This document shows positions 1-42,201 of a stretch of DNA of 42,201 nucleotides, piece by piece. The stretch covers positions 12,072-54,272 of the IMG/VR virus record IMGVR_UViG_3300030419_005073. The stretch is one strand, 5' to 3'. Origin of the DNA: a virus. Below the pieces are notes generated by a model. That model saw only the letters and a list, made by a program, of their open reading frames with translations, had not been told where the DNA came from and ran no database searches. The stretch's first letter is position 1, and each line of letters opens with the position of its first letter. The translations under genes and the position numbers were made by a program.

Positions 1-351
1 TGGGTAAAATCTCTACACGATGATAGAAAGTGGAAAGATAATCCAGACCTTACTCACGGAGAATGGGTAAAACCAATTTGGCCATCAAACAGGTCTATGG
101 TTGGTTCAATACCAACACCTTATATTTTTGATGATAGATGTAGATTTGATGACGCGGCTGACGCGATGAAGTATTGGTATGATATGGATTCAGAGAAAAG
201 ACGAGAATGTGGTATGAAAGGATATGAATTTGTGAATAATGATGAGTCTATGATGTCTGCTACAAATATGTGTCAGAATTTTATGGATCATATGGATACT
301 GCTTTTGAAAAGTGGAAACCAAGAAAACGTTATAGTATTTTTAAAACATAG
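1..351 (+). CDS. Glycosyltransferase, C-terminal part (5' end outside window)
   Basis: The frame is open from base 1, so this is the last 116 residues of a longer protein rather than a short gene starting at the internal ATG (97). The visible part looks like the C-terminal helix region of a GT-B (GT1/GT4-like) glycosyltransferase: a DDAADAM helix followed by a W-x-DMDSEKRRECG segment and a tail ending in WKPRKR, the usual position of the closing helices. No nucleotide-sugar site is visible because it lies upstream. The next gene, another GT-B enzyme, starts eight bases downstream behind an AGGAGTTATA ribosome site, so the two are probably co-transcribed. The family assignment is an inference from a fragment. 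Confidence 0.6.
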   Translation, partial: WVKSLHDDRKWKDNPDLTHGEWVKPIWPSNRSMVGSIPTPYIFDDRCRFDDAADAMKYWYDMDSEKRRECGMKGYEFVNNDESMMSATNMCQNFMDHMDTAFEKWKPRKRYSIFKT

Positions 352-359
352 GAGTTATA

Positions 360-1691
360 ATGAATGATAAACCGGTTTGTTTAGTTACAGCACCCGTAGC
401 AACACGCAGTGGATATGGAGCACACAGTAGAGATATTTGTAGAGCTTTAATAAAATTAGATAAATATGAAGTTAAGATTTTATCTGTTCGTTGGGGTAAT
501 TGTCCAATGAATGCTTTACATGAAGATGATCCTAATGATAAGATGATTATAGAAAGATTATTAGATGGACCAAATTTATCTCAACAACCAGAATTACATA
601 TTCATATTGTTATACCAAATGAATTTCAAACTTTTGGTAAGTATAATATTGGTATTACTGCGGGTTTAGAGATGACAGCTTGTCCACCACAATGGGTTGA
701 AGGTATGAATAGAATGAATATGAACATTGTACCATCAAATTTTGTGCAAGATGTAATGTCAAGATGTGTATTTGAAATGCGAGATGATAATACAAATGAA
801 GTAAAAGGTATGTTAAAGAATGAAAAACCGATTGAAGTTTTATTTGAAGGTACAGATACAAATATCTATAAAAAAACAAAAGATTTTTCAGAAAAACTTG
901 TAGATGAAATGAAAGTTGTTGAAGAAAGTTTTAATTTTTTATATGTAGGACATTGGTTACAAGGTGATTTGGGTAAAGATAGAAAAGATACTGGTATGTT
1001 AATTAAAGTTTTTTTAGAAACTTTTAAGAATAAGAAAAAACAACCTGGTTTAATAATGAAAACTGGTGGAGCTGGATTTTCAATATTAGATAGAGAAGAG
1101 ATATTAAATAAAATAAAAGCACTTAAAGAAACAGTTAAAGGTAAATTACCAAATATATATTTAGTACACGGTGATTTTACTGATGAAGAAATTAATGAAT
1201 TATATAATCATCCTAAAGTAAAAGCACATATTAGTTTAACACACGGTGAAGGGTTTGGAAGACCGTTACTTGAAGCTACAATTTCAGAAAAACCAGTAAT
1301 AGCTCCTAATTGGAGTGGTCATTTAGATTTTTTACCAAAAAATTTAGCAATATTATTAGGTGGTGGTTTACAAAATGTTGAACCGGGTTCAGTTCCAGAA
1401 AATATGTTAGTTGAAGGTGCACAGTGGTTTACTGTTAATTATCAAGAAACATCTGCAGTTATGAAAGATGTATATAAAAACTATAGAAAATATACACTTA
1501 ATGCAAAAAAACTAGGTATTGGAAATAGATCAAAATTTTCATTAGACGGTATGACAAGAAAGTTAGGTAAAATACTTGACAAGTATGTACCAGAGTTTCC
1601 TAAAGAAGTAAAGTTAGAATTACCTAAACTAAAGAAAGCAGGTTCATCAGAACAACCTAAAATTAAATTACCTAAACTAAAGAAGGTATAA
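360..1691 (+). CDS. GT4-like glycosyltransferase with C-terminal LPKLKK repeats
   Basis: A 443-residue GT-B glycosyltransferase. The N-terminal Rossmann-like half opens with a beta-strand and a glycine-containing loop (APVATRSGYGAHSRD). The C-terminal half has THGEGFGRPLLEA (about residues 297-309), the E-x7-E-type nucleotide-sugar motif region of GT4 enzymes. It should transfer a sugar from an NDP-sugar in the cytoplasm; donor and acceptor cannot be read. The last 30 residues are unusual: a lysine-rich tail carrying LPKLKK twice, encoded by an exact 18-base repeat (1619-1636 and 1667-1684). The start is supported by AGGAG at 351-355. The next gene starts one base after the stop. Confidence 0.85.
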   Translation: MNDKPVCLVTAPVATRSGYGAHSRDICRALIKLDKYEVKILSVRWGNCPMNALHEDDPNDKMIIERLLDGPNLSQQPELHIHIVIPNEFQTFGKYNIGITAGLEMTACPPQWVEGMNRMNMNIVPSNFVQDVMSRCVFEMRDDNTNEVKGMLKNEKPIEVLFEGTDTNIYKKTKDFSEKLVDEMKVVEESFNFLYVGHWLQGDLGKDRKDTGMLIKVFLETFKNKKKQPGLIMKTGGAGFSILDREEILNKIKALKETVKGKLPNIYLVHGDFTDEEINELYNHPKVKAHISLTHGEGFGRPLLEATISEKPVIAPNWSGHLDFLPKNLAILLGGGLQNVEPGSVPENMLVEGAQWFTVNYQETSAVMKDVYKNYRKYTLNAKKLGIGNRSKFSLDGMTRKLGKILDKYVPEFPKEVKLELPKLKKAGSSEQPKIKLPKLKKV

Positions 1692-1692
1692 T

Positions 1693-2133
1693 ATGGAAAG
1701 AGTAATAGTTTGTCCAAAATGTTTAGATACAGATCGATGTTTTGAAGAAGTACAAGAAACTTTCAGTTCGTATTTATGTTTTAACTGTGGTTATATGAGT
1801 GATTCACGTTATAAAGTTGATGATTTGAATCTTATTGAAAAACTAAAAAATTCACCAAAATTAGTACAAGATACAAAATTTGAAGATAAAGAAAGAGGTA
1901 TAGTTTGGTTTTTATCAGTAATTAATATGGGAGAATTAGGTATGATTTTTCCCGAAGGTAATCCTGTAGAATATGTTTGGAAATACGCAAAAGTAGTTGA
2001 AATACCTGAAGAAGAACGAGCAAAGTACAATAATTATGATAGAAGACTTGATGTTGAAAATTCAATGACATTTGGTCAATATGAATTTCTTAAAGCGTGT
2101 GAAGAGTTAGGAATAACAAAGGACTTAAAGTAA
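1693..2133 (+). CDS. Zinc-ribbon protein of unknown function
   Basis: A 146-residue soluble protein that I do not recognise. The N-terminus has two CxxC knuckles, CPKC (residues 8-11) and CFNC (29-32), spaced as in a small zinc ribbon. The remainder is acidic and mixed alpha/beta with no membrane segment. Zinc ribbons of this kind bind nucleic acid or act as protein-protein modules. It sits one base after a glycosyltransferase stop codon and one base before the next start, so it belongs to the same operon, but nothing ties it to glycan chemistry. It could be a phage protein with an unrelated job. Confidence 0.7.
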   Translation: MERVIVCPKCLDTDRCFEEVQETFSSYLCFNCGYMSDSRYKVDDLNLIEKLKNSPKLVQDTKFEDKERGIVWFLSVINMGELGMIFPEGNPVEYVWKYAKVVEIPEEERAKYNNYDRRLDVENSMTFGQYEFLKACEELGITKDLK

Positions 2134-2134
2134 A

Positions 2135-2599
2135 ATGCCCAAACAAATATATACCTGGGGAAAAGTTAGAGCTGGGGATATTATATCATTCAGATATAAA
2201 GGAAAAAAAGAAACAAGTACACTTACTACTTTACTTGTGTTGAATCCGAGAATGCCATATACTAGAAAAGATAAAACTAAAACTTTTCATTTAATAGGTT
2301 TAAAGTTAGAGAGTCGTGGTAACATACCGACAATTAAAAATAAACCAATGGCTGTACAATTATTAGAAAGATTTGGTCAAATACAAGTAGTTGATGATGA
2401 GAATGGTATTTTTAGAATAGAGTTACCGAAAACAGGTCCACGTGGTGTTAGAAAAGATGTTTACAATAAATTAAAAAATCATATAAACAAGTATGCTATA
2501 TATAGAACATATGATTATAAAGAGGCTAGAAAATCACAAGTATTTTTAGAACCAATAACTTTACCTAAACCTTTAGTAGAGGTATTAATTGAAAATTAG
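2135..2599 (+). CDS. Conserved phage-type protein, unknown function
   Basis: A 154-residue basic protein without membrane segments or a recognisable catalytic motif. The N-terminal third contains a beta-rich patch (AGDIISFRYKGKK, then TTLLVLNPRMPY, then FHLIGLKLES) that looks like a small beta-barrel. The rest is mixed. I have an impression of similar short proteins in marine T4-like phages but cannot name the family or function. The gene begins one base after the zinc-ribbon gene, and its last ten bases overlap the TTG-started glycosyltransferase downstream, indicating translational coupling. Confidence 0.65.
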   Translation: MPKQIYTWGKVRAGDIISFRYKGKKETSTLTTLLVLNPRMPYTRKDKTKTFHLIGLKLESRGNIPTIKNKPMAVQLLERFGQIQVVDDENGIFRIELPKTGPRGVRKDVYNKLKNHINKYAIYRTYDYKEARKSQVFLEPITLPKPLVEVLIEN

Positions 2600-3200
2600 T
2601 TACGCGATAACAGTATGTAATGAAGAAGTAGAAATACAACGATTAGTTACATTTTTATTAAAACACAAAGAATTACAAGATGAAATAGTAATTACTTATG
2701 ATTCTAAGAATGGTATTAAAGATATAGAAGAATACTTGAAAAGTAATATTGGATTTAGTTGGCATCCATATGAATTTGATGGTAATTTTTCTGATTTAAA
2801 GAATCATACAAAATCAATGTGTAGTGGAGATTATATATTTCATTTAGATGCGGATGAAATACCTCATGAATTTTTGATGGAACAACTACATACAGTTATA
2901 GAAATGAATGATGTAGATTTAATTTGGGTACCAAGAGTAAATACAGTTGAAGGACTTACGGATGAATGGATAAATAAGTGGAGATGGAAAATTACAGAAA
3001 AAGGTTGGGTAAACTATCCAGATTATCAAGCTAGAATTTTCAAGAATCATTCAGATATTAAATGGGTTAAACCAGTACACGAAGTAATTTCAGGACATAA
3101 AAGTTTTGCACATTTACCACCACACGAAGAATTATCATTATATCATCCTAAAACTATAGACAAGCAAATAAAACAAAATCAATTATATTCTACTATATGA
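2589..3200 (+). CDS. GT2-family glycosyltransferase (TTG start)
   Basis: A 203-residue GT-A fold enzyme. It shows the GT2 opening strand and loop (SYAITVCNEE, residues 3-12) and the metal-binding acidic motif in FHLDADEIP (about residue 86 onward), where D-A-D is the DxD that binds the Mn/Mg of an NDP-sugar. It is short for GT2 and resembles the TagA/LPS-core type of single-domain GT2. The TTG at 2589 is preferred because AGAGG lies six bases upstream and the next in-frame ATG falls beyond the first conserved strand. The stop overlaps the next start as ATGA, implying coupled translation. Confidence 0.8.
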   Translation: MKISYAITVCNEEVEIQRLVTFLLKHKELQDEIVITYDSKNGIKDIEEYLKSNIGFSWHPYEFDGNFSDLKNHTKSMCSGDYIFHLDADEIPHEFLMEQLHTVIEMNDVDLIWVPRVNTVEGLTDEWINKWRWKITEKGWVNYPDYQARIFKNHSDIKWVKPVHEVISGHKSFAHLPPHEELSLYHPKTIDKQIKQNQLYSTI

Positions 3201-4213
3201 TAAAAGTTAAAATACTTAACCCAATAGAAGATAGAAATGAACCAACTTTTCGCCCTTTGTTTTTTATAAAGGATATGTTAAGAGATTATAGTATTGATAT
3301 AACTGAGTCAGACGACTTTGATTTTATGTTTGTAGGTATGAATGAATTTATAAATAAAGATGTTTCGTTAGATGAAAGTGTAGACCGTGGACTTGAAAAT
3401 TTATTTAAAATAACTGGTGATTATTTTTTATTTGATGGATCAGATTCAACATCTCTTATGGGAGCATATGAAGTTCTAGATGAAAGTAAAGCGATTTATT
3501 TATTTAAAAATCAACTATTGAATAGAGAAGAGTATAAGAAACCAACAACTTTAAATAAGTGGTTTTTTGGAACTGATAGCGATTTAGATATATCATATGA
3601 TATTTCAGATAGAAATTGGAACAGAATTAAATTAAGTGGATGGAATTTAGGTTATATGTTACCACAGTATAGAAGTTTTCAACCGATTTCAAACAGTAAA
3701 AATTTAGATGTTTGTGCGATTTATAAAGCAGAACTTCCATATAATGAAGAACATAAATTGAGAAATGATTTATATTATACAAATCATAGAAAAGGTGCAT
3801 GGGATATTTTAGATAATAAATTTTCTTCAAAAAAAGATAAACTACCATATCAAGAATATATTAATACATTATATAATTCAAAAGTTGCACTTTCACCATT
3901 TGGAATGGGAGAAATTTGTTTCAGAGATTTTGAATGTATGCAATTTGGAACACTCATAGTTAAACCAAATATGAATAGAGTGAATACAGTTCCAAATATT
4001 TATGAAGACAACGAAACATATATTGCAGTAGATTATGATTGGTCTAATCTTAATGAAAAAGTTGATTATGTATTATCAGATTTTGATCATTTAAATCAAA
4101 AAATAAACACTAATATTAGAAAAGAGTTTTTAGAAAAATATACTTATGAAAACTTGTGTATGCATTGGTATGAAATTTTTAGTAACTTAGATAAAGTTAA
4201 TAAGTATGAATAA
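3197..4213 (+). CDS. Exostosin-like/GT-B glycosyltransferase
   Basis: A 338-residue soluble protein. The most telling part is VALSPFGMGEICFRDFE (about residues 230-246) followed by a G-T-L-I-V-K strand. This has the shape of the exostosin/GT47-type donor site, SPxGxGExxxRxxExxxxGxxPI, in which Glu and Arg contact the nucleotide sugar. The N-terminal half is a variable acceptor domain. I infer a glycosyltransferase of uncertain family; sugar and linkage cannot be read. It overlaps both neighbours (ATGA at the start, 8 bases at the end), placing it in the operon between a GT2 gene and the 3,5-epimerase-like gene. Confidence 0.65.
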   Translation: MIKVKILNPIEDRNEPTFRPLFFIKDMLRDYSIDITESDDFDFMFVGMNEFINKDVSLDESVDRGLENLFKITGDYFLFDGSDSTSLMGAYEVLDESKAIYLFKNQLLNREEYKKPTTLNKWFFGTDSDLDISYDISDRNWNRIKLSGWNLGYMLPQYRSFQPISNSKNLDVCAIYKAELPYNEEHKLRNDLYYTNHRKGAWDILDNKFSSKKDKLPYQEYINTLYNSKVALSPFGMGEICFRDFECMQFGTLIVKPNMNRVNTVPNIYEDNETYIAVDYDWSNLNEKVDYVLSDFDHLNQKINTNIRKEFLEKYTYENLCMHWYEIFSNLDKVNKYE

Positions 4214-4715
4214 CGAGATATTTTCAGAAGAAGTAAAAGTATTTACACCAGAAGCTTTTGAAGATTACAGAGGTGAACTTTGGACTACTTGGAAAAAAGA
4301 TGAATTTCCAATAGATTTAGAATTTAATCATGATAAAATTACTACTACTCGTAAAAATGTAATTAGAGGTATTCACGGAGATAATAAATCTTGGAAATTA
4401 GTTACTTGTTTATACGGTGAGTTATATTTTGTAGTTGTAGATAACAGAAAAGATTCATATACATATTTGAAATGGGATCATACTATATTAAGTGATAAAA
4501 ATAAAAAGATGATTTTATTACCACCTGGTTTTGGAAATTCTTTTTGTGTTTTGAGTAACTATTCAATATTTATGTATAAATGGAGTTATAAGGGAAAATA
4601 TCCTGACGTTAAGGATCAATTTTCATTAAAATGGAACGATAAAAAAATTGGTATTAACTGGCCAATATCTAATCCTATACTTTCAGATAGAGATAACAAT
4701 TCAAAGGAGTTATAA
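4206..4715 (+). CDS. dTDP-4-dehydrorhamnose 3,5-epimerase-like cupin
   Basis: A 169-residue single-domain cupin of the RfbC/RmlC family, close to the usual 180 residues. Visible family landmarks are RGIHG (the RGxH catalytic His, about residue 56), the VVVDNRKDS strand carrying the conserved Asp, and LPPGFGNSF, the counterpart of LPxGFAHGF. The second signature is altered: the usual His after GF(A) is missing. In the family the enzyme epimerises C3 and/or C5 of 4-keto-6-deoxy sugars. Members with altered pockets act at one carbon or as 3,4-ketoisomerases, so exact chemistry is open. It lies directly before the PanB-like gene. Confidence 0.75.
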   Translation: MNNEIFSEEVKVFTPEAFEDYRGELWTTWKKDEFPIDLEFNHDKITTTRKNVIRGIHGDNKSWKLVTCLYGELYFVVVDNRKDSYTYLKWDHTILSDKNKKMILLPPGFGNSFCVLSNYSIFMYKWSYKGKYPDVKDQFSLKWNDKKIGINWPISNPILSDRDNNSKEL

Positions 4716-5641
4716 TGCCAGCAGACAGTAAAACAAAAACAACAATATTAAAATTAAGAAGACATAAAAGAACAAAAGAAAAAACTTGTATGGTAACTGC
4801 ATATGATTACCCACAAGCATTAATTGCAGATAAAGCCGGAGTTGATGTTGTTCTAGTAGGAGATTCTTGTGGTATGACGACACATGGATACAAGACAACA
4901 ATTCCTGTAACAATGGATGAAATGGTGAATCATTGTGAAGCGGTATCACGAGGAGCAAAGGATGCGTTTCTTGTAGGTGATATGCCATATATGTCTTATC
5001 AACCATCAGACCAAATAGCAATAGAAAACGCTGGAAGATTTATTAAAGCTGGAATGGATTGTGCAAAAGTAGAAGGTGCTATGATAGATAGAGTTAAAGC
5101 TATTGTAGATTCTGGTATTATGGTTATGAGTCATTTAGGACTAACACCACATACTCGTGCAAAACTTGGTGGATATAGAGTACAAGGTAAAACAGCAAAG
5201 AGTGCAGAAATTGTACTTGACCAAGCATTAAGACTACAAGATGTTGGTTGTTCTTTTCTATTATTAGAAGCGATGCCAACAGAACCAGCTGGTATGATAG
5301 CAGAGAAACTTGATATACCAGTTTACGGTATTGGAGCTGGAGATAGGGTTGATGGACAACTTGTTATTATGCATGATTTAGTTGGTTTATTTTGGGAGTT
5401 TAAATCAAAGTTTGTAAAAAGATACTGTGAAGCAGGTCAGATGATACAATCAGCACTTGAAGAGTATAAGTCTGAAGTAAAAAGTGGTCAGTTTCCAGCA
5501 CCAGAAAATTTTTATGAGATTAAAGAAGAAGAACTTGAAAAACTACTTGGTGATTCTTCTTGGAAATATGAAAAAGATAGAGTTGAGAATTTAGCAAAAC
5601 CAAAACATAGTGTAACACCTAGAACAACAAAGAGGGATTAA
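4715..5641 (+). CDS. panB: Ketopantoate hydroxymethyltransferase-like enzyme (PanB family)
   Basis: A 308-residue TIM-barrel protein, slightly longer than typical PanB (about 265). All catalytic landmarks are present: TAYDYPQA, VLVGDS with metal ligand D50, VGDMPY with D89, KVEG with K118 and E120, HLGLTPH, GGYRVQGK, the catalytic Glu in LLLEAMP (E185), and GIGAGDRVDGQ. PanB transfers the hydroxymethyl group of methylene-tetrahydrofolate to 2-ketoisovalerate. In this setting, directly before a TPP enzyme and among deoxysugar enzymes, it may instead hydroxymethylate another keto substrate. The ribosome site AAGGAGTTATA and the position right after the epimerase-like gene support the start. Its stop abuts the next ATG. 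Confidence 0.85.
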   Translation: MPADSKTKTTILKLRRHKRTKEKTCMVTAYDYPQALIADKAGVDVVLVGDSCGMTTHGYKTTIPVTMDEMVNHCEAVSRGAKDAFLVGDMPYMSYQPSDQIAIENAGRFIKAGMDCAKVEGAMIDRVKAIVDSGIMVMSHLGLTPHTRAKLGGYRVQGKTAKSAEIVLDQALRLQDVGCSFLLLEAMPTEPAGMIAEKLDIPVYGIGAGDRVDGQLVIMHDLVGLFWEFKSKFVKRYCEAGQMIQSALEEYKSEVKSGQFPAPENFYEIKEEELEKLLGDSSWKYEKDRVENLAKPKHSVTPRTTKRD

Positions 5642-7494
5642 TGAAAGTAGCAGATTATATAATAAATCATTTAGCAGACTATGGAATTGAAGATGTATTT
5701 CTTGTTTATGGAGCTGCAAATGGGGATTTAGTAGATGCTTTTACGAGAAATGATAAAATAAGATATGTTGCTGTTATGCATGAACAAGGTGGTGGTTTCG
5801 CTGCTGAAGGACATGCTAAGATATCAGGTAAAATTGGAGTTGCTATGGCAACGAGTGGACCAGGTGGTATGAATTTTGTAACTTCTATCGGTAACTGTTT
5901 TTATGATTCAGTACCTTGTTTGTTTATAACAGGTCAAATTAATTCTAAATTTATGAGACCAGATGAAAGTATTAGACAAATTGGATTTCAAGAAACAGAT
6001 ATTATTAGTGTTGTAAAACCAATGACTAAGTATGCTAAAACTATCATGAATCCGTTAGATGTTAAATATGAATTAGAAAAGGCTATTCATATGGCAACAG
6101 AGGGAAGGCCAGGTCCAGTTTTATTAGATATACCAATAGATGTACAAAAGAGTGATATAGATGAAAACTCAATGATGGGATATGATGTTGGGTTAAAAAC
6201 TATGTATGATATTGATGTAATTACTAAACAGGTTGATAAATATATTGAAGATTTGAAAAATAGTGAAAGACCTTGTTTAATGATTGGTGGTGGTGTAAGA
6301 CTGAGTGGAGCAGTTGATGAGTTATTGGAACTTGGTAGAGAGTTAAAGATTCCTATGTTTCCGACTTGGAATGCATTAGACATAGTTTGTTCTGATTATG
6401 AATATTATGGTGGTAGGATCGGTACTTATGGTGGAGCAGGAAGAAACTTCGGTATACAAAACTCTGATTTATTATTAGCAATAGGAAGTAGAATATCTGG
6501 AAGAATAACGGGTGGTAATGTACATACTTTTGCTAGAGAAGCTAAAAAGTATATGGTAGATGTTGATAAGGCAGGACTACAAAAAAAGTTACAACAAGTT
6601 CCATTTGACGAATGTATTTATTCTGATGCAAAGTTGTTTATCAATATATTAAAAAACCGATTAAAACCAGCTTGGATGAGAGCTGGAAGTGGACATTTAC
6701 CAAACTTTGATTCGTGGGTAGATAAGGTAATGGATTGGAAAGAAAAATACGATCCCGTAACAGAGGATATGTTTAAACCAAGAAAATATCCACATCCATA
6801 TGCTTTTACTAGAATTTTATCAGAAGAAATGAATGACAATGATATATTCGTTGCTGATTGTGGTGGTAATATAGTTGTATGTAATCATGCATTTGAAACA
6901 AAAGTAGGACAAAGATATTTTACAAATAATGGAAATTCACCAATGGGATTTTCTTTCGCTGGTGCTATTGGAGCTGCTCTTGCTGCTGATGAATCACAAA
7001 ATGTAGTTTGTGTAATTGGTGATGGTGGATTCAATATGAATATTCAAGAGTTACAAACTATAGTTAATTATCAAATTCCAGTTAAAACTATTATATTAAA
7101 TAATCATATCTATGGTATAACAAAGGCGTTTCAAGAAACAAATTTTGAAGGTAGGTCTGAAGCTTGTGGACCAATTGGTTATAACCCACCTAATTTTGTT
7201 GATATAATTGATGCTTATAAAATTCCTACTATGGTAGTGGATGATGGTTCTGATTATGATGAGATTAGAAAACAAATTAGAGCTTTTCTGTCAGTACAGG
7301 GTCCTGTTGTTATGGATTTAAATTGTCATGAATATCATACTTACGACCCTAAAATAGTCGGATGGGAAACACCTATTGAGGATATGTACCCATATTTATC
7401 TGAAGAAGAGTTTAATGAAAATATGTATATAAAACCAATAGGGCAAAAAAGAGTTTATCCTATACTAACTGAGAACGAATTATGGGATAAGTAA
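5641..7494 (+). CDS. Acetolactate-synthase-like TPP-dependent enzyme
   Basis: A 617-residue three-domain TPP enzyme. The N-terminal Pyr domain carries the activating Glu in VMHEQGGGFAAEG (E48). The central domain has an MIGGGVR nucleotide-binding loop. The C-terminal PP domain has GDGG (460-463) and N487-N488, the GDG-x~25-NN signature binding TPP diphosphate and Mg. Length exceeds ALS large subunits (about 560-590). Alternatives in the family are acetolactate synthase, decarboxylases, and YerE, which adds a two-carbon branch from pyruvate to C4 of a 3,6-dideoxy-4-ketosugar. The cluster also encodes a 3-dehydratase-like PLP enzyme, so the YerE-like role is the most interesting reading. It is coupled to the PanB-like gene upstream. 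Confidence 0.85.
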   Translation: MKVADYIINHLADYGIEDVFLVYGAANGDLVDAFTRNDKIRYVAVMHEQGGGFAAEGHAKISGKIGVAMATSGPGGMNFVTSIGNCFYDSVPCLFITGQINSKFMRPDESIRQIGFQETDIISVVKPMTKYAKTIMNPLDVKYELEKAIHMATEGRPGPVLLDIPIDVQKSDIDENSMMGYDVGLKTMYDIDVITKQVDKYIEDLKNSERPCLMIGGGVRLSGAVDELLELGRELKIPMFPTWNALDIVCSDYEYYGGRIGTYGGAGRNFGIQNSDLLLAIGSRISGRITGGNVHTFAREAKKYMVDVDKAGLQKKLQQVPFDECIYSDAKLFINILKNRLKPAWMRAGSGHLPNFDSWVDKVMDWKEKYDPVTEDMFKPRKYPHPYAFTRILSEEMNDNDIFVADCGGNIVVCNHAFETKVGQRYFTNNGNSPMGFSFAGAIGAALAADESQNVVCVIGDGGFNMNIQELQTIVNYQIPVKTIILNNHIYGITKAFQETNFEGRSEACGPIGYNPPNFVDIIDAYKIPTMVVDDGSDYDEIRKQIRAFLSVQGPVVMDLNCHEYHTYDPKIVGWETPIEDMYPYLSEEEFNENMYIKPIGQKRVYPILTENELWDK

Positions 7495-7508
7495 GATATT
7501 TATATAAG

Positions 7509-9554
7509 ATGAATAAAATAAAAATAGGTACAGTTCAAGTAAATAATAGTTTTTCTGGACAAAACTATTTGCCATTATCCCTCGGGTTTTTAGTATCTTA
7601 TGCTGAATTTCATTGTAAGAATTTTGATGACTTTGATTTTTTAAATCCTATATACAAAAGAGTTCCAATAAAAGAAGCAGTTGAATTATATAAAGACTGT
7701 GATATAGTTGCTTTTAGTGTTTATGTATGGAATAATAATATATCGATGAGGATAGCAAAGGCATTAAAAGAAGTTAATCCAAATATATTAACTTTAGCTG
7801 GTGGGTGTCATATACCTGAAAGACCTGAATACATTGAAAAATATATGAGTGATCATCCTTATCTTGATATTGCTTCAATTGGAGAAGGTGAACGAGTGTT
7901 TACTGATTTCTTAGAAAATTATCCTTCTAGAAGTTGGGATAAAGTAGAATCATTAGTTTATAGAGATGGTGATAAATTAATCACTACACCTCAAGCAGAA
8001 AGAATAAAAGATATGAATGAAATACCATCTCCTTTTATTGAGGGTTATTTTGATGATTTAGTAAAAGATAATCCAGAAGAAAGATGGATTGGATTATGGG
8101 AAACTAATCGAGGTTGTCCGTTTGCTTGTACTTTTTGTGATTGGGGTGTCGGATTTAAAAAGAAAGTATCTAAGTACGACTTAGAAGGTAGATTATACGA
8201 AGAAATAGATTGGTTCAGTAAAAATAAAATAGAGTTTATCTTTACCTGTGATGCTAACTTTGGTATGTACAAAGATAGAGATTTACCTATTGTTAAAAAG
8301 TTTGCTGAGAATAAAAATAAGTATGGATATCCTGAGGCATTATCAGTTCAAAATACTAAAAATTCAAATGAAGTTTCATATCAAGTTCAAAAGTTAATGT
8401 CAGATACAGGATTGAGTAAAGGTGCTTTAATAGCATTTCAATCACTTGATCCTAAGACTTTAAAGGCTATAAAAAGAGCTAATATAAAACTTGATGTATT
8501 TTACGATTTACAGGCTAAATTTATGAAAGATGGAATTAAAACATTTTCTGATATTATTTTAGGTTTACCTGAAGAAACTTACGATAGTTTTACATCCGGT
8601 GTTGCTAAGTTAATTAGTATGGGTCAACATAATAGAATTCAGTTTAACAATCTAAGTATATTACCAAATACAGAAATGGGAGATCCAGAGTATCTTGAAA
8701 AGTATGAAATGAAAGTAGTTGAAAACGATATTATAAATATACATGGTGCTTTAGGAGAATGGTTAGATGACATTTACGAAACACAACAAATGGTAGTGGG
8801 AACTAAGTCAATGCCAGGAGAAGATTGGGTTAAAACTCGTGTATTTGGATATGTTGTAGCTTTTTTACATTTTAATAAGTTATTTCAGATACCTATTATA
8901 TTAGCTAATACTGTTTATGGTATAAGTTATAAAGAATTATTTGACGCGTTTGTTACAGAAGAAAAGAGTAAAACAGGTGCATTTTCTGATTTGATAAGTG
9001 ATTTCTATAAACAAGCACGTAATATGCAAAAAGGTGGACCAGAATTTGTTAGTTCTAAAAAGTGGTTAAATATTTGGTGGCCACCAGATGAGTTAGCGTT
9101 TATACGTGCCGTTACAGAAGGTAAGTTAGATGATTTTTATGAGGATTCAAAAGAAATTCTATATAACGTATTTGATAATCACGGTATTAAAAATTACGAT
9201 AGAATTATTTCAGAAGCAATATTACTTAATAAGAGTTTAATAAAATTACCGAATCAAACAAGAGATTTAAGTATTAGATTAAATTGGAATATTTTAGATG
9301 TTTATAATGCTACATTATTAGGAAAAGAATCTACATTAAAAGAAGGTAGATTTACTTATTTTATTGATAGAACAAGTGAAACATGGGATTCGTGGGAAGA
9401 TTGGTGTGAAAAAGTAGTTTGGTGGTCAAATAAAAAAGGTGCATATTTATATGATTGTTCGATTAGTAATAATAAAAAGAAAAAAGAGTTTATAATGCCA
9501 CAAGTTATAAGAATTGAAAGTGAACCGTTTGGGAGTGATGCAAGATATCAATAA
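7509..9554 (+). CDS. B12-binding-domain radical SAM protein
   Basis: A 681-residue protein. Residues 1-150 have the layout of a cobalamin-binding Rossmann domain (LPLSLGFLVSYA, IVAFSVYVW, LAGGCHIP, GEGERVF). The radical SAM core follows, with CPFACTFC holding the [4Fe-4S] cysteines C203, C207 and C210. A SAM-barrel segment LPEETYDSF and a roughly 250-residue alpha-helical C-terminal extension complete it. Class B radical SAM enzymes of this architecture methylate unreactive carbon or rearrange carbon skeletons. The substrate is unknown; position after the TPP enzyme and before two SDR genes suggests a sugar nucleotide or glycan. A 14-base gap separates it from the upstream stop. Confidence 0.85.
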   Translation: MNKIKIGTVQVNNSFSGQNYLPLSLGFLVSYAEFHCKNFDDFDFLNPIYKRVPIKEAVELYKDCDIVAFSVYVWNNNISMRIAKALKEVNPNILTLAGGCHIPERPEYIEKYMSDHPYLDIASIGEGERVFTDFLENYPSRSWDKVESLVYRDGDKLITTPQAERIKDMNEIPSPFIEGYFDDLVKDNPEERWIGLWETNRGCPFACTFCDWGVGFKKKVSKYDLEGRLYEEIDWFSKNKIEFIFTCDANFGMYKDRDLPIVKKFAENKNKYGYPEALSVQNTKNSNEVSYQVQKLMSDTGLSKGALIAFQSLDPKTLKAIKRANIKLDVFYDLQAKFMKDGIKTFSDIILGLPEETYDSFTSGVAKLISMGQHNRIQFNNLSILPNTEMGDPEYLEKYEMKVVENDIINIHGALGEWLDDIYETQQMVVGTKSMPGEDWVKTRVFGYVVAFLHFNKLFQIPIILANTVYGISYKELFDAFVTEEKSKTGAFSDLISDFYKQARNMQKGGPEFVSSKKWLNIWWPPDELAFIRAVTEGKLDDFYEDSKEILYNVFDNHGIKNYDRIISEAILLNKSLIKLPNQTRDLSIRLNWNILDVYNATLLGKESTLKEGRFTYFIDRTSETWDSWEDWCEKVVWWSNKKGAYLYDCSISNNKKKKEFIMPQVIRIESEPFGSDARYQ

Positions 9555-10482
9555 AAATGTTTTAGTAACCGGAGCTAATGGAATGGTTGCGTATCAATTG
9601 ATTAGATTACTTAGAGATAGAAATTGTAATTTAACTTTGACAGACCTCCACGAAAAATCAAAGTTTTTTAGTGATGAAAAATATATCTCAGGTGATTTAA
9701 GAAGTCGTAGTTTTACACAATCAGTATGTAAAAATCAAGATATAGTTTTTAGTTTAGTAGGACTTAAAGCCTCTCCTGAAGAATGTTTAAAGAAACCTGC
9801 AAGTCATAGTGTAACTATGAATCAGTTTAATTCAAATATTATAGAATCTGCTTTCAAAAATGATGTTGAGTGGTTTTTGTATACAAGTTCAGTTGGTGTA
9901 TATTATCCTGCAGAAGTTTTTGTTGAAGATGATGTTTGGAAGACAACACCATCTAATAATGATTGGTATGGTGGTTGGGCTAAAAGAATGGGAGAACTTA
10001 ATGTTGAAGCATCTATGATAGAATATAATAGAAGTAATTGTTCTATAGTAAGACCTGCAAATATTTATGGGAAGTGGGATGTATTTAGTGATAAGGCTAC
10101 TGTTATTGGTTCTTTAATAAGTAAAGCATATCACAACAACAATGATATATTAGAGGTATGGGGTGACGGTTCACCTATAAGAGATTTTATTTATTCTAAA
10201 GATGTAGCTCGTGGTATGTTACATATGGTAGAGAATGAAGTTACTGAACCTGTTAATTTAGGTAGTGGTAAAGAGGTAAGAATTTCAGATATTGCAGAGA
10301 TAATCGCAAATTATTTTGAACAAGAAATAGATTATGATACAACAAAACCAATGGGTGACATGAAAAGATTAATGAGTACTAAAAGAGCAGAAAGTTATGG
10401 TTTTAAACCACAAGTTAGTTTAAAAGAGGGTATTATAAGAACAATAAAATGGTACGAGGAGAATATAAATGAGTTACAATAA
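9538..10482 (+). CDS. NAD-dependent sugar epimerase/dehydratase (extended SDR)
   Basis: An extended SDR of 314 residues with the NAD(P) loop VTGANGM near the N-terminus, a DLR acidic strand, the TSSVGVY active-site strand and EVWGDGSPIRDFIY in the substrate domain, as in UDP-glucose epimerase/GDP-fucose synthase relatives. The catalytic Tyr-Lys spacing is odd: WYGGWAKR has one residue more than YxxxK. Start choice is uncertain. In-frame TTG, GTG and ATG codons lie at 9514, 9520, 9529, 9535 and 9538, all inside the end of the upstream gene; I chose the ATG. It is closely similar in sequence, also at the DNA level around the NAD loop, to the next gene, suggesting tandem duplication. Confidence 0.8.
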   Translation: MQDINKNVLVTGANGMVAYQLIRLLRDRNCNLTLTDLHEKSKFFSDEKYISGDLRSRSFTQSVCKNQDIVFSLVGLKASPEECLKKPASHSVTMNQFNSNIIESAFKNDVEWFLYTSSVGVYYPAEVFVEDDVWKTTPSNNDWYGGWAKRMGELNVEASMIEYNRSNCSIVRPANIYGKWDVFSDKATVIGSLISKAYHNNNDILEVWGDGSPIRDFIYSKDVARGMLHMVENEVTEPVNLGSGKEVRISDIAEIIANYFEQEIDYDTTKPMGDMKRLMSTKRAESYGFKPQVSLKEGIIRTIKWYEENINELQ

Positions 10483-11419
10483 TAAAAATGTTTTAGTAAC
10501 AGGTGCCGCTGGTATATCAGGTCATTCTATGGTAAAAAGATTATTAGATGAGGGTAGTTTTGTTAGAGCTACAGTATATACTAAAAGAAAATTAAATTTA
10601 CCAGAACATAAAAATTTAGAAATAATAAAGACAGATTTAAATTCATATAATGAATGTCTTGATATAACAAAAGATATGGATGTTGTTTTTAATTTTGTTG
10701 CATTTATTAGAGGTGCTGAAGGACAAGTTGAAAATCAAGTTAATTTAGTTAGAAATAATGTTGTACCAACAATTAATATGTTAGATGCGTGTGTGAAATC
10801 AAAAGTAGATAAGGTAGGTTTTATTGGTAGTTCTACTATGTATCCTGATGCAGATTATCCTGTAAAAGAAGATGAAGGTTTTGTTGGAAATCCACCCTCT
10901 GCATATTTTGGTGTTGCTTGGATGAAAAGGTATGCAGAAATTGTTTGTAATCATTTTAATAATATTACTGATACTAAATTTTCTATAATCAGAACTACTG
11001 CTATGTATGGTCCTCACGATAATTTTAATGATAGAGGACACGTTATTCCACAATTGATTATGAAAGCTGATAGTGAGATGGATCCATTTGAAATATGGGG
11101 AGACGGTACTCAAGTTAGAGATTTTACTTATGTTGATGATGTAATTGACGCACTACTTTTAGTTACAGAAAAATCTAATGGTAGAACATATAATGTAGCG
11201 ACTGGAATACCGACAACTGTTACAGAGTTAGCAGAAACTATAACAGATATTTATGGTTATATACCAGAGTTTAAATACGATTTGACTAAACCAACAATGA
11301 TATCAAAAAGAATGGTTGATGTTAGTAAGATATATAAAGAATTAAATTGGAAAGCAAAACATACATTGAGAGAGGGTTTAGAAAAAACAATAAAATGGTA
11401 TAAGGAGAATTGTAAATGA
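10469..11419 (+). CDS. NAD-dependent sugar epimerase/dehydratase (extended SDR)
   Basis: A 316-residue extended SDR, partner of the gene before it. It has VTGAAGISG (GxxGxxG), a GSSTMYPD active-site strand, FEIWGDGTQVRDFTY and a C-terminal tail (TIKWYKEN) nearly identical to its neighbour's. Where YxxxK is expected, the sequence reads YFGVAWMKR, so the Tyr is seven residues before the Lys instead of four. GDP-fucose synthase-like enzymes are the nearest functional model, reducing or epimerising a 4-keto-6-deoxy sugar. The start has GGAG at 10457-10460 and overlaps the upstream stop by 14 bases; the stop overlaps the next start as ATGA. Confidence 0.8.
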   Translation: MSYNNKNVLVTGAAGISGHSMVKRLLDEGSFVRATVYTKRKLNLPEHKNLEIIKTDLNSYNECLDITKDMDVVFNFVAFIRGAEGQVENQVNLVRNNVVPTINMLDACVKSKVDKVGFIGSSTMYPDADYPVKEDEGFVGNPPSAYFGVAWMKRYAEIVCNHFNNITDTKFSIIRTTAMYGPHDNFNDRGHVIPQLIMKADSEMDPFEIWGDGTQVRDFTYVDDVIDALLLVTEKSNGRTYNVATGIPTTVTELAETITDIYGYIPEFKYDLTKPTMISKRMVDVSKIYKELNWKAKHTLREGLEKTIKWYKENCK

Positions 11420-12408
11420 ATTTAGCCGCAGTAGTAGGTGGTTCTGTAAGTTCTGATTGGAAATCTTGGTATGTTAAAGATAAAGAAAAGTATCTTTTTG
11501 ATGGAGATACCGTTCATGAGGTTTACAATCCGTTTTTTAACTATTGTTTTTTTTGGGATGACGGTTGTTTTTTAAATTTGTCTGAGTGGGAGGATGAGTT
11601 ACCAGATTTAGATTTAGATGTTATAGTTTACGCAAATGAGAGACATGGTTTAGATGCATCTAATTGGGATAAATATAGTGTGACTAGATTAAAAAACAAA
11701 TATCCTAAAGCAAAAGTTATAGGATTTATTAAAGAGATTACTGTTCCACCTCATAGGTATAAAAATTGGATTAGATTTTTGAATGAATGTGATTATATAG
11801 TTGCTCCAGCAACCGCTAATATGCAAAAGTTACCAGTATATACTGAAATACAATCAGGATTAAATAAAAAAATTAACTTTTTTTCTACACCTCACGATAT
11901 AGAAACTGTTTATGATAAATTTTATTCTAATGTAAAGAATAATACTATTTTTGCGTATTTACCAAATCCGATGCATAGAAGAGGTAGAACATTAGAATTT
12001 GCAGAATATATTGGGAAAAAGTATGACATTCCTGTAATAAAAAAACCTTTTACAAATGGTTCTAATGATGCTATGTATATGAGTTGGGAAGATTTTACTA
12101 ATCTTTGGTCACCATGTTTATGGCATTTTAATTTAGATCCATCAAACTTACAACAAGGTCAACACGTGGTTGCTGTGGCTAATGTTGGATCAATTAATTT
12201 TGGTGGTATGAATGAATCTCATAGTGTTTTATTTCCAGAAACCGCTACTTGTGATGAATCTATACTAGAAGAAAAATTTGTTGAATATTTAGAGAATCCT
12301 GAAAAAAGATTTGAAGTTATTGCATATGCGTGGAATAAACTTAATGAATTGTATAGTATGGATGTAGTTAAGAAACAGTTATTAGAGATGTTATCAAATA
12401 CAAAATAA
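11416..12408 (+). CDS. Putative GT-B glycosyltransferase-like protein
   Basis: A 330-residue soluble protein without a motif I can name. Alternating strands and helices in two halves (a first half ending near PATANMQKLP, and a second opening with NNTIFAYLPNP and containing AVANVGSINFGGMNESHS) suggest a GT-B fold in which the second glycine-rich segment would bind the nucleotide sugar. There is no signal or membrane segment. Placement between SDR and PLP-enzyme genes in a glycan operon supports a transferase role. It could equally be a catalytically inactive partner. GGAG lies at 11404-11407. A 54-base AT-rich gap follows it. Confidence 0.45.
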   Translation: MNLAAVVGGSVSSDWKSWYVKDKEKYLFDGDTVHEVYNPFFNYCFFWDDGCFLNLSEWEDELPDLDLDVIVYANERHGLDASNWDKYSVTRLKNKYPKAKVIGFIKEITVPPHRYKNWIRFLNECDYIVAPATANMQKLPVYTEIQSGLNKKINFFSTPHDIETVYDKFYSNVKNNTIFAYLPNPMHRRGRTLEFAEYIGKKYDIPVIKKPFTNGSNDAMYMSWEDFTNLWSPCLWHFNLDPSNLQQGQHVVAVANVGSINFGGMNESHSVLFPETATCDESILEEKFVEYLENPEKRFEVIAYAWNKLNELYSMDVVKKQLLEMLSNTK

Positions 12409-12462
12409 CTTTTTAATTTGAAGATATTAAATTATATTTATGTAAAATAAAGAGATGTTATT

Positions 12463-13644
12463 ATGAAAAAATTAAATTTACCATTGATGTCAAATAATAT
12501 TGATAGAGAAGACGTAGATTGTCTTATAGAATTTTTAAAACAAGAACCAATACCTAGATTAACTAATGGTCCAAAAGTAATTGAATTTGAAGAGAAATGG
12601 TCTAAGTGGTTAGGTGTAGAACATAGTGTGTTAGTAAATTCTGGTACTGCAGCCAACGAGTTAACTATGTTAGCATTGAAGTATAAGTATCCAGAGGGTG
12701 GAGAGATAATAGTACCACCACTTACTTGGATATCAGATATTAATTCTGTTTTGTTTGCTGAATTTAATCCAGTATTTGTAGATATAAATTTTAAAAACTT
12801 ATCTTTTGATTTAGATAAATTAGAAGAAGCTATAACAGAAAAAACAAAAGCTATTTTTGTTACTCATGTGTTAGGTATAAATGCATTATCTGAAAGATTA
12901 TTGAAAATATGTGAAGATAATGATATATTACTGATTGAAGATGTTTGTGAATCTCATGGAGTAACTTATAATGATGTCAAGGTAGGTTCTATTGGATTTG
13001 CTAGTAATTTTAGTTTCTATTTCGCACATCATATGAGTACAATAGAAGGTGGTATAATTTCAACAAATGACAATAATTTTTATCAGTTATGTAGGTCATT
13101 AAGGTCTCATGGAATGGTTAGAGAATTTACTGATGAAAAATTAATAGAAAAGTATGAAAGTGAAAATGAAGATTTAAGTAAAGATTTTATTTTTATAGGA
13201 CCGGCACATAATTTCAGAAGTACTGAACTTAATGCTGTTTTGGGTTTATGTCAATTGAAAAAATTAGATTCAAACAATAAAATTAGAATTGATAATTTTA
13301 AATATTTTGTGGATAATTTAAAGTCTGATAAGTTTTATACAGATTTTGAAATGGATGGACAATGTAATTATGCTTTTATTCTTGTTATGAAAGAGGCTGA
13401 TTATGAGTTACGATATCTTATTGAAAAAATGATGGATTATAATGGTATAGAATTTCGTAGAGGATTATCAGGTGGTGGAAATCAATTAAGACAACCATAT
13501 TTTAAATCTAAATTTGAAATATCTTATGATGAGTTTCCTAATGTTGAACATATTCATAATTTCAGTTGGTATATAGGTAACTATCCAACATTAGAGAGAG
13601 AAAAATTAGATAATTTAATAAGGTTATTAAATGAAACTAAGTGA
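12463..13644 (+). CDS. PLP-dependent 3-dehydratase-like enzyme, ColD/RfbH type
   Basis: A 393-residue member of the DegT/DnrJ/EryC1/StrS fold: SGTAANEL (PLP phosphate loop), PPLTWISDINS, LIEDVCESHG (the Asp pairing with the PLP nitrogen) and EGG. The key position is SFYFAHHMSTIEGG: where aminotransferases have the Schiff-base Lys, this protein has H189, with unchanged spacing to the EGG. That swap defines ColD (GDP-4-keto-6-deoxymannose 3-dehydratase) and the E1/RfbH dehydratases. The length matches ColD (about 388) and not the longer, iron-sulfur-containing E1. A GDP-mannose 4,6-dehydratase that would supply ColD's substrate is encoded at 24895. So C3 deoxygenation, not transamination, is the likely reaction. 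Confidence 0.8.
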   Translation: MKKLNLPLMSNNIDREDVDCLIEFLKQEPIPRLTNGPKVIEFEEKWSKWLGVEHSVLVNSGTAANELTMLALKYKYPEGGEIIVPPLTWISDINSVLFAEFNPVFVDINFKNLSFDLDKLEEAITEKTKAIFVTHVLGINALSERLLKICEDNDILLIEDVCESHGVTYNDVKVGSIGFASNFSFYFAHHMSTIEGGIISTNDNNFYQLCRSLRSHGMVREFTDEKLIEKYESENEDLSKDFIFIGPAHNFRSTELNAVLGLCQLKKLDSNNKIRIDNFKYFVDNLKSDKFYTDFEMDGQCNYAFILVMKEADYELRYLIEKMMDYNGIEFRRGLSGGGNQLRQPYFKSKFEISYDEFPNVEHIHNFSWYIGNYPTLEREKLDNLIRLLNETK

Positions 13645-13924
13645 GTATTATAAATATTATTTAACACTTCACGAGAATCCTAAGTGTAAGTTGTTACATT
13701 TCATAGGGCAATGGGTTACAATATTATTTACCATATCTGTATTGTATAATTGGTATTGGTATTTAATTCCACTTATTCCATTTGTAGTGTATCCTTTCGC
13801 TTGGAGTGGTCATTATTTTTTTGAACATAATAAACCAGCTGCTTTTAATGATCCAGTAAAAGCAAAGGTGTCAGATTGGATTATGTTTAAAGATATTTTA
13901 TTAGGAAGGTTGAAGATATGGTAA
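13631..13924 (+). CDS. Mpo1/DUF962-like membrane protein
   Basis: A 97-residue membrane protein with the landmarks of the DUF962/YGL010w (Mpo1) family: YLTLHENPKCKLLHFIG, then two hydrophobic helices (about 28-65), then WSGHYFFEHNKPAAFNDP. The four conserved histidines (H14, H23, and the H of SGH and of FEH) are the metal ligands of yeast Mpo1, an Fe(II) dioxygenase shortening 2-hydroxy fatty acids by alpha-oxidation. It is the only clear membrane protein inside the glycan cluster. It overlaps the PLP-enzyme gene upstream by 14 bases and the SDR downstream by 7, so it is part of the operon. Activity in this context is unknown. Confidence 0.75.
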   Translation: MKLSEYYKYYLTLHENPKCKLLHFIGQWVTILFTISVLYNWYWYLIPLIPFVVYPFAWSGHYFFEHNKPAAFNDPVKAKVSDWIMFKDILLGRLKIW

Positions 13925-14856
13925 AAGTTTTAATAACCGGTGGTGCAGGTTATTTAGGTTCTACATTAACAGAAGTTTTATTAGACAGTGGTTACAAAGT
14001 AGATGTTTTAGATAATTTAATGTATGAACAAACATCATTATTACATTTATGTTCAAATGAAAATTTTAGATTTATAAATACTGATGTTACAAATTTTGAT
14101 TTTTTAAAACATTTATTACCAACGTATGATGTAGTGATTCCGTTAGCGGCAATTGTTGGAGGTCCAGCTTGTGATAAGAATAAAGAATTAGCAACTAAGG
14201 TTAACTTTGAACAAATAAAATGTATTGTAGATAATATAACGGATAAACAAAAACTAATAATGCCAAATACAAATAGTCAATATGGTAGTTCAAAAGAAGT
14301 TATTACTGAAGATAGTCCATTCAATCCGTTATCACACTATGCATCAACTAAATGTGATGCAGAAAATTATATACTTAAAAATAAAAGTGGTGTGTGTTTA
14401 AGATTGGCAACTGTATTTGGTGCGTCTGCTAGAATGAGAACTGATTTATTAGTAAATGATTTTGTACATAAAGCTATAGTAGATGGTTATTTAGTTTTAT
14501 TTGAATCACACTTTAAAAGAAATTATATACACGTTAGAGATATAGCTAATACATTCTTGTTTTGTATAGAAAACTATGACAGAATGAAAGGTGATGTTTT
14601 TAATGTAGGTTTATCTGATGCAAACTTGAGTAAGTTAGAGTTAGCACAAACTATAAAGAAATATTTTCATAATTTAGTTATTAAAGAAGACGATTATAAA
14701 ACTGATTTTGATAATAGAGATTATATAGTATCAAACGAAAAACTTGAGAATTTAGGGTGGAAACCTAAGTATACAATAGATGATGGCATTATGGAATTAA
14801 AATATGCCTATGAAATGATAATTAAACACAATAACAGAAACTTTACGAATTTATAA
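13918..14856 (+). CDS. NAD-dependent sugar epimerase/dehydratase (extended SDR)
   Basis: A 312-residue extended SDR with ITGGAGYLGS at the N-terminus (GxxGxxG), VLDNL after the second strand (NAD-type Asp), LAAIVGG, and the catalytic HYASTK (YxxxK). The region NSQYGSS provides the active-site Ser. The substrate domain contains RNYIHVRDIA. Closest functional models are UDP-glucose/UDP-GlcNAc 4-epimerases and 4-ketoreductases; the exact substrate is not readable. Unlike the pair at 9538 and 10469 its Tyr-Lys spacing is canonical. GGAAGG at 13904-13909 supports the start. It begins inside the Mpo1-like gene. Confidence 0.8.
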   Translation: MVKVLITGGAGYLGSTLTEVLLDSGYKVDVLDNLMYEQTSLLHLCSNENFRFINTDVTNFDFLKHLLPTYDVVIPLAAIVGGPACDKNKELATKVNFEQIKCIVDNITDKQKLIMPNTNSQYGSSKEVITEDSPFNPLSHYASTKCDAENYILKNKSGVCLRLATVFGASARMRTDLLVNDFVHKAIVDGYLVLFESHFKRNYIHVRDIANTFLFCIENYDRMKGDVFNVGLSDANLSKLELAQTIKKYFHNLVIKEDDYKTDFDNRDYIVSNEKLENLGWKPKYTIDDGIMELKYAYEMIIKHNNRNFTNL

Positions 14857-14857
14857 T

Positions 14858-15259
14858 ATGAGACAAAGAAAATATTTACCAACAATAAGTGATTTGATAG
14901 ATAGACTTTCCATTATTCAGTTAAAGGAAGTTTTTCTACCGGAACATAAAGAAGAATATGCTAATGAAATACAAGACATAGTAGAAGATTTAGAAGAATT
15001 AATGAGATGGGAAAAACCAACTGGTGATATGATTAGAGCTATTATAGTTTTAGCACAAATGAATACACATATTTGGTACAATGAATCTAATTTTAGAGCA
15101 GGTAAGGGTGAGGGTAATCTTGAATTAACTCACGGCTTAAATGGTATTAGGAATACTGCAAAGAATAAGATACAAGAAAATCTTGTAGAAGGTGGACGGA
15201 AAGACTATAAGATAGATTGTTTGGCAGCTGAGTTTAAAGATTGGGAAGTATCGTGGTAA
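14858..15259 (+). CDS. Small helical protein, paralogue of the 30795 gene
   Basis: A 133-residue, mostly helical soluble protein whose family I cannot name. The N-terminus (TISDLIDRLSIIQLKE, followed by an acidic helix with EIQDIVEDLEEL) resembles the N-terminus of the protein encoded at 30795 (TLSALLDRLISENIKL and EEIKYRITKLL), so the window has two divergent copies. Each copy precedes a different type of gene, here a PfkB-type kinase. A guess is a small partner or regulatory subunit of glycan enzymes, without direct support. It follows the SDR stop by one base; a 21-base gap with a strong AAGGAG separates it from the next gene. Confidence 0.6.
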   Translation: MRQRKYLPTISDLIDRLSIIQLKEVFLPEHKEEYANEIQDIVEDLEELMRWEKPTGDMIRAIIVLAQMNTHIWYNESNFRAGKGEGNLELTHGLNGIRNTAKNKIQENLVEGGRKDYKIDCLAAEFKDWEVSW

Positions 15260-15280
15260 GACTAGAAAAGGAGATACGTT

Positions 15281-16045
15281 ATGATGGTATTAGTTATAGG
15301 TGAAGTTTGTACTGATGTTTTCATTTACGGTGAAATAAAACGATTAAGTCCAGAAGCACCAGTACCAGTACTTAATCCACTAAAAGAAGTTTCAAATGAT
15401 GGGATGGCGAAAAATGTTCTCAACAATGTGGCTGCTTTAAAAGTAGAAGTATTTTCTATTACTAATAAAAATAGTATTAGAAAGATTAGATATGTAGATT
15501 ATAAATCTAATCAGTTAGTTTTACGTGTAGATGAACATGACTTTTGTGATAGAATTGAAAAAGATACATTATTAAGTATAAAGGATAATGTAACTTATAT
15601 GTCAATGGCAGGTAGACTTACATTTGATGCTATCATCATATCAGATTATTGTAAAGGATTTTTGACTGAAGATGATATTAAATTTATATGTGAAAATAAT
15701 AAAAATGTTTTTGTTGATACTAAAAAAGAACTTGGTGATTGGATAAATTCTGCAACTTACTTAAAAATAAATTCTTTAGAGTATGATAAAAATACAAAGT
15801 TTTTTGAAAATAGTAATGTCATAGATAAAACTATTGTTACTAAGGGTAATGAAGGATGTTTATTTCAAGGTAAAATTTACCCAACTGAAGATGTACCTGT
15901 AAAAGATATATCAGGTGCAGGTGATACTTTTATTGCAGCTTTAGTTGTAGAATATATTAAGTCTAATGATATAATAAAAGCAATTAATTTTGCACAAGAA
16001 TGTACTAAAATTGTAGTACAAAAACATGGTGTTTCTACTATATGA
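15281..16045 (+). CDS. Short PfkB-family kinase, HldE N-domain-like
   Basis: A 254-residue sugar kinase of the PfkB/ribokinase fold. The N-terminus GEVCTDVFIYGEIKRLSPEAPVPV is the hallmark of the heptose-7-phosphate kinase domain of HldE/RfaE, followed by GMAKNVLNNVAAL. The C-terminus has DISGAGDTF, with the catalytic Asp of the anion-hole motif. Compared with a roughly 315-residue HldE kinase domain it lacks about 60 residues, mainly between the N-terminal sheet and the R-VDEHD segment. It could phosphorylate a heptose or another sugar phosphate at C1. No adenylyltransferase domain follows. AAGGAGA at 15267-15273 supports the start at the first of two adjacent ATGs; the stop overlaps the next start as ATGA. 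Confidence 0.8.
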   Translation: MMVLVIGEVCTDVFIYGEIKRLSPEAPVPVLNPLKEVSNDGMAKNVLNNVAALKVEVFSITNKNSIRKIRYVDYKSNQLVLRVDEHDFCDRIEKDTLLSIKDNVTYMSMAGRLTFDAIIISDYCKGFLTEDDIKFICENNKNVFVDTKKELGDWINSATYLKINSLEYDKNTKFFENSNVIDKTIVTKGNEGCLFQGKIYPTEDVPVKDISGAGDTFIAALVVEYIKSNDIIKAINFAQECTKIVVQKHGVSTI

Positions 16046-17589
16046 AACTTGATGATACGTTAAAAAAATGGTTGTATAATACGTACACAGATAATATACC
16101 AGATAAACTAAGTTTATTATTAAAAGAACAAGGTGTGCCGAATGAATGGATTTTACCGAGTACAGTAATAATTCATAGACTTTCAAATATGCCTTGGTAT
16201 ACTCAAGAACAAATATTAAATGAAATTTCTTTGACCAAAGAAGAACTAATTAATTTAAATTCTTTAATACGTGAATCAGAATTTTTACAGGACATAATTG
16301 TACATCGTGGTTTGGGTAGAAAGTATTGGAACACAATGATACCTTACGTTAAGAGTGGTAAGATAGATAAAGTTATAAATTATGAATATGATTTTCCATT
16401 AAGGTTAGCACTTTTTCCAGGAATGTCTTGTATGTACTATTGTGGGTTTTGTGGTAGGAATCAGAATGCTGCTTATGATCCTAAAAAAGTGTTGAAGAGT
16501 GGTGTCAGTACATATAAAGATATAATTTCAAGTTTACCTAATAATTCAACTATTTCTATTTCTGGAGGATTAGAACCACTTACTAATTTTAAATTAGGTG
16601 AAATAATATCTCATGCTAAATCTTTAGGTCATAGAGTTCCATTGATAACGAATGCACATATGTTGACACCAAAGTATTTAGAAAGTCAACCTGGGATTTG
16701 GGACTTAGATTCTTTAAGAGTGTCATTATATGGTACTGATCAAGAGTCAACTTATTTTGTTACACGACATAAAAAAGCATATAAATTGGTGAAGGATAAT
16801 ATAATAGAATTTTTGAAAGAACGGAACAGAAAAAAATCAAATGTTAAGTTAGGTATTAATTATATTATAATTCCAGAAAATATAGATACTATTTTACCAT
16901 TACTTGATTATATTATTGATATTAATTCTAAAGTTAGTAATGGTGACGGTGTTGATTTTTTAACTATCCGAGAAGACTTCGGGAGTGTAACAGATATTAG
17001 TGATGACGCTGATAAAAATATTGAGGGTAGGAAATATCACTTAGACGGATTTTTGTCAGAGGAACAGAGAAGAAAACTTATAGATATATTTAAAGAATTT
17101 AATGATAGGAGAGAGAAAGAATGTTCTAAACTTCACGTTGATTTTGGTTATGCTATGGTAGCGTTGGGTGAGGGTGTATTAGGTAAACCATTAGCGAGAG
17201 TAAATGGGTTTCAAATGAGAAAATCAGGATTCCCACAGTTATCAGTTGCTGTAGATAGTGCCGGTGATGTGTTTCTTTACAGAGAAGCTGGATTTTTAGA
17301 TAGACCAGGAAATAAAAAATTTATTGCAGGTAGAATAACTAACGGAGAAACTTTAGAATCTGTCTTGAAAAATTTTATTGAGAGTAAAGAAACTGCTGAT
17401 TTAGTAGTTTATGATTCAAGGTTTATGGATTCATATGATCATTTGATAACTTTATTAGTTAATCAAGCAGAACAAGATATGGATTTTGGAATACCTTTTG
17501 AACACGGACCAGTTAAAGTTAGATGTCCTAACATAGAAGAATTGAATGTTGAATTAAGTAATAATTGGTATAGAGATGAAAAAAATTAG
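16042..17589 (+). CDS. DesII-like radical SAM sugar ammonia-lyase/dehydrogenase
   Basis: A 515-residue radical SAM enzyme with the cluster motif CMYYCGFC (C130, C134, C137) and SGGLEPLTN (174-182), the GGxEP SAM-binding motif. Further blocks match my memory of DesII, the desosamine enzyme that deaminates TDP-4-amino-4,6-dideoxyglucose: a YDP segment after the cysteines, SLYG, a TIRED strand, a D-x-x-GDVFLYREAGF block, AGRIT, and a similar length (DesII about 485). The helical N-terminal domain (1-110) with KYWNTMIPY also fits. It probably acts on a nucleotide sugar by radical C-N or C-O cleavage, or by oxidation. A Lys-type sugar aminotransferase that would make the amino substrate is not visible here. 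It is coupled to the kinase upstream (ATGA) and overlaps the next gene. Confidence 0.7.
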   Translation: MKLDDTLKKWLYNTYTDNIPDKLSLLLKEQGVPNEWILPSTVIIHRLSNMPWYTQEQILNEISLTKEELINLNSLIRESEFLQDIIVHRGLGRKYWNTMIPYVKSGKIDKVINYEYDFPLRLALFPGMSCMYYCGFCGRNQNAAYDPKKVLKSGVSTYKDIISSLPNNSTISISGGLEPLTNFKLGEIISHAKSLGHRVPLITNAHMLTPKYLESQPGIWDLDSLRVSLYGTDQESTYFVTRHKKAYKLVKDNIIEFLKERNRKKSNVKLGINYIIIPENIDTILPLLDYIIDINSKVSNGDGVDFLTIREDFGSVTDISDDADKNIEGRKYHLDGFLSEEQRRKLIDIFKEFNDRREKECSKLHVDFGYAMVALGEGVLGKPLARVNGFQMRKSGFPQLSVAVDSAGDVFLYREAGFLDRPGNKKFIAGRITNGETLESVLKNFIESKETADLVVYDSRFMDSYDHLITLLVNQAEQDMDFGIPFEHGPVKVRCPNIEELNVELSNNWYRDEKN

Positions 17590-19312
17590 AGTAGGACAGA
17601 TAGGTAGAGGGAGTTTTGGTAAAAAGATATTATCAAAGTTAGAGAATATACCTAATGTATCAGTTGAATGGGTATACGGTTCAGCAGATAAATGGTGGGA
17701 GTTTGATGAAGTGGATTGGGTTATTATTGCTAGTCCGAATGAATTTCATTATGAACAGGCAAAACACTATTTAGAATTAGGTTATAATGTTTTTTGTGAA
17801 AAACCTGGTACATTATCAACTCATTCGTTACTTGAATTGATAAGCTTATCTGAGTTAAAGGATGTATGTTTTTATATAGATGATGTATTGACGTATGAGG
17901 ATATATTACCAATTAATGATTTTATTTATAAAAAATGGGGTGGATTATCTGCCAATATAATTGATAGGATGGCATATCATCACTTTTATTTGGTTTATGA
18001 TATGATAGGTGAATTGACTTCAACTAATATTGATGTAACAATCAATGATATTAGTCATAAGGTTTTTGAAATTGATTTCGGTGATTTAAACTTTAAGTTT
18101 GAATATGATTTTGGTTGGTATAAAGAAAAAGTTCATAATATAACACCTAGATTTAGTGGTGATGCTTTAGAAACTATGTTGACGAAAGTTTTACAAGAAG
18201 ATGTAGATTTTAAGTTAAACCACAAAAGGAGTGTTTTTGCTACAAAATTAAGTGAACTTGTGAAATCTAGTTTATATGGAAAATGTGCTGTAGTTGGTGC
18301 TGGTATTTATGGTATCACTGCAGCTACTAAATTGAGAACTGCAGGATATAATGTAGATTTGTATGATTCTGAAGATGATATTTTAAAGAAAGCATCTGGA
18401 ATTAATCAGTATAGAATACATAGAGGATATCACTATCCTAGAAGTCCTGAAACAATAGAGTCGTGTAAGAATAATGAAGAGTCGTTTATAAAATATTATA
18501 ATCAATCTATAGTATATAATAACATAAAACATTATTATTCAATCGCGTCTGAAGAGAGTTTAGTAACACCACAAGAATATTTAACTGTATTAGACAAGAC
18601 TAAATTAGATTGGAAGATAGTAGAAACGTTACCAAACTGTGATTTGACTATAGAAGTAGAAGAAAAATTATATGATCCTCATATATTAAGTGAGATATGT
18701 CATGAGCGAATAAAAGGTAATGGAATTAATTTAATATTAAATACATCTGTAGATAAATTAGATGGTTATAATTATGTTGTTTATGCGACATATACATCAC
18801 TTAATGATTTTACAGATAATAAAGAAGATTATCAATTTGAATTATGTGAAAAGCCAGTATTAAAATTACCAAGTATATATAAAAATAAGAGTATTGTTAT
18901 TATGGACGGTCCTTTTATGTGTTTTGATCCCTTAGCAGATACAGGTTATCATCTCGGTGGAAATGTAGTTCACGCTATTCACGCTAGTAATATAGGTAAG
19001 ACTCCCAAGATACCACCAGTGTATGAAGAATATTTAAATAAAGGTATTGTAAAGAAACCAAAGTATACAAATATAGATAGTTTTATTGAATCAGCTAAAA
19101 AGTTTTTTCCTAAAATAGAAGACTCAGAATACATTGGTTCTATGTATACAATAAGGACAGTTTTACCGTATAAAGATGAAACAGATGAAAGACCAACTAT
19201 TGTTACTAAACGTGATAATAATTTTATTTTATTTAGTAGTAAAATTGGTAACTGTGTTGATTCGTCAGAAGAGATATTAAATATAATAAAAAATGAAGTT
19301 ATAGAGAATTAG
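17576..19312 (+). CDS. Gfo/Idh/MocA domain fused to FAD-dependent oxidoreductase
   Basis: A 578-residue fusion. Residues 1 to about 235 are Gfo/Idh/MocA-like: VGQIGRGSFG for NAD(P), VIIASPNEFHYEQA, and CEKPGTLS with the family EKP Lys. The C-terminal sheet domain is compact. From about 238 a second nucleotide site begins, VVGAGIYGITAATKL, the FAD loop of DAO/glycine-oxidase-type flavoproteins. It continues with IHRGYHYPRS and ends with a region (SKIGNCVDSSEE) in the usual place of the second FAD contact. The two activities are probably sequential, for example oxidation of a sugar carbon by NAD and of an amine or alcohol by FAD. It directly follows the DesII-like gene, overlapping it by 14 bases. 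Confidence 0.75.
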   Translation: MKKIRVGQIGRGSFGKKILSKLENIPNVSVEWVYGSADKWWEFDEVDWVIIASPNEFHYEQAKHYLELGYNVFCEKPGTLSTHSLLELISLSELKDVCFYIDDVLTYEDILPINDFIYKKWGGLSANIIDRMAYHHFYLVYDMIGELTSTNIDVTINDISHKVFEIDFGDLNFKFEYDFGWYKEKVHNITPRFSGDALETMLTKVLQEDVDFKLNHKRSVFATKLSELVKSSLYGKCAVVGAGIYGITAATKLRTAGYNVDLYDSEDDILKKASGINQYRIHRGYHYPRSPETIESCKNNEESFIKYYNQSIVYNNIKHYYSIASEESLVTPQEYLTVLDKTKLDWKIVETLPNCDLTIEVEEKLYDPHILSEICHERIKGNGINLILNTSVDKLDGYNYVVYATYTSLNDFTDNKEDYQFELCEKPVLKLPSIYKNKSIVIMDGPFMCFDPLADTGYHLGGNVVHAIHASNIGKTPKIPPVYEEYLNKGIVKKPKYTNIDSFIESAKKFFPKIEDSEYIGSMYTIRTVLPYKDETDERPTIVTKRDNNFILFSSKIGNCVDSSEEILNIIKNEVIEN

Positions 19313-19349
19313 ATTATACTTATATGTATATGATTAGTTAAGAGGTTAT

Positions 19350-20717
19350 ATGAATCAAACAAAAAATATAGTTGTAATACCAATGATTGTTCCCAAGGAT
19401 AAGAAGTTAGATAAATTTGGTGGTTGGGGATGGATGGAGTATTCTAAAAAAGCATGGCAGTTTTGGTGTGATGAGAACGGTTATGAATTAGTAATATATA
19501 ATGAACCATCAATAGAAGATACTATGAAGTATAGAATAACGGTACAACGGTGGTTTGATATCTTTGATTTTCTTGATAGAAAAAATATTAAATATGATCA
19601 AATAGCAATGGTAGATGCGTGTTCTATTCCAAAATGGAACTGTCCTGATTTTTTCAAATTAACAGATAACAAATTTACAGTCGGTCTTGAAAATGATAAT
19701 CTTAAATGGATTTATGAAAGTGTAGAAGGATATAAGAATATTTTTAATGATTATGAATTAGATATTAGTAAATATTTTTGTACACAATTTGTTATTTTTA
19801 ATAAATCTCACAAAGAATTATTTAAAAAATTTGAAAAGTTTTACAAAGAAAATGTTGATGAATTTGTTAAATTACAGACTAAAACAGTTAAAAGAGGTAC
19901 TTGTCAAACTCCATTGAATTACATTATGCAAATGAATAATGTAGATATAAATTATTTACCTAAACCGTTCAGGTTATCTCATTTATATCGTAAAGAAATG
20001 TTAGGTTATAATTGGCAATTAAATGAAGATATGACACCATTTTTTGTCAAGTATGGGTATGTTTGGGTTTTTAGTGGATTTGATAAAAGACAAAGAGATA
20101 ATTTAATGAAAGAAGCATGGAAACTGGTAAAACATAGATATAATAAAGATTTTTTTATACGTAATAGTGGTGTAATTGAAAGTAAAGATATAAATAAACA
20201 ATGTACTACACTTAAATTTAAAAAAGATATTTACAATACTTTTAATAAACCACATTTTAAAAATATGACACTTTTAGAATTAGGATGTAATCAAGGTAAT
20301 ACAACTAGAGTTTATGCGGAATGTTTTGGGAAAGTTATTGCAGTTGATATGACTGAAGATAATATAAAAATAGCAAAAAAGAAATGTGAAGAAGTAGATA
20401 ACGTTGAGTTTATTACGGCGGATGTTTACGATCTTAATTTTAAGTTACCTAAAGCAGACGTAGTTCACGTAGACGCCGGACATACGTATCAACATCTTGC
20501 ATATGATATAGATAGATGTATTGACTTATTAGATGATCCTATTTTTATTATTGATGATTACGGAAACCCTAGACAACAGATTAAAAAAGCGGTAAATGAT
20601 AAAGTAGAACAACATCAATTAAAAATCAATAAATTCATAGGTGAAAAAGATGGGTTTATATGTACCCATGGATTAGTTTTTGATGACAGAGAAGGTGTTA
20701 TTATTAACTTAAAATAA
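19350..20717 (+). CDS. Glycosyltransferase-like domain fused to SAM methyltransferase
   Basis: A 455-residue two-domain protein. Residues 1 to about 270 resemble the two proteins encoded at 21701 and 22528: an IVVIPM start, W-x-FWCDENGYEL, YDQIAMVDAC, and an NxPLNYIM-like acceptor segment. In the paralogues the metal site reads DAD; here it is D89-A90-C91, so metal-dependent transfer may be weakened or lost. From about residue 305 a class I methyltransferase follows, LLELGCNQGNTT (SAM loop), IAVDMTEDN, FITADVYDL and VHVDAGH. It may recognise a glycan and methylate it. AGAGG precedes the start by six bases, after a 37-base gap. Confidence 0.75.
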   Translation: MNQTKNIVVIPMIVPKDKKLDKFGGWGWMEYSKKAWQFWCDENGYELVIYNEPSIEDTMKYRITVQRWFDIFDFLDRKNIKYDQIAMVDACSIPKWNCPDFFKLTDNKFTVGLENDNLKWIYESVEGYKNIFNDYELDISKYFCTQFVIFNKSHKELFKKFEKFYKENVDEFVKLQTKTVKRGTCQTPLNYIMQMNNVDINYLPKPFRLSHLYRKEMLGYNWQLNEDMTPFFVKYGYVWVFSGFDKRQRDNLMKEAWKLVKHRYNKDFFIRNSGVIESKDINKQCTTLKFKKDIYNTFNKPHFKNMTLLELGCNQGNTTRVYAECFGKVIAVDMTEDNIKIAKKKCEEVDNVEFITADVYDLNFKLPKADVVHVDAGHTYQHLAYDIDRCIDLLDDPIFIIDDYGNPRQQIKKAVNDKVEQHQLKINKFIGEKDGFICTHGLVFDDREGVIINLK

Positions 20718-20732
20718 AAATGTATTTATAAT
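20704..20732 (+). promoter_or_regulatory. Possible internal sigma70-type promoter
   Basis: TTAACT at 20704-20709 and TATAAT at 20727-20732 are separated by 17 bases, a plausible -35/-10 pair at the end of the 19350 gene. It would start transcription about 30 bases before the SDR gene at 20769. The -35 differs from TTGACA at two positions, and such pairs occur by chance in AT-rich DNA. Confidence 0.3.
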
Positions 20733-20768
20733 CAAAAAATAATATTTATTTAAAATAGGAGTTATAAT

Positions 20769-21698
20769 ATGAGAATATTAGTTACAGGTGGAGCCGGTTT
20801 CATCGGAAGTCACATAGTAGATAGATTATTAACTGAAGGTCATGAAGTTACAGTTTTAGATTTGTGGGAAAGTGATGAAGCAAAAGTTCATTCAGATAAT
20901 CCAAATTATAAACTGGTAGTTGGAAATGTTTTAGATGATGATTTACTTGATAGTTTAGTTAGTGGTAAAGATAGAGTTATACATATGGCTGCTGTATTAG
21001 GTACGAGTGAAACTATTACTACTTATGATGTAGAACAAGTTGCATCAGTAAATGTTGTTGGAACAGTAAAGATGTTGAAGTTATGTAAGAAACACGGTGT
21101 GGGTAGGATAGTAATACCTACAACACCAGATGTAACTTGGTTGAATCCATATAAGATTACTAAAGCTGCTATTGAAAAGTTCGCTCAATTATTTTCTAAG
21201 AATTATGGAGTTGAGGCTGTTTGTTTAAAACTAGGTAATATCTATGGTTCAAGAGAAAGATGGTTAGACGGACCTAAAGAAGCTCCGTATAATTATCAGA
21301 AAGTCATACCAACTATTCTGATGGAAACTTTAAAAGGAAATAAATTTAATATTTACGGTAATGGTGACCAGAAATCAGAATACATATATGTTGAAGATGT
21401 AGCAGAATCGTTTTATAGGGCTCTTACTTCTGATAAAGATTTAGGTGGAAAAGTTATTCACGTTGGTAGAGACCAAAATCAATCTGTGAATGAAATTATT
21501 GACGCAGTTGAAGAAGTATGGGGTAGAAAAGTTGAAAGAAATTATGTTGATATGAGACCTGGAGAACACCATGTTGAGATTACGTTAGATCCTACATTAT
21601 TGAAAGAGTTGTTGGATTATGAATTACAATGGGATTTATCTAAAGGTTTGAAGGAAACTATAAAATATTACGAAAAAATGTATTCAGAGTTATATTGA
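20769..21698 (+). CDS. NAD-dependent sugar epimerase (UDP-glucose 4-epimerase-like SDR)
   Basis: A 309-residue extended SDR. VTGGAGFIGSHIV is the NAD loop, VLDLWES holds the acidic NAD determinant, HMAAVLGTSE follows, the active-site strand is IVIPTTPD, and PYKITK gives YxxxK. The substrate domain carries GNGDQKSEYIYVEDVA. Sequence style is that of UDP-glucose 4-epimerase/UDP-glucuronate decarboxylase relatives. A UDP-glucose dehydrogenase-like gene at 27755 could feed UDP-glucuronate into such an enzyme, but the substrate is not proven. It has a 51-base upstream gap with a possible promoter and the strong AGGAGTTATAATATG ribosome region, so expression may be partly independent of the upstream genes. 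Confidence 0.85.
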   Translation: MRILVTGGAGFIGSHIVDRLLTEGHEVTVLDLWESDEAKVHSDNPNYKLVVGNVLDDDLLDSLVSGKDRVIHMAAVLGTSETITTYDVEQVASVNVVGTVKMLKLCKKHGVGRIVIPTTPDVTWLNPYKITKAAIEKFAQLFSKNYGVEAVCLKLGNIYGSRERWLDGPKEAPYNYQKVIPTILMETLKGNKFNIYGNGDQKSEYIYVEDVAESFYRALTSDKDLGGKVIHVGRDQNQSVNEIIDAVEEVWGRKVERNYVDMRPGEHHVEITLDPTLLKELLDYELQWDLSKGLKETIKYYEKMYSELY

Positions 21699-21700
21699 TA

Positions 21701-22531
21701 ATGAAAAATGTAGTTTTTATGCCAAATATTGATTTGGGAAATGGTAGAGCAGACGCGTACCATTATTCAGTAAAGAGTTGGAAGTATTGGTGTAATAAAA
21801 ATAATGTTGAATTTCTAGAATGGACAGAACCGTTAATGGATGTAGGTGCGAGTACAAGTGGTATGGACGGATATAATAGGTTCCCAATAATTTATCAGAG
21901 AGAATGGGTATTTGATATACTAGAAGCGAATGATATAGATTACGATCAAGTATTAATTATTGATGCAGATACAATAGTTCATCCGGATTGTCCTAATGTT
22001 TTTGAAAAAACTAATCACGAATATAGTGTAGTAGCCTGTAATGGTGACTATGAATGGATTACGAGAAGTATTGATGGATGGGGAAAATATGCATTTCCTG
22101 ATGATGAAAAACCTAAAGTTTGGGAATATTTTAATACAGGATTTATTATAGCAAATAAAAAACATAAACCGTTTTTTAAAGAACTACAGAACTTTTATTT
22201 AGAAAACATAGATGAACTTTATAAAATTAGAAATCATCAAAATTATAAGTCATATCCAATTCCAGGAGTTGGTCAAACTTGTGTTAATTTTTTAGTAAAA
22301 AAACATAAGGTAAAAGTAAGGTATTTACCAGAAAGATATAATCTTCAAGATATATTTAGAAAAAACTTATTATATATTCCAGATTTTAGTTGGTGGAAAG
22401 ATGAGTTATTATTTTTAGATGTTGGTTGGATTTATCATTTTAATGCTATACCCCCAAAAATTGCGGTCGGAGAAAATATAAGACCGGCATCCTATTGGAT
22501 GAAGAGAACTTATGAGGAGTTGTACGGATGA
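21701..22531 (+). CDS. Putative GT-A glycosyltransferase, tandem paralogue 1
   Basis: A 276-residue GT-A-like protein. It opens with MKNVVFMPNIDLG, has SWKYWCNKNNVEFLE and the probable metal site YDQVLIIDADTIVHPDCPN (DAD), and a WEYFNTGFIIANKKHK block like that of glycogenin/GT8-type enzymes. A leucine-rich C-terminus ends in YWMKRTYEELY. It is paralogous to the next gene and to the N-terminal domain of the 19350 protein. The ATG at 21701 is preferred over the TTG at 21695, which fits the shared N-terminus of the two tandem copies. Donor and acceptor are unknown. Confidence 0.7.
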   Translation: MKNVVFMPNIDLGNGRADAYHYSVKSWKYWCNKNNVEFLEWTEPLMDVGASTSGMDGYNRFPIIYQREWVFDILEANDIDYDQVLIIDADTIVHPDCPNVFEKTNHEYSVVACNGDYEWITRSIDGWGKYAFPDDEKPKVWEYFNTGFIIANKKHKPFFKELQNFYLENIDELYKIRNHQNYKSYPIPGVGQTCVNFLVKKHKVKVRYLPERYNLQDIFRKNLLYIPDFSWWKDELLFLDVGWIYHFNAIPPKIAVGENIRPASYWMKRTYEELYG

Positions 22532-23304
22532 AAAATGTAGTTTTTATGATGAACGTGGATTTAGGAAAAGAAGGAAGATTTGCAAGCTCACGTACAAAAC
22601 CATATAAATATTCTATTGATAGTTGGAAAAGATGGTGTGATACTAATGACTGTGAATTATTTGTATTAACGGAAGAAGTAGTAGATCATGATAAAATGGG
22701 AATATGTTGGCAACGATGGTATGTTTTTGATTTATTAGAGGCTAATGGTATAGAATATGATCAGATATTATCTATAGACGCTGATACAATAGTTCATCCT
22801 GATTGTCCTAATGTTTTTGAAATGACAGATAATAAATTTACAGTTGTCGAATTTGATGGTAGCTGGGATTGGGTATTGAGGAGTATAGAATCTTATTCAA
22901 AATATGTGTTTAATGATTATATGTTAAAAGAGTGGTGGAAGTATTTTGACAGTGGTTTTTGGATAGTTAATAAATCTCATAAATCTTTTGCAAAAAAGTT
23001 TGTAGAGTTTTATAATAAAAATTCAGAACGATTAATAGAAATGCAAGATAAATTTCTTACTGGAACTGAACAAACACCATTAAATTTTATGTTAGATATT
23101 GAAAAAGTAGATGTAAAACATTTACCTTATGAATTTAATATGAATGATATGAATAGAAAAGAAGTATTGACAGAAGATTTATTGTTTACTAAAGTAGGTT
23201 GGATATATCAGTTTAATTGTATACCAAATAATACAGATAATGAACTTACAGATTATTGGATGACAAAGGCTTATAATTATTTTTACGGAGATTACAAAGA
23301 GTGA
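22528..23304 (+). CDS. Putative GT-A glycosyltransferase, tandem paralogue 2
   Basis: A 258-residue homologue of the preceding protein. It shares MKNVVFM at the start, SWKRWCDTNDCEL, YDQILSIDADTIVHPDCPN (DAD metal site), the W-K-Y-F-D-S-G-F-W-I-V block and the tail YWMTKAYNYFYG. The first 21 bases of the two genes are nearly identical, so recent tandem duplication is likely. The start has GGAG nine bases upstream and overlaps the previous stop as ATGA. The stop overlaps the GTG of the PIG-L gene. As the metal site is intact, an active glycosyltransferase is the best reading. Confidence 0.7.
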   Translation: MKNVVFMMNVDLGKEGRFASSRTKPYKYSIDSWKRWCDTNDCELFVLTEEVVDHDKMGICWQRWYVFDLLEANGIEYDQILSIDADTIVHPDCPNVFEMTDNKFTVVEFDGSWDWVLRSIESYSKYVFNDYMLKEWWKYFDSGFWIVNKSHKSFAKKFVEFYNKNSERLIEMQDKFLTGTEQTPLNFMLDIEKVDVKHLPYEFNMNDMNRKEVLTEDLLFTKVGWIYQFNCIPNNTDNELTDYWMTKAYNYFYGDYKE

Positions 23305-23897
23305 AAGTAGATATTAAAAATATATTAACATTAGCGGCTCATACTGATGACGTGGAGATAGGATGTGGTGCCAGTTTATATAAGTTTAATGACGCAAATA
23401 TAAAAGTCATAGCGTTCTCTTTAGCACCAGGTGAAGGTGTTGAAGATGAATTTGATGAATCTATGGAATTACTAGGTGCAGACTATGATTTACATAAAAT
23501 GCAAATCAGAGAGTTGAGTTATAGTAGACAAGAAATATTAGATGTTCTTTATAAAGAAGCTAAAAATACAAAATATGATTTAATTTTTTGTCCATCTTCA
23601 TTTGATACTCATCAAGACCACGCAGTTATTCGTGATGAATGTTTTAGAGCATTTAAGAAAACAACGATATTGGGTTATGAAATGCCATGGAATAATAGAA
23701 CATTTGATTCTGATGTATTTATAGAAGTTGATGAAGATCAATTAAATAAAAAAGTTGAACATTTTAAATGTTATAAAAGTCAAGTAAATAGACAGTTTTT
23801 TACTAAAGAATATATTTACAGTATGGCTAAATATAGAGGTTATCAAGTTGGTGTAGAATACGCTGAAGCGTTTGAAACTATAAGAATGTTAATATGA
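23301..23897 (+). CDS. PIG-L/LmbE-family N-deacetylase (GTG start)
   Basis: A 198-residue PIG-L family protein. AAHTDDVEIGCG (H14, D16, D17) is the N-terminal zinc-binding AHxDD motif, and THQDH (H104, D106, H107) supplies the second ligand and catalytic site. Family members remove acetyl from N-acetylglucosamine in GPI, mycothiol, bacillithiol and antibiotic precursors. Here it probably deacetylates an amino sugar, either nucleotide-linked or already in the glycan, exposing an amine for further modification. The GTG start is supported by the four-base overlap with the upstream stop and by conserved sequence beginning at residue 8. The stop overlaps the next start as ATGA. Confidence 0.85.
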   Translation: MKVDIKNILTLAAHTDDVEIGCGASLYKFNDANIKVIAFSLAPGEGVEDEFDESMELLGADYDLHKMQIRELSYSRQEILDVLYKEAKNTKYDLIFCPSSFDTHQDHAVIRDECFRAFKKTTILGYEMPWNNRTFDSDVFIEVDEDQLNKKVEHFKCYKSQVNRQFFTKEYIYSMAKYRGYQVGVEYAEAFETIRMLI

Positions 23898-24898
23898 ATA
23901 CAATATTAAAAAATAAATATGTTATAGGAACTCACGTTATGTTCTTTGAAATTGAAATGTTCAAAGATTTTATTGACGGGTTAATAAATCTATTAGAAAC
24001 AGTTGAAAATAAAGAAAATGTAATAGTTGATTTATGTTTTAATTTATCACAGAAGTTAGAAAAGATAGATACAAATAAGATAGATGAAAAGAGTTTATTA
24101 GTTAAATTTTCTAATAACGTAAAAAGGTTACAAAATATAGGAGTCAATGTAGATTGGAGAGTTCACGATGGAGATGATTTTTATTTCCATGCAGATTACA
24201 GAAGAGATTTAAATTACAATTACTGTAAGAAAGTAGATTATGTAATGTGGGGAGAAACAGATAGTTTTTTCCCTAGAGAAGCTTTTCAGGTAATTGAAAC
24301 TTTATCAGAGTATACAAAAGAACAGAATATGCATAGATACTTATTAAGCTTTTCAGATAGAAAAATGTGGGATGCATCTTGGGATCCGTTAGTTCACGTT
24401 GATTATGAACACTTAGAGTTTATTGATGATGATGAAGGTCATTTAAATCCGAATCAAGCTAAATCACCAATGTCAATTGAAAAGATGAATGAGATAAACG
24501 GAAAAGTTGATGAATTTAATTTTACTTATATTACTAAACCTAAGATAAGTGGAGCTTGTTTAGTGTTATCATCAGATTTAATAAAAAGTGGTGTGAATGT
24601 ACCGTCGTGTTTAATTTATAATGATGACGAAGGGTTATCGATTATGTGTGAAAAGATATTAGGACAAAATTTTATACAGTTCGTTTGTAAGAATATATTA
24701 CACGTTCACGCTAGAAGACACCCACAAAAGAGATGTTATGTAGTGAATGAAGATAACCCTCATGCTTTTATAAATAAAAAAGTAGATAATTTTCAAAAAT
24801 TATTACAAATGTCTAAAAGTAATATTCAAAATTTGACTAATGTAAATAATAAGTTCTATGAATATAATGATTTAGAAAAAATATTGGAGGTATCATGA
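23894..24898 (+). CDS. Putative GT-A glycosyltransferase-like protein
   Basis: A 334-residue soluble protein that I cannot place in a family. A GT-A fold is suggested by a first strand (KYVIGTHVMFF), an internal acidic motif after a strand (VDYVMWGETDSFFP, where E-T-D could bind metal), ISGACLVLSSDLI and a late HVHARRHP that could be the final metal ligand. It is embedded with ATGA overlaps on both sides between PIG-L and GDP-mannose 4,6-dehydratase genes, consistent with a role in the same glycan pathway. An inactive or non-transferase role cannot be excluded. Confidence 0.5.
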   Translation: MNTILKNKYVIGTHVMFFEIEMFKDFIDGLINLLETVENKENVIVDLCFNLSQKLEKIDTNKIDEKSLLVKFSNNVKRLQNIGVNVDWRVHDGDDFYFHADYRRDLNYNYCKKVDYVMWGETDSFFPREAFQVIETLSEYTKEQNMHRYLLSFSDRKMWDASWDPLVHVDYEHLEFIDDDEGHLNPNQAKSPMSIEKMNEINGKVDEFNFTYITKPKISGACLVLSSDLIKSGVNVPSCLIYNDDEGLSIMCEKILGQNFIQFVCKNILHVHARRHPQKRCYVVNEDNPHAFINKKVDNFQKLLQMSKSNIQNLTNVNNKFYEYNDLEKILEVS

Positions 24899-25860
24899 AA
24901 AGAGCGTTAATTACGGGTATTAACGGAATGGACGGAAGTCATTTAGCAGATTTTTTATTAGAAAAAGGATATACTGTTTTTGGAATGGAACGTAGGTCAT
25001 CTTCAAAAAACAGAACTAATACATCACACTTAGAAGGTAAGATTACATTTATCAGTGGTGATTTAACAGATCAAAATTCATTGTTAAGATGTATTAGAGA
25101 ATCAGAACCTGATGAAGTTTACAGTTTGGCTTCACAATCATTTGTAGGTGAGAGTTGGAATACACCAGAACAAACAGGTGATGTTACAGGACTTGGAGTT
25201 ATGAGATTATTAGAAGCGATAAGAGAGAATGGTAAAAAGATAAAATTTTATCAAGCATCGTCATCAGAAATGTTCGGTAGAATGGTAGAAAATCCAGCGA
25301 AAGAAACTACACCATTTTATCCACGTTCACCTTATGGAGTCGCAAAATTATATGGACATTGGATTACAGTAAACTATAGAGAATCTTATGATATGTTTAA
25401 TGTAAGCGGTATCTTATTTAATCATGAATCAGAAAGAAGGGGAATAGAATTTGTAACAAGAAAAATATCAGATGGTGTAGCTAGAATTCATTTAGGAATG
25501 CAAAATGAGTTAGTACTAGGTAATTTAGATGCAAAACGAGATTGGGGATATGCACCAGATTATGTTGAAGCTATGTGGATGATGTTACAACAAGATAAAC
25601 CAGATGATTATGTTATAGCGACTGGAAAAGATTATAGTATAAGAGAATTTTTAGATTACGCTTTTGGTCACATAGGTATAAATGATTGGGAAAAGTATGT
25701 TAAACAAGATGAAAGATATATGAGACCTGCTGAAGTAGCGGTATTACGAGGAGATTCTTCAAAAGCAAAAAGAGAATTAGGATGGGTTCCGAAAACATCA
25801 TTTAAAGATATGGTAACTAAAATGGTTGAAAATGATATAAGATATGCTAGTAGGAGATAA
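24895..25860 (+). CDS. gmd: GDP-mannose 4,6-dehydratase
   Basis: A 321-residue extended SDR recognisable along its whole length: ALITGINGMDGSHLA (the family's GQDG loop, Gln replaced by Met), GMERRSSS, FYQASSSEMFG, YPRSPYGVAK with Y147 and K151, HWITVNYRESY, LFNHESERRG and EFVTRKI. It converts GDP-mannose to GDP-4-keto-6-deoxymannose, the entry point to GDP-fucose, GDP-rhamnose, perosamine and colitose. The ColD-like enzyme at 12463 would act on this product. Host GDP-mannose is presumably the source because no mannose guanylyltransferase is visible. GGAGG lies five bases before the start, and the start overlaps the upstream stop (ATGA). Confidence 0.92.
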   Translation: MKRALITGINGMDGSHLADFLLEKGYTVFGMERRSSSKNRTNTSHLEGKITFISGDLTDQNSLLRCIRESEPDEVYSLASQSFVGESWNTPEQTGDVTGLGVMRLLEAIRENGKKIKFYQASSSEMFGRMVENPAKETTPFYPRSPYGVAKLYGHWITVNYRESYDMFNVSGILFNHESERRGIEFVTRKISDGVARIHLGMQNELVLGNLDAKRDWGYAPDYVEAMWMMLQQDKPDDYVIATGKDYSIREFLDYAFGHIGINDWEKYVKQDERYMRPAEVAVLRGDSSKAKRELGWVPKTSFKDMVTKMVENDIRYASRR

Positions 25861-25864
25861 ATAA

Positions 25865-26776
25865 ATGAAAGTTTTAATAACAGGTGGTTCAGGAACTATA
25901 GGTAGAGCGTTTATAAAAAATTATGCAGAGTTTTTTGATATTTTTAGTTATAGTAGAGATGAAAATAAACAAACACAATTGACTAGGAATTTTCCAAATG
26001 TTAAACAGTATTTGGGTAGTGTAGAAGATAGAGAAACAGTTTTTAGAATTTTTGAAGAAGTTAAACCAGATATTGTAGTTCATGCAGCTGCAGTAAAACA
26101 TATTAATTTAGCAGAGAAACAACCAATTCAAACTTGTAAAGTAAATATAGTAGGTAGTTTGAATATAATAGAAGCCTCAATAAGAACTGATGTACCTGTA
26201 ACTGTGGCTATTAGTACTGATAAAGCTTGTTCTTATGAAAGTGTGTATGGTGGATCAAAATGGTTAATGGAAAGATGTTTTTTAGAAGCAAATAGTAATA
26301 GAAATAAATTTTCAGTATGTAGATTTGCAAATGTTGCACATAGTGATGGTTCAGTTTTACCGTTTTGGTTAAAACAAAAAGAAGAAGGTAAAGCATTAAA
26401 ACTTACTGACCCAAAAATGAATAGGTTGATGTTTACACAGGATGATGCAGCTAATTTAATTTATAGAACTGTTGATTATACTCGTAAACATGAAGGTGGA
26501 TTTGTGTGTTCGTATAAGATGAAGTGTGTGAATATGTTTGATCTAGCTAAAGCTATATCTGATAATATTGAAATAGTTGGAAAACGACCTGGTGAAAAAA
26601 GAGATGAAGATTTAATATCTAAACATGAATTACCGTACACATATGTTAAAGGTAATGATATTCATATTAGAGCGGAAGAAAATATTTATGATAAAAAACT
26701 AGAAGTACCTTATAATTCACATAGTGCTGAAAAGATGACATCTAAACAAATAAAAGAGTTAGTTGAATGGAATTAA
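25865..26776 (+). CDS. CapD/FlaA1-type nucleotide-sugar 4,6-dehydratase
   Basis: A 303-residue SDR of the short soluble CapD/FlaA1/PseB type. ITGGSGTIGRAF is the NADP loop, DIVVHAAAVKHINLAEKQP and the CKVNIVGS segment are hallmark strings, ISTDKAC holds the catalytic Asp/Lys region, YGGSK is YxxxK, and CRFANV follows. FlaA1/PseB acts on UDP-GlcNAc, removing water across C4-C6 with or without C5 inversion, starting pseudaminic acid, QuiNAc or FucNAc routes. Paired with gmd it gives the cluster two independent 6-deoxysugar entry points. The protein is shorter than PseB (about 330). AGGAG lies about six bases before the start, and the stop overlaps the next gene by ten bases. Confidence 0.85.
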   Translation: MKVLITGGSGTIGRAFIKNYAEFFDIFSYSRDENKQTQLTRNFPNVKQYLGSVEDRETVFRIFEEVKPDIVVHAAAVKHINLAEKQPIQTCKVNIVGSLNIIEASIRTDVPVTVAISTDKACSYESVYGGSKWLMERCFLEANSNRNKFSVCRFANVAHSDGSVLPFWLKQKEEGKALKLTDPKMNRLMFTQDDAANLIYRTVDYTRKHEGGFVCSYKMKCVNMFDLAKAISDNIEIVGKRPGEKRDEDLISKHELPYTYVKGNDIHIRAEENIYDKKLEVPYNSHSAEKMTSKQIKELVEWN

Positions 26777-27753
26777 AAGATTATAAAATTATATGGCTTA
26801 CTGAAGGATTTTGGAACGGTACAGTTAAATTAGATAATTCTAGTGTAGTTCCTTCTATGAGGAATGATGTTTCTACTCAATATATTTTAGGTGTAGAACA
26901 TTATCCAATATTTAAAATACCAGAGGTACTACAACATTTAGGTGAAAATTATTTTGATTTTGCAATAGTAACATTACCAAAGACTAATGTAAATAAGTTA
27001 TTACAATTTGATATGATTGGAGATTTAAAAAAGTTAAGTAAGAAGGTTATATCAATGCAAGAAGGTCCACATTGGTATTTTCAAGACTATACAATGGAAG
27101 AACAAATTTGGTGGTATAATACTCTTACTGAATTTGATATGTTGTTTGCTCATAATCATAAAGATGTAAAATATTATAAAGGATTGACAAATAAACCTGT
27201 ACATAAAATGCCAACATTAATGTTACCTGAGAGATTAGATATTGTTCCGAGAAGTGAATGGGGTGATGCTGTAATAATTGGTGGTAATATGGTTAGATGG
27301 TATGGTGGGTTTGATTCTTATATAGTCGCTCAAGAATTTGATATGCCAGTATATGCTCCATCTATGGGTAGAAAAATAGATAGAGAAGATGAGATGGACA
27401 TAACTCATTTACCGTACATGGATTGGTCAGAGTGGATTAAAGCATTAAGTCAGTTTCATGTAGGAATTCATATGATGCCTACACACGCAGCTGGTACGTT
27501 TACATTGAATTGTGCATTTCACGGGATACCTTGCATAGGTTATAAAGGGTTAGATACACAAGAAGAATTACATCCATTATTGTCAGTAGATGATGGTGAT
27601 ATAGAAACAGCTAAACAGTTAGCTAATAAACTTAAAGATGATTCTTTTTATCAAGAATGTAGTACAATGTGTAGAGAAAATTATGTAAAGTCATTGTATA
27701 ATGAAAAGAATTTTGTACCGTATATAACAGATATATTTGAGAGCATATTATAA
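26767..27753 (+). CDS. Putative GT-B glycosyltransferase
   Basis: A 328-residue soluble protein. The second half has a GT-B-like donor-site arrangement: VIIGGNMVRWYGG, ITHLPYMDWSEWIKAL, FHVGIHMMPTHAAGTFTLNCAFHGIPCIGYKG, where AAGTF...AFHGIPCIG is a standard GT1/GT4-type loop (G-T-x-x-x-E replaced by N-C-A-F). The first half is a variable acceptor domain. No classical E-x7-E is present, which makes the family unclear. It overlaps CapD upstream by ten bases, and the dehydrogenase-like gene begins two bases after its stop. Confidence 0.6.
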   Translation: MELKDYKIIWLTEGFWNGTVKLDNSSVVPSMRNDVSTQYILGVEHYPIFKIPEVLQHLGENYFDFAIVTLPKTNVNKLLQFDMIGDLKKLSKKVISMQEGPHWYFQDYTMEEQIWWYNTLTEFDMLFAHNHKDVKYYKGLTNKPVHKMPTLMLPERLDIVPRSEWGDAVIIGGNMVRWYGGFDSYIVAQEFDMPVYAPSMGRKIDREDEMDITHLPYMDWSEWIKALSQFHVGIHMMPTHAAGTFTLNCAFHGIPCIGYKGLDTQEELHPLLSVDDGDIETAKQLANKLKDDSFYQECSTMCRENYVKSLYNEKNFVPYITDIFESIL

Positions 27754-27754
27754 A

Positions 27755-28624
27755 ATGAAAATAGGAATAGTAGGACAAGGTTATGTGGGAACTGCAATTA
27801 AGGTTGGGTTTGAACCACATTATGAGTTAGAAACATATGATGCGTTTGATGAATCTAAATCTACTGGTAATTTAGCTGATTTAGTTGTTGAATGTGAAGT
27901 AATATTTGTATGTGTACCAACACCAATGAATAAAGACGGAACTTGTCATACAGATATAGTTGAGAGTGTTGTAGATAGCATTAATAGTAAAAGACAGGGA
28001 TATTTAAGAACTGCATTGAAACACGATACAATAGTAGTTTTAAAATCCACAGTTCCACCAGGAACTACAGATAGATTAAATAAAAAATATAAAAAATATA
28101 AAAATATAAGTGTTATATTTAATCCAGAGTTTCTTACAGAAGCAAATTTTATAGAAGATTTCAAAAATCAAACTCGTATTATATTAGGTGGTACTAGAAA
28201 AGGAACTAATCTATTACGACAAGTTTATAGTAAGGTATTTCCGATGGCACATATTATTAAGACAGCTTCAATAACAGCAGAGATGGTAAAGTATATGACA
28301 AACGCTTATTTGGCTACAAAGGTATCATTTGCAAATGAGATAAAAGAAATAAGTGATAAGGTAGGTGCAGATTATGATAAAGTTGTAGAGTATGCCACAC
28401 TTGATGAGAGATTAGGTAAAACACATCTCGGAGTACCAGGACCTGATGGTGATTTAGGATTTGGTGGTCATTGTTTACCAAAAGATTTAAACGCGTTAAT
28501 AGCTGTAGCACATGAATTTGATATTGCACCAGAAGTGTTAGAGGCGGTTGTAGAAACAAATGATAGAGTAAGAGAAAATAGAGATTGGGAACAGATGAAA
28601 GGAAGGGCTGTAGTAGATGAATAA
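27755..28624 (+). CDS. UDP-glucose 6-dehydrogenase-like protein, short form
   Basis: A 289-residue member of the UDP-glucose/GDP-mannose dehydrogenase family. GIVGQGYVGTA is the NAD loop, CVPTPM and VVLKSTVPPGT follow, FNPEFLTE and KYMTNAYLATKVSFANE are family signatures, and GFGGHCLPKD holds catalytic C240. Complete enzymes have 390-450 residues; this one stops right after the central helix and lacks the C-terminal UDP-binding domain. It might be a minimal enzyme, have a different donor, or be inactive. The ATG at 27755 is preferred over an in-frame TTG at 27737 because the family starts at the first strand. Confidence 0.8.
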   Translation: MKIGIVGQGYVGTAIKVGFEPHYELETYDAFDESKSTGNLADLVVECEVIFVCVPTPMNKDGTCHTDIVESVVDSINSKRQGYLRTALKHDTIVVLKSTVPPGTTDRLNKKYKKYKNISVIFNPEFLTEANFIEDFKNQTRIILGGTRKGTNLLRQVYSKVFPMAHIIKTASITAEMVKYMTNAYLATKVSFANEIKEISDKVGADYDKVVEYATLDERLGKTHLGVPGPDGDLGFGGHCLPKDLNALIAVAHEFDIAPEVLEAVVETNDRVRENRDWEQMKGRAVVDE

Positions 28625-29573
28625 AACATTAATAATAGGTGGTAACGGTTATGTTGGAACGAGGTTACATGAGTATTTAAGTGTTGATGAAGAAAATATG
28701 CGATCAGATAAAGATGTTGATATAATTGATACTTGTTGGTTTGTTGGATTAAACAAACCAATAGAGGATACAATAATTGAAGATTATAGAAATATGAGTA
28801 AAGAATTTTATTCAGAGTATGATACTATTATTTTATTAGCTGGACATTCAAGTGTTAAGATGTCAGAAGCAAAATCTAATAGTTGTTTTAAGAATAATGT
28901 ACAGAACTTTATAGAATTATTAGATAAATTAACAACACAAAAGTTTATTTACGCCAGTAGTTCAAGTGTTTATGGTTCAGTAGGTGGTAAAACTGTTAAT
29001 GAAAAGTATTATGGATTTGAACCATACAATCAGTATGATATTTCAAAACACACTTCTGATTTATACGCTGTAAAGTCAGATTTAGAGTATTATGGATTAA
29101 GATTTGGTACAGTTAATGGATATTCTCCAGTATTGAGAGTTGATGTAATGATAAATGCTATGGTTAATAGTGCATTACATAATGGAGAAATTAAGTTATT
29201 TATTAAAGATACAATGAGACCAATACTAGGATTGAATGATTTGTGTGGAGCAGTTGAAACAATTATAGACCATGATAAAGATGAAAGAGGATTATATAAT
29301 TTAGCGTCATTTAATAAAACAGCAGAACAAATAGCATATGAAGTAGGTAGTGTTATGAACGTACCTGTTATAGAGTATGAAACAGATCCAAGTAATATAA
29401 CTAATGTTAAGAATCAAACAAAATCTTATAATTTTTCAATTTCAACACTAAAGTTTAGAAAAGCATTTAAGTTTAAGTTTAAAGAAACAGTTGAGAGTAT
29501 AACTGAAAGTCTAGTTAATAATTGGGATACAATGAAAAAAACAGATAGAAGTGAGCCATATTATTATGAATAG
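28617..29573 (+). CDS. NAD-dependent sugar epimerase/dehydratase (extended SDR)
   Basis: A 318-residue extended SDR. IIGGNGYVGTRL is the NAD loop, LLAGHSSVKMSEA replaces the usual HLAA segment, YASSSSVYG the active-site strand, and QYDISK the YxxxK. The C-terminal domain has MRPILGLNDLCGA and LYNLAS. It is relatively divergent from the other SDRs here. As it follows the dehydrogenase-like gene (overlap of eight bases) and precedes a sugar C-methyltransferase (overlap), a 4-epimerase or 4-ketoreductase role in the same pathway is plausible but unproven. Confidence 0.75.
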   Translation: MNKTLIIGGNGYVGTRLHEYLSVDEENMRSDKDVDIIDTCWFVGLNKPIEDTIIEDYRNMSKEFYSEYDTIILLAGHSSVKMSEAKSNSCFKNNVQNFIELLDKLTTQKFIYASSSSVYGSVGGKTVNEKYYGFEPYNQYDISKHTSDLYAVKSDLEYYGLRFGTVNGYSPVLRVDVMINAMVNSALHNGEIKLFIKDTMRPILGLNDLCGAVETIIDHDKDERGLYNLASFNKTAEQIAYEVGSVMNVPVIEYETDPSNITNVKNQTKSYNFSISTLKFRKAFKFKFKETVESITESLVNNWDTMKKTDRSEPYYYE

Positions 29574-30798
29574 TTATAGAGAAAAGAAAGATTGTGTTTG
29601 TTGTGGTAAAAGTAATTTATCAGTGGTTCTTGATTTAAATAAACAACCACTTGCAAATTCATATCACAAAGAAAACGAGACACTAGAAGATTATCCATTG
29701 GGATTAAATTTATGTGAAGATTGTTATCATTTACAATTAACTCACATAGTAAATCCAGATTTGTTGTTTAAAGATTATTTATATGTTAGTGGAACTACTA
29801 AAACATTACGAGATAACTTTGAATGGTTTGCTGATTTTGTTTTAGAGTATACAGCTAATTGTCGTTGGAATTGGCCAAATCCACGAGTCAATAGTGTTTT
29901 AGATATAGCGTGTAATGATGGTTCACAGTTAGATTGTTTTAAGAAGAAACAAGCGATTGAAACTTTCGGAGTAGACCCAGCTGAAAATTTATATGAGTTG
30001 AGTTCTAAAAATCATAATGTTATTTGTGATTACTTTGATTCTAACTTATATGATAGAACATTTGATGTAATAATAGCACAGAATGTTTTTGCTCATAATG
30101 AGAATGCTAAGAAGTTTTTAGATGATTGTGAAAAACTAATGAATAATAATTCTTTTTTATACATTCAAACATCACAATCTGACATGATTAGAAATAGTCA
30201 ATTTGATACTATATATCACGAACATATATCGTTTTTTAATATAAACTCTTTTAATGAACTAGTAAAGAGAACAGGATTACATTTAGTGGATGTCATAAAA
30301 ACACCTGTACACGGAACAAGTTATTTATTTATTTTACATAAAAGTCCAATGAACGAATATAAAGTTCAGAATTTAATTGATGTCGAAAGAGAACTTGGAT
30401 TACTATCTGTAGAAACTTATGATAAATATAGAGACAATGTATTAGAGATTGTAGATTCGTTTAAATTAATAATAGATGATTGTAGAGATTTCGGGTATCA
30501 TATAGTTGGTTATGGAGCAGCAGCTAAAGGTATGACACTTTTGAATTTCGCACAAGTTGATTTAGATGTTATAATTGATGATAACCCGTTAAAACAAGGT
30601 TTATTGACACCTGGTAGAAATACAAAGATAGATTCGATTGACGCTCTAAAACGAATATCAGATTCTGATAAGATACTATTTGTTCCGTTAGCATGGAACT
30701 TTTATAAAGAGATAAGAGAGAGAATTAAAAAAGTAAGAAATAACAAGAATGATATGTTTTTAAAATACTTTCCTAGAGTTACATTGGAGAAAAAATGA
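29566..30798 (+). CDS. TylC3-like sugar C-methyltransferase
   Basis: A 410-residue three-part protein. Residues 1-60 form a zinc-binding domain (CVCCGK and CEDCYH), 90-220 a class I SAM methyltransferase fold (VLDIACNDGSQLD, FGVDPAE, FDVIIAQNVFAH), and 300-410 the C-terminal domain (GYGAAAKGMTLLNF, IIDDNPLKQG) characteristic of NDP-sugar C3/C5-methyltransferases such as TylC3, TcaB9 and EryBIII. The conserved HEHISFF of this family is present (YHEHISFF). It should add a methyl branch to a 4-keto sugar nucleotide. The ATG at 29566 is chosen; a GTG at 29551 would add five residues and cannot be excluded. It overlaps the SDR upstream by eight bases. Confidence 0.85.
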   Translation: MNSYREKKDCVCCGKSNLSVVLDLNKQPLANSYHKENETLEDYPLGLNLCEDCYHLQLTHIVNPDLLFKDYLYVSGTTKTLRDNFEWFADFVLEYTANCRWNWPNPRVNSVLDIACNDGSQLDCFKKKQAIETFGVDPAENLYELSSKNHNVICDYFDSNLYDRTFDVIIAQNVFAHNENAKKFLDDCEKLMNNNSFLYIQTSQSDMIRNSQFDTIYHEHISFFNINSFNELVKRTGLHLVDVIKTPVHGTSYLFILHKSPMNEYKVQNLIDVERELGLLSVETYDKYRDNVLEIVDSFKLIIDDCRDFGYHIVGYGAAAKGMTLLNFAQVDLDVIIDDNPLKQGLLTPGRNTKIDSIDALKRISDSDKILFVPLAWNFYKEIRERIKKVRNNKNDMFLKYFPRVTLEKK

Positions 30799-31247
30799 GT
30801 TACTTACATATTACAAATATAGACACGTTATCAGCGTTGTTAGATAGATTAATATCAGAAAATATTAAATTACATTTTTTTCGTAAAGATGGTATTGCTG
30901 ATAATATTGAACATCAAGAAAAACTGATAGAAGAAATAAAATATAGAATAACTAAACTTTTATTGGATGTATATACTAATAAACGTTACAATTATGTATC
31001 TGAAAAAAGAACATATAAACCAGATGATATCGTAGAAACACTTGAAGAGTTAATTCATAATGATATAACTACAGGTGAGGGTGATAGAGCTAACTTAAAA
31101 GAAGCTACGTCAGATAATCCATCACTTGAACATTTTACAAGGAATCATAAGTTGATTAGAAAAGCTAACGAGAATAGAGCCGTCAGTAAAAATAAATTAG
31201 ATGAACAGTTTAAAGATTTTGTAGAAGATAATGATACTAAGAGCTAA
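30795..31247 (+). CDS. Small helical protein, paralogue of the 14858 gene
   Basis: A 150-residue charged helical protein of unknown function. The segment IDTLSALLDRLISENIKL near the N-terminus and the following acidic helices resemble the protein encoded at 14858. The C-terminal half (GEGDRANLKEA, AVSKNKLDEQFKDF) is unlike it. There are no catalytic motifs, cysteines or membrane segments. GGAG precedes the start by six bases, and the start overlaps the methyltransferase stop as ATGA. Position between a C-methyltransferase and a GT-like protein suggests an accessory role in glycan assembly. Confidence 0.55.
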   Translation: MSYLHITNIDTLSALLDRLISENIKLHFFRKDGIADNIEHQEKLIEEIKYRITKLLLDVYTNKRYNYVSEKRTYKPDDIVETLEELIHNDITTGEGDRANLKEATSDNPSLEHFTRNHKLIRKANENRAVSKNKLDEQFKDFVEDNDTKS

Positions 31248-32199
31248 TCCAGAGTTTGCATCAGAACTTGTATGTATAATACCATATGCATATTGGTTAC
31301 ATAAAGAAGATAAGTTAGAAAAAGTTATAACTAGTACTGGTATGAAATCGTTTTATTATTTTTGTGATGATGTTGAAGAACAATATGATTTTAGAACACT
31401 TGATAATCTTAATTCAGGTTTAAATGAAGTACCTAATAATTGGGTACATCATAATGCTGAAGCTGTTACTGGTAGAGATTATTCTGAGTTGACAGAAGAA
31501 GAACAAAATAATATGAACGGAGTTTTAGATTATAGAGAATGGACTCCACCTCCGTACTTAGAATATTATAAAACAGATGAATTTAATTTTGACAAACCTG
31601 TTGTAGTTGTAAATAATAATTACAATATTGAATACGGTAAACCAATTTCAAAGTCATTAAGATTTTTTGATATAAAAACATTATATGATATGTTTAACTA
31701 TTTAACTAATAGTGGATATACTGTAATATATAAGAGACCTAATAACACAGAGTTTGCACCTGATCACAATGAAATTGAAACTTTAAATAGAAATGTTTCA
31801 TTAACAGCTACAGTAGAAATTAAGAACGGTTTACAAGGTGTTATTACTGACTATGAACTGTGTGAATACTATAATGATGTAATTGATATAAATAAAATGA
31901 AAGAAGAATATCCACAGTACACATATAACGAATTCCAATTGAAGTTATTTTCATCTGCAGAAGGATTTGTGACTACAAACGGTGGAGGTGGTATATTGTG
32001 TTCTTATTTTAAAAAACCAGTTGTAATGTATGTTCCACATGGAAAAGAACTCAGAAAAAATTATATAACCAATGAAGATTCATATTTGAATAAGTTATCT
32101 GAAAGTAATATACATAGTGTTTTAGATCCTGGTGATGTAAACGATTATTCTAAAGTTATAAAGAAAGTAAAAGAAGTTTTTAGAGGAGATAATAAATGA
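31231..32199 (+). CDS. Putative GT-B-like glycosyltransferase
   Basis: A 322-residue soluble protein. The C-terminal half contains AEGFVTTNGGGGILCSYFKKPVVMY, whose glycine-rich loop and K-P-V-V strand look like the donor site of a GT-B fold, and a preceding strand YTVIYKRP. In the N-terminal half, GRDYSELTEEE and EWTPPPYL look distinctive but I cannot name their family. There is no DxD and no membrane segment. It overlaps the helical small gene upstream by 17 bases and the SDR downstream as ATGA. Glycosyltransferase is an inference from fold impression and context. Confidence 0.5.
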   Translation: MILRANPEFASELVCIIPYAYWLHKEDKLEKVITSTGMKSFYYFCDDVEEQYDFRTLDNLNSGLNEVPNNWVHHNAEAVTGRDYSELTEEEQNNMNGVLDYREWTPPPYLEYYKTDEFNFDKPVVVVNNNYNIEYGKPISKSLRFFDIKTLYDMFNYLTNSGYTVIYKRPNNTEFAPDHNEIETLNRNVSLTATVEIKNGLQGVITDYELCEYYNDVIDINKMKEEYPQYTYNEFQLKLFSSAEGFVTTNGGGGILCSYFKKPVVMYVPHGKELRKNYITNEDSYLNKLSESNIHSVLDPGDVNDYSKVIKKVKEVFRGDNK

Positions 32200-33104
32200 A
32201 AGTGTTAGTCACAGGTGGTACTGGTTTTGTAGGTACTAACCTAATAAAAAGATTATTAAAAGACGGTCATGAAGTAATATCAGTAGATAACTATTCTACT
32301 GGCGTTAAAGAAAATGAACAGAAAGGATGTCAGTATTATACCTATGATATTGCAAGTGATCATACAATTGGGATATATGTAGATCACGGAACTTATCCAT
32401 CTTGGAGAGATGAAGAATTTGATGTGATATATCATATGGCAGCATTGGCAAGAATACAACCATCATTGGAACATCCTGCCTCACACATTAAGAATAATTT
32501 CAATTCAACTCTACATATTCTTGAATTGGCAAGAAAGAAAGAGATACCAGTAGTATATGCTGGTTCAAGTTCATTTCATTGTGGTTTATATGGTAGTCCA
32601 TATGCTTGGTCTAAGTATGGTGGAGAAGAATTATGTAGATTGTATTCTTCTGTATATGATACACCAACAGCAATATGTAGATTTTACAATGTTTATGGAC
32701 CACATCAGATATTAGATAGTGAATATGCAGCAGTAATTGGTATATGGATTAATCAGTATAAGAAAGGTGAACCATTAACTATTACAGATGAAGGAGAACA
32801 ACGAAGAGATTTTACTCATATTGATGATATAGTAGATGGGTTAGTTAAATGTGGTGATGGTTTATTAGGAGAGAATTCTTCTGAAATAAGTGGAGAAATA
32901 TTTGAGTTAGGTCGTGGAATAAATTATTCTATGAACGAAGTTGTTGATATGTTCGGTGAGTATCCTAGAAAGTATATTCCAGCTAGAAAAGGTGAATATC
33001 CAGTTACTCTATGTGAAGATACAAAGGCACATGAGTTACTTGGGTGGAAACCTATAGTAGATATAAAAGATTACATAAAGGAGTGGTTAAGTGAAAACAA
33101 TTAG
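32196..33104 (+). CDS. NAD-dependent sugar epimerase (extended SDR)
   Basis: A 302-residue extended SDR with a textbook layout: VTGGTGFVGTNLI (NAD loop), VISVDNYSTG (acidic NAD determinant), HMAALARIQPS, YAGSSSFHCGLYG, YAWSK (YxxxK), CRFYNVYGPHQ and EQRRDFTHIDDIV. It resembles UDP-glucose 4-epimerase and UDP-GlcNAc 4-epimerase-like enzymes often found in T4-like marine phages. AGGAG precedes the start by about eight bases. It overlaps the genes on both sides (ATGA upstream, 14 bases downstream), so translation is coupled to the following GT2. Confidence 0.85.
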   Translation: MKVLVTGGTGFVGTNLIKRLLKDGHEVISVDNYSTGVKENEQKGCQYYTYDIASDHTIGIYVDHGTYPSWRDEEFDVIYHMAALARIQPSLEHPASHIKNNFNSTLHILELARKKEIPVVYAGSSSFHCGLYGSPYAWSKYGGEELCRLYSSVYDTPTAICRFYNVYGPHQILDSEYAAVIGIWINQYKKGEPLTITDEGEQRRDFTHIDDIVDGLVKCGDGLLGENSSEISGEIFELGRGINYSMNEVVDMFGEYPRKYIPARKGEYPVTLCEDTKAHELLGWKPIVDIKDYIKEWLSENN

Positions 33105-34356
33105 TTTTATCCAACCGAGCAGAAATAATTTAAAATATTTAAAGTGGTCTTACAATAGTATCCGTAAGAATTTAGGTTATATTCACGAGATATGTTGGGC
33201 AGATGACTTTTCAGATGATGGAACTTGGGAGTGGATGAATGAAATAGCAGAAAAAGACCCAAACGTTAAGATACATAGAAATGAAGGTCCTAATAGATTA
33301 GGTCATACTATTTTATATGATACGTTAGTAGATATGGCTTCTAATGATATTGTGATGATATATCATGCTGATATGTACGCTTGTCCTAAATTAGATGAAG
33401 AAGTGTTGAAACATTTAGAACCAGGTAAAGTAGTGAGTGCAACACGAATAGAACCACCATTACATCCTGATGGACCAGAAAAGATATTAAAGGACTTTGG
33501 TATAGAACCTGAAGAATTTGATGAACATGAGTTGATGAGATATTTAGATGAGGGTGTTGATTATTCTAAAAAACCAACAAATGGAATATTCGCACCTTGG
33601 GCTATATACAAAGATGATTTCTTGGCAATTGGTGGACACGACCCGTTATACGCTCCACAATCCAAAGAGGATTCTGATATATTCAATAGGTTTGTGTTGG
33701 CTGGATATGATTTAATTCAGACTTGGAGAGGATTTGTATATCATATGACCTGTCGTGGTAGTAGATTCAAGGATGGTGCTTTGAGAAATCCAGCAGGTCA
33801 AGTGTTTATGAAAGGTAGAGAGAGTACTGAGTGGTTAGAACAAAACGTCAGGAGTACACGAAATTTCATCAGGAAATGGGGTCATATGGTTAAACATGAT
33901 GAAGTGATGTGTCCAATCATACCACCTAAATATGATGTCGGATTAGTTGTCTATAATTGTGATTACAATTTGTTGAGAGAATTAGAACCGTGGTGTAGTT
34001 GTATTTATATAGAAGATACTTCAGTAATATCAAAATATATTAGTGATGAACAAAAAAATACAGATTTTGATTTGAAAGATAGAGTTAAACCTTATATTAA
34101 AGGTAAAGATAATAAGAAAAATGATTCAGTACTACGTCTTAATTCACGACTTAAATCAAATTTTGAATGGAAAAATCATGGTGTACTTGTTAAATTTGAC
34201 ACGAAACAGTTAAATGCTAATAATTTTCAACATATTGTTAATTTATCAGAAATAATAGCTAGTTCAGGAACGAAAGGTCGTTTAGAGTTAGATATTTATA
34301 AATTTAATATAAGATCATTAAAAACATACGAAAAAGATTTAATTTTAGTAAAATGA
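33091..34356 (+). CDS. GT2-family glycosyltransferase with C-terminal extension (GTG start)
   Basis: A 421-residue protein whose first 230 residues are a GT-A domain: ISFIQPSRN opening strand, WADDFSDDGTWEW (nucleotide-binding acidic loop), IVMIYHADMYACP (metal-site region, H-A-D instead of D-x-D), and GGHDPLYAPQSKEDSDIF with the catalytic-base ED pair. The 190-residue C-terminal part is not recognisable. The GTG start has AAGGAG eight bases upstream and keeps the first strand intact. It is the last large gene of the glycan cluster. Donor and acceptor are unknown. Confidence 0.8.
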   Translation: MKTISFIQPSRNNLKYLKWSYNSIRKNLGYIHEICWADDFSDDGTWEWMNEIAEKDPNVKIHRNEGPNRLGHTILYDTLVDMASNDIVMIYHADMYACPKLDEEVLKHLEPGKVVSATRIEPPLHPDGPEKILKDFGIEPEEFDEHELMRYLDEGVDYSKKPTNGIFAPWAIYKDDFLAIGGHDPLYAPQSKEDSDIFNRFVLAGYDLIQTWRGFVYHMTCRGSRFKDGALRNPAGQVFMKGRESTEWLEQNVRSTRNFIRKWGHMVKHDEVMCPIIPPKYDVGLVVYNCDYNLLRELEPWCSCIYIEDTSVISKYISDEQKNTDFDLKDRVKPYIKGKDNKKNDSVLRLNSRLKSNFEWKNHGVLVKFDTKQLNANNFQHIVNLSEIIASSGTKGRLELDIYKFNIRSLKTYEKDLILVK

Positions 34357-34598
34357 CATACTATTTATTATTGAAGGGTGACACCGAAAAGGATGTAATT
34401 TATGAAACGAATGTTTTAGGAGAAGAGAGTTTTGAAACGTTTTATCCATCAATTGGTTTTACAGTGCTAAATAAAATTATAAATGAAAAACCTGAAGTAC
34501 TAGAAACCGTCAAGATACTTGATGATCATAAAAATTCATATACTTTAACTGAATTTGTTGATAAATTGGCTGGGTGGAAAATGAAAAAAAACGCTTGA
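34353..34598 (+). CDS. Small phage-type protein, unknown function
   Basis: An 81-residue soluble alpha/beta protein (YYLLLKGDTEKDVIYET, FETFYPSIGFTVLNKI) that I do not recognise by function. It is coupled to the GT2 gene by an ATGA overlap, so it ends the glycan operon. Its TGA stop lies inside the -35 box (TTGACT) of the promoter driving the next region, marking a transcription boundary. Confidence 0.65.
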   Translation: MTYYLLLKGDTEKDVIYETNVLGEESFETFYPSIGFTVLNKIINEKPEVLETVKILDDHKNSYTLTEFVDKLAGWKMKKNA

Positions 34599-34623
34599 CT
34601 TAGATACATTTTTTTTGTATATT
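34595..34623 (+). promoter_or_regulatory. Sigma70-type promoter
   Basis: TTGACT (34595-34600) and TATATT (34618-34623) are separated by exactly 17 bases. The -35 is preceded by AAAACGC, and a G-T-A-T-A-T-T -10 region follows. The same AACGCTTGAC and GTATATTT strings recur at 40161-40196. A start near 34630 would lie just before the AAGGAG site of the 34639 gene. It would drive the small-gene region. Confidence 0.75.
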
Positions 34624-34638
34624 TAAAGGAGATATTCT

Positions 34639-34845
34639 ATGAATAATAAATATTTAGAAGAGTATTATGATTTAGAAGAAGAATTAAATGAGAACGATAG
34701 TCGTGAAAAAATTCTTCATAAAACTAAATCTCATAACAAAAAAAAGTGGAAAAAAATAAAAACAGAGTTAAATAAAAAAGGTTACGATAAGTATGTTAAA
34801 AATAAAAGAAGGGATGCTAAAAAGAGTAATAGGTCTATTACTTAG
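34639..34845 (+). CDS. Small highly charged protein, unknown function
   Basis: A 68-residue protein with an acidic N-terminal third (YYDLEEELNENDSRE) and a strongly basic remainder (KSHNKKKWKKIK, KNKRRDAKKS). The basic part could bind nucleic acid. There are no other motifs. It has the best ribosome site of the region (AAGGAGAT seven bases upstream) and is first behind the promoter at 34595, so it is likely well expressed early in the transcript. The next gene, for a lipoprotein, begins inside it. Confidence 0.6.
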   Translation: MNNKYLEEYYDLEEELNENDSREKILHKTKSHNKKKWKKIKTELNKKGYDKYVKNKRRDAKKSNRSIT

Positions 34846-35344
34846 TTTAGTATTGTTTAGTTGTGATGGTAGAAACGCTCTATCATCAAACATTAAAGAT
34901 GAAATAAATGTCATAATAGACATGAGATTACCAATTGATGCTAATGGGTATTATCATTTAGAACTTGAAAGAAATAATTGGCAAACTTTACATAGAGTAT
35001 CAGGATTAGTATTTGATTACAATAACTACCCAATAGAAAATTGTTATGTACAATGGGAATCTAATCTTTATTGGTATTTAGGTGATACTTTAGGGTACAT
35101 AATAAATAGACATTTTAGTGATCAAGGTCAATATGTATCAATAGATACTTCTTATATAGTAGGATTTACTGGTATAGAAGTTCCGACATCAAATATGGTT
35201 AGTTATAGTAATCGTTATGGTGAAATAAATAATATGATAGCACCTGTTAGGAGTATGATAGGTGATACTTTAGTTTTAAGTGTTTATTGGTCTGATTATA
35301 ATTATGATGTATCTGTTGAGAGATATGGAATAGTATTAGATTAA
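34793..35344 (+). CDS. Predicted lipoprotein
   Basis: A 183-residue protein with a lipoprotein signal: basic N-terminus, hydrophobic GLLLSLVLF and lipobox LFSC (the Cys being residue 24 from the ATG at 34793, or 17 from the ATG at 34814). The mature part is beta-rich and contains no recognised domain. It should be lipid-anchored in the host envelope. Phage lipoproteins act in superinfection exclusion or as outer spanins; at 160 mature residues the former or a novel role is likelier. Either ATG gives a workable signal; ribosome sites are poor for both (AAGG 11 bases before 34793). It overlaps the upstream gene by 53 bases. Confidence 0.7.
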   Translation: MLKIKEGMLKRVIGLLLSLVLFSCDGRNALSSNIKDEINVIIDMRLPIDANGYYHLELERNNWQTLHRVSGLVFDYNNYPIENCYVQWESNLYWYLGDTLGYIINRHFSDQGQYVSIDTSYIVGFTGIEVPTSNMVSYSNRYGEINNMIAPVRSMIGDTLVLSVYWSDYNYDVSVERYGIVLD

Positions 35345-35353
35345 GGTGATTAT

Positions 35354-35458
35354 GTGAATTCAGTTTATACATTGTTATTACTTATTTATTTTTATCTAAA
35401 ATTATATGGATGGACTTTAGATGAATTTTGGAAAATATTAGAATTAATTTCAGGATAG
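35354..35458 (+). CDS. 34-residue membrane microprotein (GTG start)
   Basis: A 34-residue open frame fills the gap between two genes. It is GTG-started with AAGGTG four to five bases upstream and encodes a hydrophobic stretch (VYTLLLLIYFYLKLYGW) followed by an amphipathic tail. It is just below usual gene-calling size. Single-span microproteins are common in phage accessory regions. The next gene's AGGAG overlaps its stop region, which is the usual spacing here. Coding status is plausible, not proven. Confidence 0.4.
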   Translation: MNSVYTLLLLIYFYLKLYGWTLDEFWKILELISG

Positions 35459-35467
35459 GAGAAAATA

Positions 35468-35734
35468 ATGAAATATGTTTTAGTTGATAGAATTACAGAT
35501 AATATAGTGAAACGAATTAAATTAACTAGTAATATTGGTATTACTGGTGCTAGAACATACTTTTTAAAGACAGAAGAATTGTCTGAAAAAGAATTTGATA
35601 AATCATGGAAAGTGATGACAGAAGATCAATATGATCTACAATTTAAAACAACATTACAAAATAGACAAATGGGTAAATTGAAATATAAGTGGTGGGAAGA
35701 AGAATCGTCTAATCTTGATATTGAAAGGGAATAA
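35468..35734 (+). CDS. Small soluble protein, unknown function
   Basis: An 88-residue protein without cysteines, signal or membrane segments. It has a beta-hairpin-like N-terminus (KYVLVDRITDNIVKRIKL) and a charged helix-rich end (QNRQMGKLKYKWWEEE). I do not recognise it. AGGAGA lies seven bases before the ATG. The downstream gene's ribosome site (AAAGGGA) is embedded in its last codons, so the two are translated from the same transcript. Confidence 0.65.
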   Translation: MKYVLVDRITDNIVKRIKLTSNIGITGARTYFLKTEELSEKEFDKSWKVMTEDQYDLQFKTTLQNRQMGKLKYKWWEEESSNLDIERE

Positions 35735-35738
35735 TATC

Positions 35739-36239
35739 GTGAAACAAATAATAAAAGATGTATTAAATGATATGTCTGAAGGTCAAATAAATTTAGGTTC
35801 AGAAGCCGCTAGAGAAACTGTAGCATCTCTTGTATCAGCTGCATTAAAAACAAAAGGTGAATATAAAGAATACACGAATACAGAGTTAGAAGAACAAGAA
35901 GCTAGAAAACATTGGGTATGTAAAATATGTGGTCAATCTAGTTATGATTTAGATTGGGATTATATCGGTTCAGGAACTAATCATTTGAGTTGTGAAGTTA
36001 GATTAGAGTTAGATGAAGAAAAAAAGAAAAAAGATTGGTATGAAGACGCAGGTGACGGTCATTTACTTAAAGTTGATGATCTAGATAAAATGAAGATGAA
36101 GTTATCAGAAGATATAGTAGATAGTAAAGATGAAGGATATATTTATGAATCTCCTGACGGAGGTGAAACTATTTTTAAGAGAAAAGTGGGTGGTAGTAAA
36201 AGAGAGTTAGTTAAAAATTGGGAAAAAATATCTAGGTAA
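35739..36239 (+). CDS. Zinc-finger-containing protein (GTG start)
   Basis: A 166-residue acidic protein. Near residue 60, CKICGQSS and, 23 residues later, a His-x3-Cys (HLSCEV) form a C2HC-type zinc site. The N-terminus KQIIKDVLNDMSEGQ is an amphipathic helix of a kind repeated at the start of other proteins here (compare the 38327 protein). The C-terminal third is highly charged. The GTG at 35739 is favoured by GAAAGGG eight bases upstream; an in-frame TTG at 35715 would overlap the previous gene more and lacks a ribosome site. Function unknown. Confidence 0.65.
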   Translation: MKQIIKDVLNDMSEGQINLGSEAARETVASLVSAALKTKGEYKEYTNTELEEQEARKHWVCKICGQSSYDLDWDYIGSGTNHLSCEVRLELDEEKKKKDWYEDAGDGHLLKVDDLDKMKMKLSEDIVDSKDEGYIYESPDGGETIFKRKVGGSKRELVKNWEKISR

Positions 36240-36244
36240 AAAGA

Positions 36245-36472
36245 ATGGGTAAAGAATTAACTAGAAAACAAAGAAAAGAATTAAATAGTTTAGCTGCAGT
36301 GATTGCGGAAGAAGCGATAAGTGTTCGGTTAGACTATGAACAAAGTGGTTCTAATTTAGATAGCGGTAGTATAATAGCCATACATCAAAATAGTCCGTTA
36401 TTAGATGATGAAAAAGAACCATTAGCTGATGTAGCGTATAACATTGTAAGGAGAAAAAAAGATGAAAAGTAA
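36245..36472 (+). CDS. Small soluble protein, unknown function
   Basis: A 75-residue helical protein (LTRKQRKELNSLAAVIAEEAISVRLDYEQ) with a basic N-terminus and C-terminus. No family recognised, no cysteine, no membrane segment. It has a weak ribosome site (AGGTAAAAAGA) directly after the preceding stop, and its 3' end overlaps the start of the next gene by 11 bases, where AAGGAG lies inside its last codons. Confidence 0.6.
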   Translation: MGKELTRKQRKELNSLAAVIAEEAISVRLDYEQSGSNLDSGSIIAIHQNSPLLDDEKEPLADVAYNIVRRKKDEK

Positions 36473-37034
36473 GTTATTAGATAAACTTGTTAAACAAGCT
36501 TTAGTAGTTTTAGCTGGAGTAGGTGGTTTTTGGGGTGGAATGTATTATAGTATGGATAAGTTATCCCAAGAGATAGATAACTGGAGTTCACAATATGAAC
36601 AAGTAAGTGATAATTTAAATCAGTATATGGACGTAGCAGATCCACAAACTGTTAGATTTTATGTAAGAGAGTTAAATAAGATTTTAGATGATATAACTTT
36701 CTTAAATAATTTAGTAAAGAGTGGACAATTAGCGGATGAATCTCTCGTAGTGTATGCGAGTATGGTAGAAGATGTTGACGATAGATTACTAATGTTGAGA
36801 AAAGATATGTATGATGAGTTAGAATCATTAAAGTTGAGTATAACAATTAAAACAGATGATAAAGTGTATGGACTAAAAGAAGAAGTATTAAGTGATAGAA
36901 AAGCTGTGTTTTCAAAACTTAATGATATAAATACACGATTAAATGCATTAGAAGAGATGCTTAATGAGGTATCAACAGATGTTAATACGATAAGAAATTC
37001 AAAATACGGTAAAAAAATATGGAGACAAAAATGA
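36462..37034 (+). CDS. Membrane-anchored coiled-coil protein
   Basis: A 190-residue protein with one N-terminal membrane segment (residues about 11-31, ALVVLAGVGGFWGGMYYSM) and a long helical remainder with heptad-like hydrophobic spacing (LNQYM, LNKILDDITFLNNLV, LNALEEMLNEV). The architecture, a short cytoplasmic tail, one span and an extended coiled coil, is that of inner-membrane spanins, but it is longer than typical. Together with the lipoprotein gene at 34793 it could make a spanin-like pair, although they are not adjacent. AAGGAG lies nine bases upstream. Confidence 0.65.
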   Translation: MKSKLLDKLVKQALVVLAGVGGFWGGMYYSMDKLSQEIDNWSSQYEQVSDNLNQYMDVADPQTVRFYVRELNKILDDITFLNNLVKSGQLADESLVVYASMVEDVDDRLLMLRKDMYDELESLKLSITIKTDDKVYGLKEEVLSDRKAVFSKLNDINTRLNALEEMLNEVSTDVNTIRNSKYGKKIWRQK

Positions 37035-37162
37035 ATATAATTGAAAAGATAATGAGGTTAATCGTAGGAGATAAACGATTTTCACCTGATAGAAGAGTAA
37101 AGAAGAGTAAATATAAAAAACCAAATCGTCGCAAAAAACAACGTAGAAAGAAAACAAAATGA
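37031..37162 (+). CDS. 43-residue basic microprotein
   Basis: This short gene fills the gap between two genes exactly, overlapping both (ATGA upstream, ATGA downstream). GGAG lies seven bases before the ATG. The first 13 residues form a hydrophobic helix (MNIIEKIMRLIVG). The C-terminal 25 contain about sixteen Lys/Arg, including RRKKQRRKKTK. A nucleic-acid- or membrane-binding peptide is conceivable. The four-base overlaps and ribosome site make real translation likely despite its size. Confidence 0.6.
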   Translation: MNIIEKIMRLIVGDKRFSPDRRVKKSKYKKPNRRKKQRRKKTK

Positions 37163-37365
37163 ATGAGTGGCTAATGTTTTCAATAGGTATATTACTAGGT
37201 ATTACTATAGGGATAATGTTATCTAATATGTTAACATCTAGTAAAATAGACAACTTGGAAAGTGAAATCGGAGATTTACGAATACAACGTAAACTATTGA
37301 AAGATGAGATACAAAAGATTACTAGAAGGGGAAAACCTCAACCTAGAAAAACTAGGAAACGTTGA
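37159..37365 (+). CDS. Single-span membrane protein
   Basis: A 68-residue protein with an N-terminal membrane span (residues about 4-24, WLMFSIGILLGITIGIMLSNM), a short coiled-coil-like stretch (IDNLESEIGDLRIQRKLLKDEIQKI) and a basic tail (RRGKPQPRKTRKR). Topology is probably N-out or a signal anchor with the basic tail in the cytoplasm. Function unknown; short membrane proteins like this next to coiled-coil membrane proteins are common in phage lysis or exclusion modules. Overlaps both neighbours. Confidence 0.6.
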   Translation: MNEWLMFSIGILLGITIGIMLSNMLTSSKIDNLESEIGDLRIQRKLLKDEIQKITRRGKPQPRKTRKR

Positions 37366-37943
37366 TGTCAGAACTGACTGATTTACACGATTACGAAAAT
37401 AGACCGAAGAAAAAGAATCCGTTTCGTAGTAGACCAATTCCGAAGAGTAGAATAGAATGGGCTATTAGAAGTACCTTATCTATCAGAGCAGCCGCTCAAC
37501 ATCTCGGTGTGGCGTATAATACATTTAAGAAGTACGCTAAGATGTATGACTTATTTGAACAGAATAAGAATCAAAGCGGTAAGGGTATTACAACAAAGGG
37601 TAATACGGGTTGGGGTGTAAAGATACAAGATTTATTCGAAGGTAAACATCCGAACTATCCACATTGGAAATTACAAGAACGAGTAGTTAGAGATGGTTAT
37701 TTAAAACAAGAATGTTCTAATTGTGGATATGATGATTATAGAGAAAGTGATATGAGAGGTCCATACATCATAAATTTTCTTGATGGAGACCCAAAGAATC
37801 ATTCACTAGATAATTTACATCTATTGTGTTATTGTTGTTTCTTTATAATGAAACCCACAGGTCGTATGTTAACGACACCTAAGAATACAACTTTGTTACG
37901 TAAAAAGTTAGAAGAAGTTTGGATAGAAAATGATGATGAATAA
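37365..37943 (+). CDS. HTH plus HNH-like zinc protein (catalytic His lost)
   Basis: A 192-residue protein. The N-terminus is basic; residues about 38-64 (SIRAAAQHLGVAYNTFKKYAK) form a helix-turn-helix. The C-terminal half is an HNH-type zinc core: CSNC (117-120), then FLDGDPKNHSLDNLHLLCYCC with C155 and C158. In active HNH enzymes the strand before DGD carries His-His and a His follows the last CxxC; here these read N-F and F. It probably binds DNA through both motifs without cutting. Such HNH relics occur in marine T4-like phages. The ATG at 37365, overlapping the upstream TGA, is preferred to a TTG three bases earlier. Confidence 0.75.
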   Translation: MSELTDLHDYENRPKKKNPFRSRPIPKSRIEWAIRSTLSIRAAAQHLGVAYNTFKKYAKMYDLFEQNKNQSGKGITTKGNTGWGVKIQDLFEGKHPNYPHWKLQERVVRDGYLKQECSNCGYDDYRESDMRGPYIINFLDGDPKNHSLDNLHLLCYCCFFIMKPTGRMLTTPKNTTLLRKKLEEVWIENDDE

Positions 37944-37982
37944 TATTTATTAGTAGATTTCCGTATATGGCTTATATAATAG

Positions 37983-38063
37983 ATGTTTACAGAAGAGATA
38001 GTACCAATAGTAATACTATTATTGTTACTAGTCATTATACGAAATTTTTATAGTAGAATTTGA
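37983..38063 (+). CDS. Possible 26-residue membrane microprotein
   Basis: In the 135-base gap between two genes a 26-codon frame encodes FTEEIVPIVILLLLLVIIRNFYSRI, a short acidic N-terminus followed by one hydrophobic span. No good ribosome site precedes it, and an overlapping 28-codon frame (37967-38053) competes. It is listed because the composition is that of a single-span peptide and the gap is otherwise unexplained. Confidence 0.25.
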   Translation: MFTEEIVPIVILLLLLVIIRNFYSRI

Positions 38064-38078
38064 ATAGGGAGAAATATT

Positions 38079-38330
38079 TTGAACGGACAAGATAAAAGAG
38101 ATTTAAATGTTATCTTAGAAAGAATGGAACAAGCCGATAAAGACAGAGAAAAGATGCATGATGATATTAAATTTATCAAAGAAAATCTGTTCGATCCACA
38201 TCAAGGTCTCTGGTCTGAGACTAAGTTAAATTCACAATTTAGAGAAGATAGTAAAAAATGGAGATACCCAATCGGTGTTGGGTTGATATCATTAGTTGTC
38301 AAAAATCTATGGGATACGGTGATAAAATGA
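38079..38330 (+). CDS. Coiled-coil protein with C-terminal membrane segment (TTG start)
   Basis: An 83-residue protein. Residues 8-35 form a charged helix (LNVILERMEQADKDREKMHDDI), and a hydrophobic tail (YPIGVGLISLVVKNLW) near the C-terminus is probably membrane-inserted. The layout resembles XhlA/haemolysin-type phage proteins that sit by holins, an inference from architecture only. The TTG start is supported by GGGAGA six bases upstream and the lack of a nearby ATG. The stop overlaps the next start as ATGA. Confidence 0.6.
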   Translation: MNGQDKRDLNVILERMEQADKDREKMHDDIKFIKENLFDPHQGLWSETKLNSQFREDSKKWRYPIGVGLISLVVKNLWDTVIK

Positions 38331-38563
38331 AGATAACAACATCAAAATTAACAGATATTATTAAAGAAGAACTTATTAATGAACTTTCTTATATAGATCC
38401 AGATGAAGCAGGAGTAGCTATTAATAATGCACTTGATGATTTAAATAGATCACTTAAAAAAGTAAGAAACCCAGAGAAGTGGGCAGAGAAGTATCATAGA
38501 AGTTTACCTGGTGTAATTGATATGATAGAAAGATTAACACGTACATTGGGAAAGATGAAATAG
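38327..38563 (+). CDS. Small helical protein, unknown function
   Basis: A 78-residue helical protein. The first 20 residues (MKITTSKLTDIIKEELINEL) have the L-x-x-I-I-K-E-E-L pattern I recall from the N-termini of many virion-associated proteins of T4-like marine phages. The ATG at 38327 is chosen, overlapping the previous stop by ATGA; the open frame extends further upstream but lies wholly within the previous gene there. Function unknown. Confidence 0.6.
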   Translation: MKITTSKLTDIIKEELINELSYIDPDEAGVAINNALDDLNRSLKKVRNPEKWAEKYHRSLPGVIDMIERLTRTLGKMK

Positions 38564-38569
38564 TTATTG

Positions 38570-38761
38570 ATGAAACAAAATCAGTTGTATAACATAAATT
38601 CACTAAAACAAAAAGTAAAGAAACTAGAACAGAAACCAAATTCGTGTTGTAGAGAGTTGGAAAAACGGGTTAAAGCGATCGAGTTAGAGTTGGAAAATTT
38701 TAAATTTAGGTTTTCAGATTTCATACTTCAACCGAAGAACTCAACATTCTTTGAGGATTAA
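38570..38761 (+). CDS. Small coiled-coil protein, unknown function
   Basis: A 63-residue protein, nearly all helix with heptad periodicity (INSLKQKVKKLEQK and RELEKRVKAIELELENFKF). An adjacent Cys pair (CC at residues 27-28, counting from 38570) could crosslink helices. The ATG at 38570 is preferred over the TTG three bases earlier, though neither has a good ribosome site. It is the last gene before a sparse region. Confidence 0.5.
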   Translation: MKQNQLYNINSLKQKVKKLEQKPNSCCRELEKRVKAIELELENFKFRFSDFILQPKNSTFFED

Positions 38762-38767
38762 TACTAT

Positions 38768-38815
38768 GATAACATTGTTATATCAGTCCTTAAAAGTTCT
38801 AACGAACTTTCAAGG
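38768..38815. repeat. Palindrome plus 12-bp hairpin in intergenic space
   Basis: ATAACA-T-TGTTAT (38769-38781) is a near-perfect palindrome. Just after it, CCTTAAAAGTTC (38788-38799) and GAACTTTCAAGG (38804-38815) form a 12-bp stem with one mismatch and a four-base TAAC loop. No T-run follows on either strand, so it is not a standard intrinsic terminator. A regulatory, processing or recombination site is possible. Confidence 0.6.
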
Positions 38816-38871
38816 TAAAAGGCACGAACAGCACAATACATCATATTATAGACAATGCTATCATTTGTAAG

Positions 38872-39099
38872 ATGATCACCACACTATTGAAATGTACCAT
38901 ACTAGTTTCATTCGCATTGCTACAATACGGCATCGTCTTATTAAATCTTGACAAAATACATATATTTAAACAGCTCGTTAACATTGATATAACATCCGGT
39001 AACGGAAATACAAATAAAGTAGAAGAAGTTGGTAGTCCGAATATACGTGAAGATCAACACGTAGTCAATCGGAATGACCATGGCTTTCCAATCATTTAA
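38872..39099 (+). CDS. Putative membrane or secreted small protein
   Basis: A 75-residue frame with a hydrophobic N-terminus (residues 4-26, TLLKCTILVSFALLQYGIVLL) and a polar tail (SGNGNTNKVEEVGSPN). The N-terminus could be a signal anchor. Codon use is richer in C-ending codons than in the glycan genes. The ribosome site is weak, and no family is recognised, so coding status is moderate. It follows 110 bases of non-coding hairpin-containing DNA. Confidence 0.45.
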   Translation: MITTLLKCTILVSFALLQYGIVLLNLDKIHIFKQLVNIDITSGNGNTNKVEEVGSPNIREDQHVVNRNDHGFPII

Positions 39100-39122
39100 T
39101 ACAAAGAAGTATATTTATTAAT

Positions 39123-39263
39123 ATGAAAAAGAAAATACAAAAGAGTACAATATTGATATGGGTAGCAATCGGTGTAATACTATTGCTACTTACTCAAATA
39201 GATCCTAGCGTATCTATGAATAAAAAGAAAGATATGCCAAAGGGATTGGGACTTGTATATTAG
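39123..39263 (+). CDS. 46-residue membrane microprotein
   Basis: A 46-codon frame. KKKIQKS is followed by a clear membrane span (TILIWVAIGVILLLLTQI) and a lysine-rich tail (NKKKDMPKGLGLVY). The positive-inside rule gives no clear orientation because both ends are basic. No strong ribosome site is present (AAGAAG about 13 bases upstream). It is too short for most gene finders, but the composition is unlike random AT-rich DNA. Confidence 0.45.
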   Translation: MKKKIQKSTILIWVAIGVILLLLTQIDPSVSMNKKKDMPKGLGLVY

Positions 39264-39303
39264 GTATGAAAGAGTATACTGAAGAGTATATTGAAATGAG
39301 CTA

Positions 39304-39330
39304 GCGGGGCGACACCGGTCACTCCCCCGC
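39304..39330 (+). promoter_or_regulatory. GC-rich hairpin in the 5' leader of the 39354 gene
   Basis: GCGGGG (39304-39309) pairs with CCCCGC (39325-39330) around a 15-base loop that contains the palindrome ACCGGT. It is the most GC-rich patch in the window. No T-run follows; the AGGAGA ribosome site of the next gene is 12 bases downstream, so translational or attenuation control is conceivable. A 12-codon frame (39266-39304) ends exactly at its base. Confidence 0.5.
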
Positions 39331-39353
39331 ACAACTTAAATAGGAGAAACACA

Positions 39354-39644
39354 ATGGCATTTCATCATGGAATAGTAAGTTATCTAAGAGAAAACGCATG
39401 GCTGGATCATTGGACATCAGTTCATATGGCAGCTGGAGCATTCATATGTAAAGTAGCACTCTGGCTTGGGGCATCAGACCTTTGGGCCGTTCTTTGGGTA
39501 GCTATCATAGGTCTCTTATGGGAAGTATTCGAATACTTCTATGAGGGAACTGAAGAAGTATATGGAACAATGGCAAAGTGGAGAAACAATACATTATCTG
39601 ATTTGATTGTTGAAATTGGCCTTGCCGCTTGGATGGTCATTTAA
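39354..39644 (+). CDS. VanZ-like small integral membrane protein
   Basis: A 96-residue protein with several hydrophobic segments: HMAAGAFICKVALWLGA, LWAVLWVAIIGLLWEVFEYF and a C-terminal LIVEIGLAAWMVI. The pattern of an early D-H-W-x-S-x-H, a central W-E-x-x-E and a late N-T-L-S-D-L resembles VanZ/YfiM-like membrane proteins, whose biochemical role is largely unknown. The protein encoded at 41138 has the same arrangement. AGGAGA lies six bases before the ATG. Codon use is noticeably richer in G and C than elsewhere in the window, suggesting a different origin or high expression. A strong terminator follows at 39731. Confidence 0.65.
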   Translation: MAFHHGIVSYLRENAWLDHWTSVHMAAGAFICKVALWLGASDLWAVLWVAIIGLLWEVFEYFYEGTEEVYGTMAKWRNNTLSDLIVEIGLAAWMVI

Positions 39645-39672
39645 CAGACACCTTACGGAGAGCACGCATTTC

Positions 39673-39701
39673 ATTACAATAATATTTAATTGTATTGTAA
39701 T
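39673..39701. repeat. Perfect 9-bp inverted repeat
   Basis: ATTACAATA (39673-39681) and TATTGTAAT (39693-39701) are perfect inverted copies around an 11-base AT-rich loop, 29 bases after the stop of the 39354 gene. There is no T-run. It may protect the 3' end of that mRNA or be an operator. Confidence 0.6.
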
Positions 39702-39730
39702 ACACACGTTAACACAACTACCTCATATAT

Positions 39731-39790
39731 AGGCACTTTCATACTAAAATACTATGTTTTGATAGATTTTAGAGTTAGTGCCTTTCTTTT
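39731..39790 (+). terminator. Intrinsic terminator after the VanZ-like gene
   Basis: AGGCACT (39731-39737) pairs with AGTGCCT (39777-39783), and nested inside CTAAAAT (39744-39750) pairs with ATTTTAG (39766-39772). The sequence TTTCTTTTATT follows. The long two-part stem and U-rich tail fit Rho-independent termination on the plus strand. No U-rich tail exists on the minus side. Confidence 0.65.
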
Positions 39791-39857
39791 ATTCTAATAA
39801 CAAACTTTCATTATATAATAGGTCTGCGTGCACCGAGCTGAAAATTTACTATATGAC

Positions 39858-39885
39858 AATATGACAGACCAAGGCATAAATCCAA
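39858..39885 (-). promoter_or_regulatory. Possible minus-strand promoter (weaker copy)
   Basis: Read on the minus strand, TTGGAT (39880-39885) is followed after 16 bases by CATATT (39858-39863). Upstream it has GTGCA-N6-TCTTGGAT, matching the box of the better minus-strand promoter at 40073-40101. The -10 is imperfect, so this may be a degenerate copy. Confidence 0.35.
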
Positions 39886-39944
39886 GACTTATTTGCACTA
39901 TATTATAATGTGATAGCGTCTTATTTTTAACTCTCAATGCGTCG

Positions 39945-39972
39945 AATTCCTCTCTATTGGGGAATTTTTTTT
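39945..39972 (+). terminator. Intrinsic terminator
   Basis: AATTCC (39945-39950) pairs with GGAATT (39961-39966) around a 10-base loop, and the T-run 39965-39972 (eight T) follows immediately. This is a standard Rho-independent shape on the plus strand, with no gene in the 155 bases upstream. Confidence 0.65.
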
Positions 39973-39993
39973 GCTTAATTTGCAATAAAATGC

Positions 39994-40022
39994 TTGGATA
40001 TTTGGATAATTGTTCGTATATT
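39994..40022 (+). promoter_or_regulatory. Sigma70-type promoter, plus strand
   Basis: TTGGAT (39994-39999) and TATATT (40017-40022) are 17 bases apart; TTGCA-N7-GC precedes the -35, and TTCG precedes the -10 as at 40190. It could give a long leader for the 40221 gene or an independent RNA. Confidence 0.5.
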
Positions 40023-40072
40023 ATTACGTTGAGAGGACTAGCTTGGCGGGGATTGGAGCGTGAAATTTATAT

Positions 40073-40101
40073 AATATACGACATTTTCCGGTATAATCCA
40101 A
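40073..40101 (-). promoter_or_regulatory. Sigma70-type promoter, minus strand
   Basis: On the minus strand TTGGAT (40096-40101) is followed after exactly 17 bases by TATATT (40073-40078), with GTGCA-N6-GC immediately upstream and TCG before the -10, just as in the plus-strand copies. It would transcribe leftward through 40070-39650, where no minus-strand gene is convincing, so the product may be an antisense or regulatory RNA. Confidence 0.5.
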
Positions 40102-40108
40102 GCATTAT

Positions 40109-40157
40109 TTGCACGTGCAAGCGGTGATATGCGGTGAATTAATTGCAATTAATTGCA
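40109..40157. promoter_or_regulatory. Palindrome and 10-bp-phased repeat array
   Basis: TTGCACGTGCAA (40109-40120) is a perfect 12-bp palindrome. It is followed by GCGGTGA at 40121 and 40131 and AATTGCA at 40141 and 40151, each pair exactly 10 bases apart and all on one helical register, ending just before the promoter at 40166. This looks like an operator or activator array; an origin-like iteron is the alternative. Confidence 0.55.
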
Positions 40158-40165
40158 GAAAACGC

Positions 40166-40195
40166 TTGACCTATATGCTACTTTATTCGTATATT
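40166..40195 (+). promoter_or_regulatory. Sigma70-type promoter for the acidic-protein gene
   Basis: TTGACC (40166-40171) and TATATT (40190-40195) are 18 bases apart. The -35 is preceded by TTGCAGAAAACGC, the -10 by TTCG. A start near 40202 is right before the AAGGAG at 40208-40213 of the 40221 gene, giving a very short leader. Confidence 0.7.
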
Positions 40196-40220
40196 TAGTT
40201 GTTAAATAAGGAGTTAAAAT

Positions 40221-40433
40221 ATGAGTTTGAGTTTAGAAGAAAGAATTAATCCATTAAAACACGATATCGATTGGGATATAGACGTTGATGAGGACGGTCT
40301 AATGTGGCTAGTCGAGGAAGATGATTGGAAATCTGCAGCCAAAGATACTGCGATGTCTGATATGAAAGAAGACTATATGGATGACGAGTGGATATCAATA
40401 CACGATAAGGTGTTCTCTAAGCGTGATAAATAA
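40221..40433 (+). CDS. Small acidic protein, unknown function
   Basis: A 70-residue protein very rich in Asp and Glu (DIDWDIDVDEDG, EEDDWK, KEDYMDDEW), with no cysteine, signal or membrane segment. Strong acidity and small size recall phage DNA-mimic or inhibitor proteins (anti-restriction, transcription or nuclease inhibitors), an inference from composition only. It has its own promoter and phased repeat array, and AAGGAG seven bases upstream, so it is probably strongly and separately expressed, likely early. Confidence 0.6.
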   Translation: MSLSLEERINPLKHDIDWDIDVDEDGLMWLVEEDDWKSAAKDTAMSDMKEDYMDDEWISIHDKVFSKRDK

Positions 40434-40456
40434 TTTTAATTATTTGCAGATTTTGC

Positions 40457-40486
40457 TTGACTTGCATGCCATTTATGTGTTATATT
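40457..40486 (+). promoter_or_regulatory. Sigma70-type promoter for the candidate RNA
   Basis: TTGACT (40457-40462) and TATATT (40481-40486) are 18 bases apart, preceded by TTGCAGATTTTGC as at 40154. It lies 24 bases after the stop of the acidic-protein gene and points into a non-coding stretch. Confidence 0.65.
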
Positions 40487-40489
40487 ATA

Positions 40490-40745
40490 GTATGATAAAT
40501 GTTAGTTTAATTATGATTTTGAAAACACTCTCTTAAGCCCGACTCTCTCTGAGAGATAGTACTGAAAAGTCACAAAGGGCGTAAAGTGACATGACAGAAA
40601 GAATTCGTGGTTTTGTCTTTTCTACGATAATTTGAAAAGGTGGCGGTTTTGTAGTTTCTGCCAATTTGAAACAAGGAACATTTCAGACTTTCCACTAGAA
40701 TATAAAGTACTGAAATTGGTGGGTGGGATATATTTACTATTATAG
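40490..40745 (+). ncRNA. Candidate structured non-coding RNA
   Basis: The 327 bases between two genes hold no supported frame but a promoter and four helices. ACTCTCTC/AGAGATAGT (40542-40560, one mismatch) is followed by GTCAC/GTGAC (40569-40573, 40586-40590), whose loop GGGC (40577-40580) could pair with GCCC (40537-40540) as a pseudoknot. TGGCGG/CTGCCA follows (40641-40646, 40658-40663). TTTCAGACTTT/AAAGTACTGAAA (40681-40715) is an 11-bp stem with one bulge. No clear terminator follows, so it may be a long structured leader of the 40761 gene. Confidence 0.45.
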
Positions 40746-40760
40746 CCGTGATTAAATAAT

Positions 40761-40979
40761 ATGGAGATAAAAAAAATAATGCGGGATAAATTAGACGAGT
40801 TCACAGATCAGTATATAAATGAAATAGATAATATAATAATACGAGAAATCATCGGTGATATTATTAATGGTTCTCTATATGTTACAGCAGACGATGTTAC
40901 AGTACAGATGATGCTAGAAAGTATGTGGGAATCACGTGGTACATATGAACGTGCTGGTGTTGTTTCGGGAGATGCGTAA
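40761..40979 (+). CDS. Small acidic protein, unknown function
   Basis: A 72-residue, mostly helical acidic protein (DKLDEFTDQYINEIDNIIIREIIGDI, then DDVTVQMMLESMWESRG). No family recognised. The start could be 40761 or the ATG at 40779; GGAG at 40763-40766 is 12 bases before the second and therefore not decisive. It follows the structured RNA region and may be translated from that transcript. Confidence 0.5.
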   Translation: MEIKKIMRDKLDEFTDQYINEIDNIIIREIIGDIINGSLYVTADDVTVQMMLESMWESRGTYERAGVVSGDA

Positions 40980-41008
40980 AGACACCGCGGGCATTAAGTC
41001 GTGAACGG

Positions 41009-41049
41009 AGACGCATGTCAATTGGACACGCCGCGTCTGACTGGTTTTT
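41009..41049 (+). terminator. Possible terminator after the 40761 gene
   Basis: AGACGC (41009-41014) pairs with GCGTCT (41033-41038), with an inner TGTC (41016-41019)/GACA (41025-41028) helix. Six bases later TTTTT follows (41045-41049). The gap between stem and T-run is longer than ideal. Confidence 0.4.
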
Positions 41050-41137
41050 ATATCGGCCTCAAATTTTTTGACTATATGAATTAATAAACATAGGTATCAT
41101 AAATGATAAACAAGCGTTGCACTACTTACACTAAACC

Positions 41138-41398
41138 ATGAAAATTAAACAAGATACACTTAAATTTAATATAGATAAGCAGGCACATCTAGGTATATCA
41201 TTTGGCATGTATTATTTTTTATTTACCTATACTAGTAGTATAGTAGTATCATTGTTATTGAGTATATTAGTAGGATTATGTTTTGAAGTATATCAGGGTT
41301 ATTCTAAGAATCACTCTGGCTATTCTCATACTGATATGTTATATAACGTGATTGGTATATTAAGTGCATTTATATTACACGGAGTATTAAATGTTTGA
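41138..41398 (+). CDS. VanZ-like small integral membrane protein
   Basis: An 86-residue membrane protein with three hydrophobic segments: LGISFGMYYFLFTYTSS, IVVSLLLSILVGLCFEVYQGY and LYNVIGILSAFILHGVL. It shows the DKQAHLGIS...E-V-Y-Q...SHTDMLYNVIG pattern of VanZ/YfiM-like proteins: an early His, a central Glu, a late Asp-x3-Asn-x2-Gly. It parallels the protein encoded at 39354 in layout but has little direct identity. No clear ribosome site precedes the ATG. It begins a four- to five-gene membrane-protein cassette. Confidence 0.65.
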   Translation: MKIKQDTLKFNIDKQAHLGISFGMYYFLFTYTSSIVVSLLLSILVGLCFEVYQGYSKNHSGYSHTDMLYNVIGILSAFILHGVLNV

Positions 41399-41540
41399 TA
41401 ATAGTGATGAGTATATAACAAACTTTAAAGTTGCGAATAAAAAAGATATTACGTACACGAAGAATACAGGTATACAGTTTATAATATGTATACTATCTAT
41501 TATGATACTTCTGGCGTTAATGAAGATAATGAATAAATGA
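41391..41540 (+). CDS. 49-residue single-span membrane protein
   Basis: The short gene overlaps the preceding stop by eight bases and the next start as ATGA, filling the gap between them exactly. GGAG lies six bases before the ATG. The polar N-terminal half (FDNSDEYITNFKVANKKD) precedes one membrane span (IQFIICILSIMILLALMKI). The ribosome site and tight packing support translation. Function unknown. Confidence 0.6.
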   Translation: MFDNSDEYITNFKVANKKDITYTKNTGIQFIICILSIMILLALMKIMNK

Positions 41541-41779
41541 AGATAAATTTAAAGTATGTAATAGGTAGACTGAAAGGAACAATCCCAGCTCCTAGTCCCT
41601 TTGGTAAGTGGATGACGAGAAACTTTATAATGGTCTTAATCTTACCTCTCTTTTCGTATGATAAATGGCAATTTTTAATTGTAGTATTTTCATATTTAAA
41701 TTATATGAGATTAACTAAACAGCAAAGTAAGTGGGAAAAAGAAAACGATAATAAATGCATTAGATGTGGAAAGGTATAG
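41537..41779 (+). CDS. Small membrane protein with C-terminal CxxC
   Basis: An 80-residue protein with a basic N-terminus (LKYVIGRLKG), two short hydrophobic stretches (NFIMVLILPLF and FLIVVFSYLNYM) and a polar tail ending in CIRCGKV. The tail CxxC could bind metal or be redox-active. It starts in an ATGA overlap, and the next gene's ribosome site (GGAAAGG) is embedded in its last codons. No family recognised. Confidence 0.55.
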   Translation: MKINLKYVIGRLKGTIPAPSPFGKWMTRNFIMVLILPLFSYDKWQFLIVVFSYLNYMRLTKQQSKWEKENDNKCIRCGKV

Positions 41780-41780
41780 T

Positions 41781-42122
41781 ATGAAACCAATAATAATCAA
41801 ATCAGACAAATTCTTAAATTTAATTAGTTGGTTTTTCAAAGTAGGAGGAATAACTTTATTTCCATTTATTATTGTTAGACCGTATACTAGAAAATCAACA
41901 ATCAATCATGAATCTATACATATAGCTCAGTACTCTGAATTATTAGTTATAGGGTTTTTATTAATATACTTATGGGATTGGATACACGGTTTAATTAAGT
42001 ATAGAAATTTTAAAGTAGCTTATGAACATATACGATTTGAACAGGAAGCTTATAAGTATACAAAGAGTTATACTTATCTTTCTCGTAGACAACGATTTCA
42101 CTGGATAAACTTTAAAGTATAA
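41781..42122 (+). CDS. HExxH-containing membrane protein, metallopeptidase-like
   Basis: A 113-residue protein. It has a hydrophobic segment (FKVGGITLFPFIIV), then the zinc-peptidase-like motif HESIHIAQ (about residues 46-53), a second membrane stretch (LLVIGFLLIYLWDW) and a later FEQEAY with an acidic residue where gluzincins keep the third zinc ligand. A membrane zinc protease is a reasonable but unproven call; the small size argues for caution. The ATG at 41781 is chosen over the GTG at 41766, because GGAAAGG lies six bases before the ATG and the GTG would overlap the upstream gene. Confidence 0.6.
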   Translation: MKPIIIKSDKFLNLISWFFKVGGITLFPFIIVRPYTRKSTINHESIHIAQYSELLVIGFLLIYLWDWIHGLIKYRNFKVAYEHIRFEQEAYKYTKSYTYLSRRQRFHWINFKV

Positions 42123-42124
42123 CA

Positions 42125-42201
42125 ATGAAGATTTTCTATTTAGACAAAGTATCCATATTCGCTATATGGTTCTTATTAATATTAGTATGGAACTATTCAT
42201 A
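42125..42201 (+). CDS. Membrane protein, 3' end outside window
   Basis: The first 25 codons of a gene that leaves the window. KIFYLDKVS is followed by a hydrophobic span (IFAIWFLLILVWNY). It begins two bases after the upstream stop in the same compact cassette, so another small membrane protein is likely. Its length and family cannot be judged. Confidence 0.45.
   Translation, partial: MKIFYLDKVSIFAIWFLLILVWNYS

Follow-up and report, generated by a model that had tools for sequence, protein, structure and literature searches.

A DesII-like radical SAM enzyme encoded in the surface-glycan gene cluster of a marine T4-like phage

DesII is a radical enzyme with which antibiotic-making bacteria remove the C4 substituent of a sugar; its chemistry is known from antibiotic sugars. 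An open reading frame resembling DesII was noticed in the DNA of a virus, which raises the questions of what such an enzyme does in a phage and whether it acts on an amino sugar supplied by the host or on a hydroxyl sugar. The window analyzed here, 42,201 nucleotides in length, comprises bases 12072-54272 of the 54,272-base virus record IMGVR_UViG_3300030419_005073, itself a fragment. The features discussed below are listed in Table 1.

The record belongs to a T4-like marine phage. Genes for ribonucleotide reductase, B-family DNA polymerase, sliding clamp, and clamp loader were found in the 12 kb upstream of the window, and the DNA polymerase has its nearest match within the phage collection in Microcystis phage Mel-JY01 (46%), followed by Synechococcus T4-like phages. 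The window itself consists mostly of glycan genes, encoding glycosyltransferases, SDR enzymes, GDP-mannose 4,6-dehydratase, a UDP-glucose dehydrogenase family protein, and methyltransferases, so the viral glycan operon setting proposed in the initial annotation holds. The DesII-like open reading frame begins with ATG and has no internal stops; the opposite strand carries many stops and its frame is closed. This gene overlaps both of its neighbors, which is consistent with an operon, and the ATGA overlap with the upstream kinase gene probably reflects translational coupling. Large variable glycan regions in T4-like marine phages are also described for pelagimyophage host recognition clusters, which contain radical SAM cassettes, rfaE, and UDP-glucose dehydrogenase genes (PMC7029224). 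The passages on these clusters considered here identify no DesII-like enzyme, and the phage analyzed here differs in having Mel-JY01 as the nearest polymerase match.

Table 1. Positions of the DesII-like gene, its motifs, and related genes in the window (position 1 is the first base of the window)
Feature	Position	Strand	Remarks
ColD-type dehydrase, His replacing Lys	12463-13644	+	best PDB match ColD, E 2.9e-51; active-site alignment
HldE-like (PfkB family) sugar kinase	15281-16045	+	stop codon overlaps DesII-like start (ATGA)
DesII-like radical SAM enzyme, 515 aa	16042-17589	+	helical N-terminal domain, radical SAM domain, C-terminal domain
CX3CX2C, C130/C134/C137, ligands of the SAM-cleaving [4Fe-4S] cluster	16429-16452	+	alignment with DesII C141/C145/C148
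SGGLEPLTN (residues 174-182), GGE-type SAM-binding motif	16561-16587	+	corresponds to DesII G187-E190 (PMC11434129)
Loop insertion, residues ~314-340, GSVTDISDDADKNIEGRKYHLDGFLSE	16981-17061	+	position of the DesII flexible SAM-capping loop
GDVFLYREAGF (residues 408-418), E415 equivalent to DesII E408	17263-17295	+	alignment, PMC11434129
D463, equivalent to DesII D456	17428-17430	+	alignment, PMC11434129
Short Gfo/Idh/MocA oxidoreductase domain, residues 1-235 of fused 578-aa protein	17576-18280	+	PF01408; EKP motif kept
FAD-dependent oxidoreductase domain, DAO fold, residues 236-578	18281-19312	+	PF01266
GDP-mannose 4,6-dehydratase, which could supply a 4-keto-6-deoxy sugar nucleotide	24895-25860	+	TIGR01472, 429 bits, above cut-off of 415
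PseB-like SDR dehydratase	25865-26776	+	TIGR03589, 206 bits, below PseB cut-off of 408

The assignment of the protein to the DesII type is based on profile, PDB, and fold searches. The NCBIfam model for DesII (TIGR04426) matched the protein with 338.6 bits (E 5.5e-101), below its curated cut-off of 450 bits, and none of the marine relatives found by this model reaches 450 bits. The radical SAM domain (PF04055) scored 31.8 bits against a cut-off of 29.5 and, together with the CX3CX2C motif, places the protein in the radical SAM superfamily. In the PDB sequence search, both DesII sequences were found with E ~5e-76 (best 4.7e-76), and the first non-DesII chain had an E of 0.002. Chance resemblance is excluded by the E-values of the DesII chains and of TIGR04426. 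Among the close matches, DesII is the only protein of known function; neither AprD4 nor SpeY is named among the matches listed in the PDB sequence search or the structure searches.

A structure model was built from 11 related sequences (mean pLDDT 74, pTM 0.75), with low confidence in the cluster loop (129-144), the inserted loop (314-335), and the C-terminus. DesII is the best match of this model both in Foldseek (E 1.7e-33) and in VIA-align (Z 32.2, rmsd 3.1, 458 aligned residues). The next folds, with Z ~17 (top 17.4), include MoaA and SuiB and align only in the radical SAM core and the C-terminal part. The SPASM peptide-modifying enzymes SuiB and SkfB share this core with the phage protein, and their matches do not extend past it and some of the C-terminal domain (Z ~17 vs 32). 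Membership in the SPASM group, the outcome that would have overturned the initial annotation, is ruled out by the Z of 17.3 for SuiB vs 32.2 for DesII; membership among the viperins is likewise ruled out by the structure searches.

The cysteines, SGGLEPLTN, and GDVFLYREAGF, on which the initial annotation relied, were recovered at their places and align with DesII. The residues of DesII C141/C145/C148, G187-E190, R238, S240, Y242, D323, E408, and D456 are all present in the phage protein, and the only change among the residues named for DesII (PMC11434129) is that of Y324 to F313. In DesII, E408 is the proton-shuttle residue, the D456A mutant is inactive, and the loop D323-E337 is flexible and caps SAM (PMC11434129). 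The E408A variant of DesII is active. In total, the phage protein shares with DesII (TDP-4-amino-4,6-dideoxy-D-glucose ammonia-lyase, TIGR04426; PDB 8HZV and 8HZY) the full-length fold, CX3CX2C, GGLE, the R-S-Y ribose motif, the beta-6 Asp, the E408 and D456 equivalents, and 155 identical residues in a 441-column alignment. It differs from DesII in its score below the TIGR04426 cut-off, the loop insertion at 314-340, a C-terminal extension, the failure to find an aminotransferase in the same record, and its location in a surface-glycan rather than a macrolide cluster. A comparison of 26 sequences showed no variation at the cysteines, the ribose motif, or D463 in those that extend that far; the E415 equivalent is changed only in one copy of locus L059, and L008 is truncated upstream of this site. 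These results confirm that the gene encodes a DesII-like radical SAM protein, and they show that it has the fold of DesII together with its cluster cysteines, its SAM-binding residues, and its pair of acidic residues in the active site.

No counterpart of the DesII-like protein was found in the phage collection (tblastn), no PHROG was assigned to it, and the best viral structure reached a TM of only 0.42. A literature search on DesII in phages returned nothing relevant. Relatives were found by scans, in which the E-values for loci are relative to the candidates: in IMG/VR contigs (52-83% identity), in the archaeon GW2011_AR15 (68%), in Prochlorococcus (57%), and in SAR11 (47-51%). A second phage group (L055-L059) has 34-37% identity. 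Relatives were present in 7 of the 347 sampled genomes from the order of the SAR11 genome and in 2 of 41 from the genus of the Prochlorococcus genome; beyond the central genome, none was found among 398 genomes from the phylum of the SAR11 genome or 279 from that of AR15. Three pairs of loci are nearly identical (L006/L007, L055/L056, and L057/L058), and locus counts therefore overstate the number of independent cases.

In the tree, the clade-1 phages, Prochlorococcus, AR15, and all SAR11 sequences except L043 form one group (support 100/99), separated from the Streptomyces sequences by a branch of 2.34. The placement of L043, whose branch is long, is uncertain. The loop insertion (314-340) is present in every member of this marine clade, with variable length, and is not found in macrolide DesII, the second phage group, or L043. 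Recent import from macrolide producers is ruled out by the support of the marine clade and the length of the branch to Streptomyces. The resemblance to DesII stands, but relatives of DesII are not restricted to macrolide producers: SAR11, Prochlorococcus, an archaeon, and several phages have a clade of their own. Because of the long separating branch and the loop insertion, the substrate of the marine enzymes may differ from that of macrolide DesII.

The next gene encodes a fusion of a short MocA domain with a DAO-fold domain. In a model of the fused protein, the MocA part is similar to biliverdin reductase and GenD2 (Z ~22) and the DAO part to glycerol-3-phosphate dehydrogenase and glycine oxidase (Z ~24). 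By sequence, the DAO domain has only weak matches in the PDB, mostly to the nucleotide-binding part, and the annotations of its plasmid-borne relatives go no further than FAD-dependent or FAD-binding oxidoreductase. The MocA domain is a candidate C3-ketoreductase; its relatives in Prochlorococcus L047 and AR15 have as best match UDP-GlcNAc 3-dehydrogenase, a C3 enzyme. A short MocA adjoins the DesII-like gene, or lies no more than two genes away, in the window and nine other clade-1 phage loci (L004-L009, L053, L054, and L060), as well as in eight SAR11 loci (L012, L013, L014, L042, L044, L045, L046, and L048). A DAO-fold protein often accompanies MocA in the clade loci. MocA and DAO form a single protein in the window, L004, L006-L009, and L060, and they flank the DesII-like gene in L005; in L053 and L054, MocA was seen and DAO was not. 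L043 and the Prochlorococcus loci encode a longer MocA protein nearby but not next to the DesII-like gene. In AR15, no MocA gene lies beside the DesII-like gene (L010, 9992-11530); the MocA and DAO genes of this archaeon are adjacent to each other, ~100 kb away.

Streptomyces plasmids NZ_CP051007 and NZ_CP108530 each contain a DesI-type aminotransferase, DesII, and a Gfo/Idh/MocA reductase in one cluster. Such DesI-DesII-MocA sets serve D-chalcose-type 4,6-dideoxy sugars. In comparison with them, the phage lacks a DesI-type aminotransferase, and its MocA is shorter and fused to a flavoenzyme. The earlier observation that the window encodes no Lys-type sugar aminotransferase was borne out: the sole DegT-family protein has His at the position of the PLP lysine (SFYFAHHMST), and as a His-type, ColD-like protein it is ruled out as the missing aminotransferase. 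Known ColD-type relatives remove the C3 oxygen, and the DesII-type reaction requires a C3 hydroxyl; therefore, the ColD-type protein probably belongs to the pathway of a different sugar made by the cluster. Across all 54 kb of the record, PF01041 matched only this protein and PF00155 matched nothing, so that the DesI partner characteristic of the DesII family was not found there. Over ten clade-1 phage records, PF01041 gave four matches (G000, G006, G1073, and G1074), all His-type; no Lys-type aminotransferase was found with it in any of the ten, including the 169-kb L060 record, and PF00155 had no matches in eight of them. The record is a fragment, and such a partner could be supplied by the host.

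Aminotransferases were found near related genes. In L055-L059, the second phage group, the DesII-like gene has Lys-type aminotransferase genes beside it. Locus L059 has two DesII-like genes (1326-2819 and 4549-5787) around a Lys-type aminotransferase, the first with Gly at the E408 equivalent. In SAR11 G134 and G112, a Lys-type aminotransferase lies ~8-11 kb away in the same cluster (PseC-like in G134, a similar protein in G112), and in both G134 and G307 PseB adjoins the module. Prochlorococcus L047 has, ~7 kb away on the same strand, two aminotransferases with DesI as best model.

Taken with these findings, the protein is likely a DesII-like radical SAM sugar-nucleotide lyase making a 3-keto-4,6-dideoxy sugar nucleotide that is reduced by the MocA domain. 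The reduced cluster would split SAM to give the 5'-deoxyadenosyl radical, which would abstract the C3 hydrogen of a nucleotide-bound 6-deoxyhexose. The C4 group would then leave, aided by E415 and D463, and one further electron would give the 3-keto-4,6-dideoxy sugar nucleotide. Reduction of the 3-ketone to a 4,6-dideoxyhexose is most likely the work of the MocA domain, whose gene comes next and overlaps translationally; phage glycosyltransferases would then attach this sugar to a host surface glycan. Counted against this reading are the TIGR04426 score (338.6 of 450 bits), the lack of a Lys-type aminotransferase in the clade-1 phage records searched, the long branch and loop insertion of the marine clade, and the position of MocA away from the DesII-like gene in AR15, L043, and the Prochlorococcus loci. 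Ammonia is somewhat favored over water as the leaving group because the active site is that of a deaminase; the aminotransferases near related genes in the second phage group, Prochlorococcus L047, and SAR11 G134 and G112 also speak for ammonia; with ammonia release, the substrate would be a host-made 4-amino-4,6-dideoxy sugar.

The less favored branch of this lyase reading, possible though tentative, is a dehydratase, which would need no aminotransferase and would take water from C4 of a 6-deoxyhexose that is bound to a nucleotide and has its 4-hydroxyl axial. It agrees with the absence of Lys-type DegT and class I/II aminotransferases from the clade-1 phage records, one of them of 169 kb, and with the presence of GDP-mannose 4,6-dehydratase or a close homolog in the window, L004, L005, L054, and L060, by which a GDP-6-deoxyhexose would be available. 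DesII itself partly dehydrates TDP-D-fucose; for TDP-D-quinovose, however, the computed dehydration barrier is high (PMC11434129). Also against water loss, E415 and D463 are deaminase residues, and related genes lie near aminotransferases in other phages, Prochlorococcus, and Streptomyces.

The nucleotide carrier may differ between loci, as judged from neighboring genes. In SAR11 L014, the DesII-MocA pair is followed by genes for a CDP-glucose-type dehydratase and a nucleotidyltransferase, in other SAR11 loci by PseB (UDP-sugar), and the phage cluster encodes GDP-mannose 4,6-dehydratase; the carrier may thus be GDP, CDP, or UDP. A broader proposal, which we regard as rather doubtful, is that marine phages and SAR11 have in common a previously undescribed module of three parts (DesII-like lyase, short MocA, and DAO), a radical route to 4,6-dideoxy sugars of the surface. 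It would remove the C4 oxygen of a GDP-, CDP-, or UDP-sugar with no aminotransferase involved, and both the leaving group and the nucleotide would differ from those of the macrolide pathway.

An unlikely alternative is that the enzyme only oxidizes C3 of a 4-hydroxy sugar, with MocA re-reducing it, so that C3 is inverted or another step is fed. DesII does dehydrogenate TDP-D-quinovose (PMC11434129) and a MocA reductase adjoins the phage gene, but a costly radical SAM oxidation would duplicate the C3 work of NAD-dependent MocA enzymes. It is highly improbable that the enzyme carries out some other radical SAM chemistry on a substrate that is not a sugar, for example the modification of a peptide or cofactor: the weak secondary matches to radical SAM/SPASM and viperin models span only the radical SAM core, whereas DesII is matched over the whole fold and at both acids of the active site, and the neighbors are glycan genes.

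The occurrence of a distinct clade in SAR11, Prochlorococcus, and marine phages would place C4-deoxygenated sugars on the surfaces of ocean bacteria, as targets of phage remodeling. In nature these enzymes occur both with aminotransferase partners and without them, a series suited to testing what decides between deamination, dehydration, and dehydrogenation.

The contig of SAR11 G307 (L065, 5544-7657; L045, 9181-12420) shares ColD-type, SDR, DesII-like, and MocA genes with the phage cluster. The ColD-type proteins are 48% and the SDR proteins 49% identical, and the B12-type radical SAM protein of G307 is 57% identical to one in L004, which suggests phage-host exchange or a common source. In the window, a B12-binding radical SAM protein of 681 aa is encoded at 7509-9554, with a 95% identical copy in L053; two other radical SAM-like proteins of this type are encoded in L004. 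Near the window start, a glycosyltransferase-like gene of L003 (~12062-12075) contains a short run of unknown bases (XXXX in translation), probably an assembly gap. The glycan cluster also includes genes for a PanB-like ketopantoate hydroxymethyltransferase (4715-5641) followed by an acetolactate-synthase-like TPP enzyme (5641-7494); this pair was found in L004 and L054 as well, and an RmlC-like gene precedes it in the window and L054. An Mpo1-like protein (PF06127) is encoded in the cluster at 13631-13924 and is conserved in L004 and L053.
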